Position numbers and translations under genes: made by a program. Below the pieces are notes generated by a model, which had not been told where the DNA came from, did no database searches, and saw only the letters and a list, made by a program, of their open reading frames with translations. Of a DNA stretch of 64,000 nucleotides, positions 1 to 64,000 are shown piece after piece. The stretch comes from Alloprevotella sp. OH1205_COT-284. GTDB lineage: Bacteria; Bacteroidota; Bacteroidia; Bacteroidales; Bacteroidaceae. Position 1 is the first letter of the stretch. Each line of letters opens with the position of its first letter. The stretch is taken from contig NZ_RQYI01000008.1 in assembly GCF_003859795.1 (NCBI RefSeq), forward strand, positions 1 to 64,000, read 5' to 3'.

Positions 1-159
1 TTGATTGATTTGAGAAAAGAATACATCTTTTACTTTGCGATCGGAAACGATTTGGTCGGCAAAACTAAGTTGGGAGCAGGGGGAGATCTTTATAGGGTGA
101 AGATGCAAAAAAAAGAAAGAATTGACAAAATAAAAAAGAAAATAGTTTTGCAGAGGTCT

Positions 160-2796
160 CTATATATGTGCTGTTAGGGTAATGGATAATGGGCGAAGAT
201 AATACTCTGAATAGAAGTTCTCCATATCTCCAATGGAGCGAGAACTGTAACTGCGGATATTCGTGAGATTATCACCGTTGAGGTTGAACTCCACCTTCTT
301 TGATAGTTTAAATTGCAGGCTACTACCAATGAACAGATAATCTTTACGTTCTGAGGTCAAACTGTTGTTATGTGTATGGCTGGCGTGGAGATTCAAGAAT
401 AGACGCGAAGGCCACAAGCGGAGGCTCAATTCTGCACGCTGATTTAGTTCGTCGTGGGTGAATGTATGTTGAGGAGCCGTCGAACGTTGTCGCTGCCATG
501 TAGATCTATAATCCAAGCGATATCCACTCACTATATCGAATGACAGTGTGCCTCGTAGGGCATAGCCTGTGGTCCGATAAGTGGTGAGTACCGATTGGCG
601 CAACATTTCACTCTTCCCCCATGAGCGGGTAGCCGAGAGTTCTATTTGTAGTGTATGCCAATCAATGTCCTTGCGCCCATAAGCCGTCAATATGTAACGA
701 TTACTATGATTGGGCATATATGTCGCCTCGACAATCGTATGCGCCTGCGCATCAAGGGTAGTGCCGTAGGCGATGTCACTCCACGAACGCTGCCAACTGC
801 CCTCCAAATGGGCAAACATACTCGTGAAGATGTCTTTGAACGCCACTTTGAAATGAGTGCCTGCACCGTAACTATTGTCGAGTGTCGCACGATAGCGCGA
901 AAGGCTGCGATAGTTTTGCATCACGTTGGCTGTGAGAAGCATTCTCCAAGGAGTCTCGCTAGCTGAATAGTGAGCATTGGCGTTGAACGTAAGGTAATCA
1001 GTGGCTTTCCATTGTAAAGAAAACGAAGGTTGCAAGTATAAGCGCAGGCGGTGAGCATCCGTTTCCTCGCCCTCAACAACAGCGTTGTTGAGGGCGGTAT
1101 AGGTCAAAGCAATGGGTACACTGAGCTTGGATTGGAAAGCACCACTGGTGTATTGTGCCACAGGTCCCAAATCTACACTGCTACGCAAGTGATTCATATC
1201 TCCATGAGGAGCCACAGGTATATTGGGATGAGCGAGTGCAGAAGTGAGTATAGTATAGCTGGTATTCAAATTTCCCGAGGTGGAAAGTGTCCATTTGCGA
1301 GTACGAAGGTTGCGCAACAAACTAAAACCATTGATCGTGGAAATGGATGTGATCTCTATGTCTTGATGAGCTCTCCTCTCGCCACCAATGATAAGAGTTT
1401 GTGGAGTCGTTGAAACTCGATTGGTAGATGTCCACTCAAAACCTCCTCCCTTTGCTGTGCGGTGCACCCAATGGGTGCGATTGCTCATTCCCAGCGAACG
1501 ATAGTGCAAAGCTTGTGAAATGGAGGACTCTCCGCCGGTTCCGTTCAACATAGAGAGTTGGTTCTGATGAGCCGAACGAATATCTCCTCGCCCCTCATTC
1601 CACCGTCCCCAGAGCGAGAGCGCATTCTTGAGATAGCGATGCTGAAGGTTCTTTTCATAGATGAGTTGTACATTCGCCGAATGAGTGTGCGTGCGATCGG
1701 CTATATCTTCCATGAGCAACTGCTTCTCACCATTCGGCAAGAGGTAAGTGATTTGTGAGAAAGAGTGCCCACTCGCTAAGTTGTGGCTGTAATTGAAATT
1801 ATAGTTTATCGTAATGCTGTCGGAGAGTTTTGCTAAATTGTTGAGATTGATGCTATGGCGATAGCCAAACAGACCATTGCCTATTGGCGGTGAGGAGTGT
1901 TCCACAAGTGAAACCATACGTGAGTTTCCCTCTGAGGAGAAACCATAATGGTCAGTACCCATCTCTTGGGAACGTCCCAGGTTGTCACCACTATAACGCA
2001 ACATGTGCTGCTTGCTCTTACCGAAGTACATGGCTTGGAGCATAGCCTCCCACAATGATTCATCGAAATTGTGTCCAGCCCCTAAATTAGCCGATTTGCT
2101 CCATATCCCCTTGACTTTATCTTTGAGTTTTAGGTTGATGGCTGCACGCTCGGAGGGAGTTTGATCCTGTCGCGAACGAATGTGTTCGTGATTTTCTAAT
2201 ACCTGCACCGTGGCGACATCTTCGGCCTTGATACCCTGTGTGGCGAGATTGTAACGTCCCTGCAACATATCAAGGTTTTCAATGTAGAAATGGTTGATAG
2301 GGGTGCCTTGATATTTAATCACTCCATTGTTCTCAATGGTGATGCCAGGCAGTTTCTGCAGCACATCACCTATGGAACGGTCTTTTCCACGAGTGTAGGC
2401 CGAAACAAAATAGTTGAGCGTATCGCGATTCCCCCACAGTTTTTGCGACTTGATCACGACTTCACGCAATGTCTTGTTCTCTTCCTCGACATGGAAGTCA
2501 AATGTTTGCGAATGCGCTTTGATACGAGTCGTTTTCCGTTTGATATTAAATCCTGATATGCTAAGGAGTACTTCACTGAGTTGAATCGTAGCCTTTAGTG
2601 TGTAGAGACCTTGTTTGTCAGTTGTCGCATAGGCCACAATGCTGGAATCAGTCGGTTGAAGCATAGTAACAAGAGCCCCTACGACCTTTTCTGTACCGCA
2701 ACGAGCCTGTCCACTCACGCTTATTATCTGTGTCTGAGCATTAACAGCACGGAGGGGGGCAACTAAGAGAAGTAAAATGAACCAAAAACGAGTCAT
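160..2796 (-). CDS. TonB-dependent outer-membrane receptor (CarboxypepD_reg-like, beta-barrel)
   Basis: Protein of 878 aa with a signal peptide (hydrophobic first 20 residues ending NAQ). A carboxypeptidase-regulatory-like beta-sandwich follows at about residues 25-110, then a plug-like region at about 120-230 (DVLQKLPGITIENNG, KYQGTPINHFYIENLD) and a long aromatic-rich beta-barrel to the C terminus. This is the Bacteroidetes TonB-linked receptor type often paired with a GLPGLI protein, and that gene lies directly upstream with only 7 bases between. It should sit in the outer membrane and take up an unknown ligand using TonB energy. The substrate cannot be inferred. The gene has no obvious promoter of its own and is probably cotranscribed from the GLPGLI gene. 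Confidence 0.85.
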   Translation of the reverse strand: MTRFWFILLLLVAPLRAVNAQTQIISVSGQARCGTEKVVGALVTMLQPTDSSIVAYATTDKQGLYTLKATIQLSEVLLSISGFNIKRKTTRIKAHSQTFDFHVEEENKTLREVVIKSQKLWGNRDTLNYFVSAYTRGKDRSIGDVLQKLPGITIENNGVIKYQGTPINHFYIENLDMLQGRYNLATQGIKAEDVATVQVLENHEHIRSRQDQTPSERAAINLKLKDKVKGIWSKSANLGAGHNFDESLWEAMLQAMYFGKSKQHMLRYSGDNLGRSQEMGTDHYGFSSEGNSRMVSLVEHSSPPIGNGLFGYRHSINLNNLAKLSDSITINYNFNYSHNLASGHSFSQITYLLPNGEKQLLMEDIADRTHTHSANVQLIYEKNLQHRYLKNALSLWGRWNEGRGDIRSAHQNQLSMLNGTGGESSISQALHYRSLGMSNRTHWVHRTAKGGGFEWTSTNRVSTTPQTLIIGGERRAHQDIEITSISTINGFSLLRNLRTRKWTLSTSGNLNTSYTILTSALAHPNIPVAPHGDMNHLRSSVDLGPVAQYTSGAFQSKLSVPIALTYTALNNAVVEGEETDAHRLRLYLQPSFSLQWKATDYLTFNANAHYSASETPWRMLLTANVMQNYRSLSRYRATLDNSYGAGTHFKVAFKDIFTSMFAHLEGSWQRSWSDIAYGTTLDAQAHTIVEATYMPNHSNRYILTAYGRKDIDWHTLQIELSATRSWGKSEMLRQSVLTTYRTTGYALRGTLSFDIVSGYRLDYRSTWQRQRSTAPQHTFTHDELNQRAELSLRLWPSRLFLNLHASHTHNNSLTSERKDYLFIGSSLQFKLSKKVEFNLNGDNLTNIRSYSSRSIGDMENFYSEYYLRPLSITLTAHI

Positions 2797-2803
2797 TTAA
2801 TGA

Positions 2804-3598
2804 TCAGAAATCTAAGGGTTGAAATTTTGCAGGTTTCATATCAATAGGTGTCCCTCCTAATACCACCATTCCCTTTATCACTGCCATACTTTCTATTTCT
2901 GCAGGCTTGATGTAATACGATGGATTAGAAACGTAGTTCGGATTCCCAAAGATACGATTGCGTAACTTCACAAATTTGGCACGTGCAGACTTTACAATGC
3001 CTTCTGGCACAGTGTAAGTGATGGCCTCTTTTGTGGGTTCTACCTTACTACATTCAAAACGATGGATACTATCGGCTGACACCGCACGGACAATCAGACC
3101 AGGCAGGCCTCCCAATCGCCATGGACCAAAACGAGTGGGCAGTTTTTCGGTAAACCATGCCGTCCACGCTCTTCCACCATACGTTCCGGTTGCTTTTTGG
3201 CAAGGTAGTCCGCAAATGGTATCGCGTTCGATTAGTAACGTCCATTTTATCTCGGCCATCTTTTCTGTGGTCAAATAGCGATAAGGTGGGATGGTCTCGA
3301 CTGAGGTTATCTTTCCCTCAGGATGGTTCTGCCAAGTAGTGGGAACATAGAGTAGTTGCTCATTCTTGTCATTTTCTCCATTGTGGCGCTTCTGCCCCAT
3401 GGTGCACGCCATATCTTGAGCTACTTGCAGGGTGAGCCCATAGTTCACTATATGATTTTCTCCCTTATTGTCAGAAGTCCGGCAAGTATAATCATAATGG
3501 GCAACTAAAAAAGTAGAGGCGATACTATCTTTGACTTGTCCATAGAACATTACAGAGAAACTCCAAGATATTAAACAGAATGTAATTTTACGAAACAT
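2804..3598 (-). CDS. GLPGLI family protein
   Basis: A 264-aa secreted protein. The N terminus is a signal peptide (FCLISWSFSVMFYGQ), and the diagnostic motif GGLPGLIV is present at about residues 162-169, preceded by WTAWFTEKLPTRFGPW. The family is Bacteroidetes-specific and typically encoded beside TonB-dependent receptors; its biochemical role is unknown. Here it is the first gene of a two-gene unit with the receptor downstream. Its 5' flank is unusual: about 20-40 bases upstream of the start begins a foreign-looking helicase fragment on the other strand, and I cannot find a TAnnTTTG promoter in the remaining gap. Confidence 0.88.
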   Translation of the reverse strand: MFRKITFCLISWSFSVMFYGQVKDSIASTFLVAHYDYTCRTSDNKGENHIVNYGLTLQVAQDMACTMGQKRHNGENDKNEQLLYVPTTWQNHPEGKITSVETIPPYRYLTTEKMAEIKWTLLIERDTICGLPCQKATGTYGGRAWTAWFTEKLPTRFGPWRLGGLPGLIVRAVSADSIHRFECSKVEPTKEAITYTVPEGIVKSARAKFVKLRNRIFGNPNYVSNPSYYIKPAEIESMAVIKGMVVLGGTPIDMKPAKFQPLDF

Positions 3599-3622
3599 TA
3601 TCAGGGTTGTTGTTGAGGTTAG

Positions 3623-4750
3623 ACTTATTGTTGCACCATACTTATATATGTAGATGAGTATCAGGATTGCACATTAGACCGGCATAAAATCATCATGTTA
3701 ATGTCTGAGGAGCTACCCGCCCATCTACTAGGAGACCCTTTACAAGGCATATTTGATTTTGCTCAACCCATTGTAGATTTTGAGAAAGACCTACTATCAT
3801 TTAACCGCTATGATTTTCTTCAAACACCTTGGAGATGGAAGAGGCTTGGAAACGGCAAACTTGGTCAACTCATTCTTGGGATGAGGGAATCTTTACTTAA
3901 TGAAAGAAGTATCAGTCTTGTTACAGACAAGGAGGCTGGTTGTTTCATACATAACACACAGGCACAACAGCGACAAGAGTTTTTCTTACAGAAGTTAGGT
4001 CCTTTTCTTAGAACTCTAAGCCAAAGAAGTGATAGTATACTCGTTATATTTCCTAGCTATATAGATAACAAGAGAATCCCTCGAGGAACAATCTCTGATC
4101 GATGTACTGCGAAATCTCAAATTGATATTAGAAATGATTTTGTCCTTATCGAGGCAATAGATGATTCTTCATACTATAAGTGCGCAAGAACGTTAGACGA
4201 CTTTATAGAGAAGCTGCCTAGATCACGAAAGCCTTATAAGAAACTTTTAGATATACTGGATGATTTGTCTTTCAAGAAGTCTGATATCTCTGATTGGATT
4301 TCTGAGGATGGTGTCAAGAAAAAGCGTGATAGCACAAAGAAAGTTAAATCTGAAGCGCTATCGAATACCGTATGTTCGGTTATTAAATCTCCATCCTATA
4401 GCATTTTGTTAAGGTTATTCACTACGATAAAGTCTGATTTGAGATGGAGACCTAAGCGCCCCGATGTCTTCTCATCAGTATCTACATGCCTCAAATTAGC
4501 AAATGAGAATGCTACATCTGTTCTAGAAGAGATGAAGAAGCACAAGAATCGCATAAGACAGGTGGGAAGAAGAATAGAAGGCCAATGCATAGGGACAACC
4601 TTGCTAACAAAGGGCTTGGAGTTTGACACTGTCGTCTTAATTGAAGCTGACAAGATGAAATCATCAAAGGATTTTTATGTCGCTATATCTAGAGCGTGCA
4701 AGGATGTTCATATTTTTACCTCAAATACAACTCTACATTTTGAGAAGTAA
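3623..4750 (+). pseudogene. 5'-truncated UvrD/Rep-type helicase (C-terminal part)
   Basis: An ATG-initiated frame starts at 3695, but the same frame is open back to 3623 and encodes helicase motif II there (YVDEYQDC at about 3647-3670). Motif III follows as GDPLQGIFDF, then motif V (TKGLEFDTVVL) and motif VI (YVAISRA) near the C terminus. No Walker A motif or 1A domain exists upstream, because the GLPGLI gene begins there on the other strand. This is therefore the 3' two thirds of a superfamily 1 helicase cut just before Walker B. The GDPLQGIF style resembles helicases of defence islands, such as GajB of Gabija; that link is inference. The gene is visibly more AT-rich than its neighbours and lies beside a tRNA and an IS remnant, so horizontal origin is likely. 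Confidence 0.8.
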
Positions 4751-4768
4751 GTTTTTGGGTGTAGAAAA

Positions 4769-4802
4769 GGGTGTAAATCGCTTAACTCGCTGATTTACAC
4801 CC
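4769..4802 (-). terminator. Rho-independent terminator of tRNA-Ser
   Basis: A perfect 11-bp stem (GGGTGTAAATC and its complement) with a 12-base loop, followed on the minus strand by TTTTC. It lies just downstream of tRNA-Ser. Confidence 0.75.
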
Positions 4803-4809
4803 TCGTCTG

Positions 4810-4894
4810 CGGAGAGAGAGGGATTCGAACCCCCGGTGCCTCTCGGCACGGCAGTTTTCAAGACTGCTGTAATCGACCACTCTACCATCTCTCC
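4810..4894 (-). tRNA. tRNA-Ser (UGA)
   Basis: Minus-strand cloverleaf with acceptor GGAGAGA/TCTCTCC, discriminator G, a long class II variable arm and T-loop GGTTCGAATCC. The anticodon loop CTTGAAA reads UGA, which gives serine. It has its own promoter and terminator. The helicase fragment and IS30 remnant on either side suggest this tRNA locus has served as an insertion hot spot. Confidence 0.95.
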
Positions 4895-4921
4895 AAGACC
4901 GATTGTTAGTTGAATTGACTG

Positions 4922-4953
4922 CAAAAGTAAAACTTTTTTCTGAAACAAACAAA
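4922..4953 (-). promoter_or_regulatory. Bacteroidetes-type promoter of tRNA-Ser
   Basis: On the minus strand TTTG, 20 bases, then TACTTTTG, which matches the TTTG-N19/21-TAnnTTTG consensus. It lies about 27 bases upstream of the tRNA. Confidence 0.7.
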
Positions 4954-5024
4954 TTTATAATTCATTTTTTTACTTTGTACGTACGTAGAGTCAACCCGCG
5001 TAGAGTCAACCAGCAAGTGCAAAA

Positions 5025-5409
5025 TTATGATATTCTTTTGTAGAACTCAGTTTTGGGTGTTTCAAAATTGAGTTTTTGTCTTGGTCTTCTGTTTATTTTC
5101 TTCTGTATTTGAGCAATTCTTTTATCAGTATAGTCATCAAAGTTTGCATACTTGGGTATATATTGCCTGATGAGTTTGTTTGTATTCTCAATAGCTCCTT
5201 TCTGCCATGATGAGTAGGGGCGGCACAGTAGACGACAGCTCCTAAGTATTTCGTTATCTGCTTATGCGCTGCAAATTCAGACCCATTATCTGCCGTTATG
5301 GTCTTGATGTGCTTCTTGTAGGGCAAGAGTAATCTGCATACCTCTTTGGCCAGTGGCTCAGACTTCTCATGACGTAGTTTAGTCATAAAAAGCATATTGG
5401 AAACCTCTG
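5025..5409 (-). pseudogene. IS30-family transposase remnant, 5'-truncated and frameshifted
   Basis: The upstream part reads VSNMLFMTKLRHEKSEP and then TITADNGSEFAAHKQI, the second Asp region of the IS30-type DDE core. Near 5217-5228 the frame shifts by one base. In the other frame the protein continues with PYSSWQKGAIENTNKLIR (the catalytic Glu region), then NRRPRQKLNF, and ends with TAA at 5025. The N-terminal DNA-binding half is absent; stop codons in this frame precede VAEVSNML. Restoring one base in the GCCGCCCC run would join the frames. Downstream (4985-5020) a short sequence GTAGAGTCAACC occurs twice and may mark the old IS end. Confidence 0.85.
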
Positions 5410-5679
5410 CAACATCCCCTTATAAACGTGCCAAAAAAAACTTGAAGGGGGTATTGTAGATGACAACCTCACATTCATCGTGCCTATAAATCGTTTAGGA
5501 CAACATTGTATTCTTCTCTAAAATCAGCAAAAAAACAATATATCTTTCACTTTCAGGCCGAATATCATGTTTTGGGAGCTTCAATCACGAAACGCCCCAT
5601 TTGTTCCGGATTCGTTTTTTCACTCCCCACTTCCCCTCCCGATCTCTCGCACGCTTCCGTCATTCCTTTTGCGGAAGTC

Positions 5680-5725
5680 CTACAAAGGAGTTAGATTTTT
5701 CTACAATGGAGTTACGAATTTCTAC
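5680..5725 (+). repeat. CTAC module of three boxes, 21-bp spacing (copy A)
   Basis: CTAC occurs at 5680, 5701 and 5722, exactly 21 bp apart, in units like CTACAAAGGAGTTAG and CTACAATGGAGTTACG. A comparable module lies beside the CG-rich end of the other complete repeat copies. Confidence 0.65.
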
Positions 5726-5797
5726 GCCTTAGGCCGTGCGCCCCATCGCCCAACCCCGCCAAACGGCAACAGCGAAAGGCGAAATGACCGGCGGCTT

Positions 5798-6188
5798 ACG
5801 CGTACGCGCGCGCATCCCTCTGTTATCACATTTTGCCTCCGCTGCCTTTGCAAAACGAGATAACCGGCTGAAAGACAATATTATATTTGCGAAGGCAAGT
5901 GAAGGCAAAACGCATCGATCCGGCACAAGTTGCTGTTTGTCAATATTTTGAGAGCGATTTTTGCCTTCACAAACATCTCGAAAGGGTATTTTCGCGGCAC
6001 AACAGCGGAAGCAAGTGAAGGCAAAGCCCCCTTTTGCCTTCACCGTATCCCCGCTGATTATCAATCTCTTGAAAAATCCTTTAAGGGGTTTGCCTTCACT
6101 TGCCTTCGCACATAACCATTTGATTTACAGTTGTTCGTGCGTTTTAGCGGAGGAAAAAACGGAAAAACAAAAAAACAGGGGTAAAAAC
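5798..6188 (+). repeat. Composite intergenic repeat, copy A
   Basis: Starts with an alternating CG tract (ACGCGTACGCGCGCGC). It then has TTTTGCCTCCGCTGCC, GCGAAGGCAAGTGAAGG, TTTTTGCCTTCAC, GCGGAAGCAAGTGAAGG, TTTTGCCTTCACCG and TTTGCCTTCACTTGCC, and ends TTTTAGCGGAGG followed by an A-rich tail with ACAGGGGTAAAAAC. The order and spacing match copies B and C. No coding frame is maintained across copies. Confidence 0.8.
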
Positions 6189-6308
6189 GCCCTTTCGAGC
6201 GTTCGTTCAAACCGATTTGAAGGGCTCAACATGACTTTCGACATATTCCGCCCCACCGACGCAGAGAAATCCCTGCTTCCTCCCGCTCGAAAGTTTCACG
6301 CTCCGCTC

Positions 6309-6342
6309 CTCCTCCCTCTCCAAGCAAGGCGAGAGGGAGGAG
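6309..6342 (+). other. Perfect 12-bp inverted repeat upstream of uptake locus
   Basis: CTCCTCCCTCTC and its exact complement separated by 10 bases, about 40 bp upstream of the predicted promoter of the FecA-like gene. No T tract follows immediately, so it could be a terminator of leftward or rightward read-through or a protein site. Confidence 0.4.
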
Positions 6343-6379
6343 AGAGCATGCCGCGCTCCAAAAATCACCAAAAGTGGTG

Positions 6380-6411
6380 ATTGCCCGTTTTTCCTTTTTA
6401 TCGTACTTTTG
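6380..6411 (+). promoter_or_regulatory. Promoter of the uptake locus
   Basis: ATTG, 20 bases, then TACTTTTG matches the Bacteroidetes sigma factor consensus. It would give a leader of about 260 nt before the FecA-like start at 6677. No clear Fur box was seen. Confidence 0.6.
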
Positions 6412-6676
6412 CACCGCAAAAACTATACGCACCTCATCGGAGCACCCCTCCTTCGACGCCTTTGCACCTTGGAACTCGCAGGCTTCCAAGGTTAAATTTT
6501 TGTCTTTACCTCTTTTCCCGCACAAAGACGACACGGGTCGTTTTGTCGGGCGCGCCCCTTCGTTTTTCAACGGAAGGACAGACGAGAGCGTGCAAAGGCG
6601 AAAGGAGGAAATTGGAGATGCCGATGAAAAAGACTTATTCGGCTCAGGAAACAGCCACAGCAAACCCAAGGATTTC

Positions 6677-8905
6677 ATGCACAAATTCCACTTTTTTTCG
6701 CTCCTCGTGTTGCTGGGATATGCCCATGCTCATGCCCAAAAACCGGAAGGAGAGCTCGACAGCACGCTCAATTTGCAAGAGGCCGTCGTGTCTTCCCGCT
6801 ACATTTTGGGCAGTAAGTTCAAAGCCCGAAACCGCACGGGGTCGGCCTACTACGTTTCGCCCGAAGAAATCAAGAAATACGGTTATTCCGACATCAACCG
6901 CATGCTGAAAGCCGTTCCCGGCGTGAACCTCTACGAAGAAGACGGTTTCGGCTTGCGCCCCAACATCAGTTTGCGCGGCACCAAAGCCGAACGCAGCGAG
7001 CGCATCACGCTGATGGAAGACGGCATTTTGGCGGCTCCGGCACCCTATGCGGCTCCGGCGGCTTACTATTTTCCCAACGCCGCACGCATGTATGCCATAG
7101 AGGTGCTGAAAGGCAGCAGCCAAGTGCAATACGGCCCGTTTACGACGGGAGGTGCAATCAACCTTGTGTCTACTCCCGTGCCTCGAAAATTCACCGGCAA
7201 TGCCAAAGTGTCTTTCGGCAGCTACAACACGCTGAAAACCCACGCTATGGTGGGCGACATGAAGCGCAACTATGGCTATCTGGTGGAGTTTTTGCGCTAT
7301 CAGTCGGACGGTTTCAAGAAGTATGACGACCGAAAGGGCGACGGCTTCTTGCGCCACGACGTGATCACCAAGTTTTTGGTCAAGACCGACAAGGCGGAGG
7401 GCGTCAATCACTCCTTGGAACTGAAATACGGCTTTGCCCACGAAAATTCCGACGAATCTTATTTGGGGCTGACGGAAAAGGATTTTGCCCAAACGCCTTA
7501 TTTGCGTTATGCCGGTTCGCAAATGGACCACATACGCACTTTTCATCACCAATTTGCGAGCACCTATCTGCTGACGTTCAACCCTTACTTCAAAGTGACG
7601 ACGAACGCCTACCACAATTACTTTTATCGAAATTGGTATAAGCTCAACGACGTGAAAGCCGGACACACCAAAGCCGAAAAGAGAAGTATCGGCCAAGTGT
7701 TGAACGATCCCGAAACCAACCGCGCCTACTATGACATCGTGACGGGCAAGACCGACTATGCGGGCGAAGCCTTGATTTTGCGCGCCAACCGCCGCTCTTA
7801 TCGTTCGCGCGGCATTCAGAGCAAGGCGGAATACCGTTTGTGGGGCGATGGTTTCTTTTGGGATTTCGAACTCGGCCTGCGCTACCACGCCGACGAAGAA
7901 GATCGCTTTCAATGGGAAGATGCTTACAGTATGATCGACCGGCAGATGCACTTGTTTCACGCCGGCGTTCACGGTTCGCAGTCCAACCGCATCACATCGG
8001 CCACGGCCTTTGCGAGCTATCTGCTGGCCAAGCTGCGCTATCGGAACTGGACGTTCACGTCGGGGGTGCGCTATGAAGACGTGGAACTCTTGAAAAAAGA
8101 CTACGGCAAGCAAGACCCCACACGGACGGGGAAAAGACGCATCGAAACGCCCAACCACGCACGCGCCCTCATTCCGGGGATAGGGGTGAACTATCAGATT
8201 GCGCCCTCGGCTTCGGTGTTTTTCGGCATTCACAAAGGATTTGCACCGCCGAGTGCCGAACTCTATCAAAAGGCGGAAAGCAGCGTAAACATGGAGTTGG
8301 GCACAAGGCTCCGCAAGGGCGGCCTGACCATGGAGCTGATCGGCTTCCACAACCGATATGACAACATGCTCGGCAGCGACCTGGCCGCGGCGGGAGGTTT
8401 GGGCACTTTGGAACAGTTCAACGTCGGAGAGGCCTTGGTGCAAGGCGCGGAGTTTCTGATGCAATACCGGCCGCTGCCCCGCCATTGGCAGGTGCAGCTT
8501 CCGCTGCAACTCTCTTACACTTACACGGACACGCAGATGCGCAACTCCTTCGAGAGCAACGCGTGGGGCGTGGTGCGAAAAGGCGACGAGATACCCTACA
8601 TCTACAAACACGCGCTCAACGCACAAATCGGTCTGAGCTACAAAAGGTTTGAGGCCAATGTCGGCATGCGCTACAACGGCGACATGCGCACCATTCCCGG
8701 ACAAGAGCGCATGGCGGAGAGAGAGAAAATTCCTTCGACCGTGATTTGGGACGCTTCGGTGAAAATGGACATCAACAAGAAAGTGTCCGTTGCGCTGAAT
8801 GCCATCAACCTCACCAACAAGAAGTATCTCGCCTCGCGTCACCCCTCGGGCATGCGTGCCGGACACCCCTTCGGCATCTATGGGGCTGTCCATGTGCAGT
8901 TTTGA
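6677..8905 (+). CDS. FecA-like TonB-dependent siderophore/iron receptor
   Basis: A 742-aa protein if started at the ATG at 6677, which begins a good signal peptide (FHFFSLLVLLGYAHAHAQ). The frame is open upstream to 6374, but that part is not signal-like. A TonB-box-like stretch (LQEAVVSSR) precedes a plug domain with NRMLKAVPGVNLYEEDGFG, NISLRGTKAERSERITLMED and EVLKGSSQVQYGPFTTGGAI, which is typical of FecA/ferric-citrate-type receptors. A beta-barrel follows, ending in an aromatic residue (GAVHVQF). It heads a ten-gene plus-strand series. The likely ligand is an iron complex; this is inference from family resemblance. Confidence 0.85.
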   Translation: MHKFHFFSLLVLLGYAHAHAQKPEGELDSTLNLQEAVVSSRYILGSKFKARNRTGSAYYVSPEEIKKYGYSDINRMLKAVPGVNLYEEDGFGLRPNISLRGTKAERSERITLMEDGILAAPAPYAAPAAYYFPNAARMYAIEVLKGSSQVQYGPFTTGGAINLVSTPVPRKFTGNAKVSFGSYNTLKTHAMVGDMKRNYGYLVEFLRYQSDGFKKYDDRKGDGFLRHDVITKFLVKTDKAEGVNHSLELKYGFAHENSDESYLGLTEKDFAQTPYLRYAGSQMDHIRTFHHQFASTYLLTFNPYFKVTTNAYHNYFYRNWYKLNDVKAGHTKAEKRSIGQVLNDPETNRAYYDIVTGKTDYAGEALILRANRRSYRSRGIQSKAEYRLWGDGFFWDFELGLRYHADEEDRFQWEDAYSMIDRQMHLFHAGVHGSQSNRITSATAFASYLLAKLRYRNWTFTSGVRYEDVELLKKDYGKQDPTRTGKRRIETPNHARALIPGIGVNYQIAPSASVFFGIHKGFAPPSAELYQKAESSVNMELGTRLRKGGLTMELIGFHNRYDNMLGSDLAAAGGLGTLEQFNVGEALVQGAEFLMQYRPLPRHWQVQLPLQLSYTYTDTQMRNSFESNAWGVVRKGDEIPYIYKHALNAQIGLSYKRFEANVGMRYNGDMRTIPGQERMAEREKIPSTVIWDASVKMDINKKVSVALNAINLTNKKYLASRHPSGMRAGHPFGIYGAVHVQF

Positions 8906-8940
8906 TTGTAAACGAACAGATTAACCGGATATACAGACCC

Positions 8941-11900
8941 ATGACCATATCATCATTGACAAAAACGACGCTCACGGCATTGCTCCTCTTTGTGGTGCAG
9001 ATCGCTTGGTCGCAATCTCCGATCGAAATCACGGGCATTGTGAGCGAAGAGTCGGGCGAACCTTTGCTTTCGGCTTATGTGAGGGTGTTGGAAACGAAAA
9101 AAACGGTCGCCACCGACGCCACCGGCAAATACAAGATACAAGCCCGAAAGGGAGAAACCTTGCAGGTGAGCTACGTCGGGAAGAAGCCGCAACGCGTCAA
9201 AATCAAAGATAAGGTGATGAATTTCGTGTTGAAAGACAATACGCAAATCGAAGAGGCTGTGGTGACGGGCTATCAGAAGATCAAAAGCCGCGTGTTCACG
9301 GGAGCGGCTCACTCCGTCAAGATGGATGAAATCAAACTCGAAGGCGTGGCCGACTTATCGCGCATGCTCGAAGGACGCGTGGCCGGCCTTTCGATACAAA
9401 ACATCACCGGAAGTTTCGGTGCCGCTCCGCGCATCAACATCCGTGGCGGTGCTTCGATCATGGGCAACGTTCAGCCGCTGTGGGTCATCGACGGTGCGGT
9501 CTGCGAAGACTTGGTGCCGCTGACCATCGACCAACTGTCTTCGGGCGACGCCGTGACGCTGATCAGTTCGGCCGTGGCGGGCTTGAACCCTTCGGACATC
9601 GAAGACATTCAAGTGTTGAAAGACGCCTCGGCCACTTCCATCTACGGCGCACGCGCCCTCAACGGCGTGATCGTCATATCTACACGTTCGGGCAAACGAA
9701 ACATGCCCAACAAGGTGTCGTACACCATGGAATTGAGCGTGAGATCCATCCCCTCTTACACTAACTTCGACCTGCTCAATTCGCAAGAAACGATGTCCGT
9801 TTATCGCGAAATGTACAACAAAGGGTATTTCTCTCTGAAAAACACCCTCTACGGCCGCCGAAGCGGTGTGTATCACCAAATGTACAGAGATATTAGCACG
9901 CTCGATCCCGCCACCGGAAAATATCTGTTGCCCAACACAGAAGCGGCCAAAAACGCATTTCTACGCGAACGAGAATATGCCAACACCGACTGGTTCAAAC
10001 ACCTGTTCGGTCACCGCCCCACCCACAGCCACTCCGTCACCTTTTCGGGCGGCGGGAGCAACTCCTCGACCTATGCCTCGGTCGGTGTCTACGAAGATTT
10101 GGGCTGGACCCTTGCCGACAAGGTGCGGCGCATCACGGCCAACGTAAAAAACACTTATTTCTGGAACAGCAAATGGCGCACCACTTTCGCGGCACAAGGC
10201 AACTTTCGCACACAAAACGCACCGGGTACACTGCCGCAGCGAAAAAATCTCGTGATCGGCTCTTTCGAGCGCGATTTCGACATCAATCCCTTTGTCTACG
10301 CCTTGGGCACGAGCCGCACCTTGCGACCGTATGACGGAAAGGGCAACAGAGAGTATTATCGCAACAACTGGGCACCGTTCAACATCTTGAACGAGTATGA
10401 CAATAACTACATCAAAACAGATGTGATCGACTTCAAGGTGCAGGGCGACTTGTCGTATTGGGTGAACAAGGAACTCGAAATCAAAGGTATGATTGCCATA
10501 CGGCAGGCTTTCACCGGCACAAGACATGCCGTGCACGAAGGCTCGAACCTCATTCAAGCCTTTCGCGCCGCCGAAACACCCTATGTGGCCGAACAAAACA
10601 TCTATCTCCTTAAAAATAGAGAAGACAACCTGCTGCAACCGAAAGTAGCCCTCACCCACGGAGGTATTTTCAACAAAACGACAACCTCACTCAAAAGTTA
10701 CATGGGACGCTTGGCCGTCGATTACGACAAACGCGTCGGAATACACAACTTTCGCGCTTTCGGATTTACCGAATTGCGACAGATTGACCGCACATTCGAT
10801 TCTTTCAGCGGATATGGTATTCAATACGATCGCGGAAATCAAGTGCATACCAATCCGTTGATTTTTGAGAAACTCGTCAGTGAGGGCAATCAGTATTTCA
10901 GTCTGAACAACCGCACCGAACGCGGAGTAACCTTCTCCGGAAATGCCACTTACGGTTATGCAGGGAAATATATTTTCAATACCGTGGTGAACTACGAGGG
11001 GTCAAATACGGCCGGAAAAAGTGCACGTTCAAGATGGCTCCCGACTTGGAACGTAGGTGCAAAATGGAATATGGATCAAGAGGAATTCATGAAAGACAAC
11101 CTCTATTTCTCTCGTCTGTCCTTGCGCATGAGCTACGGATTGACTGCCAAAATGAACGAACACGCCATCAACTCCAACGCAGTATTCAAAAACATCATCA
11201 TTAACCGCTTTAAACCGGAAGATCGGGAAAATGCCCTAAAAATCCTACATCTCGAAAATCGCGATCTAACATGGGAGAAGATGTATGAATTGAATTTCGG
11301 AATAGATTTGACACTGCTCGACAACCGCATCAGCAGTACCCTCGATGTATATCAACGTAACTCTTTTGACCTCATCGACTTGGTACGCACCTCCGGCGTG
11401 GGCGGACAATATTATAAATATGCCAATTTCGGCGATATGCGCACCCGAGGAATAGAATGGTCTTTACAAATGCAAAACGTGAAAACCGAGACATTCCGTT
11501 GGAACACAAGTGTCACGCTCAGCATGATGGAGCAGAAAATCACCCGTCTGCTGAACAGCCCCAACAGTTTCGACATGGTGAGCGGAACGGGGCGTGGCAA
11601 CATCGTGGGCTATCCTCGCGGTTCATTGTTTTCGTTCAATTTTCAAGGATTGAACAACCAAGGGTTGCCGACGTTTGATTTCGGCTTATATCCTCTGAAC
11701 GATGATCCTAAATCCCGGATTTCGGGAGCAGATTTTCTCGATGCACAATACTCCAAATCCTACTTGATTTTTCACGGTTCGATCGAACCTAAAATCATCG
11801 GCGGCGTATCGAACACGTTCAAATATAAGCAATTCGACTTTTCCTTCTTCGTGACGATGCAGGCAGGCAACAAAATACGCCTCAACCCCACGTTCGATCC

Positions 11901-12309
11901 TCGCTTCGGCGACCTGAACGTTTTCTCCAAAGACTACTACGACCGCTGGCTCAATCCCGGTGACGAATTGCGCACCCATGTGCCGGTACTTCCCTCACAG
12001 GACTTGATACGCCTATACGGAGAAGAAAACATAGAGCGGGCTTACAACACGTACAACTACTCCCAAATGAGAGTGGCCGACGGCAGCTTTGTACGTATGA
12101 AAAACATCTCCGTGGGCTACACCTTTGCTTCGGAACAACTCAAAACTCTGAATTTGAGCGGTGCAAATATCAAGTTTAATATAACCAATCCGTTTTTGAT
12201 CTATGCCGACAGCAAATTGCAAGGACAAGATCCTGAGTTTTACAAGTCGGGCGGAGTTTCTCTACCCATTCCCCAGCAATACACCATGACACTCAGCCTC
12301 CAATTCTAA
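8941..12309 (+). CDS. SusC/RagA family TonB-linked outer-membrane protein
   Basis: A 1122-aa protein starting at 8941, 35 bases after the receptor stop; the signal peptide ends IAWSQ. A CarboxypepD_reg-like domain (about residues 24-95) is followed by the SusC signature IEEAVVTGYQ, the plug (LEGRVAGLSIQ, RINIRGGASIMGN, PLWVIDGAV, VLKDASATSIYGARALNGVI) and a large barrel ending TMTLSLQF. SusC proteins form the transport channel closed by a SusD lid lipoprotein, encoded next. In this locus the pair probably imports a larger ligand, perhaps protein- or peptide-bound. Confidence 0.93.
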   Translation: MTISSLTKTTLTALLLFVVQIAWSQSPIEITGIVSEESGEPLLSAYVRVLETKKTVATDATGKYKIQARKGETLQVSYVGKKPQRVKIKDKVMNFVLKDNTQIEEAVVTGYQKIKSRVFTGAAHSVKMDEIKLEGVADLSRMLEGRVAGLSIQNITGSFGAAPRINIRGGASIMGNVQPLWVIDGAVCEDLVPLTIDQLSSGDAVTLISSAVAGLNPSDIEDIQVLKDASATSIYGARALNGVIVISTRSGKRNMPNKVSYTMELSVRSIPSYTNFDLLNSQETMSVYREMYNKGYFSLKNTLYGRRSGVYHQMYRDISTLDPATGKYLLPNTEAAKNAFLREREYANTDWFKHLFGHRPTHSHSVTFSGGGSNSSTYASVGVYEDLGWTLADKVRRITANVKNTYFWNSKWRTTFAAQGNFRTQNAPGTLPQRKNLVIGSFERDFDINPFVYALGTSRTLRPYDGKGNREYYRNNWAPFNILNEYDNNYIKTDVIDFKVQGDLSYWVNKELEIKGMIAIRQAFTGTRHAVHEGSNLIQAFRAAETPYVAEQNIYLLKNREDNLLQPKVALTHGGIFNKTTTSLKSYMGRLAVDYDKRVGIHNFRAFGFTELRQIDRTFDSFSGYGIQYDRGNQVHTNPLIFEKLVSEGNQYFSLNNRTERGVTFSGNATYGYAGKYIFNTVVNYEGSNTAGKSARSRWLPTWNVGAKWNMDQEEFMKDNLYFSRLSLRMSYGLTAKMNEHAINSNAVFKNIIINRFKPEDRENALKILHLENRDLTWEKMYELNFGIDLTLLDNRISSTLDVYQRNSFDLIDLVRTSGVGGQYYKYANFGDMRTRGIEWSLQMQNVKTETFRWNTSVTLSMMEQKITRLLNSPNSFDMVSGTGRGNIVGYPRGSLFSFNFQGLNNQGLPTFDFGLYPLNDDPKSRISGADFLDAQYSKSYLIFHGSIEPKIIGGVSNTFKYKQFDFSFFVTMQAGNKIRLNPTFDPRFGDLNVFSKDYYDRWLNPGDELRTHVPVLPSQDLIRLYGEENIERAYNTYNYSQMRVADGSFVRMKNISVGYTFASEQLKTLNLSGANIKFNITNPFLIYADSKLQGQDPEFYKSGGVSLPIPQQYTMTLSLQF

Positions 12310-12319
12310 GTAAGACAAC

Positions 12320-13849
12320 ATGAAGAAGATCATATTTACGGGAGTCATTGCCGCTTTATTGGTTTCGTGCCAATCCTTTTTGGAAACCAACCCCGACTCC
12401 TCGCTCAAAGTAAACATTGACAGCGAGGCGCAAATAGCCGATTTGCTCACGGCGGCCTACCCAACTGCAAATTACGCAGCATTCTTGGAAACAAGAACGG
12501 ACAACGTCGGCGAAAGAGCGAAAGGAAAACACACAAAACTGAACGAAGCGATGTATTTTTGGGAAGACTACGACCAAGAGGACTTAGACACACCGCTCAA
12601 CTATTGGAATAACTGCTACGCCGGCATCGCCCAAGTGAACAAAGCACTCGAACTGCTGGCTCCATACCCCAAGACGGAACGAATAAAAGCACTTTATGGA
12701 GAGGCTTTTCTGTTGAGAGCATATCTGCACTTTATGCTGGTCAACATTTGGGCTGAGCCTTATGCTCCCGAAAAATCGCTTTCGGCACCGGGCATACCCT
12801 ATTTGACCAAACCCGAAAAACATGCCATAGTCCATTATTCACGAGGAACGGTCAAAGAAGTGTACGACAAGATCGAAAGAGATTTGAGATTCGGCCTCTC
12901 TCTCGTTGATGACAAATACTACAAGAACAGTAAATTTCATTTCAACAAAAAAGCCGCACATGCCTTTGCCACACGTTTTTACCTGATGAAAGGCGAATGG
13001 GCAACCGTGGTGGAATATGCCGACTATGTTTTGGGAAACGAACCTCAAAAAGTGCTCAGAAATTGGCAAAAACTGACAGACGGAAATCACCTCATCAACT
13101 TGGCTCGAATATATGCAAGCGACACAGAACCTGCCAACCTGCTGCTGACAACGACGGAATCGAGAATGGCGCGACAAATGCCTATGGAAAGATATGGCAC
13201 GACTTTGGGCACGATCAATCAAATTTTCGACAACAAAGGGATCGATGGCTGTTCAGAAGTGAAGAAGCTGAAAATGCGCACGTCTTTCCCTTTCCTCTAT
13301 GCACAACACGACATTAAGGATGCGGTCTACATGGCTAAATTCGATGAGTTTTCACTCTCCGGAGATATGGGTACGAAGCCGCGCGATTTGTTTGTCACAA
13401 ACATTCTCTTCACCACTGACGAAGTGATGCTGAACCGTATGGAGGCGTATGCCATGCTGAGCCAATATGACAAAGCCGTACAAGATCTGCAAGACTACAT
13501 GCTTGCCAAATTCAGCATGGATTTGCCTTGTGATCGCAGTGCGTATCAATGGACAAGCAGTAAAAACTACACGGTCTACACTCCTTTCTACGGCATGACA
13601 CTTAAACAACTGGCTTTGGTTAAAATTATTACCGATTTTCGCCAGAAAGAGTTTTTACACGAAGGGTTGCGTTGGTTTGATATTCGACGTTTTTACCTCT
13701 CTGTAAAACGCAGTTCCAAAAGTCCTTACTATCGTCCTTTGGAGAAAGAGGACCCTCGAAAACTTTTACAGATTCCCATACAAGCCATAAAGGCCGGTCT
13801 GGAACCCAATCCGAGATATGACGTGAATCAACAATTTTATGGCAATTAA
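12320..13849 (+). CDS. SusD/RagB family nutrient-binding lipoprotein
   Basis: A 509-aa lipoprotein with signal MKKIIFTGVIAALLVSCQSF and lipobox Cys at residue 17. An alpha-helical TPR-type fold follows, with family features LRAYLHFMLVNIWAEPYAP and, near the C terminus, RQKEFLHEGLRWFDIRRFYL (the conserved ...R..E...EG.R..D..R motif). It starts 10 bases after the SusC stop. It should form the extracellular lid of the SusC channel and give ligand specificity. Confidence 0.93.
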   Translation: MKKIIFTGVIAALLVSCQSFLETNPDSSLKVNIDSEAQIADLLTAAYPTANYAAFLETRTDNVGERAKGKHTKLNEAMYFWEDYDQEDLDTPLNYWNNCYAGIAQVNKALELLAPYPKTERIKALYGEAFLLRAYLHFMLVNIWAEPYAPEKSLSAPGIPYLTKPEKHAIVHYSRGTVKEVYDKIERDLRFGLSLVDDKYYKNSKFHFNKKAAHAFATRFYLMKGEWATVVEYADYVLGNEPQKVLRNWQKLTDGNHLINLARIYASDTEPANLLLTTTESRMARQMPMERYGTTLGTINQIFDNKGIDGCSEVKKLKMRTSFPFLYAQHDIKDAVYMAKFDEFSLSGDMGTKPRDLFVTNILFTTDEVMLNRMEAYAMLSQYDKAVQDLQDYMLAKFSMDLPCDRSAYQWTSSKNYTVYTPFYGMTLKQLALVKIITDFRQKEFLHEGLRWFDIRRFYLSVKRSSKSPYYRPLEKEDPRKLLQIPIQAIKAGLEPNPRYDVNQQFYGN

Positions 13850-13969
13850 GTTTTAATTCGATTGCAAGCAGACGATCTCTGCACCTTGCCAATAAAACCG
13901 ACCACTACTTTACCTCAAAAAAAGACGTACACGAAATACCACGCTCTTTCATTATCAACCAGCCGCAAG

Positions 13970-14944
13970 ATGATCATGAAAAAAATAAGCCGCTTCCTTC
14001 TTTCTCTTTTTTGCCTGATGTTCACCATGGGATGCAACGGCGAAGAAGAGTTGTCGCCTCATAGCGTGATAGACGAAGGAACGTTTCCCCAACAGGAAAC
14101 GGAATTATCTAAATGGATTCAAGCCAATTATACGACTCCTTATGGTATTGATGTAAACTATCGCTGGAATAAGAATACCGCCCCACAGGGAAGCTATGCT
14201 TTTCCTCCGTCGATCGAAAAAGTACGTCCCGTGTTGGAAACGATCAAAACCCTTTGGATAGAATTATATGCCAATCCGGAATTCAAAGGTGGGCGTTTTC
14301 TGCAAGGAAGAACACCTATTACCATACATCTTTATGGAGGACGCAATACCGATATCAATGGGGTAGATCTTTTGAGCAATACTCAATCGACGCCCATTGA
14401 ACTGCACGTTTATAATGTCAATGATTTTGACCCCAAAGACTCGAAAAAAGTATTTTTGCTCATGCGCAGTGTACACCATCAATATGCCAAACGTCTGCTG
14501 GAACTTTTCCCCTTCGACCGTGACGCTTTTTTATTCATCAGCCGCCATCGCTACACTTATTCTACGAAATTCATGGTACCGCTAATCGGAGAATTTAAGG
14601 ACAGCTTTTATGGTTTGAGTGAATATGCGAACATGCGCGGTTTCTACACACTCCACTCTTTTCTTTCGCCCGAAGATGATGTCGCGGAAATCATCAGCAG
14701 TACGCTCCTCCACACGCCCAAAGAAATCAGACAAGCCGAGGAACGAGCAAAAACTCCGGATTTTGACACCGATCCCATCGTGCAAAATCAATACAACAAA
14801 GAGGCTGAAGCGGCTCATCGAGAATTTGTGACCAAACAAGACTTCGTCAATAAATATTTTGAGAAAGAGGTGAAAATTCCTTTGCGTCGACTACAATTCA
14901 TCAGTATGAAGAAAATGAGAAATTATTTAGTACAGAACCAGTAA
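13970..14944 (+). CDS. Zincin-like lipoprotein with degenerate HExxH site
   Basis: Starts at ATG 13970 (or 13976), giving a signal peptide and lipobox Cys at residue 22 (MFTMGC). The length (324 aa) and position after SusCD fit the 'substrate import-associated zinc metallohydrolase lipoprotein' family. Where those proteins carry HHEF/YxH the sequence here reads HHQYAKRL at residues 169-176. The catalytic Glu is Gln and the second zinc His is Lys, so it is probably not an active protease and may serve as a binding protein. The downstream gene begins only 2 bases after this stop, so the two are coupled. The family call is from pattern memory. Confidence 0.65.
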   Translation: MIMKKISRFLLSLFCLMFTMGCNGEEELSPHSVIDEGTFPQQETELSKWIQANYTTPYGIDVNYRWNKNTAPQGSYAFPPSIEKVRPVLETIKTLWIELYANPEFKGGRFLQGRTPITIHLYGGRNTDINGVDLLSNTQSTPIELHVYNVNDFDPKDSKKVFLLMRSVHHQYAKRLLELFPFDRDAFLFISRHRYTYSTKFMVPLIGEFKDSFYGLSEYANMRGFYTLHSFLSPEDDVAEIISSTLLHTPKEIRQAEERAKTPDFDTDPIVQNQYNKEAEAAHREFVTKQDFVNKYFEKEVKIPLRRLQFISMKKMRNYLVQNQ

Positions 14945-14946
14945 TC

Positions 14947-15951
14947 ATGCCCAAATTCCTCTCCATTTTATTCGCTTTTTCTCTCTTGATCGCTTCTTGC
15001 CAAGAAGAGAACATTTTCGAACAAACTCCGACGGAACGTGCAACAGAAAACGTGAAATCCCTACACCAACAATTGACCACCGCTCCTCATGGGTGGCTCA
15101 TGACCTATTTTCCGAAAACAGATTCTTTGCTTTTCACCAACCCCAATGTGCACATCGGCGAATTTGAACATCGCGATCAAGATTATGGTTACGGAGGACA
15201 CAATTTTTTGATGTCGTTCAAACCCGAAGGGTTGATAGAAATGCAAAGCGATGAAAGCCTGCAAACAATGGTCGAAAAAAAAACCGGGGAATTTGAAGTA
15301 AACCAGAACAGCTCGACACAAATCAGCTTCACGACTTTCAACTACATTCATCGTCTGATCAACGAACAGTGGAATGGCGTGTCCGACTTCTTATACGTGC
15401 GCACCGATCCCGAAGGACGCCTTTGGTTTAGGACATCTTCCTATCTCGAAGTGGCACGAGAGTATATCGTGCTCCGCAAAATAGCTTCGCAAGAGGAGCG
15501 TGACACGATTTTATCGAACGCCTATCGAAATCGGACGATGTTCGAGGAAATGAAAAACCCCATTCTCACCATTCGACAAGGAGACAAGATATTTTTTCGA
15601 AGCAACTACAAAATCAAACACGTCAGAGGAAAAATCTCACAAAGCAACAGATACTACCTCTTTCTCTTCAACAAAACCCCCAACCCCATCATCGAAAGAT
15701 ATCCTTTGGAAATGAATGGTTTGGGCTCCGGATATGTGGGAACGGAAAAGGGACTTACATTCATGACGGGTTTCAGATACAATAAAAACTATATCTTCCA
15801 TGATTTTATCAGGCAAGAAAACAAGTTTGTTTGTGAATTGGTTCAAATCTACGACCCGATCGAAAGAGTCGAAAAATGGGTAAGTCGTCATCTGTATCCT
15901 CATGGTCGGATTACCGGCGTCATTGCCGAAATTACCGAGGGTGACCAATAA
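14947..15951 (+). CDS. DUF4302-like lipoprotein
   Basis: A 334-aa lipoprotein with lipobox LLIASC (Cys at residue 18). The segment TERATENVKSLHQQLTTAPHGWLMTYFP and then YGGHNFLMSFKPEG matches the DUF4302 pattern of an N-terminal helix, APxGW, and G.Y.FL..F...G. Such proteins recur beside SusC/SusD and zincin-like lipoproteins in Bacteroidetes; the function is unknown. It lies 2 bases after the preceding gene, in one transcription unit. Confidence 0.7.
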   Translation: MPKFLSILFAFSLLIASCQEENIFEQTPTERATENVKSLHQQLTTAPHGWLMTYFPKTDSLLFTNPNVHIGEFEHRDQDYGYGGHNFLMSFKPEGLIEMQSDESLQTMVEKKTGEFEVNQNSSTQISFTTFNYIHRLINEQWNGVSDFLYVRTDPEGRLWFRTSSYLEVAREYIVLRKIASQEERDTILSNAYRNRTMFEEMKNPILTIRQGDKIFFRSNYKIKHVRGKISQSNRYYLFLFNKTPNPIIERYPLEMNGLGSGYVGTEKGLTFMTGFRYNKNYIFHDFIRQENKFVCELVQIYDPIERVEKWVSRHLYPHGRITGVIAEITEGDQ

Positions 15952-15979
15952 ACGATATTAACAAAAAAAATGCCTCACA

Positions 15980-16624
15980 ATGATCAAACCACTATACCTA
16001 TTGATAAGCCTTTTTCTTTGTTTTTCCTGTAATGAAGTGGAGAAAGACGAAGCAGAGGAAGACTACGATCGTCTTTTCCCCTTAAAAAAAGAGATAGAGA
16101 AACACACGCCTATGCCCGGTGAGGCCATCGTGAAACAAGGTGATGTCAATGTCAATAGGAAATCTTTCAAATATGAAGGCAATGACACCATCCAAGACAA
16201 AAACACTTATACCATCACCTTGAAATACCGCTTAAAGGAGGATTATTCCGACATGGAGAAATCCCGATATTTCGTGCGTTTCGTGAATGAGGACAAAACA
16301 CTGACAAGCATCTACTCCGACCCAAAAACGAAATTCATGCCCCACGACGAATTCGACGAAACTGCAGATGTCGAGATGGCGCACCCCGAAATGGAAAGTA
16401 ACAAGGAATACACCATACGCTTCAAGGCGAAATCCGGTTTCCAATTATTTTTGTGCGTAAATGGAGCAGGTCCACGAAATTCAGGCATTCGCGCCAAGAT
16501 CACGGCAGTTGCCGACGACGATGGACTGACTCCTCCTTTGGTTCTTCAAACCGAACAATATCAAACTCAGGAAGGACAAGCCATGCTGTCTCAACCCTAC
16601 TGCAAATATGTCATCCTCCCCTAA
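15980..16624 (+). CDS. Lipoprotein of unknown function in uptake locus
   Basis: A 214-aa protein with signal LYLLISLFLCFSC (lipobox Cys at residue 17). The remainder is charged and predicted beta-rich (YTITLKYRLKEDYSD, KEYTIRFKAKSGFQLFLCVN). I do not recognise the family. Its stop overlaps the start of the next gene (TAATG), which points to translational coupling. It is probably a surface- or periplasm-facing accessory lipoprotein. Confidence 0.75.
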   Translation: MIKPLYLLISLFLCFSCNEVEKDEAEEDYDRLFPLKKEIEKHTPMPGEAIVKQGDVNVNRKSFKYEGNDTIQDKNTYTITLKYRLKEDYSDMEKSRYFVRFVNEDKTLTSIYSDPKTKFMPHDEFDETADVEMAHPEMESNKEYTIRFKAKSGFQLFLCVNGAGPRNSGIRAKITAVADDDGLTPPLVLQTEQYQTQEGQAMLSQPYCKYVILP

Positions 16625-17817
16625 TGCCTCTCTCCATGCAAAAACGATATTTGTATTTCCTACTGCCTTTCTCTTTGGTATTGCTATCGGCCTGCCAACA
16701 GCAGGAAGAAACAGTGGAATCGGCCTATGAAGAAGCTCTTCTTCCGAAACCTGCATATAAGTTTTCACGCAATGGTTATAGCAGTGTCGATGCTTTGGAA
16801 TGCACATTCTTAAAACAAATATTAGACTATTTATACAGTGGTTTCATGAAAGAAGCCCGCATCTCTTTGACGGAAGACTACAAAGACGCTTTCTTACGTT
16901 ACAACGAAGGAGAGTTTGGATTAAAGCCGGTAGAAGAAGTTGCTCGTTCGCCACGCCACATTTCGCAACGTGCCACCGTTCTTCAAGATCTGCAAAATCT
17001 CCTCCAATCGTCTGCAACAATATCGGGCTATCCTCTGGATGATCCCTACAAACATCGCAACCGAAAGGCAAAAATGGGAGTTTCCGGATTTGTCGGCCAT
17101 GACATCGGCGATGACAACAAATTCTTCATCGACGAAACGGGGAAGGCTCCGGCAGAGGTCTTCAAATACTACATCATGGGAGCAATCTATCTCGACAAAA
17201 TACTCAACGAGCACCTTGACGAACGTCATTTCACAAACGCCGATTTAATCAGACATCATCAGAACGTGAACCTCGTCCGCGGGCGAAACTACACGGCGTT
17301 GGAACATCATCTGGATTTGGCCTATGGCTATTATCAATTTTGGCAACCTCTGTCCAGAGCCGAAGGGCTACCCATTCTGAAAAATAGCGATCACAAAATA
17401 TTCATCGCATTTGTGGAGGCGCGAACCATGCTGCAATACTATCGTTACGACGAGGCTATGACGCAAATCGCCGTCATCAGAGAAGAATTGTCCAAAGTCA
17501 TTCCCATTCGTGCCATGAATTTACTGATGGGCGTGAACACCTTGGCCAATATCAAAGAAAATCCGGAATATGCTTTCGATTTTTTATCTCAAGCCATCGG
17601 ACTCATCCGCTGTCTGCCATTCACGCTGCGCCCTGACGGCAGCCCCTACTTCACCTACGAAGAAGCCGACAAACTTGTGACCGATCTATTGCAAGACAAA
17701 GGACTGTGGGAGACCGAACGATTACTCGAAACGGCCGAGCATGCAGGTTCTTTGCGCAATATCGCGACGCGCGTGGGGAAACCTTTCAACATCACGCTGC
17801 AAGACATCAAACGATAA
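16624..17817 (+). CDS. DUF4856-like (imelysin-related) lipoprotein
   Basis: Starts at 16624 (an alternative Met is four codons later) with signal LLPFSLVLLSAC (lipobox Cys at residue 22). Near the N terminus YKFSRNGYSSVD matches the YxFxRNGxSxVD opening of DUF4856. The GKAPAEVFKYYIMGAIYLDKIL stretch corresponds to the helix with the mGAlxxDqi pattern. DUF4856 resembles imelysin-type iron-regulated proteins by fold; that gives weak support for an iron-related locus. The protein is mainly alpha-helical and 397 aa long. Confidence 0.65.
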   Translation: MPLSMQKRYLYFLLPFSLVLLSACQQQEETVESAYEEALLPKPAYKFSRNGYSSVDALECTFLKQILDYLYSGFMKEARISLTEDYKDAFLRYNEGEFGLKPVEEVARSPRHISQRATVLQDLQNLLQSSATISGYPLDDPYKHRNRKAKMGVSGFVGHDIGDDNKFFIDETGKAPAEVFKYYIMGAIYLDKILNEHLDERHFTNADLIRHHQNVNLVRGRNYTALEHHLDLAYGYYQFWQPLSRAEGLPILKNSDHKIFIAFVEARTMLQYYRYDEAMTQIAVIREELSKVIPIRAMNLLMGVNTLANIKENPEYAFDFLSQAIGLIRCLPFTLRPDGSPYFTYEEADKLVTDLLQDKGLWETERLLETAEHAGSLRNIATRVGKPFNITLQDIKR

Positions 17818-17829
17818 AATTCAAATCTC

Positions 17830-18420
17830 ATGAAGCGCAACTATTTATATATTCTATTTTGGGTTTGTACACTCTTCGGGGTATCCGTGTCTTCCGCACG
17901 CTCCGAAATCCTTCCACCCACAGGACTGGCAGCCAAGACTTTTCAACACGAAATTTTCTTGACTTGGAATGCCGATGAGGCCAACGCATGGGAGGTAGTC
18001 GTAGACGATCGTTCCCCGATACGCACTTCCACTCCTCAATACACGTTGGACAGTTTGGTACACAACCGCCAATATACCATCAAAGTGCGCACTATAAAGG
18101 GAGAAGATTTTTCCACATTCGCCGTTTTGCAAGCCACTACGCAGAACATTCAGAAAGCCATAGATGCTCCCGATCGCATCCCTTATCTGAGAACTATCCG
18201 CATCGACGGCATCACGCCCAAACGTCTACCGCTGTATTTTAATGATTTGGCCAATGAAAAAGCCTGTATCACCTATAAATTCAACGGCCACCCCATTACC
18301 CCCATAGACAATCATTTGCACCTTTCTTCTTCGGCCTACAAAGATAAGTTGGAGATAAACATCGACGAAGGCGAAGGCCGTCGATGGCACATCGTTTATT
18401 TGATTTCGTTAGAAAGATAA
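17830..18420 (+). CDS. Secreted fibronectin type III domain protein
   Basis: A 196-aa protein with a signal peptide (cleavage near SSARS). One FN3 domain spans about residues 28-105 (PPTGLAAKTF, IFLTWNADEANAWEVVVDD, YTLDSLVHNRQYTIKVRTI). The C-terminal half has no family I recognise. There is no lipobox Cys, unlike the neighbours. The start is 12 bases after the DUF4856-like stop, so it belongs to the same unit. A binding role at the cell surface is plausible. Confidence 0.7.
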   Translation: MKRNYLYILFWVCTLFGVSVSSARSEILPPTGLAAKTFQHEIFLTWNADEANAWEVVVDDRSPIRTSTPQYTLDSLVHNRQYTIKVRTIKGEDFSTFAVLQATTQNIQKAIDAPDRIPYLRTIRIDGITPKRLPLYFNDLANEKACITYKFNGHPITPIDNHLHLSSSAYKDKLEINIDEGEGRRWHIVYLISLER

Positions 18421-18433
18421 AAGCATCTCCCTC

Positions 18434-19363
18434 ATGATAAAACCTCTGATTTCTTTCCTATGTCTGTTCACGTTGGTGGCTTGCAATCCGATCGAAACCG
18501 ACTGGCTTTCTCCCCTCAAAGTGGGAACAGAAGACGTGCGCGAGATCACGCTTCATCGCCTGTCTACCCGACAAATCATCCTCGAAGGCGGCAACGGCAA
18601 GTACCACGCCAACATAGCCGACTCCAGAATTGCCGACATCAAGCTCCGGCAGGACACTCTCACTATAAAAGCTCTATTGGAGGGGGAAACTTTCGCCACC
18701 GTTCTCTCTCATGACCAACAAGCACGAATTGCCGTCAAAGTCACCTATCCCGAACTCTCTTTTAGTACAGACTCCATACGTCTCTATCCCAAAGATCAAA
18801 GTAAATTTGTGTCCTTATTCGGTGGCGACCCTTTCGTCAAGATCATCGAAAACGACCCTGACGACATTCTCGACGTGAAATGGAACGGAAACACCCATTT
18901 GCTCGAAATCAACGCACACTATGAAGGCGAAGCCGAAATCACCGCCCGAGCACAAAGTGGAGATGAGAAAAAGATAAAAGTACTTGTAAAAGCCGAAGAC
19001 GAGCCACGGGAATGGGGCATTTACGGCACCGGATATCGTTCTTTCGGGCAAAGTCTCAGCATCACCAATCTCATGGTTGTACACCGCCCTTCGGTGGGTA
19101 CTTGGATTTCGAGTGTGGCCAATCCCAACGGAGGTTTTGCTTTCACCTACACGGGCACCGTGCTCAAAATAGATCCCATCGCAGATCCTCGTGAAGGCAC
19201 CTATATAGATCTTGTACTGACAAAACAAGCAGGCCCTAACGTGGAGATTTCTCCCGGAGTATATAGAGTCTATGTGGAAAAAGTCACAGATTCGGGTGTC
19301 ATGCTGCGCAGTCGCCGCCACAAGTTCTATTTACCCTATGACAAAACTTCAATAAAGCCATAA
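18434..19363 (+). CDS. Lipoprotein with Ig-like beta-sandwich features, unknown function
   Basis: A 309-aa lipoprotein; lipobox FTLVAC puts Cys at residue 17. Repeated beta-strand segments with alternating hydrophobics (ITLHRLSTRQIILEGGNGKY, KYHANIADSRIADIKL, EGEAEITARAQSGDEKKIKV) resemble bacterial Ig-like or BACON modules in the first two thirds, though no firm domain can be named. It follows the FN3 gene by 13 bases. Confidence 0.65.
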   Translation: MIKPLISFLCLFTLVACNPIETDWLSPLKVGTEDVREITLHRLSTRQIILEGGNGKYHANIADSRIADIKLRQDTLTIKALLEGETFATVLSHDQQARIAVKVTYPELSFSTDSIRLYPKDQSKFVSLFGGDPFVKIIENDPDDILDVKWNGNTHLLEINAHYEGEAEITARAQSGDEKKIKVLVKAEDEPREWGIYGTGYRSFGQSLSITNLMVVHRPSVGTWISSVANPNGGFAFTYTGTVLKIDPIADPREGTYIDLVLTKQAGPNVEISPGVYRVYVEKVTDSGVMLRSRRHKFYLPYDKTSIKP

Positions 19364-19406
19364 CACCTATGGTCTGTCTATCATTCAATTTTCAATCCAC
19401 AACATT

Positions 19407-20486
19407 ATGATCAAAAAAACTACTTTTTTCCTTTTGGCACTCCTGCCTATTTTTTCCCAAAACTCTTGGGCTGTATTCGATGAGGAAGACGAAATCGAAG
19501 AAAAGAACGAAATCGCCGACTTCAAAGAGGGTAATCTCTACTATCGCTTCATTGACGAATCACAAACCAGCGTAGCCGTCTCCCCCCGATATGAAGAGGA
19601 AGAAGAAGACGTACCCGGATACGATGCCGAAACTGCTCCCAAAGGAAAAATCACGATTCCTGCCACCGTGATCTACAAAGGCAAGACTTACCCCGTGACA
19701 GCAATTGACGATAAAACTTTCGAATACTGCAAAGAAATAACCGAAATCCTCTTGCCCCAAAGCATCACGAGCATCGGAACCTCCGCTTTTTCCCATACCG
19801 GTATCAGCACACTGCAACTTCCTCAACAGTTGAAAACCCTCGGTAGCTATGCTTTCTCCAAATGCCTTCAACTGTCTGAAATCAGCATTCCCAACAGCAT
19901 CACCAATCTGAACAGTTCACTGTTCCACGGCTGTTCCAATTTGCATAAAGTAGAAGTTCCCAATGCTGTGACAACAATAGAATATGGGGTATTTGGCAAC
20001 TGCTCCTCCTTAGAAGAAATCACACTGCCCGAAACGCTAACTCAAATAGACCGACACGTATTCAAGGGATGCGACAATTTACAACGTATCACATGCCTTT
20101 TCAGTAATCCCAATCAGTTGAAATATTTAGGCATTTATGGAGAAATCTTTGAAGGAACTCCCGTGAACAGCATGATCTTGTTCGTGCCCAAAGGCTGCAA
20201 AGCCGAGTTTGAAAAAGTATATCCTTGGAACAAAAAATTCAAGGAGATCCGCGAATCGGAAATAACCGGTGTTGCAACAGTCACCACAGAAGAGCTTCAC
20301 ATCCTCCGCACCGAAAAGGGCATCTCCTTCTCTCTTTCTCAGGCTACTCCCATTCGCGTTTATGACTTGACGGGACAGCTCCGTCTTCAAACCATTCACC
20401 CGGCCGGCCAACACACACTTGCCCTCCCCGGCGGCACATACATCGTTAAACTCGGTACGAAAAGCACCAAATTGACGGTGAACTGA
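19407..20486 (+). CDS. BspA-type leucine-rich repeat surface protein with C-terminal sorting-like domain
   Basis: A 359-aa protein with a signal peptide ending NSWA. After an acidic segment come tandem LRR_5 units of about 22-23 aa (ITEILLPQSITSIGTSAF, LSEISIPNSITNLNSSLF, LEEITLPETLTQIDRHVF) at about residues 110-235. The C terminus (IRVYDLTGQLRLQT, GGTYIVKLGTKSTKL) resembles a type IX secretion sorting domain. BspA proteins bind host or bacterial surface proteins. It is the last gene of the locus, followed by a long hairpin. Confidence 0.8.
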   Translation: MIKKTTFFLLALLPIFSQNSWAVFDEEDEIEEKNEIADFKEGNLYYRFIDESQTSVAVSPRYEEEEEDVPGYDAETAPKGKITIPATVIYKGKTYPVTAIDDKTFEYCKEITEILLPQSITSIGTSAFSHTGISTLQLPQQLKTLGSYAFSKCLQLSEISIPNSITNLNSSLFHGCSNLHKVEVPNAVTTIEYGVFGNCSSLEEITLPETLTQIDRHVFKGCDNLQRITCLFSNPNQLKYLGIYGEIFEGTPVNSMILFVPKGCKAEFEKVYPWNKKFKEIRESEITGVATVTTEELHILRTEKGISFSLSQATPIRVYDLTGQLRLQTIHPAGQHTLALPGGTYIVKLGTKSTKLTVN

Positions 20487-20511
20487 TTTTTCGCACCTCT
20501 CATTTCCGGCG

Positions 20512-20586
20512 AAGCCGGTAAGTTCCCAAGCTCTGCAATTCGCGGCGTCACCCGTCCGGCCCAAGCGCCTTGGAACTTACCGGCTT
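20512..20586 (+). terminator. Long-stem hairpin ending the uptake locus
   Basis: A perfect 15-bp inverted repeat (AAGCCGGTAAGTTCC and its complement) with a 45-base loop and TTGTT after the stem. It lies 25 bases past the LRR gene stop. The loop is larger than in typical terminators, so it might have a regulatory or bidirectional role. Confidence 0.5.
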
Positions 20587-20730
20587 TGTTGATAATGTCC
20601 GAAACAGTTTTGTCTTATCACAAATAAGGTTGAAACCCTCTTGCAGGACACGACCATGCAAGGTAATAGAATATTGACTCTCCACATGGATCTTACGCTG
20701 ATCCTTTTTCCCGACGAAAGAAATAAAAAA

Positions 20731-20759
20731 TCCTCTTCACACGTGGGGTGCAAAGAGGA
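20731..20759 (-). terminator. Terminator of tRNA-Leu
   Basis: On the minus strand a CCTCTT/AAGAGG stem followed by ATTTTTTA, directly after the tRNA. Confidence 0.7.
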
Positions 20760-20761
20760 GG

Positions 20762-20846
20762 TGCTCGAAGCGGGACTCGAACCCGCACAGCCGAAAATGG
20801 CCAAGGGATTTTAAGTCCCTCGTGTCTACCATTCCACCATTCGAGC
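20762..20846 (-). tRNA. tRNA-Leu (UAA)
   Basis: Class II tRNA with acceptor GCTCGAA/TTCGAGC, discriminator A, a long variable arm and T-loop GGTTCGAGTCC. The anticodon loop CTTAAAA reads UAA. CCA is not encoded. Confidence 0.95.
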
Positions 20847-20857
20847 GGAAAGCGGTG

Positions 20858-20889
20858 CAAATTTAAGTAGAAAAACGCGATCGACCAAA
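20858..20889 (-). promoter_or_regulatory. Promoter of tRNA-Leu
   Basis: Minus strand TTTG, 20 bases, TAAATTTG, ending 11 bases before the tRNA. A good fit to the Bacteroidetes consensus. Confidence 0.7.
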
Positions 20890-20897
20890 CAAAACGT

Positions 20898-21452
20898 TTA
20901 GTTTTGAATGATAAAGACATCGCCGGCGATATTACTGACAAGGCGATAGCGATAGAGGCGTGCGTTGTGTTGTCCGTCGTTCGGGGCATTGGTGGGTGAT
21001 CCTATGGCAAGGTCATAGGTGCGCCGGCATCTGAGGCAGTGTGCTTCATCCGGACGATCGGGAGCGAGATGAAGTGGCCGCTCAATGTAAGCACTTTCGT
21101 AGCAAGAGGGGCAAGCACGATCATAGGCCAAAGGTTCGAAGTTTCCGCTCACATCGGGCAGCCGGGGGGTGCCGACAATGAAGCCTGCGATCGAATGAGG
21201 GCGGCCGTAGGCATCGAGTGCAGTGCGCGGATAGGGCACAATGTTACCCGAAGCATTGGAGAAGAGGTAATGATGGGCATCGTAGTCCACGGTGCACCAA
21301 AGTCCCGGATTCCCCAAGGCGGCATGGAGGGGCTGAACGGCCGTGACGGGAGAAAAACGAAAAAATGCCTGATGAGGAGCATAGCGTCGTTCCGCTTCGT
21401 CGGAGCAGGCGGCAAAGACGAGCAACAATAGTGCGAAAAGCTGTATTCGCAT
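20898..21452 (-). CDS. Lipoprotein with two CxxC pairs (Rieske-like or zinc-ribbon), unknown function
   Basis: Starting at the Met at 21452 gives a clean lipoprotein signal (FALLLLVFAAC). Two cysteine pairs, CPSC and CLRC, are separated by about 26 residues. The second is followed by RRTYDLAIGSP and then LYRYRLVSNIAGDVFII, which resembles the end of a Rieske domain (C..C...YDL.G.P, pL..Y.v), but the ligand histidines of a true Rieske centre are not present. A structural zinc ribbon is an alternative. It could also be a relic of a cluster-binding protein. It is 184 aa long and overlaps none of its neighbours. Confidence 0.65.
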   Translation of the reverse strand: MRIQLFALLLLVFAACSDEAERRYAPHQAFFRFSPVTAVQPLHAALGNPGLWCTVDYDAHHYLFSNASGNIVPYPRTALDAYGRPHSIAGFIVGTPRLPDVSGNFEPLAYDRACPSCYESAYIERPLHLAPDRPDEAHCLRCRRTYDLAIGSPTNAPNDGQHNARLYRYRLVSNIAGDVFIIQN

Positions 21453-21483
21453 GGGGCAGAAAATGAAACGGGAACGGTGGACT

Positions 21484-21972
21484 TCAACCGGCGGCAAGGA
21501 GTTGGCTCAAAAAGGTGGCGATGCCGTCGGGAGCTTGTTTGAGATGCTTTTCCACCATTTTTCGGATGAAGAAATTGAGTTCGGCACCCACGGTGACTTT
21601 AAGAGCCGATTGGTCGGCTCCTTTGGGGAGGAGTTGCACCCACAAGTTGGCGGAAACGGGTGCTCCTTGTGTTTCAAACTTGACAAGTTTCGGAGCGTCG
21701 CGCTCAATGATGACCAAAGCTATGCGTCCCATTGTGGAATCGAGCGTAAGTGTGTCGTCGGTAAATTCCATTTTCTCGATTTGTTCGCGCAGGGTTTGCA
21801 GTTTTTCGGGCGACATTTGGTCGGATGGCACTCCGGCGACTATGCGTTCGATCATGGCCGGATCGGAAAAGGCAGTTTTGATGGTTTCGAAATGCCTGAG
21901 GTTGGAGAGACGGGCGAATGCCAACTCCTGAGGAGTATTGACGGTGTAGATTTGAGATTCGTATTTGGTCAT
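21484..21972 (-). CDS. SRPBCC (START-like/polyketide-cyclase) family protein
   Basis: A 162-aa protein with no signal peptide. The pattern fits the SRPBCC fold: N-terminal strand ESQIYTVNTPQELAFARLSNL, central strands (LTLDSTMGRIALVIIERDAPKLVKFE) and a long C-terminal helix (NFFIRKMVEKHLKQAPDGIATFLSQLL). A helical insertion lies near residues 45-70. Such cytosolic proteins bind small hydrophobic ligands; nothing here identifies one. It lies 53 bases downstream of pyrE in the same direction and is probably cotranscribed. Confidence 0.7.
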   Translation of the reverse strand: MTKYESQIYTVNTPQELAFARLSNLRHFETIKTAFSDPAMIERIVAGVPSDQMSPEKLQTLREQIEKMEFTDDTLTLDSTMGRIALVIIERDAPKLVKFETQGAPVSANLWVQLLPKGADQSALKVTVGAELNFFIRKMVEKHLKQAPDGIATFLSQLLAAG

Positions 21973-22025
21973 GAACGGGAGTTGTATTTATATAAAACAA
22001 GAGGAGATGAAGAAAAAGATGAACT

Positions 22026-22658
22026 TTATTTACCCCATTGAGACGGGCAGGAACGCCATTCGGCCAAGAGAGGGAGATGTCGTTGCTCGATGTAGCCGAT
22101 GCGAAGTGCAGTTTCGACCATGGCGTCGTAGTCGGTAAGTGTTGTCAGTTCGACGCCGACGTCGCGGAAAGCTTCTTCGGCCACGGGGAAGCCATAGGTG
22201 AAAGCGGCTACCATACCGAGGATTTCAAATCCGGCGGCACGCAGTGCTTCGACGGCTTTCAGGCTCGAACCGCCCGTCGAGATGAGGTCTTCGACCACCA
22301 CTACTTTGGCGCCTTCGGGCAGGGTGCCCTCAATGAGATTACCCATGCCGTGGTCTTTGGCCTTGGAGCGCACGTAGCACATGGGGAGATCGAGCACATC
22401 GGCCACGAGTGCCCCTTGGGCAATGGCGCCGGTGGCCACGCCGGCAATGGCCGTGGCGTCGGGGTAGCGGTTGCGAATGATGTCGGCCAAATGTGTTTTC
22501 ACAAAGGTGCGCACATGAGGGTAGGCCAGTGTCTTGCGGTTGTCGCAATAGAAAGGACTGAGCCATCCGCTTGCCCATGTGAAGGGCTGTTCGGGTTGAA
22601 GTTTGATGCACTGCACACTGAGGAGTTGCTCGGCAAATTGGGTGGCGATGGTAGACAT
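22026..22658 (-). CDS. pyrE: Orotate phosphoribosyltransferase
   Basis: A 210-aa protein started at the Met at 22658 (MSTIATQFAEQLL), the usual size. The PRPP-binding loop is VVVVEDLISTGGSS, and other family features are SGWLSPFYCDNR, AGVATGAIAQGALVAD and YVRSKAKDHGMGNLIEG. It converts orotate and PRPP to OMP in pyrimidine synthesis. A minus-strand TATCTTTG lies 29 bases upstream. A possible longer start at 22697 would fall inside that promoter element and is rejected. Confidence 0.95.
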   Translation of the reverse strand: MSTIATQFAEQLLSVQCIKLQPEQPFTWASGWLSPFYCDNRKTLAYPHVRTFVKTHLADIIRNRYPDATAIAGVATGAIAQGALVADVLDLPMCYVRSKAKDHGMGNLIEGTLPEGAKVVVVEDLISTGGSSLKAVEALRAAGFEILGMVAAFTYGFPVAEEAFRDVGVELTTLTDYDAMVETALRIGYIEQRHLPLLAEWRSCPSQWGK

Positions 22659-22686
22659 GAGGCGTTGTGATTTGTGGGTTACGGTG

Positions 22687-22694
22687 CAAAGATA
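22687..22694 (-). promoter_or_regulatory. Promoter -7 element of pyrE
   Basis: TATCTTTG on the minus strand matches TAnnTTTG. No TTTG was found at the expected upstream distance. Confidence 0.45.
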
Positions 22695-22806
22695 CAAAAA
22701 AACAAGGGAGTTGGGGAAGTTTGCCGTTTTTTTCGTCCGCCTGTCACTTCCTCATCTCCCCACATGCCTCGCTCGCAACGTCGAGGTTCTTTTTGCAAAA
22801 CAAGGT

Positions 22807-24525
22807 CTATTTTCTCGGCCGCAACACGTTGACCACGCAGAGCAACACCACTCCCGTGTCGGCAAACACTGCCGCCCACATGCCGGCCAGTCCGAGTGCG
22901 CCCAATAGCAAAACACCGATTTTGATGCCGAGGGCAAGCACGATGTTTTCCATGACGAGGCGATGCGTGGAGTGGCCCATTTCGATAGCCTCGGCCACGG
23001 CTGCGGGGTCGTCTGTGGAGAGCACCACGTCGGCCGTTTCTACGGCGGCATCGGTGCCCTTCATGCCCATGGCAAAACCCACGTGCGAACGCGCCAGCAC
23101 GGGTGCGTCATTAACGCCGTCGCCCACGAAAGCCACCTGTCGGCCGGAGGCCGTCAGCCGCTCCATCCATGCAAGTTTGTCGGTCGGCAGGAGCTGCGAG
23201 TGCCACTCGTCAAGATGCAGATCTTCGGCCAGCGCATCGACGGCCGAAGCATAGTCGCCCGACAGCATGACGGTATGTATGCCCTTGGCGCGCAAAGCCG
23301 CCACGGCCGCAGCCGCAGAGGGTTTGACACGATCGCCCTCAACCGAGAATGCCCCCGGCGTGCCGGAATCTTCACCGTCGGCCACGCAAACCACGCCCTC
23401 GGTGAGTGTTCCCGTTTTGTCGAACACCACGGTGTCAATCCGCCGCACGGCATCAAGATAGTTGCTCCCCTTGAAGAGTATGCCGCGACGGGAGGCCAGA
23501 CCGATACCGCGGAAATAGCTCAACGGAATGCTCAGCACAAGGGCACAAGGACAGCTCACGACCAAAAACACCAAACTGCGATAGAACCACGTTTTGACGT
23601 CGAGCGAGGGAACGACGCCGCTCAATTGCAGCAACGCCGGAACACCTGCGAGCAATACGGCCGCCGCCACCACCAAGGGGGTATAGATGCGCGAGAAGCG
23701 AGTGATGAATTGTTCGGCCGGAGCTTTTCGGGATGTTGCCTCTTCCACAAGGCGGAGTATGCGCGAAAGGGCATCTTCTCCATAAGGGCGCACCACTTCC
23801 AAGCGAACGGAACGGTCGAGGGCGATCATGCCGGCCGAAACCTCGTCGCCGCGACGGAGCACCCGCGCCGCCGACTCGCCCGTCAGTGCCGATGTGTCGA
23901 AACGCGCCTCCTCCGTTAGCAACAGACCATCGAGAGGAACTCGACCGCCACGCTCCACGGCCAACATTCGGCCGCGGCTCACTTCGTGCGGCTCCACCTC
24001 TCGGCTACTGCCATCGGCCTCAATCAGCGTGCAGCGGTCGGGGCGCAGAGCCACGAGTGCCGTGATGCTTCTCCGCGCCTTACCCACGGCCATGGTTTGA
24101 AAGTTTTCGCCCAACAGATAGAACAACATCACAGCCACGGCTTCGGGATATTCGCCAATAGCGAAAGCTCCGAGCGTGGCAATCGTCATCAGCATAAACT
24201 CATTGAACCACGAGCCTTTTCGCAGGCTGCGCCACGTTTCGGCCAACACCTCGTGGGCGGCCACGACATAGGCCGCCACATAAAGCGCGGCCGTTCCCAA
24301 TGGAAAAACGGAAAAACAGGTGGCAACCCATGCTGCGGCGAGCAGCAATGCGCTCGCCCCGAAGCTCAACCAGCCGCCGACGGCATGGGAATGTCCGTGG
24401 TGATCGTGATGGTCGTGGGATGCGGCTGCAACATGACACGCGCTGCATTCTTTCGAGGCAGAGGCGTTTTTCGGAGCATGCCCATCCGAAGTCTTATGGT
24501 GATGATGATGATGACACTGACACAT
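22807..24525 (-). CDS. Heavy-metal P1B-type ATPase (Zn/Cd/Pb exporter type)
   Basis: A 572-aa protein from the Met at 24525. Motifs are all present: TGES, SCPCALVLS (metal site), DKTGTLT (phosphorylated Asp), GDGVNDAP. The last membrane helices carry NIVLALGIK and AVFADTGVVLL, typical of the Zn/Cd/Pb subgroup (ZntA/CadA). There is no CxxC ferredoxin-like HMA domain; instead the N terminus is histidine-rich (HHHHHH, then HDHHDHHGHSH) with one CSAC. It probably exports Zn2+ or Cd2+ to the periplasm. The frame is open upstream to 24888, but that part is unlike the family. Confidence 0.88.
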   Translation of the reverse strand: MCQCHHHHHHKTSDGHAPKNASASKECSACHVAAASHDHHDHHGHSHAVGGWLSFGASALLLAAAWVATCFSVFPLGTAALYVAAYVVAAHEVLAETWRSLRKGSWFNEFMLMTIATLGAFAIGEYPEAVAVMLFYLLGENFQTMAVGKARRSITALVALRPDRCTLIEADGSSREVEPHEVSRGRMLAVERGGRVPLDGLLLTEEARFDTSALTGESAARVLRRGDEVSAGMIALDRSVRLEVVRPYGEDALSRILRLVEEATSRKAPAEQFITRFSRIYTPLVVAAAVLLAGVPALLQLSGVVPSLDVKTWFYRSLVFLVVSCPCALVLSIPLSYFRGIGLASRRGILFKGSNYLDAVRRIDTVVFDKTGTLTEGVVCVADGEDSGTPGAFSVEGDRVKPSAAAAVAALRAKGIHTVMLSGDYASAVDALAEDLHLDEWHSQLLPTDKLAWMERLTASGRQVAFVGDGVNDAPVLARSHVGFAMGMKGTDAAVETADVVLSTDDPAAVAEAIEMGHSTHRLVMENIVLALGIKIGVLLLGALGLAGMWAAVFADTGVVLLCVVNVLRPRK

Positions 24526-24551
24526 AATGGCGGAGATGATAAGGTTTGCTG

Positions 24552-24559
24552 CAAAAATA
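24552..24559 (-). promoter_or_regulatory. Candidate -7 element of the metal ATPase
   Basis: TATTTTTG on the minus strand, 26 bases before the start codon. The upstream TTG elements are off-spacing, so this is weak. Confidence 0.35.
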
Positions 24560-24934
24560 CGGATAAAAAGTTGCAAGTTGGTTGCAAAGAGCACCTCCTC
24601 CCCATCGGAGCAGCCACTGCGTTGACTTTCGGAAACAATGGGTTGGCTCACAGAAAAAAACGAAGAATGAGCAACTTGACGTGAAAACGCTGCACAGGAT
24701 GCGGACAAGAATACTAAAATGACCGAAATCCAAGACACCTTCCGTATGCCCCAATGTTGCCCCAAGTATTTTGAGGCGCATAAAAAAAGAAGTGGTTTCG
24801 AGTAACCAACCGTTGCCTTGGTCAAAAGAGCCTCCGTCTCTTCCACTTTTTTGTCCGGAGCTTTTGCGAAGCTCTCCTCAAATGGCATGACGAATCATCT
24901 CCCTGCGTTGGTTCGGAGCGGAATTAGGTCAGAG

Positions 24935-24980
24935 GTAGACAAATCTACTCGGCACTTCGTAGCACCGCCCTCCCATGTAG
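24935..24980 (-). repeat. CTAC module of three boxes, inverted (copy B)
   Basis: GTAG on the plus strand at 24935, 24959 and 24977 (spacing 24 and 18, total 42). It includes CTCCCATGTAG, also present at copy C. The orientation is opposite to that of copies A and C relative to the core repeat. Confidence 0.5.
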
Positions 24981-25026
24981 TGACGCCTCGACGCGCCGCC
25001 GTTTTTTCAGAAAAAGAAGCCACTCT

Positions 25027-25411
25027 CGCGCACGCGCGCGTTACCTTATTATTAAATTTTGCTTTCACTGCCTTCGCATTTTCTTGTAAAGTTTTGAATT
25101 TCATCTGTTTATGAGCGAAGGCAAATGAAGGCAAAACAAAAATGGAAATTGCAACCCCTTGACAGTCTTCGGTTTATGCCGATTTTTTGCTTTCACCACC
25201 TCGAAAATGGCATTTCAAGCCGCCGTTGCGGCGGAGGCAGGTGAAAGGAACAGGGAGTTTTGCCTTCACCGTTAAATTCTGATTTTCAGTGTTCTGTGAT
25301 TTTTGATTTTGCTTTGCCTTCACTTGCCTTCGCAAGGAATACACAGAAAATCAATTGAATAGCCGGTTTTGCGAAGGCAAAACGGCAAAAACAAAAAAAA
25401 AGGGTAGAAAA
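25027..25411 (+). repeat. Composite intergenic repeat, copy B
   Basis: Same order as copy A: CGCGCACGCGCGCG tract, TTATTAAATTTTGCTTTCAC, GCGAAGGCAAATGAAGG, TTTTTTGCTTTCACC, GCGGAGGCAGGTGAAAGG, TTTTGCCTTCACCG, TTTGCCTTCACTTGCC, then GCGAAGGCAAAACGGC with an A-rich tail ending near AGGGTAGAAA. Confidence 0.8.
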
Positions 25412-25741
25412 ATGCCTTTCTGCCACTTGGAAGAGCACCAAACCACCGTTTGAGGATAGAGCCGAACATGGAGATCAGCCTTATTTTCTCTTTCATGCAG
25501 TCTTTTTGAGAAGAAATTCTTTTTTGGTTTGGTAATCTGAAAACAATGGGGTAATTTTGGCCATAAGAAAGAGTGTTAGGTGTTTGATTTTTAGAACCTT
25601 TGAAAAACGAACAATTGCAGAAACAGCAAAAGACCTTCTCTTTTTTATGACTTTATCTCATTGGGCTTGCATTATCCGCTGCCCCCATACATGCCGACAT
25701 TACCCATAAACCGATAATCATAAAATCGACATCACAAATAT

Positions 25742-25775
25742 CCTCTCCGGCTTGAGACGCCCCAAGCCGGGGAGG
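25742..25775. other. 13-bp stem hairpin
   Basis: CCTCTCCGGCTTG and CAAGCCGGGGAGG pair over 13 positions with one wobble and an 8-base loop. There is no T tract on either side. Unassigned. Confidence 0.4.
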
Positions 25776-26045
25776 TGGAGGAGACTCTTACACTCTTTTT
25801 CGGATATTACAAGACAAAACATGATTACCCGCTCAAAACGTTATAGAGCCAAAGTTGTGAGGCGTGCGGCCTGAAAGTCTGTGTCTTGTCGAAAGAAGCC
25901 TTTTTTCGTTTACGCCCTTTCGCTCCCGTCTTGTCGTCCGCTTCTGGTCGTGAGCCTGCTGCGAAACGATTAGGCGTACTTCGGCCATAGGGCGTGCGGT
26001 AAAACAAGAAAAAAGTACCCGAAACGAAAAAAAACGACGAAATAA

Positions 26046-26076
26046 TTTGTAGGTTTGAAAAATATGTCTACCTTTG
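26046..26076 (+). promoter_or_regulatory. Promoter of the tRNA-tuf cluster
   Basis: TTTG, 19 bases, TACCTTTG: a full match to the Bacteroidetes consensus, about 65 bases before tRNA-Tyr. Confidence 0.75.
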
Positions 26077-26140
26077 CATCCGAATTGAGGGACACGCTAC
26101 TCCTCGGCTGAAAGGTCAGGATGTAGAACCCACAATGGCA

Positions 26141-26223
26141 GGGTAGTTACCAGAGTGGCCAAATGGGGCAGACTGTAAATCTGCTGGCTTACGCCTTCGG
26201 TGGTTCGAATCCATCACTACCCA
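26141..26223 (+). tRNA. tRNA-Tyr (GUA)
   Basis: Class II tRNA with acceptor GGGTAGT/ACTACCC, discriminator A, anticodon loop CTGTAAA (GUA) and T-loop GGTTCGAATCC. Confidence 0.95.
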
Positions 26224-26242
26224 CCTCCCTGAAAGGGATTTC

Positions 26243-26315
26243 GCGGGAATAGCTCAGTTGATAGAGCACTAGCCTTCCAAGCTGGGGGTCGCGGGTTTGA
26301 GCCCCGTTTCCCGCT
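26243..26315 (+). tRNA. tRNA-Gly (UCC)
   Basis: Acceptor GCGGGAA/TTCCCGC with discriminator T; the anticodon loop CTTCCAA reads UCC. Second tRNA of the three upstream of tuf. Confidence 0.95.
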
Positions 26316-26328
26316 CAATACTTAGATT

Positions 26329-26400
<72 letters not shown>

Positions 26401-26409
26401 CTCATAAGG

Positions 26410-26455
26410 AGATTGGGGAGATGTGAAAAACTAATTTCTCCGATCTTTTTTTTTC
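26410..26455 (+). terminator. Terminator after the tRNA trio
   Basis: A 12-bp stem with three wobble pairs (AGATTGGGGAGA and TTTCTCCGATCT) followed by a long T tract. It separates the tRNAs from tuf, partly or fully. Confidence 0.7.
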
Positions 26456-26563
26456 TTTTTGAGTGTTTTGCCGAAAGCGGTGCGAGTTCTCGTCGTGAGA
26501 GTCGCGGCGGAAGTGAGACACTGTTTGAGGAATGAATATTAATAATCATAAATAACCACTACA

Positions 26564-27745
26564 ATGGCAAAAGAACAATTTCAGCGTACCAAGCCGCACG
26601 TGAACATTGGTACCATCGGTCACGTAGACCACGGTAAGACTACTCTTACTGCCGCTATTACCGCCGTGCTTTCTCGTAACGGCTTCTGTGAAGCTCGCTC
26701 TTTCGATCAGATCGACAACGCTCCCGAAGAAAAAGAACGTGGTATCACGATCAACTCTTCGCACGTTGAATATGAAACTGCCAATCGTCACTATGCTCAC
26801 GTAGACTGCCCGGGTCACGCCGACTACGTTAAGAACATGGTTACCGGTGCTGCGCAAATGGACGGTGCTATCATCGTGGTTGCCGCTACTGACGGCCCCA
26901 TGCCTCAAACTCGTGAGCACATCCTTCTCGCTCGTCAGGTAAACGTTCCCCGTCTCGTTGTGTTCCTCAACAAGTGCGACATGGTTGAAGACGAAGAAAT
27001 GCTCGAGCTCGTAGAAATGGATATGCAAGACCTTCTTTCTCAATATGAGTTCGAAGAAGATACTCCCATCATCCGCGGTTCTGCTCTCGGTGGTTTGAAT
27101 GGTGTACCCGAATGGGAACAAAGCATTCTCAAACTTATGGAGGCTTGCGATACTTGGATTCAAGAACCCCCTCGTGATCGCGACAAACCCTTCTTGATGC
27201 CCGTTGAAGACGTGTTCTCTATCACCGGTCGTGGTACTGTTGCTACCGGTCGTGTTGAAACCGGTGTCGTTAAGGTGGGTGACGAAGTTCAGATCCTCGG
27301 TCTCGGTGAAGACAAGAAGTCTGTTGTAACCGGTGTGGAAATGTTCCGCAAGCTTCTCGATCAAGGTGAAGCCGGTGACAACGTAGGTCTTCTCCTCCGC
27401 GGTATCGACAAGCAAGAAATCAAGCGCGGTATGGTGATCACTCACCCCGGCGTGATCAAACCCCACACTTCTTTCAAGGCTTCTATCTATGTCCTCAAAA
27501 AAGAAGAAGGTGGTCGTCACACTCCCTTCGGTAACAAATATCGTCCTCAGTTCTATCTCCGCACGATGGACTGCACCGGAGAAATCACTCTCCCCGAAGG
27601 CGTAGAAATGGTAATGCCCGGTGACAACGTGGAAATCACTGTGACTTTGATTTACGCTGTTGCTCTCAACGAAGGTCTTCGTTTTGCTATCCGCGAAGGT
27701 GGACGCACCGTTGGTTCCGGTCAAATCACTGCCATCCTCGACTAA
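26564..27745 (+). CDS. tuf: Elongation factor Tu
   Basis: A 393-aa protein with GTP-binding motifs GHVDHGKTT (G1), RGITI (G2 region), DCPGH (G3) and NKCD (G4). The beta-barrel domains 2 and 3 follow. It delivers aminoacyl-tRNA to the ribosome. Codon use is strongly biased, as expected for high expression. A long minus-strand frame opposite it is a shadow caused by that bias. Confidence 0.99.
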
Positions 27746-27789
27746 TCTTGTCGAACCCGTAGCTGCGTAAGCACTGCGAAAATATATGG

Positions 27790-27825
27790 AGTAGGCTCTG
27801 TTCTCGGAGTGGAGCCTACTTTTCT
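27790..27825 (+). terminator. Terminator after tuf
   Basis: A 9-bp perfect stem AGTAGGCTC/GAGCCTACT followed by TTTCT, one base before tRNA-Trp. Some read-through into tRNA-Trp and secE seems necessary, since no separate promoter is evident. Confidence 0.7.
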
Positions 27826-27898
27826 ACGGGAATAGCTCAGTTGGTAGAGCACTGGTCTCCAAAACCAGGTGTCGGGAGTTCGAGCCTCTCTTCCCGTG
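27826..27898 (+). tRNA. tRNA-Trp (CCA)
   Basis: Acceptor ACGGGAA/TTCCCGT with discriminator G; the anticodon loop CTCCAAA reads CCA. It lies between tuf and secE, the usual Bacteroidetes position. Confidence 0.95.
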
Positions 27899-27914
27899 CT
27901 TAAACGGAAACGAA

Positions 27915-28103
27915 ATGAATCGCATTTTTCAATATTGCAAAGATTCGTACTCAGAATTAGCGCATAATATCACCTGGCCATCACGCCAAGAGTTGATGCA
28001 CAGTGCACTTGTTGTACTTATTGCTTCCATACTCATAGCACTTGTGGTCTTTGCGGAGGATACGCTTTTTGAGACGATCATGGATTTTATCTACCGCAAC
28101 TAA
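27915..28103 (+). CDS. secE: Preprotein translocase subunit SecE
   Basis: A 62-aa inner-membrane protein with the short single-helix form: an amphipathic N-terminal helix with the family motif ITWPSRQEL, then one transmembrane segment (ALVVLIASILIALVVFAEDTLF). It stabilises SecY in the Sec translocon. It is followed by nusG after 13 bases. Confidence 0.93.
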   Translation: MNRIFQYCKDSYSELAHNITWPSRQELMHSALVVLIASILIALVVFAEDTLFETIMDFIYRN

Positions 28104-28116
28104 ACAACATTCATCA

Positions 28117-28659
28117 ATGGCTGAAGTAGAAATGAACTGGTACGTATTGCGTGCCGTCAGTGGAAAAGAAGCCAAGGTGAAGGAGTACATCGACGCCGAA
28201 ATTAGAAATGGTCGCCTCGGTGGATTCGTATCGCAAGTTCTCATCCCGACAGAAAAGGTGCTTCAAATGCAAGGCGGAAAACGCGTTGTTAAGGAGCGTA
28301 ATTATCTGCCGGGTTACGTTCTTGTAGAGGCGAAGTTGGTGGGAGAGATCGCTCATGAACTCAGAAGTACTCCTAACTGCCTTGGATTTTTGGGAGGGTT
28401 GGAACATCCCACTCCTCTCCGTCCGAGTGAAGTGAACCGCATATTGGGTAAAGTCGATGAACTCGAAAATGAGCCTGTCGACATTGTGATACCCTTTACT
28501 GTTGGCGAAAATGTTAAGGTCAAGGATGGCCCTTTCAGCGGTTTCTCCGGTGTCATCGAAGATGTCAACGACGAGAAGAAAACCGTTACGGTGGCCGTGA
28601 AAGTGTTTGGGCGCTCGCAGCCCCTCACTCTCGGATTTATGCAAGTCGAGAAGGAATAG
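28117..28659 (+). CDS. nusG: Transcription termination/antitermination factor NusG
   Basis: A 180-aa protein from the Met at 28117. The NGN domain opens NWYVLRAVSGKEAKVKEYI and includes ERNYLPGYVLVEA; the C-terminal KOW domain has GENVKVKDGPFSGFSGVIEDV. It binds RNA polymerase and couples transcription to Rho or ribosomes. Its frame is open upstream through secE, but the first coherent start is here. Confidence 0.96.
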   Translation: MAEVEMNWYVLRAVSGKEAKVKEYIDAEIRNGRLGGFVSQVLIPTEKVLQMQGGKRVVKERNYLPGYVLVEAKLVGEIAHELRSTPNCLGFLGGLEHPTPLRPSEVNRILGKVDELENEPVDIVIPFTVGENVKVKDGPFSGFSGVIEDVNDEKKTVTVAVKVFGRSQPLTLGFMQVEKE

Positions 28660-28729
28660 GCATAAGGTAGGTTACGCATCCGAATGTCTGTGTGCTTCTC
28701 AAAATTTTTCAAAACAATAATCGTAAACA

Positions 28730-29167
28730 ATGGCAAAAGAAGTTGCTGGATTAATCAAATTACAGATTAAAGGTGGCGCTGCAAATCCAAGCCCTCCCGT
28801 AGGTCCCGCCCTCGGTTCAAAGGGTATCAATATCATGGATTTCTGCAAGCAGTTCAACGCCAGAACTCAGGAGAAAGCCGGTAAAGTACTTCCTGTTGTA
28901 ATTACCTATTACAATGACAAGTCTTTCACCTTTGTCGTAAAGACTCCTCCTGTTGCAATTCAGTTGCTCGAGGCCGCCAAGAAGAAAAGCGGATCTGCTC
29001 AGCCTAACCGTAGCAAGATTGCAGAAATTACCTGGGATCAAGTGAAGGCTATCGCTGAAGATAAGATGCCTGACCTCAACTGCTTCACAGTAGAGGCTGC
29101 TATGCGCTTGGTTGCCGGTACAGCTCGCAGTATGGGTATCACCGTCAAGGGAGACTTCCCCGCTTAA
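28730..29167 (+). CDS. rplK: 50S ribosomal protein L11
   Basis: A 145-aa protein; [26 protein letters not shown] is cut here to its key parts [13 protein letters not shown] and [10 protein letters not shown]. The C-terminal RNA-binding domain carries GTARSMGI. It forms part of the GTPase-associated centre. First of the L11-L1-L10-L12 genes. Confidence 0.98.
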
Positions 29168-29192
29168 TTAATAACACTTCAATTTTTGAACA

Positions 29193-29891
29193 ATGAGTAA
29201 ACTTACTAAGAATCAAAAGTTGGTAGCCGGTAAGATTGAAGCAGGTAAGGCTTATTCTCTTACAGAAGCTTGCAGCTTGGTGAAGGAAATCACCACCACC
29301 AAGTTCGACGCTTCCCTTGACATCGACGTGCGTCTCGGAGTAGACCCTCGTAAAGCTAACCAAATGGTACGTGGCGTGGTTTCTCTTCCCCACGGAACCG
29401 GTAAGCAAGTACGAGTGCTCTGCCTCTGCACTCCCGATCAGGAAGCTGCTGCGACTGAAGCTGGTGCTGACTATGTAGGTCTCGATGAATATATCGAGAA
29501 AATCAAAGGTGGTTGGACTGATATTGATGTTATCATCACTATGCCTGCCATCATGGGTAAGATAGGTGCCCTCGGCCGTGTGCTCGGTCCTCGCGGATTG
29601 ATGCCCAACCCCAAGAGCGGTACTGTAACTATGGATGTTGCCAAAGCTGTCCGTGAGGTGAAGCAAGGTAAGATCGACTTCAAGGTTGACAAAGCCGGTA
29701 TCGTACACGCGTCGATCGGTAAGGTGTCTTTCGACACTGCCAAGATGATTGGCAATGCCAAGGAGTTTATCGCTACCATCAATAAACTCAAACCCACAGC
29801 AGCCAAGGGTACTTATATCAAGAGTATTTATCTTTCTTCTACCATGAGCCGGGGCATCAAAATTGATCCCAAGACCATTGACGAAGCTTAA
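29193..29891 (+). CDS. rplA: 50S ribosomal protein L1
   Basis: A 232-aa protein with [33 protein letters not shown] and [15 protein letters not shown]. It is a component of the L1 stalk, and in many bacteria it autoregulates the L11-L1 mRNA. It starts 25 bases after rplK. Confidence 0.98.
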
Positions 29892-29905
29892 TTTTTTAAT
29901 GAATC

Positions 29906-30427
29906 ATGAGAAAGGAAGATAAAGCTATTATCATCGAGCGACTCGGTGGACAACTCAAAGAATACGGTCACTTCTACCTCGTTGATGTGACGGGGCTCAA
30001 TGCCGGGCAAACCAGCGACCTCCGTCGTAAGTGCTTCGCTCAGCAAGTGAAGATGGTAGTTGTGAAGAACACGCTTCTCGAAAAAGCTTTCGACGCTGCT
30101 GAGGTGGATTTCTCTCCCCTCTATCCCGTCCTCAAAGGCTCTACGGCTGTGATGTTCTGCAATACTGCAAATGTTCCCGCGAAGCTCATCAAAGAAGCCG
30201 GTAAGGCTACGGGTATTCCCTCTTTGAAAGCTGCGTATGCAGAAGAAAGTTTCTATGTCGGTGCCGAACAGCTTGATGCTCTCTGCTCCATCAAGAGCAA
30301 GAACGAAGTTATCGCCGACGTTGTGGCTCTGCTGCAAAGTCCTGCCAAGAATGTTATTTCTGCGCTTTCCGGAGCCGGACAGACCATTCACGGAGTGCTC
30401 AAAACTTTGGGTGAACGCCCTGAGTAA
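29906..30427 (+). CDS. rplJ: 50S ribosomal protein L10
   Basis: A 173-aa protein starting 14 bases after rplA. It contains MRKEDKAIIIERL, FYLVDVTGLNAGQTSDLRRKC and VVKNTLLEKA. It anchors L7/L12 dimers to the ribosome. With only 14 bases upstream there is no room for the long L10 leader known in enterobacteria. Confidence 0.97.
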   Translation: MRKEDKAIIIERLGGQLKEYGHFYLVDVTGLNAGQTSDLRRKCFAQQVKMVVVKNTLLEKAFDAAEVDFSPLYPVLKGSTAVMFCNTANVPAKLIKEAGKATGIPSLKAAYAEESFYVGAEQLDALCSIKSKNEVIADVVALLQSPAKNVISALSGAGQTIHGVLKTLGERPE

Positions 30428-30598
30428 TGATTGCGACTGCGACGAAGTTCAGTCTCCTATAAATAGAGGCGAAGAGCTATTTCGCGGTACAATAAACTCT
30501 GTTGCATCATAACCATATAGGTAGCCGCAACAAACGTCAGGGTGATAGACCCGACGATCCATAAACAAGAATAAAAAACAAAATTAATACTTACTACA

Positions 30599-30973
30599 AT
30601 GGCAGATATCAAAGCTATCGCTGAAACCCTCGTTAACCTCACGGTTAAAGAAGTAAACGAACTCGCAACTGTCCTCAAAGAGGAATATGGTATTGAACCC
30701 GCTGCTGCAGCTGTTGCTGTTGCCGCTCCTGCTGCCGGTGGCGCTGCTGCCGCCGAAGAGAAGACTTCTTTCGACGTTGTTCTCAAAAGCGCAGGTGCTG
30801 CCAAGCTCCAAGTCGTTAAGGCTGTGAAGGAAGCTTGCGGTCTCGGTTTGAAGGAAGCCAAAGACCTCGTTGACGGTGCTCCCAGCAAGCTCAAAGAAGG
30901 CGTAGGCAAGGAAGAAGCCGAAGCTCTCAAAAAGGCTCTCGAAGAAGCCGGTGCAGAAGTAGAGCTCGCTTAA
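30599..30973 (+). CDS. rplL: 50S ribosomal protein L7/L12
   Basis: A 124-aa acidic protein with N-terminal dimerisation part, an Ala-rich hinge ([15 protein letters not shown]) and C-terminal domain [35 protein letters not shown]. It recruits translational GTPases. The 171-base gap after rplJ is larger than elsewhere in the cluster and contains no frame. Confidence 0.98.
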
Positions 30974-31005
30974 TCTGACTCCAACTATCCCTGAAAACAG
31001 GGTGC

Positions 31006-31043
31006 GGTTAAGAATCCTCTGGTAGGGGGTTCTTAACCTTTTT
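31006..31043 (+). terminator. Terminator/attenuator between rplL and rpoB
   Basis: Stem GGTTAAGAA/TTCTTAACC (9 bp, with extra pairing inside) followed by TTTTT. It would lower polymerase gene expression relative to the ribosomal proteins, as known for the analogous attenuator in other bacteria. Confidence 0.7.
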
Positions 31044-31200
31044 GTGTCTTATAAGCCGTAATCTGTCATGGATGCTGCTCTCGGATGGGTCGGACCGGTA
31101 TCGGCTGTTTCCGAGATCGAATGTCGGCGCGCACAGGTCGGAAGCGGCTGATACCCGCTTTCGGTCACTAAAATCAAATAACGTATTAATCGACAATCGA

Positions 31201-34200
31201 ATGTCCCAAGTAATCAACAATCGCGTCAACTTTGCGTCTGTCAATAATCCGATGCCTTATCCGGATTTTCTCGACGTTCAGTTGAAATCTTTTCGGGAGT
31301 TTCTACAATTGGATACCCCCTTTGAGCTGCGCAAAAACGATGGTTTGTACAAGGTCTTTGCCGAAAACTTTCCTATCGCTGATACGCGTAACAACTTTGT
31401 GCTCGAATTTCTCGACTACTACATTGATGCACCACGTTACAGCATCAACGAGTGTTTGGAGCGTGGTTTGACGTACAGTGTGCCTCTCAAAGCCAAACTC
31501 AAACTCTTCTGCACCGACCCCGATCATGAGGAATTTGAAACCGTGGAACAAAGTGTTTTCCTCGGCCCGATTCCTTATATGACCGACAACGGCACTTTCA
31601 TCATCAACGGTGCCGAACGTGTGGTGGTTTCACAATTGCACAGATCGCCCGGTGTGTTCTTCGGATCGAGCGTACACGCCAATGGGTCTCAGCTGTATAG
31701 TGCGCGTATCATTCCGTTCAAGGGTAGTTGGATCGAGTTTGCCACGGACATCAACAACGTGATGTATGCCTACATTGATCGCAAGAAGAAGTTGCCCGTG
31801 ACCACTCTCTTGCGTGCTATCGGTTACGAAACCGACAAGGACATTCTCCAACTTTTTAACTTGGCAGAAGAGATAAAGGTTAATCGTACCAGTCTTAAAA
31901 AAGCCATCGGTCGCCGATTGGCTGCCCGTGTGCTCAAAAGTTGGGTGGAAGACTTTGTGGACGAAGATACCGGAGAAGTGGTTTCTCTCGAACGTAACGA
32001 TATTCTTTTCGAACGCGAAACGGTGCTCGATGCCGAAAATATCGAAGCGATCATCGAAAGCGGTACGTCCACTATTTTGTTGCACCACGAAGAAAGTAGT
32101 TCGAGCGACTACTCGATCATCTTCAATACGTTCCAAAAAGACGTTTCCAACTCCGAGCGCGAAGCGGTGCTCTATATTTATCGCCAGCTCCGCAACGCCG
32201 ATCCCGCCGACGACGCCAGTGCGCGCGAAGTCATCAACAACCTTTTCTTCTCTGAAAAGCGTTACGACTTGGGCGAGGTGGGACGTTACCGCATCAATAA
32301 GAAGTTGGGACTCGATACGTCTTATGACGTGCGTGTGTTGACTCGTGAAGACATTATTGAGATTATCAAATATCTCGTCGAGCTGATCAACTCCAAAGCC
32401 TCGGTAGATGACATCGACCACCTTTCCAATCGCCGTGTGCGTACCGTGGGCGAGCAACTTTCCAATCAGTTCTCCATAGGTCTTGCACGCATGAGCCGCA
32501 CTATCCGCGAGCGTATGAATGTGCGCGACAACGAGGTGTTTACGCCTACCGACCTGATCAATGCCAAGACCATTTCGAGCGTGATCAATTCGTTCTTCGG
32601 TACGAATGCGCTATCTCAATTTATGGACCAGACGAACCCCCTCGCCGAGGTGACACACAAACGTCGTCTTTCGGCCTTGGGACCCGGCGGTCTTTCTCGT
32701 GAGCGCGCAGGTTTCGAGGTGCGCGACGTGCACTATACACACTACGGACGTTTGTGTCCCATCGAGTCGCCCGAAGGCCCGAACATCGGTCTTATCTCCT
32801 CACTTTGCGTATATGCAAAGATCAACGACCTCGGCTTTATCGAAACACCTTATCGCGTGGTGAAAAACAGCGGCGAAAAGGATGAAGAAGGTAACGACAT
32901 CTACAAGGCCGATCTGAATAACGATAATGTTGTGTTCCTCAGTGCCGAAGAGGAAGAAGAAAAGGTGATCGGACAGGGTAATGCTCCCCTCCGTCCCGAC
33001 GGTTCGTTTATTCGTAAGGTGGTGAAGAGCCGCCAAGATGCGGACTATCCCGTCGTTCCTCCCTCGGAAGTGTCTTTGATGGACGTTGCACCGCAACAGA
33101 TCGCTTCTATCGCAGCCGCACTCATTCCTTTCTTGGAACACGACGACGCCCACCGCGCACTCATGGGATCGAACATGATGCGTCAGGCCGTGCCCCTCAT
33201 TCGTTCCGAAGCTCCTATTGTGGGAACCGGTATCGAAAAACAGGTTTGCGAAAACAGCCGCACCATGATTACGGCAGAAAGCGACGGCGTTGTCAACTAT
33301 GTGGATGCCAATAAGATCGTTATCACTTACGATCGCACGCCTGACGAAGAGTTTGTGTCGTTTGAATCGGCCACAGTGGAATATGAAATTCCCAAATTCC
33401 GCCGTACCAACCAGAACATGACCATTGACCTCCGCCCCATTTGCGATAAGGGACAACGGGTGAAAGCCGGCGATATTCTGACCGAAGGCTATGCCACCGA
33501 AAACGGAGAGTTGGCACTCGGACGCAACCTTCTTGTGGCTTACATGCCTTGGAAAGGCTACAACTACGAAGACGCCATCGTGCTCAACGAACGTATGGTG
33601 CGCGAAGATATTTTGACGTCGGTACACGTAGACGAATTTTCGCTCGAAGTGCGCGAAACGAAACGCGGAATGGAAGTGCTCACCAATGACATTCCCAACG
33701 TTTCGGAAGACGCAACGAAAGACTTGGACGAAAATGGTATCGTGCGTATTGGAGCACGTATCGTGCCCGGCGATATTCTCATCGGTAAGATCACGCCGAA
33801 AGGAGAGAGTGACCCCACGCCCGAAGAAAAATTGCTTCGTGCCATCTTCGGCGAAAAAGCCGGTGATGTGAAAGATGCTTCTCTGAAAGCCAACCCCTCT
33901 TTGTCGGGTGTTGTCATCAACAAGCGTTTGTTTAGCCGCGTACACAAAATTTCGCGTGCAGAAAAGAATGCAGATAAAATTCAACTTCAAAAACTCGATG
34001 ACATTTTTGCGAAAGAGGCAGAGGAGTTGAAGAACGTCATGCTCGACAAACTTGTGGCTTTGACCAAAGATTTCACTTCACTCGGAGTGAAAGACAATAT
34101 CGGAGCTGAGGTGATAGCAAAAGGAGCCAAATTCTCCAAATCGCTGTTCCAAACTCTCGACTTCACCGCTCTCGAACTCTGCAACTGGACAGGCGACGAG

Positions 34201-35046
34201 CGTACAGACCGAATGGTGCACCAATTGGTGATCAACTATCTCCGCAAGCACAATGAAATGGATGCTGTGCTCAAACGCAAGAAGTTTGCCATTACCATTG
34301 GCGACGAACTGCCCAGCGGAATCATTCAGATGGCTAAGGTGTATATTGCCAAGAAGCGTAAGATCGGTGTCGGCGATAAAATGGCCGGTCGCCACGGAAA
34401 CAAAGGTATCGTTTCCAAAATCGTGCGTCAGGAAGACATGCCATTCTTGGCCGATGGTACTCCCGTTGACATCGTACTTAATCCGCTCGGTGTGCCCTCG
34501 CGTATGAATATTGGTCAGGTGTTTGAAGCCGTGCTTGGCTATGCCGGTCAGAAACTCGGCGTGAAGTTTGCCACCCCTATCTTCGACGGAGCTACGCTCG
34601 ACGATCTTTGTGAGTGGACAGACAAAGCCGGTTTGCCGCGTTACTGCGCCACGCAGCTCTACGACGGTGCAACCGGTGATCAATTCGACCAAAAGGCGAC
34701 CGTGGGTGTGACTTACATGCTCAAACTCGGTCACATGGTGGAAGACAAAATGCACGCTCGCTCCATCGGCCCTTACTCTCTCATCACGCAACAGCCGCTC
34801 GGCGGTAAAGCTCAGTTTGGCGGACAGCGTTTCGGAGAGATGGAGGTGTGGGCTATCGAAGCCTTTGGCGCCAGCCATGTGTTGCAAGAAATCCTCACGA
34901 TCAAATCAGACGACGTTACGGGTCGCTCGAAGGCATACGAAGCCATCGTCAAGGGTGATCCGATGCCAACTCCCGGTATTCCCGAATCCCTCAACGTGTT
35001 GTTGCACGAACTCCGCGGATTGGGTCTCAGCATCTCTCTCGACTAA
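31201..35046 (+). CDS. rpoB: DNA-directed RNA polymerase subunit beta
   Basis: A 1281-aa protein from the Met at 31201 ([11 protein letters not shown]). The rifampicin region is wild-type in appearance ([31 protein letters not shown]). Also present are [35 protein letters not shown] and [20 protein letters not shown]. It forms the catalytic core with RpoC. Met codons upstream in frame are not family-like. Confidence 0.98.
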
Positions 35047-35103
35047 AAAGTCGATGGCGTTGGGAGGAAGAAAGCAATTTCCCTTCACTGCCTACTATCA
35101 AAA

Positions 35104-35175
35104 GGGCATTTCGATTTGATGACTTTGTCGTTGTTCTTTGCAGAGCATGACGGTTGTCGAAATCGAAAAATGCCC
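35104..35175 (+). other. Long-range hairpin in rpoB-rpoC gap
   Basis: GGGCATTTCGATTT and its near complement (2-base bulge) lie 42 bases apart in the 171-base gap. There is no T tract. It may control rpoC translation or RNA processing; unproven. Confidence 0.4.
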
Positions 35176-35217
35176 GATGAAATCAAATCTTTCTTACACA
35201 CAATATACAAGTAAGTT

Positions 35218-38200
35218 ATGGCTTTCAAAACAGACAGAAAGATCAAAAACAACTTCACGAAAATCACTATCGGTTTGGCCTCTCCCGAAGAGATACAGGC
35301 CAACTCCTATGGTGAGGTGCTGAAGCCCGAAACCATCAACTATCGAACCTATAAACCTGAGCGCGACGGCCTTTTCTGCGAACGCATCTTCGGCCCCACG
35401 AAAGACTACGAATGCCACTGTGGAAAGTATAAGCGCATACGCTATAAAGGCATCGTTTGCGACCGCTGCGGTGTTGAGGTGACAGAGAAAAAAGTACGTC
35501 GTGAGCGTGCCGGTCACATCCAACTCGTGGTGCCCGTAGCCCATATTTGGTATTTCCGCTCTTTGCCCAATAAAATGGGATATTTGCTCGGAATTCCCAC
35601 CAAACAGCTCGACATGATTATCTATTACGAGCGATATGTGGTGGTGCAAGCCGGTGTGCTGGCCGACGAACTCACCGTAAACACGCTTCTCACAGAAGAC
35701 GAATACTACGAACATCTGAGAAAGCTGCCCAAAGAAAATCAATATTTGGAAGACAGCGACCCCAATAAGTTTATCGCAAAAATGGGAGCGGAAGCTATTC
35801 TCGACTTGCTTCAACGCATAGATCTTGACAGCCTTTCCTATGAGCTTCGCGATCGTGCCAATAGCGACACGTCTGTGGCACGTAAGAGCGAGGCTTTGAA
35901 GCGTCTGCAAGTCGTAGAGTCTTTCCGTGCATCGAAAGATCGCAACAAACCGGAATGGATGATCATGAAAATCATCCCCGTGACGCCTCCCGAACTGCGT
36001 CCGCTCGTTCCTCTCGACGGTGGTCGTTTCGCCACCTCCGACCTCAACGACCTCTATCGCCGTGTGCTCATTCGCAACAACCGCTTGAAGCGTTTGCTTG
36101 AAATCAAAGCACCCGATGTCATCTTGCGCAACGAAAAACGTATGCTCCAAGAGGCCGTCGACAGTCTTTTCGACAACAGCCGAAAATCCAGTGCCGTCAA
36201 AAGCGAAAGCAACCGTCCTTTGAAATCGCTTTCCGATTCGCTCAAAGGTAAGCAAGGTCGTTTCCGTCAGAACCTCCTCGGTAAGCGCGTCGATTATTCC
36301 GGCCGTTCCGTGATTGTAGTCGGTCCCGAGTTGAAAATGGGCGAATGCGGTTTGCCCAAACTCATGGCCGCCGAGTTATACAAGCCTTTTGTGATCCGCA
36401 AGCTCATCGAGCGCGGCATCGTAAAGACAGTGAAGAGTGCGAAGAAAATCGTAGATCGTCGCGAGCCCATTATTTGGGACATTCTCGAACTCGTGATGAA
36501 AGGACACCCTGTGTTCCTCAATCGTGCTCCGTCGCTTCACCGCCTTTCTATTCAGGCTTTCCAGCCCAAGATGATTGAAGGAAAAGCCATTCAGCTTCAC
36601 CCTCTTGCTTGTACGGCCTTCAACGCCGACTTCGACGGTGACCAAATGGCTGTCCACCTTCCCCTCTCCAATGAGGCCATTTTGGAGTCGCAAATGCTCA
36701 TGCTGCAAAGCCACAACATCCTCAACCCGGCCAATGGTGCCCCCATCACCGTGCCTTCTCAAGACATGGTGCTCGGTCTTTATTACATCACCAAACTCCG
36801 TCCCGGTGCTAAGGGTTCAGGCCTCACTTTCTACGGGCCCGAAGAGGCCATCATCGCTTACAATGAAAAGCGTGTGGCCATTCATGCTCCGGTCAAAGTC
36901 CTTGTTGAAGACATCAACGAAAACGGCCTCCCCATTCGCCATTTGGTGGAAACCTCCGTTGGTCGTGTCATCGTCAATGAGATCATTCCCGTCGAAGTGG
37001 GATATGTGAACACGATTATTTCCAAAAAGTCTCTTCGCGACATCATCACGCGCGTCATCAAAGCCGTGGGTATGGCTCGTGCCTGCGAATTCCTCGATGG
37101 TATCAAAAACCTCGGTTATCGCAAGGCTTACGAAGGCGGACTTTCCTTCAACCTCGACGACATCATCATTCCCGAAGAGAAAGCCACCATTGTTCAAGTC
37201 GGCCACGACCGCATCGAGCAAATCATGAGCGACTATGGGATGGGATTCATCACCGACAACGAGCGCTACAACCAAGTGATCGACACTTGGACGAAGGTGA
37301 ATAGCGACATCAAGTCCACCCTCATGAAGCAGATGACCGAAGCCGATCAAGGCTTCAACTCCGTCTTCATGATGCTCGACTCCGGAGCTCGTGGTAGTGC
37401 CGATCAGATTGCTCAGCTTGCCGGTATGCGTGGTCTTATGGCCAAACCTCAAAAAGCCGGTGCCGACACTCGTTCCACTATCGAAAATCCCATTCTCTCC
37501 AACTTTAAGGAGGGTATGTCGGTTCTCGAATACTTCATCTCTACTCACGGTGCCCGTAAGGGTCTTGCCGACACCGCTCTGAAAACGGCCGACGCAGGAT
37601 ACCTCACTCGTCGTTTGGTCGACGTTTCTCACGACGTCATCATCAATGAGGAAGATTGCGGAACGCTCCGCGGTTTGGTATGCACCGCTCTCAAAAACGG
37701 CGACGAAATCGTATCCTCTCTTGCCGAGCGCATCCTCGGTCGTGTTTCCGTACACGACATCACTCATCCCGAAGATGGGCACATACTCGTGCATTCGGGA
37801 GAAGAAATCACCGAACCTATCGCCAAGACCATCGAAAACGCAGGTATCGAAGAAGTTGAAATTCGCTCCGTACTCACCTGCGAGTCGAAACACGGTGTCT
37901 GCATGAAGTGCTATGGTCGCAACCTCGCCACCTCCAAAATGGTGCAAAAGGGTGAGGCTGTGGGTGTGATTGCCGCTCAGTCCATCGGTGAACCCGGTAC
38001 GCAGCTCACACTCCGTACTTTCCACGCCGGTGGTATCGCCGGCGGTGCGACCGCCAATGCCACGATCGTAGCCAAGAGTGAATGCCGCGTCGAGTTCGAC
38101 GAACTCCGCACCGTCGATGTTATGGGCGATGACGGAACTCCCGGAAAAATCGTGGTTTCTCGTCTGGCAGAAGTTCGTTTTGTGAACGAAAACACAGGCA

Positions 38201-39492
38201 TCGTTCTTTCTTCTCAAAACGTGCCTTACGGTTCCCAACTCTTCGTCGGAGAAGGAGAACTCGTTACCAAAGGCACGCTCGTGGCCAAATGGGACCCCTT
38301 CAACGCCGTTATCGTCACAGAGGCCGCCGGTCGCATCGTGTTTGAAAATCTCAAAGAAGGTGTCACCTTCCGTGTCGAGGAAGACGAAGCCACAGGTCTT
38401 CGCGAGCGCATCGTCATCGAATCGAAAGAGCGCGGACTTGTTCCCACGGCTCACATCGTAGACGAAAATGGTCAGACACTCCGCACCTACAACTTCCCCA
38501 TCAACGGACACATCGTCGTTGAAGACAACCAAGTCCTCAAAATCGGCGATACCATTATTAAAATTCCTCGCGTGGTCGGTTCTGCCGGCGACATCACCGG
38601 AGGTCTTCCCCGTGTCACCGAACTCTTCGAAGCCCGCAACCCCTCCAATCCCGCCGTGGTTTCCGAAATCGACGGAGAAATCTCGATGGGTGCAGTTAAG
38701 CGCGGACACCGTGAAATCACCGTCACCTCCAAGCTCGGAGAAATCAAGAAATATCTTGTACCCCTCTCCAAGCAAATCCTCGTGCAGGAGAACGACTTCG
38801 TTCGTGCCGGAACGCCCCTCTCGGACGGTTCGGTGACCCCCGGCGACATTCTTGCCATTCAAGGCCCCACTGCCGTGCAGGAATACATCGTCAACGAAGT
38901 GCAAGACGTTTATCGTCTTCAAGGCGTGAAAATCAACGACAAACACTTTGAAGTCATCGTACGCCAGATGATGCGCAAGGTGCAAATCAACGAACCCGGC
39001 GACACCCGTTTCCTCGAACAGCAAATCGTCGACAAAAACGACTTTGCCGAAGAAAACGATCGCATTTGGGGCAAGAAAGTCGTAATCGACGCCGGTGATT
39101 CCGAAACGATGAAGAAGGGAATGATCGTAACGGCGCGCAAACTCCGCGAAGAAATCTCCCAGCTCAAACGTCGTGACCTCAAACCGGTTGTCGTGCGCGA
39201 TGCCGTTCCGGCCACGTCCACGCAGATTTTGCAAGGTATCACCCGTGCCGCTCTGCAAACCAAGTCGTTCATGTCGGCTGCCTCGTTCCAAGAAACCACA
39301 AAGGTGCTCAACGAAGCTGCCATTTCCGGAAAGACCGACCACCTCGAAGGTATGAAGGAAAACGTGATTTGCGGACACCTCATTCCCGCCGGTACCGGTC
39401 TGCGTGAATTCAACCGCATCGTTGTCGGCGACATTGAAGATTATAACGATCGTGATCGCGAACGCGATGATCGTTTTGGCCGAATCAGCTGA
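35218..39492 (+). CDS. rpoC: DNA-directed RNA polymerase subunit beta'
   Basis: A 1424-aa protein. Zinc site 1 is CHCGKYKR with CDRCG near residues 60-82. The catalytic Mg loop is [12 protein letters not shown], the trigger loop/bridge region contains [15 protein letters not shown], and zinc site 2 includes [13 protein letters not shown]. The gene ends the transcription unit and is followed by a strong terminator. Confidence 0.98.
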
Positions 39493-39517
39493 TCTTGATT
39501 CGCCGAACAACTTGAAA

Positions 39518-39555
39518 TCTCCATTCGGTTTTGTGCCGAATGGAGATTTTCTTTT
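39518..39555 (+). terminator. Terminator after rpoC
   Basis: An 11-bp perfect stem TCTCCATTCGG/CCGAATGGAGA with a 7-base loop, followed by TTTTCTTTT. Confidence 0.85.
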
Positions 39556-39556
39556 G

Positions 39557-39564
39557 TACCTTTG
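39557..39564 (+). promoter_or_regulatory. Promoter -7 element of the methyltransferase gene
   Basis: TACCTTTG directly after the rpoC terminator, 20 bases before the start codon. The nearest TTTG is 23 bases upstream, inside the terminator loop. Confidence 0.5.
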
Positions 39565-39583
39565 CAAACATAACCTTGCTTTT

Positions 39584-40306
39584 ATGATTTTTCCCACTGA
39601 CCGCGATCCCATGGGCATGGCCATACGCGACTATTTCCGCCACGGCCACGCCGATCGCCTGCGCATCTTCTCTTCCATGTTCGACGAAGATGAAATGCCC
39701 GTTTCTCATCTTTTCCGCACCCCTGCCGAGATGAATTCCCTCGAACGCACCGCCCTTGCCCTTTCCTCCGGGAAAGTGCTCGATGTCGGAGCCGGCAGCG
39801 GTTGTCATGCACTCCCTTTGCAAACGGCCGGCGCATCCGTGACGGCCATAGATGTCAGTCCTCTCAGTGTCGAAATTATGCGTGAACGCGGTGTGCGAGA
39901 TGTTCGACTGGCCGACTTCTTTACCGATGATTTCGGAACGGGCTACGACACCATACTCATGCTAATGAACGGCATTGGCATTTGCGGAGCCCTCATCGAA
40001 CTTCCTTCTTTCTTCCGTCGCCTCGATTTGCTTCTTGCTCCCGAAGGTTGTGCCCTGGTCGATTCTTGTGACTTGGCCTATGTTTATGAAGACGACGAAG
40101 GCAATACCGATTTTTCCGACGTGGAAGATTACTATGGAGAGGTAGACTATCAAATGCAATACGGTGCCGTCAAAGGTCTTGTTTTCAATTGGCTGTATGT
40201 AGATTTCGACACCCTCTCCTCTGCGGCCTCCGATTGTGGTTTTTGTGCCGAATTGCTTCGCCGGGGCGATGCCTTCGACTTTTTGGTACGTCTTTCCCGC
40301 GCTTGA
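39584..40306 (+). CDS. Class I SAM-dependent methyltransferase
   Basis: A 240-aa protein from the Met at 39584. The Rossmann motif I is VLDVGAGSGCHALPL (residues about 63-77), motif II VTAIDVS, and a post-motif strand YDTILMLMNGIGICG. The C-terminal part is acidic (DDEGNTDFSDVEDYYGEVDY). The substrate is unknown; family members include small-molecule methyltransferases. The upstream in-frame extension overlaps rpoC and its terminator and is rejected. Confidence 0.82.
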   Translation: MIFPTDRDPMGMAIRDYFRHGHADRLRIFSSMFDEDEMPVSHLFRTPAEMNSLERTALALSSGKVLDVGAGSGCHALPLQTAGASVTAIDVSPLSVEIMRERGVRDVRLADFFTDDFGTGYDTILMLMNGIGICGALIELPSFFRRLDLLLAPEGCALVDSCDLAYVYEDDEGNTDFSDVEDYYGEVDYQMQYGAVKGLVFNWLYVDFDTLSSAASDCGFCAELLRRGDAFDFLVRLSRA

Positions 40307-40716
40307 TGCTCCTCGTCCGGCGATCATCGCATGTCGGCTTTGAATTCATCTTCTGCGACTGCCGACAAAAAGAGAAAGGAAAAACACTTTCTTCATAGAT
40401 GCAAGTATAGTTTAGAATGTAACGGATAAGCAGAAAGACAAACCTCCATCATCCTTCGTCTGACCGGGAATTGCCTCTGCCGCCTTCGAGCGTCCGATGT
40501 TCCCGGAAAAGCCAAGGAGAAGTTTGTTTGTCTTTCTCGGAAAGAAGAATTGCGCTTCTCTCCCAAAGTCGGCAATCAGACATGTGGCTACATCAGATTA
40601 CCCCATATTGGGGAGCCCCCTTTTTGAGGACTCCCCTTTTTTGCGTTGCCAATGCCCGTCTTTGAAACCCTGCAAGTTTCGACGGCAAGGCCAACCTGCG
40701 ATATTTCGTTGTTCTA
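40307..40716. other. Gene-free interval between methyltransferase and hpf
   Basis: No gene seen in about 410 bases, apart from the plus-strand hairpin at 40610-40642. Confidence 0.6.
40610..40642 (+). terminator. Plus-strand terminator-like hairpin
   Basis: GGGGAG/CTCCCC stem with inner pairing, followed by TTTTTT. Plausible end of the methyltransferase transcript, about 300 bases after its stop. Confidence 0.6.
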
Positions 40717-41037
40717 TCACATGGAAAAATCCACAGGAGTTTTGCTCTTCGTTTTAGAATCCGAATTTTGTGTCAATTCCCGACGAACGACGTCTACACA
40801 AAGATCAATGGCCTCTTCAAAAGTGTCGGCCACTTTCTCCGCATGGATTTTCCGGCCGGGCAAAGAGACATGAAGATTAGCCTCTTTATTGTTGGCCGTT
40901 TCGGGCTTCACCACTTTCAGCGTCAGTTCTACATTTAGAATATTATCATGCTTTTCGAGTTTGGACATTTTCTTGTCGATGTATGCCACAAGTTTTTCGG
41001 CCGCATTGAAATGGATGGTCTGAAGTTTGAAATTCAT
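40717..41037 (-). CDS. hpf: Ribosome hibernation-promoting factor (HPF/RaiA family)
   Basis: A 106-aa short-form protein: MNFKLQTIHFNAAEKLVAYI, then KKMSKLEKHDNILNVELTLK and LHVSLPGRKIHAEKVADTFEEAIDLCVDVV. It binds the 30S decoding region and inactivates ribosomes in stationary phase. Uncommonly for this phylum the start is preceded by a strong Shine-Dalgarno sequence. Confidence 0.93.
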   Translation of the reverse strand: MNFKLQTIHFNAAEKLVAYIDKKMSKLEKHDNILNVELTLKVVKPETANNKEANLHVSLPGRKIHAEKVADTFEEAIDLCVDVVRRELTQNSDSKTKSKTPVDFSM

Positions 41038-41042
41038 GGTGT

Positions 41043-41050
41043 CCTCCTTT
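41043..41050 (-). promoter_or_regulatory. Strong Shine-Dalgarno of hpf
   Basis: AAAGGAGG on the minus strand, 5 bases before the ATG. None of the other genes inspected here has one, in line with the known rarity of SD sequences in Bacteroidetes. Confidence 0.6.
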
Positions 41051-42100
41051 TCTTTAAGGTTAGTAATCTTTGAAAAATTCGCGGCAACAAATCTTTGTTC
41101 GTTGTCCGCTGAACCTATGGCGAAAATAACCTTTTATTTTGATGCCACCAAATTTTCTTTACTTTTTTATGCTGTCCGATAAAAAAGGGAAGTGGGAGAT
41201 TGGAAGCAAAAAGCCTTTGTATTTAGCAAAAACTACCCTCCCACCTCATCTGATTTCATCCCGGCAATTTGACCACTCAAACAAGTTGCACCGATGACCT
41301 TCCATAAAGTTCGTTCCAAAACGGCAACAGCGTAAAACCAAAGCTCCATTTCGGCCGAAGATTGAAGGCGTCTGACAAAATGCCCCGAAGCGCAAGAACA
41401 AAGTTATTCACGATCAAACCGCAAACAACCATGATGATCGAAAAACTTTCGGGCAAGTCCGCAGGGTAGGTAGGACAGCTCGCCATACGAGCTTCTCCCA
41501 TGATCATTTCGCAAAATTGTCGAAAAACCTACACTTCGACTTGTAGTTTGCTGAAATTCAGGAATATATGAATGTAGACAGATGGCTTAATGTTATACAC
41601 GGAAAGAAGGTAAGTCATTGATAAACAGGCGGGAAATGAATGTAGACAGTTTTCCTGAAACCTACACTGCCTACACCGACGACTTCGGATGTCTGCATGC
41701 CTTTCCGAAACAAAGTGTAGACAGTAACGACAAATGTAGTTTGTTTTTCGCATTGTCTACATTCGCAACTATCTGTATGTCTACGGTTTAACAACGATAG
41801 TGTAGACAATGTAGATAAAAAGAAGAAAAAATCCCGGTAGGGAGTGAAAGTTGCTTCTTTCACGAAGAGTTGTTTCGGTTGCTCTTCGGCTGTCCCGATC
41901 TTCATTTAATACATCGAAACGCATCTTACCTAAGGAGTAGAATAAACGGAGTAACGAGTAGAAAAATCTGTCACAGACCTAAATTTCGCAAGTCCTCCAT
42001 TGGTTAGTTTTCGGAAACTCGGATTTTCGATCTTTATATGAGAATACCTTTCGCCTCTCCGGGTTGGGCAGCCGCACGTTTGCGTTCCTCTCCCGAACCT
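41051..42100. other. Gene-free interval between hpf and small lipoprotein
   Basis: No supported gene. It contains GCTGTCCGATAA at 41171-41182 (also found near groES) and the TGTAGACA cluster at 41573-41808. Confidence 0.6.
41573..41808 (+). repeat. Cluster of TGTAGACA boxes
   Basis: TGTAGACA occurs at 41573, 41641, 41716 and 41801; the inverse TGTCTACA at 41754; and the variant TGTCTACG at 41778. CCTACACTGCCTACACC and TGTAG sequences fill the spaces. Five full boxes in 236 bp is far above chance. Repeats are not evenly spaced, so this is not a CRISPR array. Confidence 0.65.
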
Positions 42101-42137
42101 CAAAAAGAAAAACCGGTGGGAATATCCCAACCGGTTT
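42101..42137 (-). terminator. Terminator of small lipoprotein gene
   Basis: Stem AAACCGGT/ACCGGTTT plus GGGA/TCCC pairing, followed on the minus strand by TTCTTTTTG. About 85 bases after the lipoprotein stop. Confidence 0.7.
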
Positions 42138-42223
42138 CAATTCTCTCAGGTGCTCTTATTGAAAAGAGCCTGTTCGTAGTCTTCGCTTAAAGAGCTACGT
42201 TGTTTGTGTGCTTTGACCGATGA

Positions 42224-42397
42224 TTAAGCCTTAACGCTGTCAGTCATTACGCTGTCGGTAGCAGTAGTGTCCATCATGGTGGTGTCTGTGCTGTCGGTAG
42301 CGAGACTGTCGGTAGCAGCAGCAGTTTCAGTTTTAGAACCGCAAGAAGCGAAAGAGATAGCTGCGAAAGCTACGAACATGAAAACCAATTTTTTCAT
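42224..42397 (-). CDS. Tiny Thr/Asp/Ser-rich lipoprotein
   Basis: A 57-aa protein from the Met at 42397. The signal peptide KKLVFMFVAFAAISFASC has its lipobox Cys at residue 19. The mature part is a low-complexity run of T, D, S, A and M (TDSLATDSTDTTMMDTTATD). Such small lipoproteins are common in Bacteroidales and of unknown role. Promoter and terminator are both well formed, so the gene is likely real and expressed on its own. Confidence 0.75.
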   Translation of the reverse strand: MKKLVFMFVAFAAISFASCGSKTETAAATDSLATDSTDTTMMDTTATDSVMTDSVKA

Positions 42398-42448
42398 TTT
42401 GTTTTTGAGTTTAAAAGTAGAACAATTAATTGCTTTATTAAAACATTG

Positions 42449-42479
42449 CAAAGGTACAGACTTTTTCTGCACTTGCAAG
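42449..42479 (-). promoter_or_regulatory. Promoter of the tiny lipoprotein
   Basis: CTTG, 19 bases, TACCTTTG on the minus strand, 51 bases before the start codon. Confidence 0.7.
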
Positions 42480-42665
42480 CACAACCCGGCTTATTTTATA
42501 AAAGCCCTACGCTCTTTAACATTTAATATGCAATAGTGACACGTTTTGGCAGTCGCGCTTAACGAATAAGGGTGTATTGTTCGATTTCACAATAGGCCGA
42601 TCGGGCAAAACGTTCCTTTTCTCCGTTGGGAGGGCGGCGGTTCTGTTTGAAATGGGGGAGCGAAA

Positions 42666-42697
42666 TTTGGCGTTTCTCTCACTTCACCGTAAATTTG
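42666..42697 (+). promoter_or_regulatory. Promoter of mtaB (near-leaderless)
   Basis: TTTG, 20 bases, TAAATTTG. The element ends 8 bases before the mtaB ATG, so the 5' leader would be only a few bases. Confidence 0.6.
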
Positions 42698-42705
42698 CAA
42701 TCGAT

Positions 42706-44073
42706 ATGGACAAGAACACATCTATTATATATAATAAAAAAGCCGCCTTCGTCACACTGGGCTGCAAACTCAACTACGCTGAAACCTCCACGCTGCGCGA
42801 TCGTCTTGCCGCAAGAGGGTGCGTGGCGGTCGAAGAAGACGAACGTGCCGACATCTGCATTGTCAATACTTGCAGCGTCACGGGCGAAGCCGACGCCAAA
42901 TGCCGACACGCCATACACCGCCTGCACCGCCTGCACCCCGATGCCTTCATTGCCGTAATGGGATGCTACGCCCAACTGTCGGGACAGCACATTGCCCAAA
43001 TGGAGGGCGTGGATCTTGTGGTCGGACAGGAGTCGAAAGGGCGCATCATCGAGCTGATCGAAGAACACATGGAGGCCAAGCACTTGGGCGTTCGTCCCGA
43101 TTCGGAGTCGCACGGCGGCGTGTTCTACACCACGCCGCTCAAAGACATCCGCACCTTCGTGCCCTCTTGCTCGCGCGGCGATCGCACACGCTACTTTCTG
43201 AAAGTGCAAGACGGCTGCAATTACTTTTGCACCTATTGCACGATCCCGGCCGCAAGAGGACGCTCGCGCAATGCCACCGTCGCCGACATCGTGCGACAGG
43301 CAGAAGAGGCGGCGGCCAATGGGGGGAAAGAGATCGTGCTGACGGGCGTGAACATCGGAGATTTCGGTCGGTCTACGGGAGAAAACTTCTTTCAGCTCAT
43401 TCGCGCGCTCGACGAGGTGAAGGGCATCGACCGCTACCGCATTTCGAGCATCGAACCCAATCTGCTGACCGATGAGATTATCGAGTTTTGCGCCGACAGC
43501 CGGGCCTTCATGCCCCACTTCCACCTGCCGCTGCAAAGCGGAAGCGACGCCGTGTTGAAACTGATGCGCCGCCACTACGACACCGCACTCTTCCGCGCGA
43601 AAATCGAAAAAATCAAACAAGTCACCCCCGATGCCTTCATCGGCGTGGACGTCATTGTGGGCACTCGCGGCGAGCGCGACGAATATTTCGAGGAAGCCTA
43701 CGAGTTCATCCGTTCGCTCGACATCTCGCAGCTGCATGTGTTCAGCTATTCCGAACGCCCCGGCACCAAAGCCCTCGAAATCCCCTACGTCGTGACACCC
43801 GCCGCCAAGCGCGAACGCAGCCGTCGTTTGCTCGAACTCTCGGAAGAGAAGCGCAAGGCGCACTACCGCGCTTTCATCGGGGAGCAACGCCCTGTTCTTT
43901 GGGAGCACGCACGAGAGGGAAAACCCTTGCTCGGCTGGACGGATAACTACATTCGCGTCGAAGCCCACGCCGACACCCGCTTCACTCCCGACGCCATAGA
44001 AACGGGCGTATTGAGCGGATTTGCCGAACACCAAGACGCCCTCATTGCCACAGGTCTCAATCCGCCTCTATGA
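42706..44073 (+). CDS. mtaB: tRNA t6A37 methylthiotransferase MtaB
   Basis: A 455-aa protein from the Met at 42706. The N-terminal UPF0004 domain has three Cys in LGCKLN, NTCSVTG and MGCYAQ (auxiliary cluster). The radical-SAM motif is CNYFCTYC, followed by IPAARGRSRN as in the MtaB subgroup; the C terminus is a TRAM-like part. It converts t6A to ms2t6A at position 37 of ANN-decoding tRNAs. Its stop overlaps the next start (ATGA). Confidence 0.92.
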   Translation: MDKNTSIIYNKKAAFVTLGCKLNYAETSTLRDRLAARGCVAVEEDERADICIVNTCSVTGEADAKCRHAIHRLHRLHPDAFIAVMGCYAQLSGQHIAQMEGVDLVVGQESKGRIIELIEEHMEAKHLGVRPDSESHGGVFYTTPLKDIRTFVPSCSRGDRTRYFLKVQDGCNYFCTYCTIPAARGRSRNATVADIVRQAEEAAANGGKEIVLTGVNIGDFGRSTGENFFQLIRALDEVKGIDRYRISSIEPNLLTDEIIEFCADSRAFMPHFHLPLQSGSDAVLKLMRRHYDTALFRAKIEKIKQVTPDAFIGVDVIVGTRGERDEYFEEAYEFIRSLDISQLHVFSYSERPGTKALEIPYVVTPAAKRERSRRLLELSEEKRKAHYRAFIGEQRPVLWEHAREGKPLLGWTDNYIRVEAHADTRFTPDAIETGVLSGFAEHQDALIATGLNPPL

Positions 44074-45125
44074 TAGCCGTAGTTATTCTCAACTGGAACG
44101 GAGCCGATATGCTCCGCCGTTTCCTCCCCTCCGTGGTGGCACACACTGCCCCCTTGGGCGAAGTGATCGTGGCCGACAATGGTTCGACCGACAGCTCGAT
44201 CGATCTGCTCCAAACCCACTTTCCCGACGTCCGCATTGTGCGTTGGAAAGAAAATCTCGGATTTGCCGAAGGCTACAACGAGGCCTTTCGACGTATCGAG
44301 AGCGAAACGCCTCATCGCCATGACCTCTATCTCCTGCTCAACAGCGACGTGCGCGTAACCCCCGACTGGCTCTCGCCCCTGCGTAACTACATGGACACCC
44401 ACCCCGACGTAGCCGCGGCGCAGCCCAAACTCTTGGCCGAGTGGGCGCACGACACTTTTGAATATGCCGGGGCGGCAGGAGGCTTTCTCGACCGCGACGG
44501 CTACCCCTTCTGCCGCGGACGGCTTTTCAACGTCGTCGAACCCGACAACGGCCAATACGACAGCGCGACATCACTCTTTTGGGCTACCGGTGCCGCCTTG
44601 CTCATTCGCGCCGACGACTGGCATGCCGTGGGAGGTTTGGACGGACGCTTCTTTGCCCACAACGAAGAAATTGATCTCTGTTGGCGACTGCGTGCACGTG
44701 GTCGGAAAATCGTTTGCGTTCCCCAAAGCGTCGTCTTTCACGTTGGGGGGGGGACATTGCCCAAAGACAACCCGCGAAAAACCTACCTCAACTTCCGCAA
44801 TAACCTCACGATGCTCCACAAAAACCTGCCCGAAACGGAATATCGCAGCGTGATGTTTCGCCGCGCCCTGCTCGATGCCGTTGCCCTGCTCAAATTTGCG
44901 CTGAGCGGCGATTTCGCCAATGCCCGTGCCGTTTGGCGCGGCGTGCGCGATTTCAGAAAATGTCGACACAACTTCGACGCCGACCGCCGACACAATCTTG
45001 CCCAAACCGTGCTCCTACACATTCCCGAACGCACCGACAAGAGCTTGTTGTGGGCGTTTTTCTTTCGCCGGCAGAAAACGTTCTCTCAATTTCTCTCGTC
45101 GCCCTCCTCTTCCTCCTCTTTCTAA
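44070..45125 (+). CDS. Family 2 glycosyltransferase (rhamnosyltransferase-like)
   Basis: A 351-aa protein: GT-A opening AVVILNWNGADMLRRFLPSV, VADNGSTDSS, NLGFAEGYNEAF, the DxD-like LLNSDVRVTPDWL, and the acceptor-side HNEEIDLCWRLRARGRKI. This GT2 subgroup includes dTDP-rhamnosyl transferases; the substrate is unknown. It overlaps mtaB by 4 bases, so it is translationally coupled despite having no functional link. The C terminus ends in a Ser-rich tail. Confidence 0.85.
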   Translation: MIAVVILNWNGADMLRRFLPSVVAHTAPLGEVIVADNGSTDSSIDLLQTHFPDVRIVRWKENLGFAEGYNEAFRRIESETPHRHDLYLLLNSDVRVTPDWLSPLRNYMDTHPDVAAAQPKLLAEWAHDTFEYAGAAGGFLDRDGYPFCRGRLFNVVEPDNGQYDSATSLFWATGAALLIRADDWHAVGGLDGRFFAHNEEIDLCWRLRARGRKIVCVPQSVVFHVGGGTLPKDNPRKTYLNFRNNLTMLHKNLPETEYRSVMFRRALLDAVALLKFALSGDFANARAVWRGVRDFRKCRHNFDADRRHNLAQTVLLHIPERTDKSLLWAFFFRRQKTFSQFLSSPSSSSSF

Positions 45126-45132
45126 TCTCTAT

Positions 45133-45834
45133 ATGGCCGCTCTCTATCTCATCCCCGTCACCCTCGGCGACACCCCGATCGACAAGGTGCTCCCTTCACA
45201 CAATCGCGACATCATTCTCTCTATTCGCCACTTCATCGTCGAAGAAATTCGCACCGCGCGACGCTTCCTCAAAGCCGTAGAACGGAGCATAGACATCAAC
45301 GCCCTCACCTTCTATGAAATGGGCAAACATGCCGATGCGGCGCGATTTTCGCAGTTTCTTGCCCCCTTGCGGCGCGGTGAGAGCGTGGGAGTGATCAGCG
45401 AAGCCGGCTGTCCGGCCGTGGCCGACCCCGGTGCCGACATCGTCGCCATTGCCCAGCGCGAGGGTTTGTCGGTGGTGCCGCTCGTCGGCCCGTCGAGCAT
45501 CTTGCTTTCGGTGATGGCATCGGGGCTCAACGGACAAAGCTTTGCCTTTCACGGCTATCTGCCCATCGACGCCGCTGAGCGCGTCAAACGTCTCCGACAA
45601 CTTGAAGCGCGCGCCATGACCGAAAAGCAGACGCAGCTTTTCATCGAAACACCCTATCGCAACGCACGTCTTTTTGCCGACATCCTCTCCGCTTGTGCGC
45701 CCAAAACACGCTTGTGCGTAGCGGCAGGACTGACGACCGAAGCGGAATTCATCCGCACCCGAACACTCAAAGAATGGAAACAGTGCGGACTGCCCGACCT
45801 GGGAAAAACACCGGCTATCTTTCTCATCGGCTGA
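45133..45834 (+). CDS. RsmI-like SAM-dependent methyltransferase (tetrapyrrole-methylase fold)
   Basis: A 233-aa protein from the Met at 45133, seven bases after the GT2 stop. Features of the fold are LYLIPVTLGDTPIDKVLP, GVISEAGCPAVADPGADIV, VVPLVGPSSILLSVMASGLNGQ and FIETPYRNARL. RsmI 2'-O-methylates C1402 of 16S rRNA. This Bacteroidetes version diverges at the N terminus (TLGDT rather than PIGNL), so the exact target is uncertain. Confidence 0.8.
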   Translation: MAALYLIPVTLGDTPIDKVLPSHNRDIILSIRHFIVEEIRTARRFLKAVERSIDINALTFYEMGKHADAARFSQFLAPLRRGESVGVISEAGCPAVADPGADIVAIAQREGLSVVPLVGPSSILLSVMASGLNGQSFAFHGYLPIDAAERVKRLRQLEARAMTEKQTQLFIETPYRNARLFADILSACAPKTRLCVAAGLTTEAEFIRTRTLKEWKQCGLPDLGKTPAIFLIG

Positions 45835-46364
45835 CGCCTCACCTCTCTACATTGCTTTGCCACAAATTTAATATAATGGCCAAGACTGATCGCTACCCAA
45901 GGTTTCAAGACTAATTTGTTGGATTTTGGACTTGTTCGACAATTTTATGACTTTACTATAAACCGACTATCCGGTAAAAATGTGTACTTTTGCTCATGTT
46001 ACCGGCGTTTTTTATTACACAAGCAAAGTGGCAATAAGATTCTGCAAGAGGGTTTCAGCCTTATTTGTGATAATATAAAACTTTACCGGACAGCAATATT
46101 TTCTTTTATAGCTGTTCGGTAATCTCTGCGTTTTGTGGACTTCTGAATCTTCTCGAAGAAACTTTGAATGGACAAAGAAAAATATTGTCTGACAAAATGA
46201 CAGAATATGCTTGTCCTAATAGAGTTGGCAAAGACTTTGCATCGAAAATAAACAGAACTTCCGAACGTGTCATTGCCTGAGAAAATACTGCGTATGTTTT
46301 TTAGACAACTGGCATAGGGGAAAACTCGGATAAATATAATCACAACAGATAAACACATTACATT
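45835..46364. other. Gene-free interval upstream of groES
   Basis: No credible gene, although a short frame exists at 45916-46122. It holds TACTTTTG at 45985-45992 and several CCGGTAA motifs. No CIRCE element (TTAGCACTC-N9-GAGTGCTAA) was seen. Confidence 0.6.
45967..46122 (+). promoter_or_regulatory. CCGGTAA motif cluster and hairpin upstream of groESL
   Basis: CTATCCGGTAA at 45967, TTACCGG at 45999, TTACCGGACAGC at 46083-46094 and GCTGTTCGGTAA at 46111-46122. The last two can form a 12-bp stem with one wobble and a 16-base loop. Possible operator or heat-responsive structure of groESL. Confidence 0.4.
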
Positions 46365-46637
46365 ATGAACATCAAACCTCTTGCTGATCGCGTGCTGATT
46401 CAGCCCGCAGCTGCCGAAGAAAAGACCGTTGGCGGTATTATTATTCCTGATACCGCAAAGGAGAAGCCTTTGCAAGGCCTTGTTGTTGCAGTGGGAAATG
46501 GCACCAAAGATGAAGAAATGGTACTTAAAGTTTCAGACAAGGTGCTCTATGGAAAGTATTCCGGTACGGAAGTAGAGCTTGATGGTGAAAAATATCTCAT
46601 CATGCGTCAAAGTGACGTCTTGGCGATACTGGCTTAA
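46365..46637 (+). CDS. groES: Co-chaperonin GroES
   Basis: A 90-aa protein: [13 protein letters not shown], the mobile loop [18 protein letters not shown], and [25 protein letters not shown]. It caps GroEL. First gene of the groESL operon, 79 bases before groEL. Confidence 0.98.
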
Positions 46638-46686
46638 TAAAGCTCCGCTTATTTTCTCCTTATATAATATTGAAACAAAGGCATGA

Positions 46687-48354
<1,668 letters not shown>

Positions 48355-48393
48355 GATTTCTTTCTGCGTACTACCGTAGACATTGTTTTAGCT

Positions 48394-48434
48394 AAAAAGG
48401 TGCTTCCTCAAAATTTGGGGATGCACCTTTTTTT
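48394..48434 (+). terminator. Terminator of groESL
   Basis: AAAAAGGTGC and GCACCTTTTTTT arms around a 19-base loop. Confidence 0.8.
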
Positions 48435-48483
48435 GATGAAATGGTATCGCTACTATCTCCTGAAAGTGGGTAAGCTCCATGTT

Positions 48484-49386
48484 TTACTCCTCGTCGTGAG
48501 GATGCGAGCGTGCGTATTGCTCTTTGAGCTCGGCGAGTGTCGTGTGTGTGTAGATAGCGGTGGTGGTCACGCTTTCGTGTCCGAGCAGTTGTCGGATGGC
48601 TTCGAGTTGTGCCCCTCCCGATAGCATGGCGGTGGCGAAGCTGTGGCGCAAGACGTGTGGCGACCGTTTCTGTTGTGTCGTCACAGCCGAAAGAGTGGCA
48701 TTTACCATTTTGCGCAGAGAGGTGTAAGACAGGCGTTGTCCTCTTTTGTTGAGAAACAAGGCCACCTCATCATGAGGGAGGGAGGAATATGTCGCCGCCC
48801 GTAGGGAGAGATAGCGATTAAGGGCTTCCGCCAATTCTTTTCCATAGGGAATGATGCGTTGTTTGTTTCCTTTTCCCGTTACCCTTATTGTGTTACTGCT
48901 TTCGCGGATGTCTTGCAGATTGAGGGCGAGTAGTTCGGCAGCTCTGATGCCGGTGTGATAGAGCAGCAGCAGGAGTGTTCGATCCCGACAGCCTATATAA
49001 TCGTCGGAGAAAGGGTAATGTGAAAAAAGAAGATCCATTTCGCTTTCTTTGATGAAAGTCGGCAGTCGTTTGGGCGTTTTGGGATTGCTGACTAAACGTG
49101 CCGGATCGACGGAAACTCGCCCTTCGCGCAGTAAGAATTTATAGAACGAACGCAGCGCAGACAAAGATTTATTGACAGTGTTGGGGGCATATCCGTTTTC
49201 CATCATCCATGCCACCCAACGTCTTACGCAAAGCGTGTCTACCTCTGTCCATGAGATGTTCGGATTTCGTGCTCTCATGTAGTCTGCGCAGTCGTTGAGG
49301 GCGATGCGGTAGGTTTCGTGGGTACGAGGAGAGCATCCGCGTTGCGCGAGCATGTAGTGCAGAAAGTCGTTGATCCAAATGAGCAT
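48484..49386 (-). CDS. Tyrosine recombinase (XerC/XerD type)
   Basis: A 300-aa protein with an N-terminal SAM-like core-binding domain (residues about 1-85) and a C-terminal catalytic domain. Catalytic residues visible are Arg in HTGIRAAELL, Lys in VTGKGNKQR, HVLRH (His and Arg), His in LGHESV and Tyr in TTAIYTH. The family resolves chromosome dimers. In Bacteroidetes a Xer gene often sits beside rpsU and hpf; here rpsU is adjacent upstream but hpf is 7.5 kb away. Confidence 0.92.
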   Translation of the reverse strand: MLIWINDFLHYMLAQRGCSPRTHETYRIALNDCADYMRARNPNISWTEVDTLCVRRWVAWMMENGYAPNTVNKSLSALRSFYKFLLREGRVSVDPARLVSNPKTPKRLPTFIKESEMDLLFSHYPFSDDYIGCRDRTLLLLLYHTGIRAAELLALNLQDIRESSNTIRVTGKGNKQRIIPYGKELAEALNRYLSLRAATYSSLPHDEVALFLNKRGQRLSYTSLRKMVNATLSAVTTQQKRSPHVLRHSFATAMLSGGAQLEAIRQLLGHESVTTTAIYTHTTLAELKEQYARSHPHDEE

Positions 49387-49548
49387 GGCGTTTTATTGAG
49401 GGAAGACGGAAGATAGGGGGGGATGCAGAAAAGAGAGAGAAGGGCGAGAAGGTGAAGAGCGATGACGGTTTTTCTTGATGCGTCAATCTTATTGCGTCGT
49501 CGAATGCCTGTACGGGGTGATGATCGGAGGGAGAAGAGATAAAATAAT

Positions 49549-49583
49549 ACGCCGCTCTCGAAGAGTTTCGGAGCGGCGTTTTT
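49549..49583 (-). terminator. Terminator of rpsU
   Basis: A 9-bp perfect stem ACGCCGCTC/GAGCGGCGT, followed on the minus strand by ATTATTTT. It separates rpsU from the recombinase. Confidence 0.75.
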
Positions 49584-49600
49584 GGGGTGCAACCGTAGGG

Positions 49601-49792
49601 TCAGTCTTCGTTGCGGTGAAGAGCCTGAACGTAGATGGCGTGCTCTTTGGCAAGGCGTTTGAGTACGCTGGGCTTGTCGAATTGTTGGCGACGACGGAGC
49701 TCTTTTACTACACCGGTCTTTTCAAATTTTCTCTTGAATTTTTTGAGGGCGCGTTCAATGTTTTCGCCTTCCTTAACGGGTACTACAATCAT
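49601..49792 (-). CDS. rpsU: 30S ribosomal protein S21
   Basis: A 63-aa protein: VPVKEGENIERALKKFKRKF, then ELRRRQQFDKPSVLKR. It is located on the 30S platform near the anti-SD. The region before its ATG has no Shine-Dalgarno sequence (A-rich instead). Confidence 0.96.
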   Translation of the reverse strand: MIVVPVKEGENIERALKKFKRKFEKTGVVKELRRRQQFDKPSVLKRLAKEHAIYVQALHRNED

Positions 49793-49842
49793 TTTTGTGT
49801 GTTGAATTTATTTTTGTTGATTTTTTCTTGCTTTGCAATGTA

Positions 49843-49871
49843 CAAAGGTAAATATTATTTCTCACGCGCAA
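49843..49871 (-). promoter_or_regulatory. Promoter of rpsU
   Basis: TTG, 18 bases, TACCTTTG on the minus strand; spacing is one base short of the usual range. About 50 bases before the start. Confidence 0.55.
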
Positions 49872-50101
49872 GGCTTTTGAGAAATAAATTTGATGTAAAA
49901 GTGCGTCAATGCACGATTTTTGTCATCTTGATGACAAAAGAACAAGTGTTTGTAGTGTTAAGAATGTTCTAAGTTGGAATGAACCCTCCTTTCTATTGTT
50001 TTTGGGGCTTTTCGCCTTATGATTTTCGCTTTTGAGCGATGTTGGTGTCAGAAAAACGGACTCTAAAATTGCGAGATACAACAATTTGGAGTGGGCTGTG
50101 T
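49872..50101. other. Intergenic region between rpsU and NlpC/P60 gene
   Basis: Nothing recognised; no repeat or hairpin stands out. Confidence 0.5.
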
Positions 50102-50767
50102 TTATTGCACGATGCGGCGTGCTCCGATGTAGCGGCTGCTGTAATAGGCCTGTTTCGAATCGTCCACTCTGATGCCGGAGGATCGGCTGGCGTGTATGAA
50201 TTTGAAACTTTGGGTGTGGGGATTGACTTCGGTGACGATGCCCACATGTCCGACGTTTCGGCTTCTTCTCGATCCTCCGAAAAAGACGAGGTCGCCTTTG
50301 CGAAGTTGTTTGACGTCGGCCACGGGTTTTCCCTCGTTGAATTGGCTTCTCGACGACCGGGTGAGTTGAATGTTTTGTTGTTTGAACACGTAGCTCGTGA
50401 AGCCGCTGCAATCAAAGCCGTTGGGATTGCTCTGCCCGCTGCGGTAGCGTACGCCGATGTATCTGAACGCGGTGGTGAGCAGTTTGTCTATGAGTCGATT
50501 GTTCTCCTCAAAGTCAAGTGAGTTTTCGTTTTCTTTTTCTGTTTCCGATGCTTGGATTTTTTCGAAGGCTTTTTTCAGTTGCAGTTCTTCGAGTCGCGGT
50601 CGTGTGCGTTCGATGCGTGCTTGCAGCGGAAGTGTGTCCCCCAACAGCGTGGCGTGGTAGTCGGTCACATCTTCCTCATATTTTGCGTGTACGCCATTGT
50701 TGTACGATGCAGCCAACCAGCCGGCAAAAGCAAATGTGGCAATGACGAAGATGTGTTTGGGTTTCAC
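50102..50767 (-). CDS. NlpC/P60 (C40) cell-wall peptidase
   Basis: The catalytic domain has Cys in NGFDCSGFTSYVF, His in RNVGHVGIV and a third residue in FKFIHAS. The N terminus has one membrane segment (IFVIATFAFAGWLAAS), so it is membrane-anchored or secreted. It likely cleaves peptidoglycan stem peptides. Start choice: a TTG at 50815 lies inside a promoter element (TATCTTTG), so the first plausible start is GTG at 50767 (VKPKHIF). No in-frame ATG exists. Confidence 0.85.
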   Translation of the reverse strand: MKPKHIFVIATFAFAGWLAASYNNGVHAKYEEDVTDYHATLLGDTLPLQARIERTRPRLEELQLKKAFEKIQASETEKENENSLDFEENNRLIDKLLTTAFRYIGVRYRSGQSNPNGFDCSGFTSYVFKQQNIQLTRSSRSQFNEGKPVADVKQLRKGDLVFFGGSRRSRNVGHVGIVTEVNPHTQSFKFIHASRSSGIRVDDSKQAYYSSRYIGARRIVQ

Positions 50768-50812
50768 GGCAAAGGCTTTAAAGGAAATGAATAAAGATTT
50801 CAGAAAACGAAG

Positions 50813-50844
50813 CAAAGATACATTTTTTTGCCGAATAGGCCAAG
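50813..50844 (-). promoter_or_regulatory. Promoter of the NlpC/P60 gene
   Basis: CTTG, 20 bases, TATCTTTG on the minus strand. It excludes the upstream TTG as start codon. Confidence 0.65.
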
Positions 50845-50899
50845 TTTCTTGCTCGATTTTCTGAAATCTTCACGATGGTATGTCGTTTTGCTTTTCGTT

Positions 50900-52429
50900 T
50901 TATTGTCGACGGAAGCGAATCGAGTCGTCGTATTGCTCTTGAAGACGCAGCAGTTCTTTTTTCAAGTTTCGGGTGAGTCGCTCGGTGCCGGGTTTTCCGT
51001 AGAGGTTGTTCATTTCCTGCGGATCCTCTTTGAGATCATAAAGTTCCCAACTGTCGATGTCGTTGTAGAAGTGGATGAGTTTGTATCTCTCCGTTCTCAC
51101 GCCATAGTGTCGTTTCACGCTGTGTTCGGCGGGATATTCGTAGAAGTGGTAGTACAGACTTTTTCGCCATTTCTTGGGTTTTTCCCCTTTGAGCAGCGGC
51201 AGGAGGGACACTCCCTGAATGTCGGGCGGTATGGGGGTGCCGGCCAGTTCGAGGAAAGTGGGTGCGTAGTCGATGTTTTGCACCATTTGGTTGATGTCGC
51301 CTCGTGTTTTGAAGCCTTTGGGCAGCCGCATGAGCAAGGGGGTGGAGAAAGACTCCTCATACATAAATCGTTTGTCGAACCATCCGTGTTCGCCCATATA
51401 AAATCCTTGGTCGGAGGTATATACCACGAGGGTGTTGTCGAGCAATCCTTGTTCTTTCAGGTGATCAAGCAGTCGTCCCACGTTGTCGTCGAGCGATTTG
51501 AGAACTTTGGCGTAGTCACGCATGTAGCGTTGGAACTTATATTCCGTGAGGGCTCGTCCGCTGAGGTTTTGGCGATAGAAGTCCACGGTGAGCGAGTCGT
51601 GGAAGAAATCGTAGACGGCGCGATCTTTCGAGTCGAGTCGTCCGATCATGTTCATGTATCCCTGATTGATGCGTCGTGTGCGGTTGGGGTCATAAATTTT
51701 GCAGTCGTAGTCGAGTATCAGATCCTTTCCCACTTCCATGGTTGTGGCTCCTGCTGCCTGCCTTCCTTCGTAGTTGTCATAGAAGTTGGCCGGCAGGGGG
51801 AAAGTGGTGTCTTCGTATTCGTGCAGATATTTGAGTTCGGGCAGCCAGTTGCGGTGGCAGGCTTTGTGGTGTACGAAGAGGGCGAAAGGTTTGCTTTTGT
51901 CTCTTTGTTCGTCGAGCCATTTAATGGCTTTGTCGGTAACGATGTTGGTGAGGTATCCTTGCACGCGGTAGCGTCCTTTTTCGTTGATGAAGTCGGGGTT
52001 GTAGTAATCTCCCTGTCCGGGTAGCACGTCCCAGTGGTCGAAGCCGGTGGGTGTGCTGTGCAGGTGCCATTTCCCGATGATAGACGTTTGGTATCCTGCT
52101 TTTTGGAGGAGTTTGGGCATGGTTTGCTGACTGCCGTCAAATATGCCGTGTTCGTTGTTGGTGAACCCGTTTTTGTGAGAGTGTTTTCCCGTGAGCATGC
52201 AGGCGCGCGAAGGTCCGCTCAGCGAGTTGGCCACGAACGAACGCGTGAATTTCACTCCATCTGCCGCGATGCGGTCGAGGTTGGGTGTTTTTACGTTTCG
52301 AGTGTCGTAGGCCGATAGCATTTGTGCCGTGTGGTCATCGGTCATGATGTAGACGATGTTGTAGCGTTGTTGCGCTGCGGCCAATGCGGGCAGCAGGCAG
52401 GCTGCCACGGGGAGTATTTGTTTTCTCAT
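50900..52429 (-). CDS. Secreted sulfatase, serine type
   Basis: A 509-aa protein with signal peptide MRKQILPVAACLLPALAAAQ. The metal motif is NIVYIMTDDH, and the formylglycine site is SGPSRACMLTGK with serine at residue 71, so activation needs a radical-SAM maturase rather than FGE. The sequence SHKNGFTNN after it is found in N-acetylglucosamine-6-O-sulfatases (S1_11) of Bacteroidetes; that substrate is inference. It probably desulfates host mucin or glycosaminoglycans. No maturase gene lies in this window. Confidence 0.88.
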   Translation of the reverse strand: MRKQILPVAACLLPALAAAQQRYNIVYIMTDDHTAQMLSAYDTRNVKTPNLDRIAADGVKFTRSFVANSLSGPSRACMLTGKHSHKNGFTNNEHGIFDGSQQTMPKLLQKAGYQTSIIGKWHLHSTPTGFDHWDVLPGQGDYYNPDFINEKGRYRVQGYLTNIVTDKAIKWLDEQRDKSKPFALFVHHKACHRNWLPELKYLHEYEDTTFPLPANFYDNYEGRQAAGATTMEVGKDLILDYDCKIYDPNRTRRINQGYMNMIGRLDSKDRAVYDFFHDSLTVDFYRQNLSGRALTEYKFQRYMRDYAKVLKSLDDNVGRLLDHLKEQGLLDNTLVVYTSDQGFYMGEHGWFDKRFMYEESFSTPLLMRLPKGFKTRGDINQMVQNIDYAPTFLELAGTPIPPDIQGVSLLPLLKGEKPKKWRKSLYYHFYEYPAEHSVKRHYGVRTERYKLIHFYNDIDSWELYDLKEDPQEMNNLYGKPGTERLTRNLKKELLRLQEQYDDSIRFRRQ

Positions 52430-52453
52430 GATGAAGTGTAGGTGTAAAGAAGA

Positions 52454-52501
52454 GGATTGGCCTTCTTCTCTCCGATCCGTAGAGAGACGAACGGCCAATC
52501 C
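52454..52501 (-). terminator. Hairpin after glmM
   Basis: GGATTGGCC/GGCCAATCC perfect 9-bp stem with inner GAGAGA pairing, followed on the minus strand by TCTTCTTT. Terminator for glmM or attenuator before the sulfatase gene. Confidence 0.6.
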
Positions 52502-52520
52502 GTTGTGTTTGTCCGATGTT

Positions 52521-53915
52521 TTATTGTTGCGTCATGGTGTAGACCATATCTACAATCTGTTGTGCCAGAGCGTCGGCTTCTTCCCGCGTGTGTGCTTCGG
52601 CATATACGCGGATGATGGGTTCGGTGTTGGATTTGCGCAGATGCACCCATTTGTCGGGAAAGTCGATTTTCACGCCGTCGATGTCGGTCACCTGTTGTTC
52701 CTTGTAAATCTCTTTCACCTTTTGAAGAAGCATGAATATGTCGGTTGTGGGATCGAGATCCACGCGGTTTTTCGAGATGAAATATTGGGGCAGGCTGTCG
52801 CGCAGTTCGGAAGCTTTGTGTCCGGTTTTGGCGAGGTGTGTCAGAATGAGGGCAATGCCCACGAGGGCGTCGCGGCCGGAGTGGGCGGCCGGATAGATGA
52901 CCCCTCCGTTGCCTTCTCCGCCGATTACGGCTCCGGTTTCTTTCATCTTCGTGACCACGTTCACTTCGCCCACGGCGGCCGGAGTGTAGTTGCAACCGTA
53001 TTTTTCGGTCACATCTCTCAGTCCTCTTGTCGAAGAGAGGTTGCTCACGGTGTTGCCGGGGGTGTTTTGCAACACGTAGTCGGCCACGGCCACGAGTGTG
53101 TTTTCTTCGCCAAACATGGTGCCGTCTTCACAGACCAAGGCGAGGCGGTCGGCATCGGGATCGACCACAAAACCGATGTCGTGGCGTCCTTTGCGCATGA
53201 GGTTGCGTATTTCGGTGAGGTGTTCTTTGAGCGGTTCGGGGTTGTGGGCAAAGTCGCCGGTGGGTTCGCTGTTGAGCATTGTCACTTGCGTTACTCCGAG
53301 CTGTCCGAGCAGTTTGGGAATGATGATGCCTCCCACGGAGTTTACCGCATCGACGGCCACGGAGAAGTGTGCGCGACGAATGGCTTCGATGTCCACGAGT
53401 TCGAGCTGTTTGACCATTTCGATGTGGCGTTGGTCATAGCTGTAATTTTGAATGTAGCAGCCCAAATTGTCTACGTCGGCAAATTCATATCCGTCGGAAT
53501 TGGCGCGGCGCACCACTTCGCTGGCTTCCGCGGGGGGAAGAAACTCTCCTTGTTCGTTGAGAAATTTCAGTGCGTTCCACTGCCGCGGGTTGTGGCTTGC
53601 GGTGATGATGATGCCTCCGCAGGCATTTTCCCATTTCACGGCCAGTTCGGTCGTCGGGGTCGATGCCAAACCGATGTTGATCACGTCGAAACCCATGCTC
53701 ATGAGAGTTCCGCAGACCACTTGGCAGACCATTTCGCCCGAAATGCGGGCATCTCTACCCACCACGATTTTGCGGCGATATTTGCGGCTCACCACATTTT
53801 CGCGCAAGCTTGCATAAGCTGCCACAGACTTGGCGATGTCCACAGGGTTGAGGGTGTCGCCGATGCGGCCGCCAATGGTGCCGCGAAAACCGGAAATAGA
53901 TTTGATAAGGGTCAT
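52521..53915 (-). CDS. glmM: Phosphoglucosamine mutase
   Basis: A 464-aa alpha-D-phosphohexomutase: substrate loop GFRGTIGG, phosphoserine loop IITASHNP (Ser107), metal loop DPDADR, GGEGNGGV and C-terminal RKSNTEPIIRVY. It interconverts GlcN-6-P and GlcN-1-P for UDP-GlcNAc synthesis. The GlmM assignment rather than phosphomannomutase follows the usual Bacteroidetes annotation of this length and motif set and is not certain. Confidence 0.82.
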   Translation of the reverse strand: MTLIKSISGFRGTIGGRIGDTLNPVDIAKSVAAYASLRENVVSRKYRRKIVVGRDARISGEMVCQVVCGTLMSMGFDVINIGLASTPTTELAVKWENACGGIIITASHNPRQWNALKFLNEQGEFLPPAEASEVVRRANSDGYEFADVDNLGCYIQNYSYDQRHIEMVKQLELVDIEAIRRAHFSVAVDAVNSVGGIIIPKLLGQLGVTQVTMLNSEPTGDFAHNPEPLKEHLTEIRNLMRKGRHDIGFVVDPDADRLALVCEDGTMFGEENTLVAVADYVLQNTPGNTVSNLSSTRGLRDVTEKYGCNYTPAAVGEVNVVTKMKETGAVIGGEGNGGVIYPAAHSGRDALVGIALILTHLAKTGHKASELRDSLPQYFISKNRVDLDPTTDIFMLLQKVKEIYKEQQVTDIDGVKIDFPDKWVHLRKSNTEPIIRVYAEAHTREEADALAQQIVDMVYTMTQQ

Positions 53916-53997
53916 ATTCGGTAAATCGTTAGAAGTTTTTCGGAAAGCTTAAAATGTGGAAAGCAGATAGGCTTGACAGACGACCGATTTCCAGCAA

Positions 53998-54005
53998 CAA
54001 AAGTA
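53998..54005 (-). promoter_or_regulatory. Candidate -7 element of glmM
   Basis: TACTTTTG on the minus strand, 82 bases before the start. The upstream TTTG element is not clear. Confidence 0.4.
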
Positions 54006-54172
54006 CGAAATTTTCGGTATATCTTCCATTTTTCTTGTTGCTTTTTTGAAAAAGAAGTTGAAATCAAGATCGGGCAGAAGCGGTAGGCGACCGAACCGAC
54101 GGAGGAAGGGCATCGCCGTTTGGCAGATTGTGCTTCCTCGCGGCTCCTGCGTTTGGCTTGCCCGACGGTGTT

Positions 54173-54563
54173 GATTTCCCCCTGTTTTTTTGTTTTTTCC
54201 GTTTTGCTTCCGCTAAATCTTCTATCTTGCTGATATACTGTGTTTTGTTTGCGAAGGCAAAGTGAAGGTAAACTGGTTGTGGAATTTTTAATTATCTGAA
54301 AATCAGATTGCTGATAGCGGAGGCAAAAACTCTTTTTCCTTTCACTTGCTTCCGCCAAGCGGCGCGTGAAATCTCCTTCTTATGGCGAAGTGAAGGCAAA
54401 AAAACGAGTTAAAAGGGTGTATTTCAGTGTTTTGGAAATCCTTTTTTCATTTTGCCTTCACTTGCCTTCGCTAAAAACGGACTGATATTCAGGTGTTTGT
54501 CTCGTTTGGTGAAGGCAGTGAAAGCAAAATGCAATGATAAGGGAAACGCGCGCGTGCGCGCGT
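54173..54563 (-). repeat. Composite intergenic repeat, copy C
   Basis: Inverted relative to copies A and B. Read on the minus strand: CGCGCGTGCGCGCG, ATTTTGCTTTCACTGCC, GCGAAGGCAAGTGAAGG, TTTTTGCCTTCAC, GCGGAAGCAAGTGAAAGG, TTTTTGCCTCCGC, TTACCTTCACTTTGCC, TTTAGCGGAAGCAAAACGG, and an A-rich tail with ACAGGGGG. Confidence 0.8.
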
Positions 54564-54614
54564 AAAAGAGATCAGAGGGAGTTTCTGCGGCGGAAAGATT
54601 TCACTACCTCCCAT

Positions 54615-54660
54615 GTAGAACGAACGGGCTCTGAGGTAGAATTTTCCGCCTCAGAGGTAG
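54615..54660 (-). repeat. CTAC module of three boxes, 21-bp spacing (copy C)
   Basis: GTAG on the plus strand at 54615, 54636 and 54657, exactly 21 bp apart. On the minus strand the units begin CTACCTCTGAGGCGG, CTACCTCAGAGCC and CTACATGGGAGG. Confidence 0.65.
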
Positions 54661-54697
54661 TTGCGGCCGGTTGTGCGTCAAAGAGCGGTGCTGCCCC

Positions 54698-56221
54698 TTA
54701 CGACTGCGGCGGCAGGCTTTTGAGGGCTTCGACCATGCAGGCCTGCACGTCGAAGCCCCGCTCGGCGGCATAGGCTTCAATGATGACGGCGAGCATGTCG
54801 GGGGTGAGGGGCAGCCGCTCGAAATTGCGGCTGCCGGTGGCGAGATCCACCGTTCGGCGGCGGAGGCGGTTGAGATCCACCAAATCGACCGTGATGCGGC
54901 CGTCGGCATCGCGTCCGAGGAGTATGTTGCCGCGCGAGTAGTCGGTGTGGATCCAACCGTTTTCGTGGAGTCGGGCGGTGATGCGACCGATGGCGCGGAG
55001 ATAGTCGTCGCGGTCGGGCAGGTTGCCTTCGTAGAGCTGCATGTAGGAAATGGGGCAGGCGGAGCGCAGGGAGGCGTAGTAGCTGAGCGAAAAGAGGAGG
55101 CCGCGGCGCAGCGTAACGAAACCGATCGGGGCAGGGCTATCGATGCCGATGGCGCGAAGCATTTCGGCGTAGCGATAGGAGCGTTCGGCTTTCGAGGAAC
55201 GGAGGAGTCCGTAGGCGATGCGGTTGATGAGATTGGGCAGTTTGAACTCTTTGACGACGATGTCGAGTCCGTGGGTGTGAAAAGCTCTGATTTCGTTTCG
55301 GTTTTTGAAAATGACCGTGCCGTCTTTGGCGGCGAAACGTGTGGGGAGGGTTTTCACGAAGTCGGAAAGTTCCGCGTGGTCGGGGTGTACGACGACGCGG
55401 CGTGGCGACAAGATGCGCGAGAGGCGGTTGATGAGTTTCGACCACGACCGCTGCATGCGCAACTTTCCGCCCAATTCGCGCTCGAAAAATTCGGGGTGGC
55501 GGCGGTTGAGCGTAGCGATGACGTGGCGTTTGAGCCGGCGGTCGGCGATGCGTTTGGAACGCTGCCGAACGCGGTAGTGGAGCAGGATGTCGGGCAAACG
55601 AACGACTTCGCCGCCGTCTTTGAGCATCGAAATCCAAAATTCCCAATCCTCGCGGGCGATGATCGTTTCGCAGTAGCCGCCGATGCGCTCCCATTCTTCG
55701 CGGCGATACATGGCGCAGGTGTCCATGATGTTGCGGCGGGCAAGGCGACGGAGCGAGAAAGGGGGGAGTTTCCACTCGCCGGTGCGTTCGCCGAAGAAAT
55801 CGGCTCTCGGTGCAACGACTTTCACCTCGGGGCTGGCGTCTAATATGGCGACGGCCTGCTCCACGAATTGAGGTTCGATGAGGTTGTCGGCATCCACGGG
55901 CAGTATGTATCGTCCGGCGGCGTGAGCGATGGCATGGTTTCGCGCCCGGCAAACGCCTTGGTTTTCTTGGTGCAACACCTTGACGCGAGGGTCGCGCTCT
56001 GCAAAGTCGAGGGCGATGTGGCGCGAGCGATCGGTCGATCCGTCGTCGATGACGATCACTTCGAGTGGGGCGTAGGTCGTGGCGAGGACGGAGTTCAAGG
56101 TTTCGGCCAAAAAGGCTTCGGCGTTGTAGACGGGAATGACGACCGAAACCGGCGTGTTCGTCGAGTTGTTCGTCGTGGGGGGCGTGGTGTTCGTCGTGGC
56201 GGAGTCGGGATCGGAAATCAT
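54698..56221 (-). CDS. Fusion of GT2 glycosyltransferase and WaaP/InaA-type kinase
   Basis: 507 aa from the Met at 56221, whose ATG overlaps the upstream stop (ATGA). The N-terminal GT-A domain (about 24-240) has VSVVIPVYNAEAF, VIVIDDGSTDRS, PVDADNL and EDWEFWI. The C-terminal kinase domain (about 300-490) has an IVVKEF lysine (K324), catalytic-loop HTDYSRGN (H425, D427, N432) and VDLVDLNR (D449), like lipopolysaccharide-core kinases. The architecture suggests a sugar is added and a glycan phosphorylated by one polypeptide. It is the last gene of the envelope operon. Confidence 0.82.
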   Translation of the reverse strand: MISDPDSATTNTTPPTTNNSTNTPVSVVIPVYNAEAFLAETLNSVLATTYAPLEVIVIDDGSTDRSRHIALDFAERDPRVKVLHQENQGVCRARNHAIAHAAGRYILPVDADNLIEPQFVEQAVAILDASPEVKVVAPRADFFGERTGEWKLPPFSLRRLARRNIMDTCAMYRREEWERIGGYCETIIAREDWEFWISMLKDGGEVVRLPDILLHYRVRQRSKRIADRRLKRHVIATLNRRHPEFFERELGGKLRMQRSWSKLINRLSRILSPRRVVVHPDHAELSDFVKTLPTRFAAKDGTVIFKNRNEIRAFHTHGLDIVVKEFKLPNLINRIAYGLLRSSKAERSYRYAEMLRAIGIDSPAPIGFVTLRRGLLFSLSYYASLRSACPISYMQLYEGNLPDRDDYLRAIGRITARLHENGWIHTDYSRGNILLGRDADGRITVDLVDLNRLRRRTVDLATGSRNFERLPLTPDMLAVIIEAYAAERGFDVQACMVEALKSLPPQS

Positions 56222-56934
56222 ATTTTGTCGAAGCCTTTTGTCCATTTCCGCCAATAGTATTTCAGCGGATGGGTGTATTTGAGTTGTTTCCACGGACGGC
56301 TGCCGTGCGGTCGGTGGTACACGGTGAGATTGGCAAAGAGGTAGTTGTGCAGTCCTGCGGCGAGGCTCTCGTGCGAAATGGTGACGTCAAACCAGTTTTT
56401 GTCGTCGTCGAGCTGCTCGAAGTCGAAGGCCTTCAAAAGGGTGGGGGTGAGGAGGGAGCAGCAGAAAGAGCAGTGTTTGCGGGTGTCGACGATGTGACCG
56501 CCCCACCGTTTGGCGTAGAGGTAGGGATAGTTGATGCGCTCGTCGGCATCGACGGTGACGGCGGCGGCAATACCGCAGTCGGGGCGCGAGAGGGCACCGT
56601 CGAAGAGAGATTGGAGCGTGTCGGGCTTGACGGTGACGTCGCTTTCCACGATGAGCAAGCCGGCGTCGGCGGCCAATGCCTCTTTTTGGCATCGGCGAAG
56701 CACGAGCAGGTAGTTGGGCGAGGGGTGGTCGGTGAGGTCGGCAAGATCGATAACTTTCACGCCCAACGCTTCGGCTTCACGATGGAGTCGTTCGGTGTTT
56801 TCCGGTGTGGAGAAGTCATTGTAGGCGGTGTAGACGAAAGGGACGTCGAGGCGTGAGGCGACAACGGCTTTCATCGTTTCGACAGTGCTGTCGATGCTGT
56901 CTTTTACGGGGGTGATGATGTGCAGGCTTTTCAT
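56218..56934 (-). CDS. GT2-like glycosyltransferase
   Basis: A 238-aa protein from the Met at 56934. It opens LHIITPVKDSIDSTVETMKAV, has VESDVTVKPDTLQSLFDGAL as a DxD-like site (SDV), and TVDADERINYPYLYAKRW. The C terminus is basic (YYWRKWTKGFDKI), which may favour membrane association. It resembles a GT-A fold but lacks some GT2 landmarks, so the family call is moderate. It is coupled to the fusion gene by a 4-base overlap. Confidence 0.7.
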   Translation of the reverse strand: MKSLHIITPVKDSIDSTVETMKAVVASRLDVPFVYTAYNDFSTPENTERLHREAEALGVKVIDLADLTDHPSPNYLLVLRRCQKEALAADAGLLIVESDVTVKPDTLQSLFDGALSRPDCGIAAAVTVDADERINYPYLYAKRWGGHIVDTRKHCSFCCSLLTPTLLKAFDFEQLDDDKNWFDVTISHESLAAGLHNYLFANLTVYHRPHGSRPWKQLKYTHPLKYYWRKWTKGFDKI

Positions 56935-56956
56935 GGGCGGAACGAAAGATAGGGGG

Positions 56957-58312
56957 TTATCGAATGCCTTTTTGCGATTTGTATTCACGCAGGCGTTCCA
57001 TGAATTTGGCATCTTTCTTGTTGCCGGGACGAGGGGTGAAGTTGAGCTTTTCGGGCATTCGGACGGCTCGGTCGATGAGGTGCGGAATGTCGTGCTCGCC
57101 CTTGACGATGTCGATGCCGTCGTAGAGGGCGTGAGTGTTGGCGTCGTAGGTGTTCATGCGCAGGGTGTCGCCGCTGATGTCGATGCGCTGGTAGTATTGC
57201 GAGCCGCAGCCGTAGCGGTCGAAACGCGGATTGAACTCAAAGCGGTAGTGCTTCGGCGAGCAGTGGCTGACGGTGTAGATCGGGGGCACGGGGCGACGGC
57301 CGTCGTGTGCGGTCTTTCGAGCATAGGCGTGTTCGTGTCCTTGCAATACGAGGTCGACGTTGTCGCGAATGAGATCGCCGAAAACGAGCCGTTGCATGAG
57401 GTTGTTGGACGACGACTTGACGGAGTGGATGGGGTGGTGGAGCACGACGATGTTCCAACGTGCCGTGCTGCGTGCCAACTCTTGTTTGAGCCACTGCTGC
57501 TGGGTGATGAGAAAGGGAAGTTCGCGGTTGGAGTCGAGGAGGTAGAACTGCGCGTCGCGATAGGTGAGGGTGTAGACTTGGTTTTCGCCCACCATAGCGT
57601 CGAGAAAGTAGGAGAAAACCAACGAGAAGCGGCGTTCGAGCTTGCGGATGGGATATTTCAGATATTCGTGATTACCCGTCACGGCAAGGATCGGCAGGCT
57701 TTGTGCGACAGAGTCGATACCTCGAAAGGCTTCGCTCCAATAGGCGTCGGTGGGGCGTTCGATGAGATCCCCGCCGAGCACGACAAACTCCGCGGCGGCG
57801 TGTCGGCCGACGGCCTCTGAGAACAATCGGTGGGTCTGACCGCCGATGCTGTCTTGTACGTCGCCGAAGAAAAGGAAGGAGAAATTCTTGTTGCTCTGTC
57901 GCGTGGTGGAGAAATCGTACCATTGCGAGGCACGGCCGTCGGTGACGACGCGATAGCGGTAGTCCGTTCCGTCGATCAGGTTGTCCAAACGGGCAACGTA
58001 GTAGGCGGCTTTTCCGCTGCGCGAAGCAAAGATTTCCCCCTTGGCGGCGATGCGGAGTGTGTCGAAGCCTTGTTTTTCGGTGAGTTCCACATGAGCGGGG
58101 AGGAGCACCGAGTCGCACTGCCAACTGATGTTGCGGGAGAGCTCGCCGGAGTTGCCGAAGGTCAGCAGCACGCGGCCGGGAGTGGGCAGAGGGGCGTAGG
58201 GATCTTCGGGCGGATTTCCAAACCATGCGCCCCAACGAACATAGGTGAGGACGGAAAGGCCGATGAGCACGACGGCCACCGACGAAAGGGTGATTTTCTT
58301 GCGTGTTGTCAT
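56957..58312 (-). CDS. Exported metallophosphoesterase (purple-acid-phosphatase-like)
   Basis: A 451-aa protein from the Met at 58312. The N-terminal membrane or signal segment is SSVAVVLIGLSVLTYV, followed by a fibronectin-like region (about 45-145) as in purple acid phosphatases. The metal-binding set is FFGDVQD, VLGGDLIE, VTGNHEY, LHHPIH and LQGHEHAY. It should hydrolyse phosphate esters in the periplasm or outside. Its ATG overlaps the stop of the LTA-synthase-like gene, so the two are coupled. Confidence 0.85.
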   Translation of the reverse strand: MTTRKKITLSSVAVVLIGLSVLTYVRWGAWFGNPPEDPYAPLPTPGRVLLTFGNSGELSRNISWQCDSVLLPAHVELTEKQGFDTLRIAAKGEIFASRSGKAAYYVARLDNLIDGTDYRYRVVTDGRASQWYDFSTTRQSNKNFSFLFFGDVQDSIGGQTHRLFSEAVGRHAAAEFVVLGGDLIERPTDAYWSEAFRGIDSVAQSLPILAVTGNHEYLKYPIRKLERRFSLVFSYFLDAMVGENQVYTLTYRDAQFYLLDSNRELPFLITQQQWLKQELARSTARWNIVVLHHPIHSVKSSSNNLMQRLVFGDLIRDNVDLVLQGHEHAYARKTAHDGRRPVPPIYTVSHCSPKHYRFEFNPRFDRYGCGSQYYQRIDISGDTLRMNTYDANTHALYDGIDIVKGEHDIPHLIDRAVRMPEKLNFTPRPGNKKDAKFMERLREYKSQKGIR

Positions 58313-60285
58313 GATGTTTGTGCTGTGAGGTGGTCGCCGTTCATGCGTTCCATGTAAGACTGTATGATTGCTTTGAGCCGCTGTTCCATATCGGCTTGAC
58401 GAGGCATTTTGCCTTTGAGGTTTTTGCGTCCGAGCGGATCGGTCACGAAATTGTGTACGGCGGTGGTGTGCCTGCCGTCGAAAAAGAGAATGTGACTTCC
58501 TTGGATGAAGAAATAGAGGCCGTTGGCGTAGCCCACGCTCCAAGTGTCTTCGTCGCGAGTGCGTGAGAGATCGCTGCCGAAGGCCACGTAGGGTTTGTCG
58601 TAGCCCAAGAAGCCGAGCAGGGTGGGCATGATGTCGATTTGTTTGGCGATGCCGTTGCGAACGCCCGGACGAATGAGCTCGCCCGAAGGGTCGTAGAACA
58701 GAATGGGCACGCTATACAAGCCCGGCACGGAGCGATATTCGTCGTGCGAGGGGTGGTTGGTGTGGTCGGCGGTGATGACGAAGAGCGTGTTGCGATACCA
58801 CGAGCAGCGGCTCGCCGTTTCAAAGAATTTGCGCAACGACATGTCTGTGTATCTCACGCACTTGTGGAGCGGATGTCCGCCCTCTTCGGGGAAGGAGGCT
58901 TGATAGCGTTCGGGCACGACAAAGGGATGGTGGGAGGAGGCGGTGAACAGCGACGTCATGAACGGCTCTTTGAACTCCGACATCTTCAAGGCGTAGAATT
59001 GCAAAAACTCTTCGTCCCAAATCGACCAAGTGCCGTCGAAATCCTTATCGCCTCCGAAACGCCGATCGGCATTGTATTCGGTGCGGCCGTAGTATGCTTT
59101 GAAACCGGTTGTTCGTGCAAACGATTGGAATCCCATGGAGCCGTTGTCGGCACCGTGGAAGAAGGCCGTGTGGTAGCCTTTGGTGTTCAGCTCTCCGGCC
59201 AAACCGCTGATTTTGTTGAGGGCAGCCGAGGTGACAAAGAACGGCTCGACAAACATCGGGATCGACGAGAGCACGGAGGGCATGCCATCGATGCTTTTGC
59301 GGCCGGTGGCGAAGGTGTGGCGGAAGGTGAGGCAATGGCGCGAGAGGGAGTCGAGAAACGGGGTGTAGCCTTTGTAGCTGCCGCCGTCGAGATGACCGTT
59401 GAACGCGCCGAGATATTCCTTGCCCATGCTTTCAACGATCAGCACGACCACGTTCTTGCGGTGCATCTCGCCGCCTACGGTCGGCCGGTGGAGCGGCGAA
59501 TAGAGTTTGTCGAGCGTGGCGCGGTCGAAGTAGTGTGGTGTGACAAAGGGTTTCTTGTCAATGGTGCGGATAATGGCAAACGGCGTGTTGAGAATCAAGT
59601 TGGCTTCCATCGGCCGATTGACGTATTGATTGGCGTTGCTCAGTGTGATAGGGCGCACACTGGTGGCATATCCGCCGCGCATGCCGCAAACGCTCACGAA
59701 AGCATAGGCGGCGAGCACGACGGTGTGCGTCAGGTAGTATCGCCATTTGGGAGCGAGGTCTTCCATGCGGTTGCGCGGTTGCACATAGACGCGCCAAAGC
59801 AGCCAGATGAGGCCGATGCCCAACACGAGCAGATACCAATGTGCCACGAACTCGGTGAGCATGATCTTTCCCAAGTTGCTGCCCTCGTGGCTGAACTCCC
59901 GAAAAGCCGTGACGGTGGTGCGGCGGCCGGTGTATTTCACATAGACCGCATCCGAAAGATTGAGCACGACGCAAAGGCCGTTCATCGCGACAAACAGCCA
60001 CTTCGTGAACCGTTGCCAGCCCGCCCGCTCTTTGTGGTGGAACGGAAAAAGCATGAAAAGGGCGTAGAGCGCGTTGGTGTAGAAAATGGCCGATGCGTTG
60101 AACAGAAAAGTGCCTTCTGCCACGTCTTTCAAGCGCAGCGCGTCGAGATGAGGCGCATAGACCGACCAGTTTTCGAGCAGAAAGGCCGCCCGGCAGATTT
60201 CGTAGACGATGTAGACGGTGATGAAGTTGATCAACACCGCCACAGGCGATGCCCACAAGCCGGAGCGCAAATAGAGATGTTTCAT
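58309..60285 (-). CDS. LTA-synthase-family membrane phosphotransferase
   Basis: 658 aa from the Met at 60285. There are about five N-terminal membrane helices (to residue 200), then an extracytoplasmic sulfatase-fold domain with metal Glu in VVLIVESMG (E285), a likely nucleophile Ser331 in TGRKSIDGMPS, and ADHTNH (D507, H508). Such enzymes transfer glycerophosphate or phosphoethanolamine from lipids to envelope glycans. First gene of a four-gene operon. The upstream in-frame extension would cover its own promoter. Confidence 0.88.
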   Translation of the reverse strand: MKHLYLRSGLWASPVAVLINFITVYIVYEICRAAFLLENWSVYAPHLDALRLKDVAEGTFLFNASAIFYTNALYALFMLFPFHHKERAGWQRFTKWLFVAMNGLCVVLNLSDAVYVKYTGRRTTVTAFREFSHEGSNLGKIMLTEFVAHWYLLVLGIGLIWLLWRVYVQPRNRMEDLAPKWRYYLTHTVVLAAYAFVSVCGMRGGYATSVRPITLSNANQYVNRPMEANLILNTPFAIIRTIDKKPFVTPHYFDRATLDKLYSPLHRPTVGGEMHRKNVVVLIVESMGKEYLGAFNGHLDGGSYKGYTPFLDSLSRHCLTFRHTFATGRKSIDGMPSVLSSIPMFVEPFFVTSAALNKISGLAGELNTKGYHTAFFHGADNGSMGFQSFARTTGFKAYYGRTEYNADRRFGGDKDFDGTWSIWDEEFLQFYALKMSEFKEPFMTSLFTASSHHPFVVPERYQASFPEEGGHPLHKCVRYTDMSLRKFFETASRCSWYRNTLFVITADHTNHPSHDEYRSVPGLYSVPILFYDPSGELIRPGVRNGIAKQIDIMPTLLGFLGYDKPYVAFGSDLSRTRDEDTWSVGYANGLYFFIQGSHILFFDGRHTTAVHNFVTDPLGRKNLKGKMPRQADMEQRLKAIIQSYMERMNGDHLTAQTS

Positions 60286-60396
60286 GATCGTGAGGAGCTT
60301 TCGATGCCGTTGTTGTCGCTTTGTGCCTGTATGCAACTGCCGGTTCGGCATTCGCAGGGCATGGGGCGCAGCATGAAGTTGTGTTTTTTCAACTTG

Positions 60397-60404
60397 CAAA
60401 GATA
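60397..60404 (-). promoter_or_regulatory. Promoter -7 element of the envelope operon
   Basis: TATCTTTG on the minus strand, 111 bases before the start codon; no clear TTTG at the right distance. Confidence 0.5.
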
Positions 60405-60520
60405 AGCAATCCTCACCATAACGTCGGCTTTTCGGGCAATATTAAATGCCTCTTGGCCACACATCGCCTTTGTTCTTGCTTTTTCTTTTATGTTCAATGC
60501 CGTGTAGTTTCTTTTTTTCT

Positions 60521-60528
60521 TACCTTTG
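60521..60528 (+). promoter_or_regulatory. Promoter -7 element of the CotH gene
   Basis: TACCTTTG, 47 bases before the ATG at 60576; the upstream element is unclear. Confidence 0.5.
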
Positions 60529-60575
60529 CAACCTAACCCAACAACCGAACAAATTTCTTTTTGCTCCGAATTTTT

Positions 60576-63170
60576 ATGAAAACAACTCGTATGCTTCTTG
60601 CGCTTTCGGTCGGCCTCTTTTTCGGCTGGAAAGGAATGGCTGCCGCCCCGGCGGCTGACGGAACGCCGTCTGCCGAAACATTCGTCTGTCAACGCGACGG
60701 CAGTCTGACTGTGATCCCCGACAGTCTTATCGTGCGTCGCGACACCATTGTCGGGCAAGTGCGTTTCCATCTTGCTCCTCCGTCGGCCAATGCGGCCAAC
60801 ACCGCGCTGATCAAGAGTTTTGCGCAAAACAGCATCGTGTCGGTCACGAAAACTCGTCCGGCCGACATGGACTTCCCCGCGTTTACTTCGTTCAAAATCA
60901 ACAATAAATACAACGGCAACGTCTTCACCGACGCCCTCGGCACGATTGCTGCCGACCACAGCACGATTGCGCTCACCGTTCCAGCCATAGACAGAACGCT
61001 GATCCCCTCGTTCAAATTTTCCGATGCCGACGACGCTCGCCATGCTCGTGCTTATGTCGATGGCGTGGCGCAGGTGAGCAAGGTGAGCCTTGTCGATTTC
61101 CGTCGCCCCGTGGTCTATACGCTCGCCTATCCCCGGCAGGAGCGTATTGTGTGTCATGTTTCTGAAACCACCGAAGAACCGGGAGGAGAAGAAACCGCCG
61201 TTGCCATTCCGCTCAGAGCCGAGAAACTTTCGTCCAACTACCCCTCGGTGGTGGAATCCGAAGGTCTTGCGGGTTTGATCGACGGCGACATGAATACCAT
61301 TTATCACAGCTACTGGAATACCGGCGGTCAGCCCGTGGACGAAAGTATCGTGACCTACGTGGACATCGCTTTGCCCGAGCCTCTGAAAACTTTTCAGATC
61401 GGCTACGTCACCCGCACCAACACGTCGCACAACATGCCTTCCGTCGTGACCCTTTTGGTCAGCAACGACGGTGAAACGTGGAGAGAAGTCAAAACGCTGA
61501 CTTCCGCCGACGGCATACCCCAATCGGGTGCTTCGCAAACCTTCCGTTCCGGCACGCTCGAAACCGACTCTCCTTTCACTCATCTACGTTTTCGCTGTGA
61601 CAAGAGCACGCGCCGAAACTATCTCTGTTTGGCCGAACTCAATGTCTATCGGGTGACCAAGAAAAAGCCCGTTCCCAAAGCTGCCGAGGTGAAATGGGGT
61701 ACCGAGCCTTACGGTCGCCGTACCACCGTCAATGTCGTTTTTCCCTCGCAGGCAGCTACTCGTGTGCCGCGCATCGACATCACTCTGCACGACAACGTTA
61801 CCTTGTTTGACGTGCATGCTTTCAAGGATATTTATCGCCGCGCCACGATCAAAATCGACGGTGTCGGCATGTGGCCGGATTTGGAGAGCGATGGTTTTAT
61901 GAAAGGTCGTGGCAACAGCACTTGGGGAATGCTCAAAAAGCCCTATCGCATCAAGTTTGAAAAGAAGCAAAAACCTTTCGGGCTGACCAAAGGGAAGAGT
62001 TGGGTGCTGTTGGCCAATGCGCTCCCTGTCCGCTCCGAAGCCCACGGCGGACACGCACACCTCAATAACGCCATCGCCATGAAAGCCGCACAGCTCGTCG
62101 GCACCGTCTATCCCAACCACATCATTCCCGTCGATCTCTATGTCAATGAGGAATATGTCGGGGCATACAACTTCACCGAGCAAATCGGAATTTCCAACAA
62201 CAGCGTAGATCTGTACAGCGACTCCACGAGTGTGCTTTTTGAATTGGATACTTACGATGGAACAAGTCTTTTCGACAGCAGTTTCACACTCCCCATCTCC
62301 TACAAAGATCCCGACCAGGAAGACTACGAGGAGGATTTCGGAGCGGAAGCCTATCAGAATTTCAAACAGGCGTCCGAGGCTCATTTCAACGATCTCACTT
62401 CCGCCATCAAGAGCAACCTCGGTTTTGAGGAAAAAATAGACATCCGTTCTTATGCCACCTATCTTTTTGTCAATGATCTCATCGGTAATCTCGAATTTCG
62501 ACATCCCAAAAGCACTTTTGTGCATTGCACCAATGTGTTCGACAAAGATTCGGTTTGGTCTTTCGGTCCCATTTGGGACTGCGATTGGGCGTACGGCTAC
62601 GAGAGAAATTACAATTTTGCCGTCAGCAGTCCCGAGTTTGACATCTTCGATGTTCATGGACCGAACAAGAGCGGAAAGACGTTTTTCAAAAGTATCTTCG
62701 ACAATTCCGAAAAGGTGCGTGCTGCCTACTACAATGTTTGGTATCGTTTCATGAACTCCGGCGGACTCGATGCTCTCATCGCTTTCATTGACGACTATCG
62801 GGCGTTTGTCGCCCCCTCTTTGAAGGCCGACTATGTCTTGTGGTCGGAAAAAGACAACAACTACTTCTATAACGGAACGGACAACTACACCGCTTTGGGA
62901 GATCGCTTCAAATCGTGGTTGCGCCGTCGTGCCGAATACGTCTTTTCGCATCTCGAACCCTACCCCGTTGAAGACCCGACCGCCATAGACCGTGCCCCCA
63001 TTGTCGATCCGCGCATCGATGCCGAAGCCGCTCGTGCCGAAGCATCCTCTCTTGCGCCGCGTCAGACAAAGGGTATCTACAATCTTTACGGAGTGCGTCT
63101 TAATGTGCCGCGCCGATCACTGCCGGCAGGGCTCTACATCATCGACGGACGAAAGGTGGTTGTCAGATAA
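60576..63170 (+). CDS. CotH-kinase-family surface protein with F5/8 type C domain
   Basis: 864 aa from the ATG at 60576 (TTG at 60561 is less likely). Signal peptide to about residue 25, then an unassigned beta region, a discoidin-like F5/8C domain at about 205-365 (LSSNYPSVVESEGLAGLIDGD, VDIALPEPLKTFQIGYV, TSHNMPSVVTLLVSNDGETW) and a CotH domain with the hallmark KGRGNSTWGMLKKPYRIKF plus FGPIWDCDWAYGYE. The C-terminal GIYNLYGVRLN and LPAGLYIIDGRKVVVR is a Prevotella-like terminal segment, possibly a secretion signal. CotH proteins are atypical kinases that phosphorylate surface proteins. Confidence 0.85.
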   Translation: MKTTRMLLALSVGLFFGWKGMAAAPAADGTPSAETFVCQRDGSLTVIPDSLIVRRDTIVGQVRFHLAPPSANAANTALIKSFAQNSIVSVTKTRPADMDFPAFTSFKINNKYNGNVFTDALGTIAADHSTIALTVPAIDRTLIPSFKFSDADDARHARAYVDGVAQVSKVSLVDFRRPVVYTLAYPRQERIVCHVSETTEEPGGEETAVAIPLRAEKLSSNYPSVVESEGLAGLIDGDMNTIYHSYWNTGGQPVDESIVTYVDIALPEPLKTFQIGYVTRTNTSHNMPSVVTLLVSNDGETWREVKTLTSADGIPQSGASQTFRSGTLETDSPFTHLRFRCDKSTRRNYLCLAELNVYRVTKKKPVPKAAEVKWGTEPYGRRTTVNVVFPSQAATRVPRIDITLHDNVTLFDVHAFKDIYRRATIKIDGVGMWPDLESDGFMKGRGNSTWGMLKKPYRIKFEKKQKPFGLTKGKSWVLLANALPVRSEAHGGHAHLNNAIAMKAAQLVGTVYPNHIIPVDLYVNEEYVGAYNFTEQIGISNNSVDLYSDSTSVLFELDTYDGTSLFDSSFTLPISYKDPDQEDYEEDFGAEAYQNFKQASEAHFNDLTSAIKSNLGFEEKIDIRSYATYLFVNDLIGNLEFRHPKSTFVHCTNVFDKDSVWSFGPIWDCDWAYGYERNYNFAVSSPEFDIFDVHGPNKSGKTFFKSIFDNSEKVRAAYYNVWYRFMNSGGLDALIAFIDDYRAFVAPSLKADYVLWSEKDNNYFYNGTDNYTALGDRFKSWLRRRAEYVFSHLEPYPVEDPTAIDRAPIVDPRIDAEAARAEASSLAPRQTKGIYNLYGVRLNVPRRSLPAGLYIIDGRKVVVR

Positions 63171-63198
63171 ACTCCCAATCGGAAAACCAACCCGAAAA

Positions 63199-63230
63199 TT
63201 TGGAACACTCGAAACTTTGCCGTACATTTG
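63199..63230 (+). promoter_or_regulatory. Promoter of the ferredoxin gene
   Basis: TTTG, 20 bases, TACATTTG: a full consensus match. It implies a leader of about 150 nt. Confidence 0.7.
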
Positions 63231-63234
63231 CAGC

Positions 63235-63388
63235 AACATAACATACAAAGGCGTTGCCCGATCGTCGTGACGATGATCGGTGCAACACTTCCCTTAAAGG
63301 GTGGAGCGGGCGTATGGGCTGCGACAGCCGGCCGCCGACACCCCCGACATAACATCATAACATAACAACAATTTAAATTCTTATCATT
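63235..63388 (+). other. Structured leader of the ferredoxin mRNA
   Basis: Contains GTTGCCCGATCGTCG paired with CGATGATCGGTGCAAC, then GC-rich segments (GGGTGGAGCGGGC, GCGACAGCCGGCCGCC), ending in an A/T-rich stretch before the ATG. No known riboswitch was recognised. Confidence 0.4.
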
Positions 63389-63556
63389 ATGGCTTACGTA
63401 ATCAGCGAAGACTGCATTGCCTGCGGCACTTGCATCGACGAATGCCCCACTTCTTCCATTAGCGAGGGCGAAATCTACTCTATCGACTCAGAAACCTGCA
63501 TCGACTGCGGTGCATGCTCCGATGTTTGCCCCACGGGCGTCATCTCTCCCCTTTGA
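63389..63556 (+). CDS. 2[4Fe-4S] ferredoxin
   Basis: A 55-aa protein with two cluster motifs, CIACGTCIDECP and CIDCGACSDVCP. The spacing CxxCxxCxxxCP is that of clostridial-type ferredoxins. It starts AYVISEDC. It is a low-potential electron carrier for anaerobic metabolism. Own promoter, long structured leader and terminator, so it is monocistronic. Confidence 0.95.
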   Translation: MAYVISEDCIACGTCIDECPTSSISEGEIYSIDSETCIDCGACSDVCPTGVISPL

Positions 63557-63580
63557 TTTTTAGAATTTATCAACCCATTC

Positions 63581-63623
63581 GACCGCGTCGGAGCCTTTGG
63601 CTTTCGGCGCGGTCGCTCTTTTT
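63581..63623 (+). terminator. Terminator of the ferredoxin gene
   Basis: GACCGCG/CGCGGTC stem with inner GGAGCC/GGCT pairing, followed by GCTCTTTTTC. Confidence 0.75.
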
Positions 63624-63917
63624 CTCCTTCTCGCACCCTTGTTTCGTTGCCGTAAGGCGGTTGCAAAAACGTGGAAGCGGCAAGATGAACACGTAGGTCT
63701 GTTTGATCGAAAAAAGCGGAAAGTTTTTTAGAGGCGCGGCGGTTTCGCCGTGTCTTTTCGCTTTCGGGAGGTGTAGTGATGTGGAAGTGTGACGCGTGTC
63801 GATACCGATCGGGGAATATGTCGTTGCGGTTCGTTCTCCGAAAAAAACTGTCGGTTGTCGCGATGAAGACGAACGCAGATTTCCATTCGTCGATGAAACC
63901 GCTGTTTTCTGCCGATT
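63624..63917. other. Gene-free interval at the window end
   Basis: Nothing recognised except a possible small hairpin around 63731-63760 (GCGGCGGTTTCGCCGTG). Confidence 0.5.
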
Positions 63918-64000
63918 TTCCACCCTGTTTTTTTATTTTTGCCGTTTTGCTTCCGCTAAATCGGTTATCTGATTGATTTTCTGCGTGTTTCTTGCGAAGG
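63918..64000 (-). repeat. Composite intergenic repeat, copy D (cut by window end)
   Basis: Shares the tail of copy C: CACCCTGTTTTTTTATT, GCCGTTTTGCTTCCGCTAAA, ATCTGATTGATTTTC and CTTGCGAAGG at the end. Inverted orientation; the rest lies outside the window. Confidence 0.7.

Follow-up and report, generated by a model that had tools for sequence, protein, structure and literature searches.

What is the composite repeat that recurs between the genes of this stretch of DNA, and what purpose might it serve? The window (the whole 64,000-nucleotide stretch analysed, part of contig C68 in an assembly of 93 contigs and 2.305 Mb) was first described as holding three complete copies and one partial copy of a repeat of about 390 bp, for which a MITE-like element, a nucleoid-protein binding array and a small-RNA locus had been suggested.

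Copies and anatomy of the element

A profile HMM built from 16 copies matched all four copies at the positions first described (Table 1), and the pattern GAAGGCAARTGAAGGCAAA, with up to three mismatches, was found 138 times in the genome as compared with 3 matches for the reversed control pattern. The composite repeat was confirmed and is more widespread than claimed, with about 61 places in the window's genome against four in the window; 55 full copies, from stretches taken around the matches, were aligned. The oral Alloprevotella species that carry the element have from 43 to about 73 copies per genome. Literature searches, confined to an open library, returned no description of the ~390-bp Alloprevotella repeat.

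Table 1. Copies of the element in the window, with the parts of copy E1 and the adjoining arrays.
Feature	Positions	Strand	Description	Basis
Copy E1	5786..6221	+		HMM match, E 5.6e-103
E1 CG tract	5797..5815	+	19 bp, alternating purine-pyrimidine, Z-DNA-prone	
E1 word pair 1	5831..5851	-	TTTTGCCTCCGCTGCCTTTGC	sequence
E1 word pair 2	5889..5909	+	GCGAAGGCAAGTGAAGGCAAA, two direct 10-bp repeats	sequence
E1 word 3	5958..5970	-	TTTTTGCCTTCAC	sequence
E1 word pair 4	6005..6025	+	GCGGAAGCAAGTGAAGGCAAA	sequence
E1 word 5	6032..6045	-	TTTTGCCTTCACCG	sequence
E1 word pair 6	6089..6109	-	TTTGCCTTCACTTGCCTTCGC	sequence
E1 word 7	6147..6162	+	GCGGAGGAAAAAACGG, degenerate, then A-rich end	sequence
V array adjoining E1	5680..5729	unassigned	GAGGTAG-like palindromic words, degenerate at E1	
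Copy E2	25013..25415	+	P-type ATPase gene (-) on one side, tRNA/EF-Tu cluster (+) on the other	HMM match
E2 CG tract	25027..25041	+	15 bp, alternating	
Copy E3	54175..54571	-	phosphoglucomutase-family gene and glycosyltransferase gene on either side	HMM match
E3 CG tract	54546..54564	-	19 bp, alternating	
V array adjoining E3	54604..54660	unassigned	CTACCTCCCATGTAG, CGGGCTCTGAGGTAG, CCGCCTCAGAGGTAG, 21-bp period	
Copy E4	63882..64000	-	cut by the window end, complete in the contig	HMM match

Words and palindromes make up the element, an array of ~390 bp in which the V array (where present) is followed by the alternating CG tract, by words in the order and orientations << >> < >> < << > and by an A-rich end with GGGG; most copies have a conserved right tail ending in GGCGGTTTCATCG. 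The word itself is the 10-bp GYGAAGGCAA, present in both orientations and mainly as tandem pairs, and four palindromes of the form CAA-N5-TGAWWWTCA-N5-TTG, as read from the consensus, lie between the word groups. In most of the 55 copies the word positions shift by only ~1-2 bp, and three of the spacer lengths are 37 bp (50 of 55 copies), 43 bp (range 42-44) and 32 bp (all 55). The sequence of the spacers is near random between copies (median identity 36%, maximum 82%), and near-identical young copies were not found among them. The aligned copies thus bear out quantitatively that words are conserved and spacers differ within a fixed layout, and uphold the earlier proposal of selection on short words and their arrangement, the diverged spacers being near-constant in length.

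Elements of the window's genome have a CG tract at a single end, and their conserved right end TTTCATCG is not matched on the left. A terminal inverted repeat CGATGAAACCGCC was considered and rejected for this genome, where it is strong at the right end and at about the shuffled level at the left. The V array, composed of CTACCTCNGAGGTAG palindromes, was likewise rejected as an integral part of the element; since it is also present on contigs with no detected word array, it is regarded as an independent family often accompanying the element. Such arrays were seen on contigs C1, C2, C8, C13, C24, C35 and C46, among others, and their 21-bp period corresponds to two helical turns per unit.

Constraint on the sequence and relatives in one clade

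Related elements with a looser CG-plus-word pattern occur in HOT 473 F0040 (HOT 473), Prevotellaceae bacterium Marseille-P2826 (P2826) and Alloprevotella sp. Lung230 (Lung230). They share the CG tracts and carry related words in other arrangements; the exact word of the window's genome gave no match when searched in the genome contig collection. The sequence GTGAARGCAAAA is found 248 times in the window's genome, 110 times in Lung230, 85 times in P2826 and 82 times in HOT 473, with at most 9 occurrences in each other genome listed in the family search, and the element was found in none of those sampled. Since GTGAARGCAAAA is enriched in only four genomes, the family is restricted to a small clade, whose sister species use different words. 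HOT 473 and P2826 have inverted arms of CG tract and word at the element ends, and in 26 of 31 elements each end carries a CG tract no shorter than 12 bp. A second word type, GTCGGAGATTT / AAACGTGGGAGA, was observed in both orientations in the interiors and flanks of these elements, where it replaces the V array. At four loci of HOT 473, runs of 20 N stand inside the element arms with the arm sequence duplicated on either side, and these are taken to be scaffolding joins at element repeats.

Eight pairs of P2826 and HOT 473 elements were compared as orthologues, with the reservation that some pairs, whose flanks align poorly, may not be truly orthologous; they gave 344 identical positions of 349 in the arms (98.6%), 1398 of 1961 in the interior (71%) and 60% identity in the flanks. 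Among the most similar pairs within the window's genome (spacers 61-82% identical), 810 of 816 word positions were identical as against 800 of 1100 spacer positions, a comparison that is biased because the word columns had been picked for conservation; the between-species comparison is the stronger test of constraint. In all 55 copies the CG tract alternates purine and pyrimidine over 15-27 bp, and substitutions in it are mostly transitions (91 against 16 transversions, compared with 1320 against 1921 in the spacers). Because this excess keeps the alternation, it resembles selection for alternation and hence for Z-DNA propensity. Retention of the tract for its alternation, a Z-DNA-prone property, would look like this, in agreement with the earlier suggestion that the tract could form Z-DNA.

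Mutual exclusion, chromosomal position and gene context

Copies of the element exclude each other. The smallest gaps measure 11.5 kb in P2826, 9.7 kb in HOT 473, 9.1 kb in the window's genome and 5.9 kb in Lung230, so that gaps below 5 kb number zero in the four species against ~5-11 expected. With a null model restricted to intergenic DNA (one site per 3.9 kb), the observed minimum gap was never reached in 3000 simulations in three species, P2826 and HOT 473 sharing many positions and not being independent. A periodicity of ~10 kb, apparent by eye, was discarded, as the data show exclusion instead.

The position of the elements relative to the origin was measured in P2826 only, whose 2.76-Mb scaffold is a near-complete chromosome, the window's genome and Lung230 being too fragmented. 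Its 43 elements lie between 0.44 and 2.06 Mb, apart from one at 2.55 Mb, and 37 of the 43 fall in the origin-proximal half when the origin is set at 1.45 Mb (P 1.6e-6; one chromosome). Cumulative GC skew has its minimum at ~1.4-1.7 Mb (forty 20-kb samples); C strongly outnumbers G at four-fold sites of the coding strands ((G-C)/(G+C) ~ -0.31 in 20-kb samples), and for this reason the raw skew mainly reflects gene direction. Once gene strand is corrected for, the minimum, which is noisy, lies at ~1.40-1.47 Mb; the rRNA operons on either side are directed away from that region, and dnaA is located at 1.08 Mb. HOT 473 is also patchy, with a 556-kb stretch of one contig lacking elements.

All 55 aligned full copies are intergenic, one of them overlapping a weak predicted reading frame (genes were called by a simple codon-usage script). 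The arrangement of the flanking genes, in 49 cases, is convergent (13), tandem (26) or divergent (10), and the orientation of the element itself is mixed along the contigs; both gene context and orientation are random. A replication-direction signal of the Tus or KOPS kind was rejected on the alternating orientations, and a terminator or promoter role on the random gene context. The species share only part of their element positions: some elements adjoin the same gene in the window's genome and in other species, but in the comparison with the P2826 sample just a minority of the flanking-gene matches fell within 2 kb of an element. At places ~5 kb apart, an element of P2826 is missing from HOT 473 and one of HOT 473 from P2826, but the intergenic DNA there is too diverged for an insertion to be read. 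Similar copies in unrelated flanks indicate that the unit has been copied to new places.

A putative binding-site array and its rivals

The explanation tentatively preferred, with somewhat less than even confidence, is that the element is a dispersed array of putative protein-binding sites by which the chromosome is marked or organised, as by SlmA, Noc and MatP sites. We infer protein binding, a chromosomal function and the process thereby served: one or more sequence-specific proteins would assemble into a defined complex with the DNA of every copy, at tandem 10-bp words and four palindromes whose spacing is fixed along the double helix and whose layout has near-two-fold symmetry, beside the Z-DNA-prone CG tract and the palindrome array of 21-bp period, and the copies together would act as landmarks organising or marking the origin-proximal chromosome. 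Of the three readings first suggested, the nucleoid-protein binding array fits best with the rigid layout, the conserved words, the exclusion, the origin bias and the random gene context, and the exclusion together with the origin grouping in P2826 suggests a chromosome-organising landmark and not the debris of dead transposons. Against it stand the restriction to one clade (4 of the Alloprevotella genomes tested) and the differing words of sister species, which are unusual for a core function, as well as the partial conservation of positions and the recent duplicates that show copying to new places; the likeness of the words could also be due to gene conversion among copies. More doubtful is the further claim of a hitherto unknown chromosome-organising system, in which tens of spaced, origin-proximal nucleoprotein platforms would have binding words that change jointly between sister species. 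To our knowledge, no macrodomain or nucleoid-occlusion site system is known in Bacteroidota, and one narrow literature search found none.

The main rival, a family of miniature non-autonomous transposons, is less likely, yet accounts for exclusion and copying equally well. The words would then be transposase-binding arms, the layout that of a transpososome and the 6-11 kb exclusion a target immunity such as that of Mu, Tn7 or Tn3, and the CG-ended inverted arms of HOT 473 and P2826, the recent duplicates in unrelated flanks, the differences in presence between species and the change of the word as a set from species to species all agree with such an origin. It fails mainly on the absence of target-site duplication (in 30 elements the best 5-mer offset count was 3, against a shuffled mean of 1.2 and maximum of 3) and on the conservation of words at shared sites, where the P2826/HOT 473 pairs keep their words while the interior decays, as would not be expected of immobile transposon copies. 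Furthermore, neither an autonomous partner with the same ends nor a gene-carrying copy was found among the listed P2826 arms, all of which are paired within ~116-673 bp, and the right-end motif of the window's genome lacks a left-end counterpart. Phage and plasmid collections yielded no match, on which ground an origin from either was rejected; a single exact word match in viral contigs is taken as chance. For the MITE-like part of the preliminary description the evidence points both ways, with copies duplicated into new places on one side and, on the other, no target-site duplication or gene-carrying copy found and words conserved at shared sites. A domesticated mini-transposon would unite the transposon and binding-array readings.

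Control of DNA topology, with the CG tract flipping to Z-DNA and the array buffering or bounding supercoiling domains, seems improbable: the alternation is conserved in all copies and across species despite the change of word, and the spacing of ~10-20 kb would suit such a role, but topology alone does not explain the strict word sequence. Still less probable is a gene-level element, that is, a bidirectional terminator, promoter or mRNA stabiliser like some BIME/REP repeats, which the intergenic location and the many inverted repeats would allow, since the flanking genes show no preferred arrangement, orientation is random and exclusion in spacing is not expected of it. A structured non-coding RNA repeated across the genome has very little probability. 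The words can pair, and RNAalifold folds them into concentric stems (-66.7 kcal/mol), but the covariation term is just -0.92, double changes occur in 4 of 56 pairs, the loops are of fixed length and free sequence, and the word order varies among species. An Rfam search returned only tRNAs (the window at the gathering threshold, four loci at E 0.1). The proposed small-RNA locus finds no favour in these results, in the random gene context or in the fixed spacer lengths, which suit double-stranded DNA.

The array is likened to the known site systems on account of its number, position and independence of genes, and is not a member of their kind, since each of those consists of one short palindrome and its protein is known. 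Noc has ~70 sites and SlmA 24-52 per chromosome, in both cases rare near the terminus and not tied to gene regulation (PMC4726725, PMC3116907). The Alloprevotella element resembles these SlmA (SBS) and Noc (NBS) sites in having tens of sequence-specific, gene-independent copies, biased in P2826 to the origin half. It differs in being a ~390-bp array with a CG tract in place of a 12-14 bp palindrome, in mutual exclusion, in species-specific words and in being always intergenic, SlmA sites lying mostly within coding regions (PMC3116907). The 23 matS sites of MatP, which define a chromosomal macrodomain (PMC3116907), are similarly dispersed and number in the tens; each matS, however, consists of a single 13-bp palindrome and is limited to the terminus region, whereas the P2826 elements avoid the terminus half.

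Among mobile elements, BrickBuilt of Porphyromonas gingivalis is a MITE of an oral Bacteroidales (PMC4596501) that is likewise intergenic and multicopy with internal repeated words, but nothing was seen in Alloprevotella to match its IS5-like ends, its 19 copies, its tandem repeats of 23 nt or its empty sites with a single copy of the target. The Tn3-derived TIMEs carry ends of the Tn3 family, give rise to direct repeats and mostly occur once per genome (PMC4133298). Like the Alloprevotella element, they have inverted ends around a non-coding core, and transposition immunity of the Tn3 type could explain the exclusion (PMC4133298); unlike them, the element has tens of copies, direct repeats were not found, and the element ends inspected by eye showed no resemblance to Tn3-family ends (~38-39 bp). 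The tens of copies, fixed layout, exclusion and origin bias offer a direct handle for finding the putative binding protein. Should the family be a transposon after all, it would represent a mini-element with target immunity at the scale of a chromosome, retained under selection.

Two further repeats were observed in P2826. Tandem TTAGACGTTAGAGATTAGA-like repeats directly adjoin the element near 1,335 kb, and a separate dispersed repeat of ~200 bp, with copies 79-90% identical, is present also in the terminus half, at 637, 707, 911, 925, 1191, 1759, 1893, 2677, 2731 and 2748 kb.
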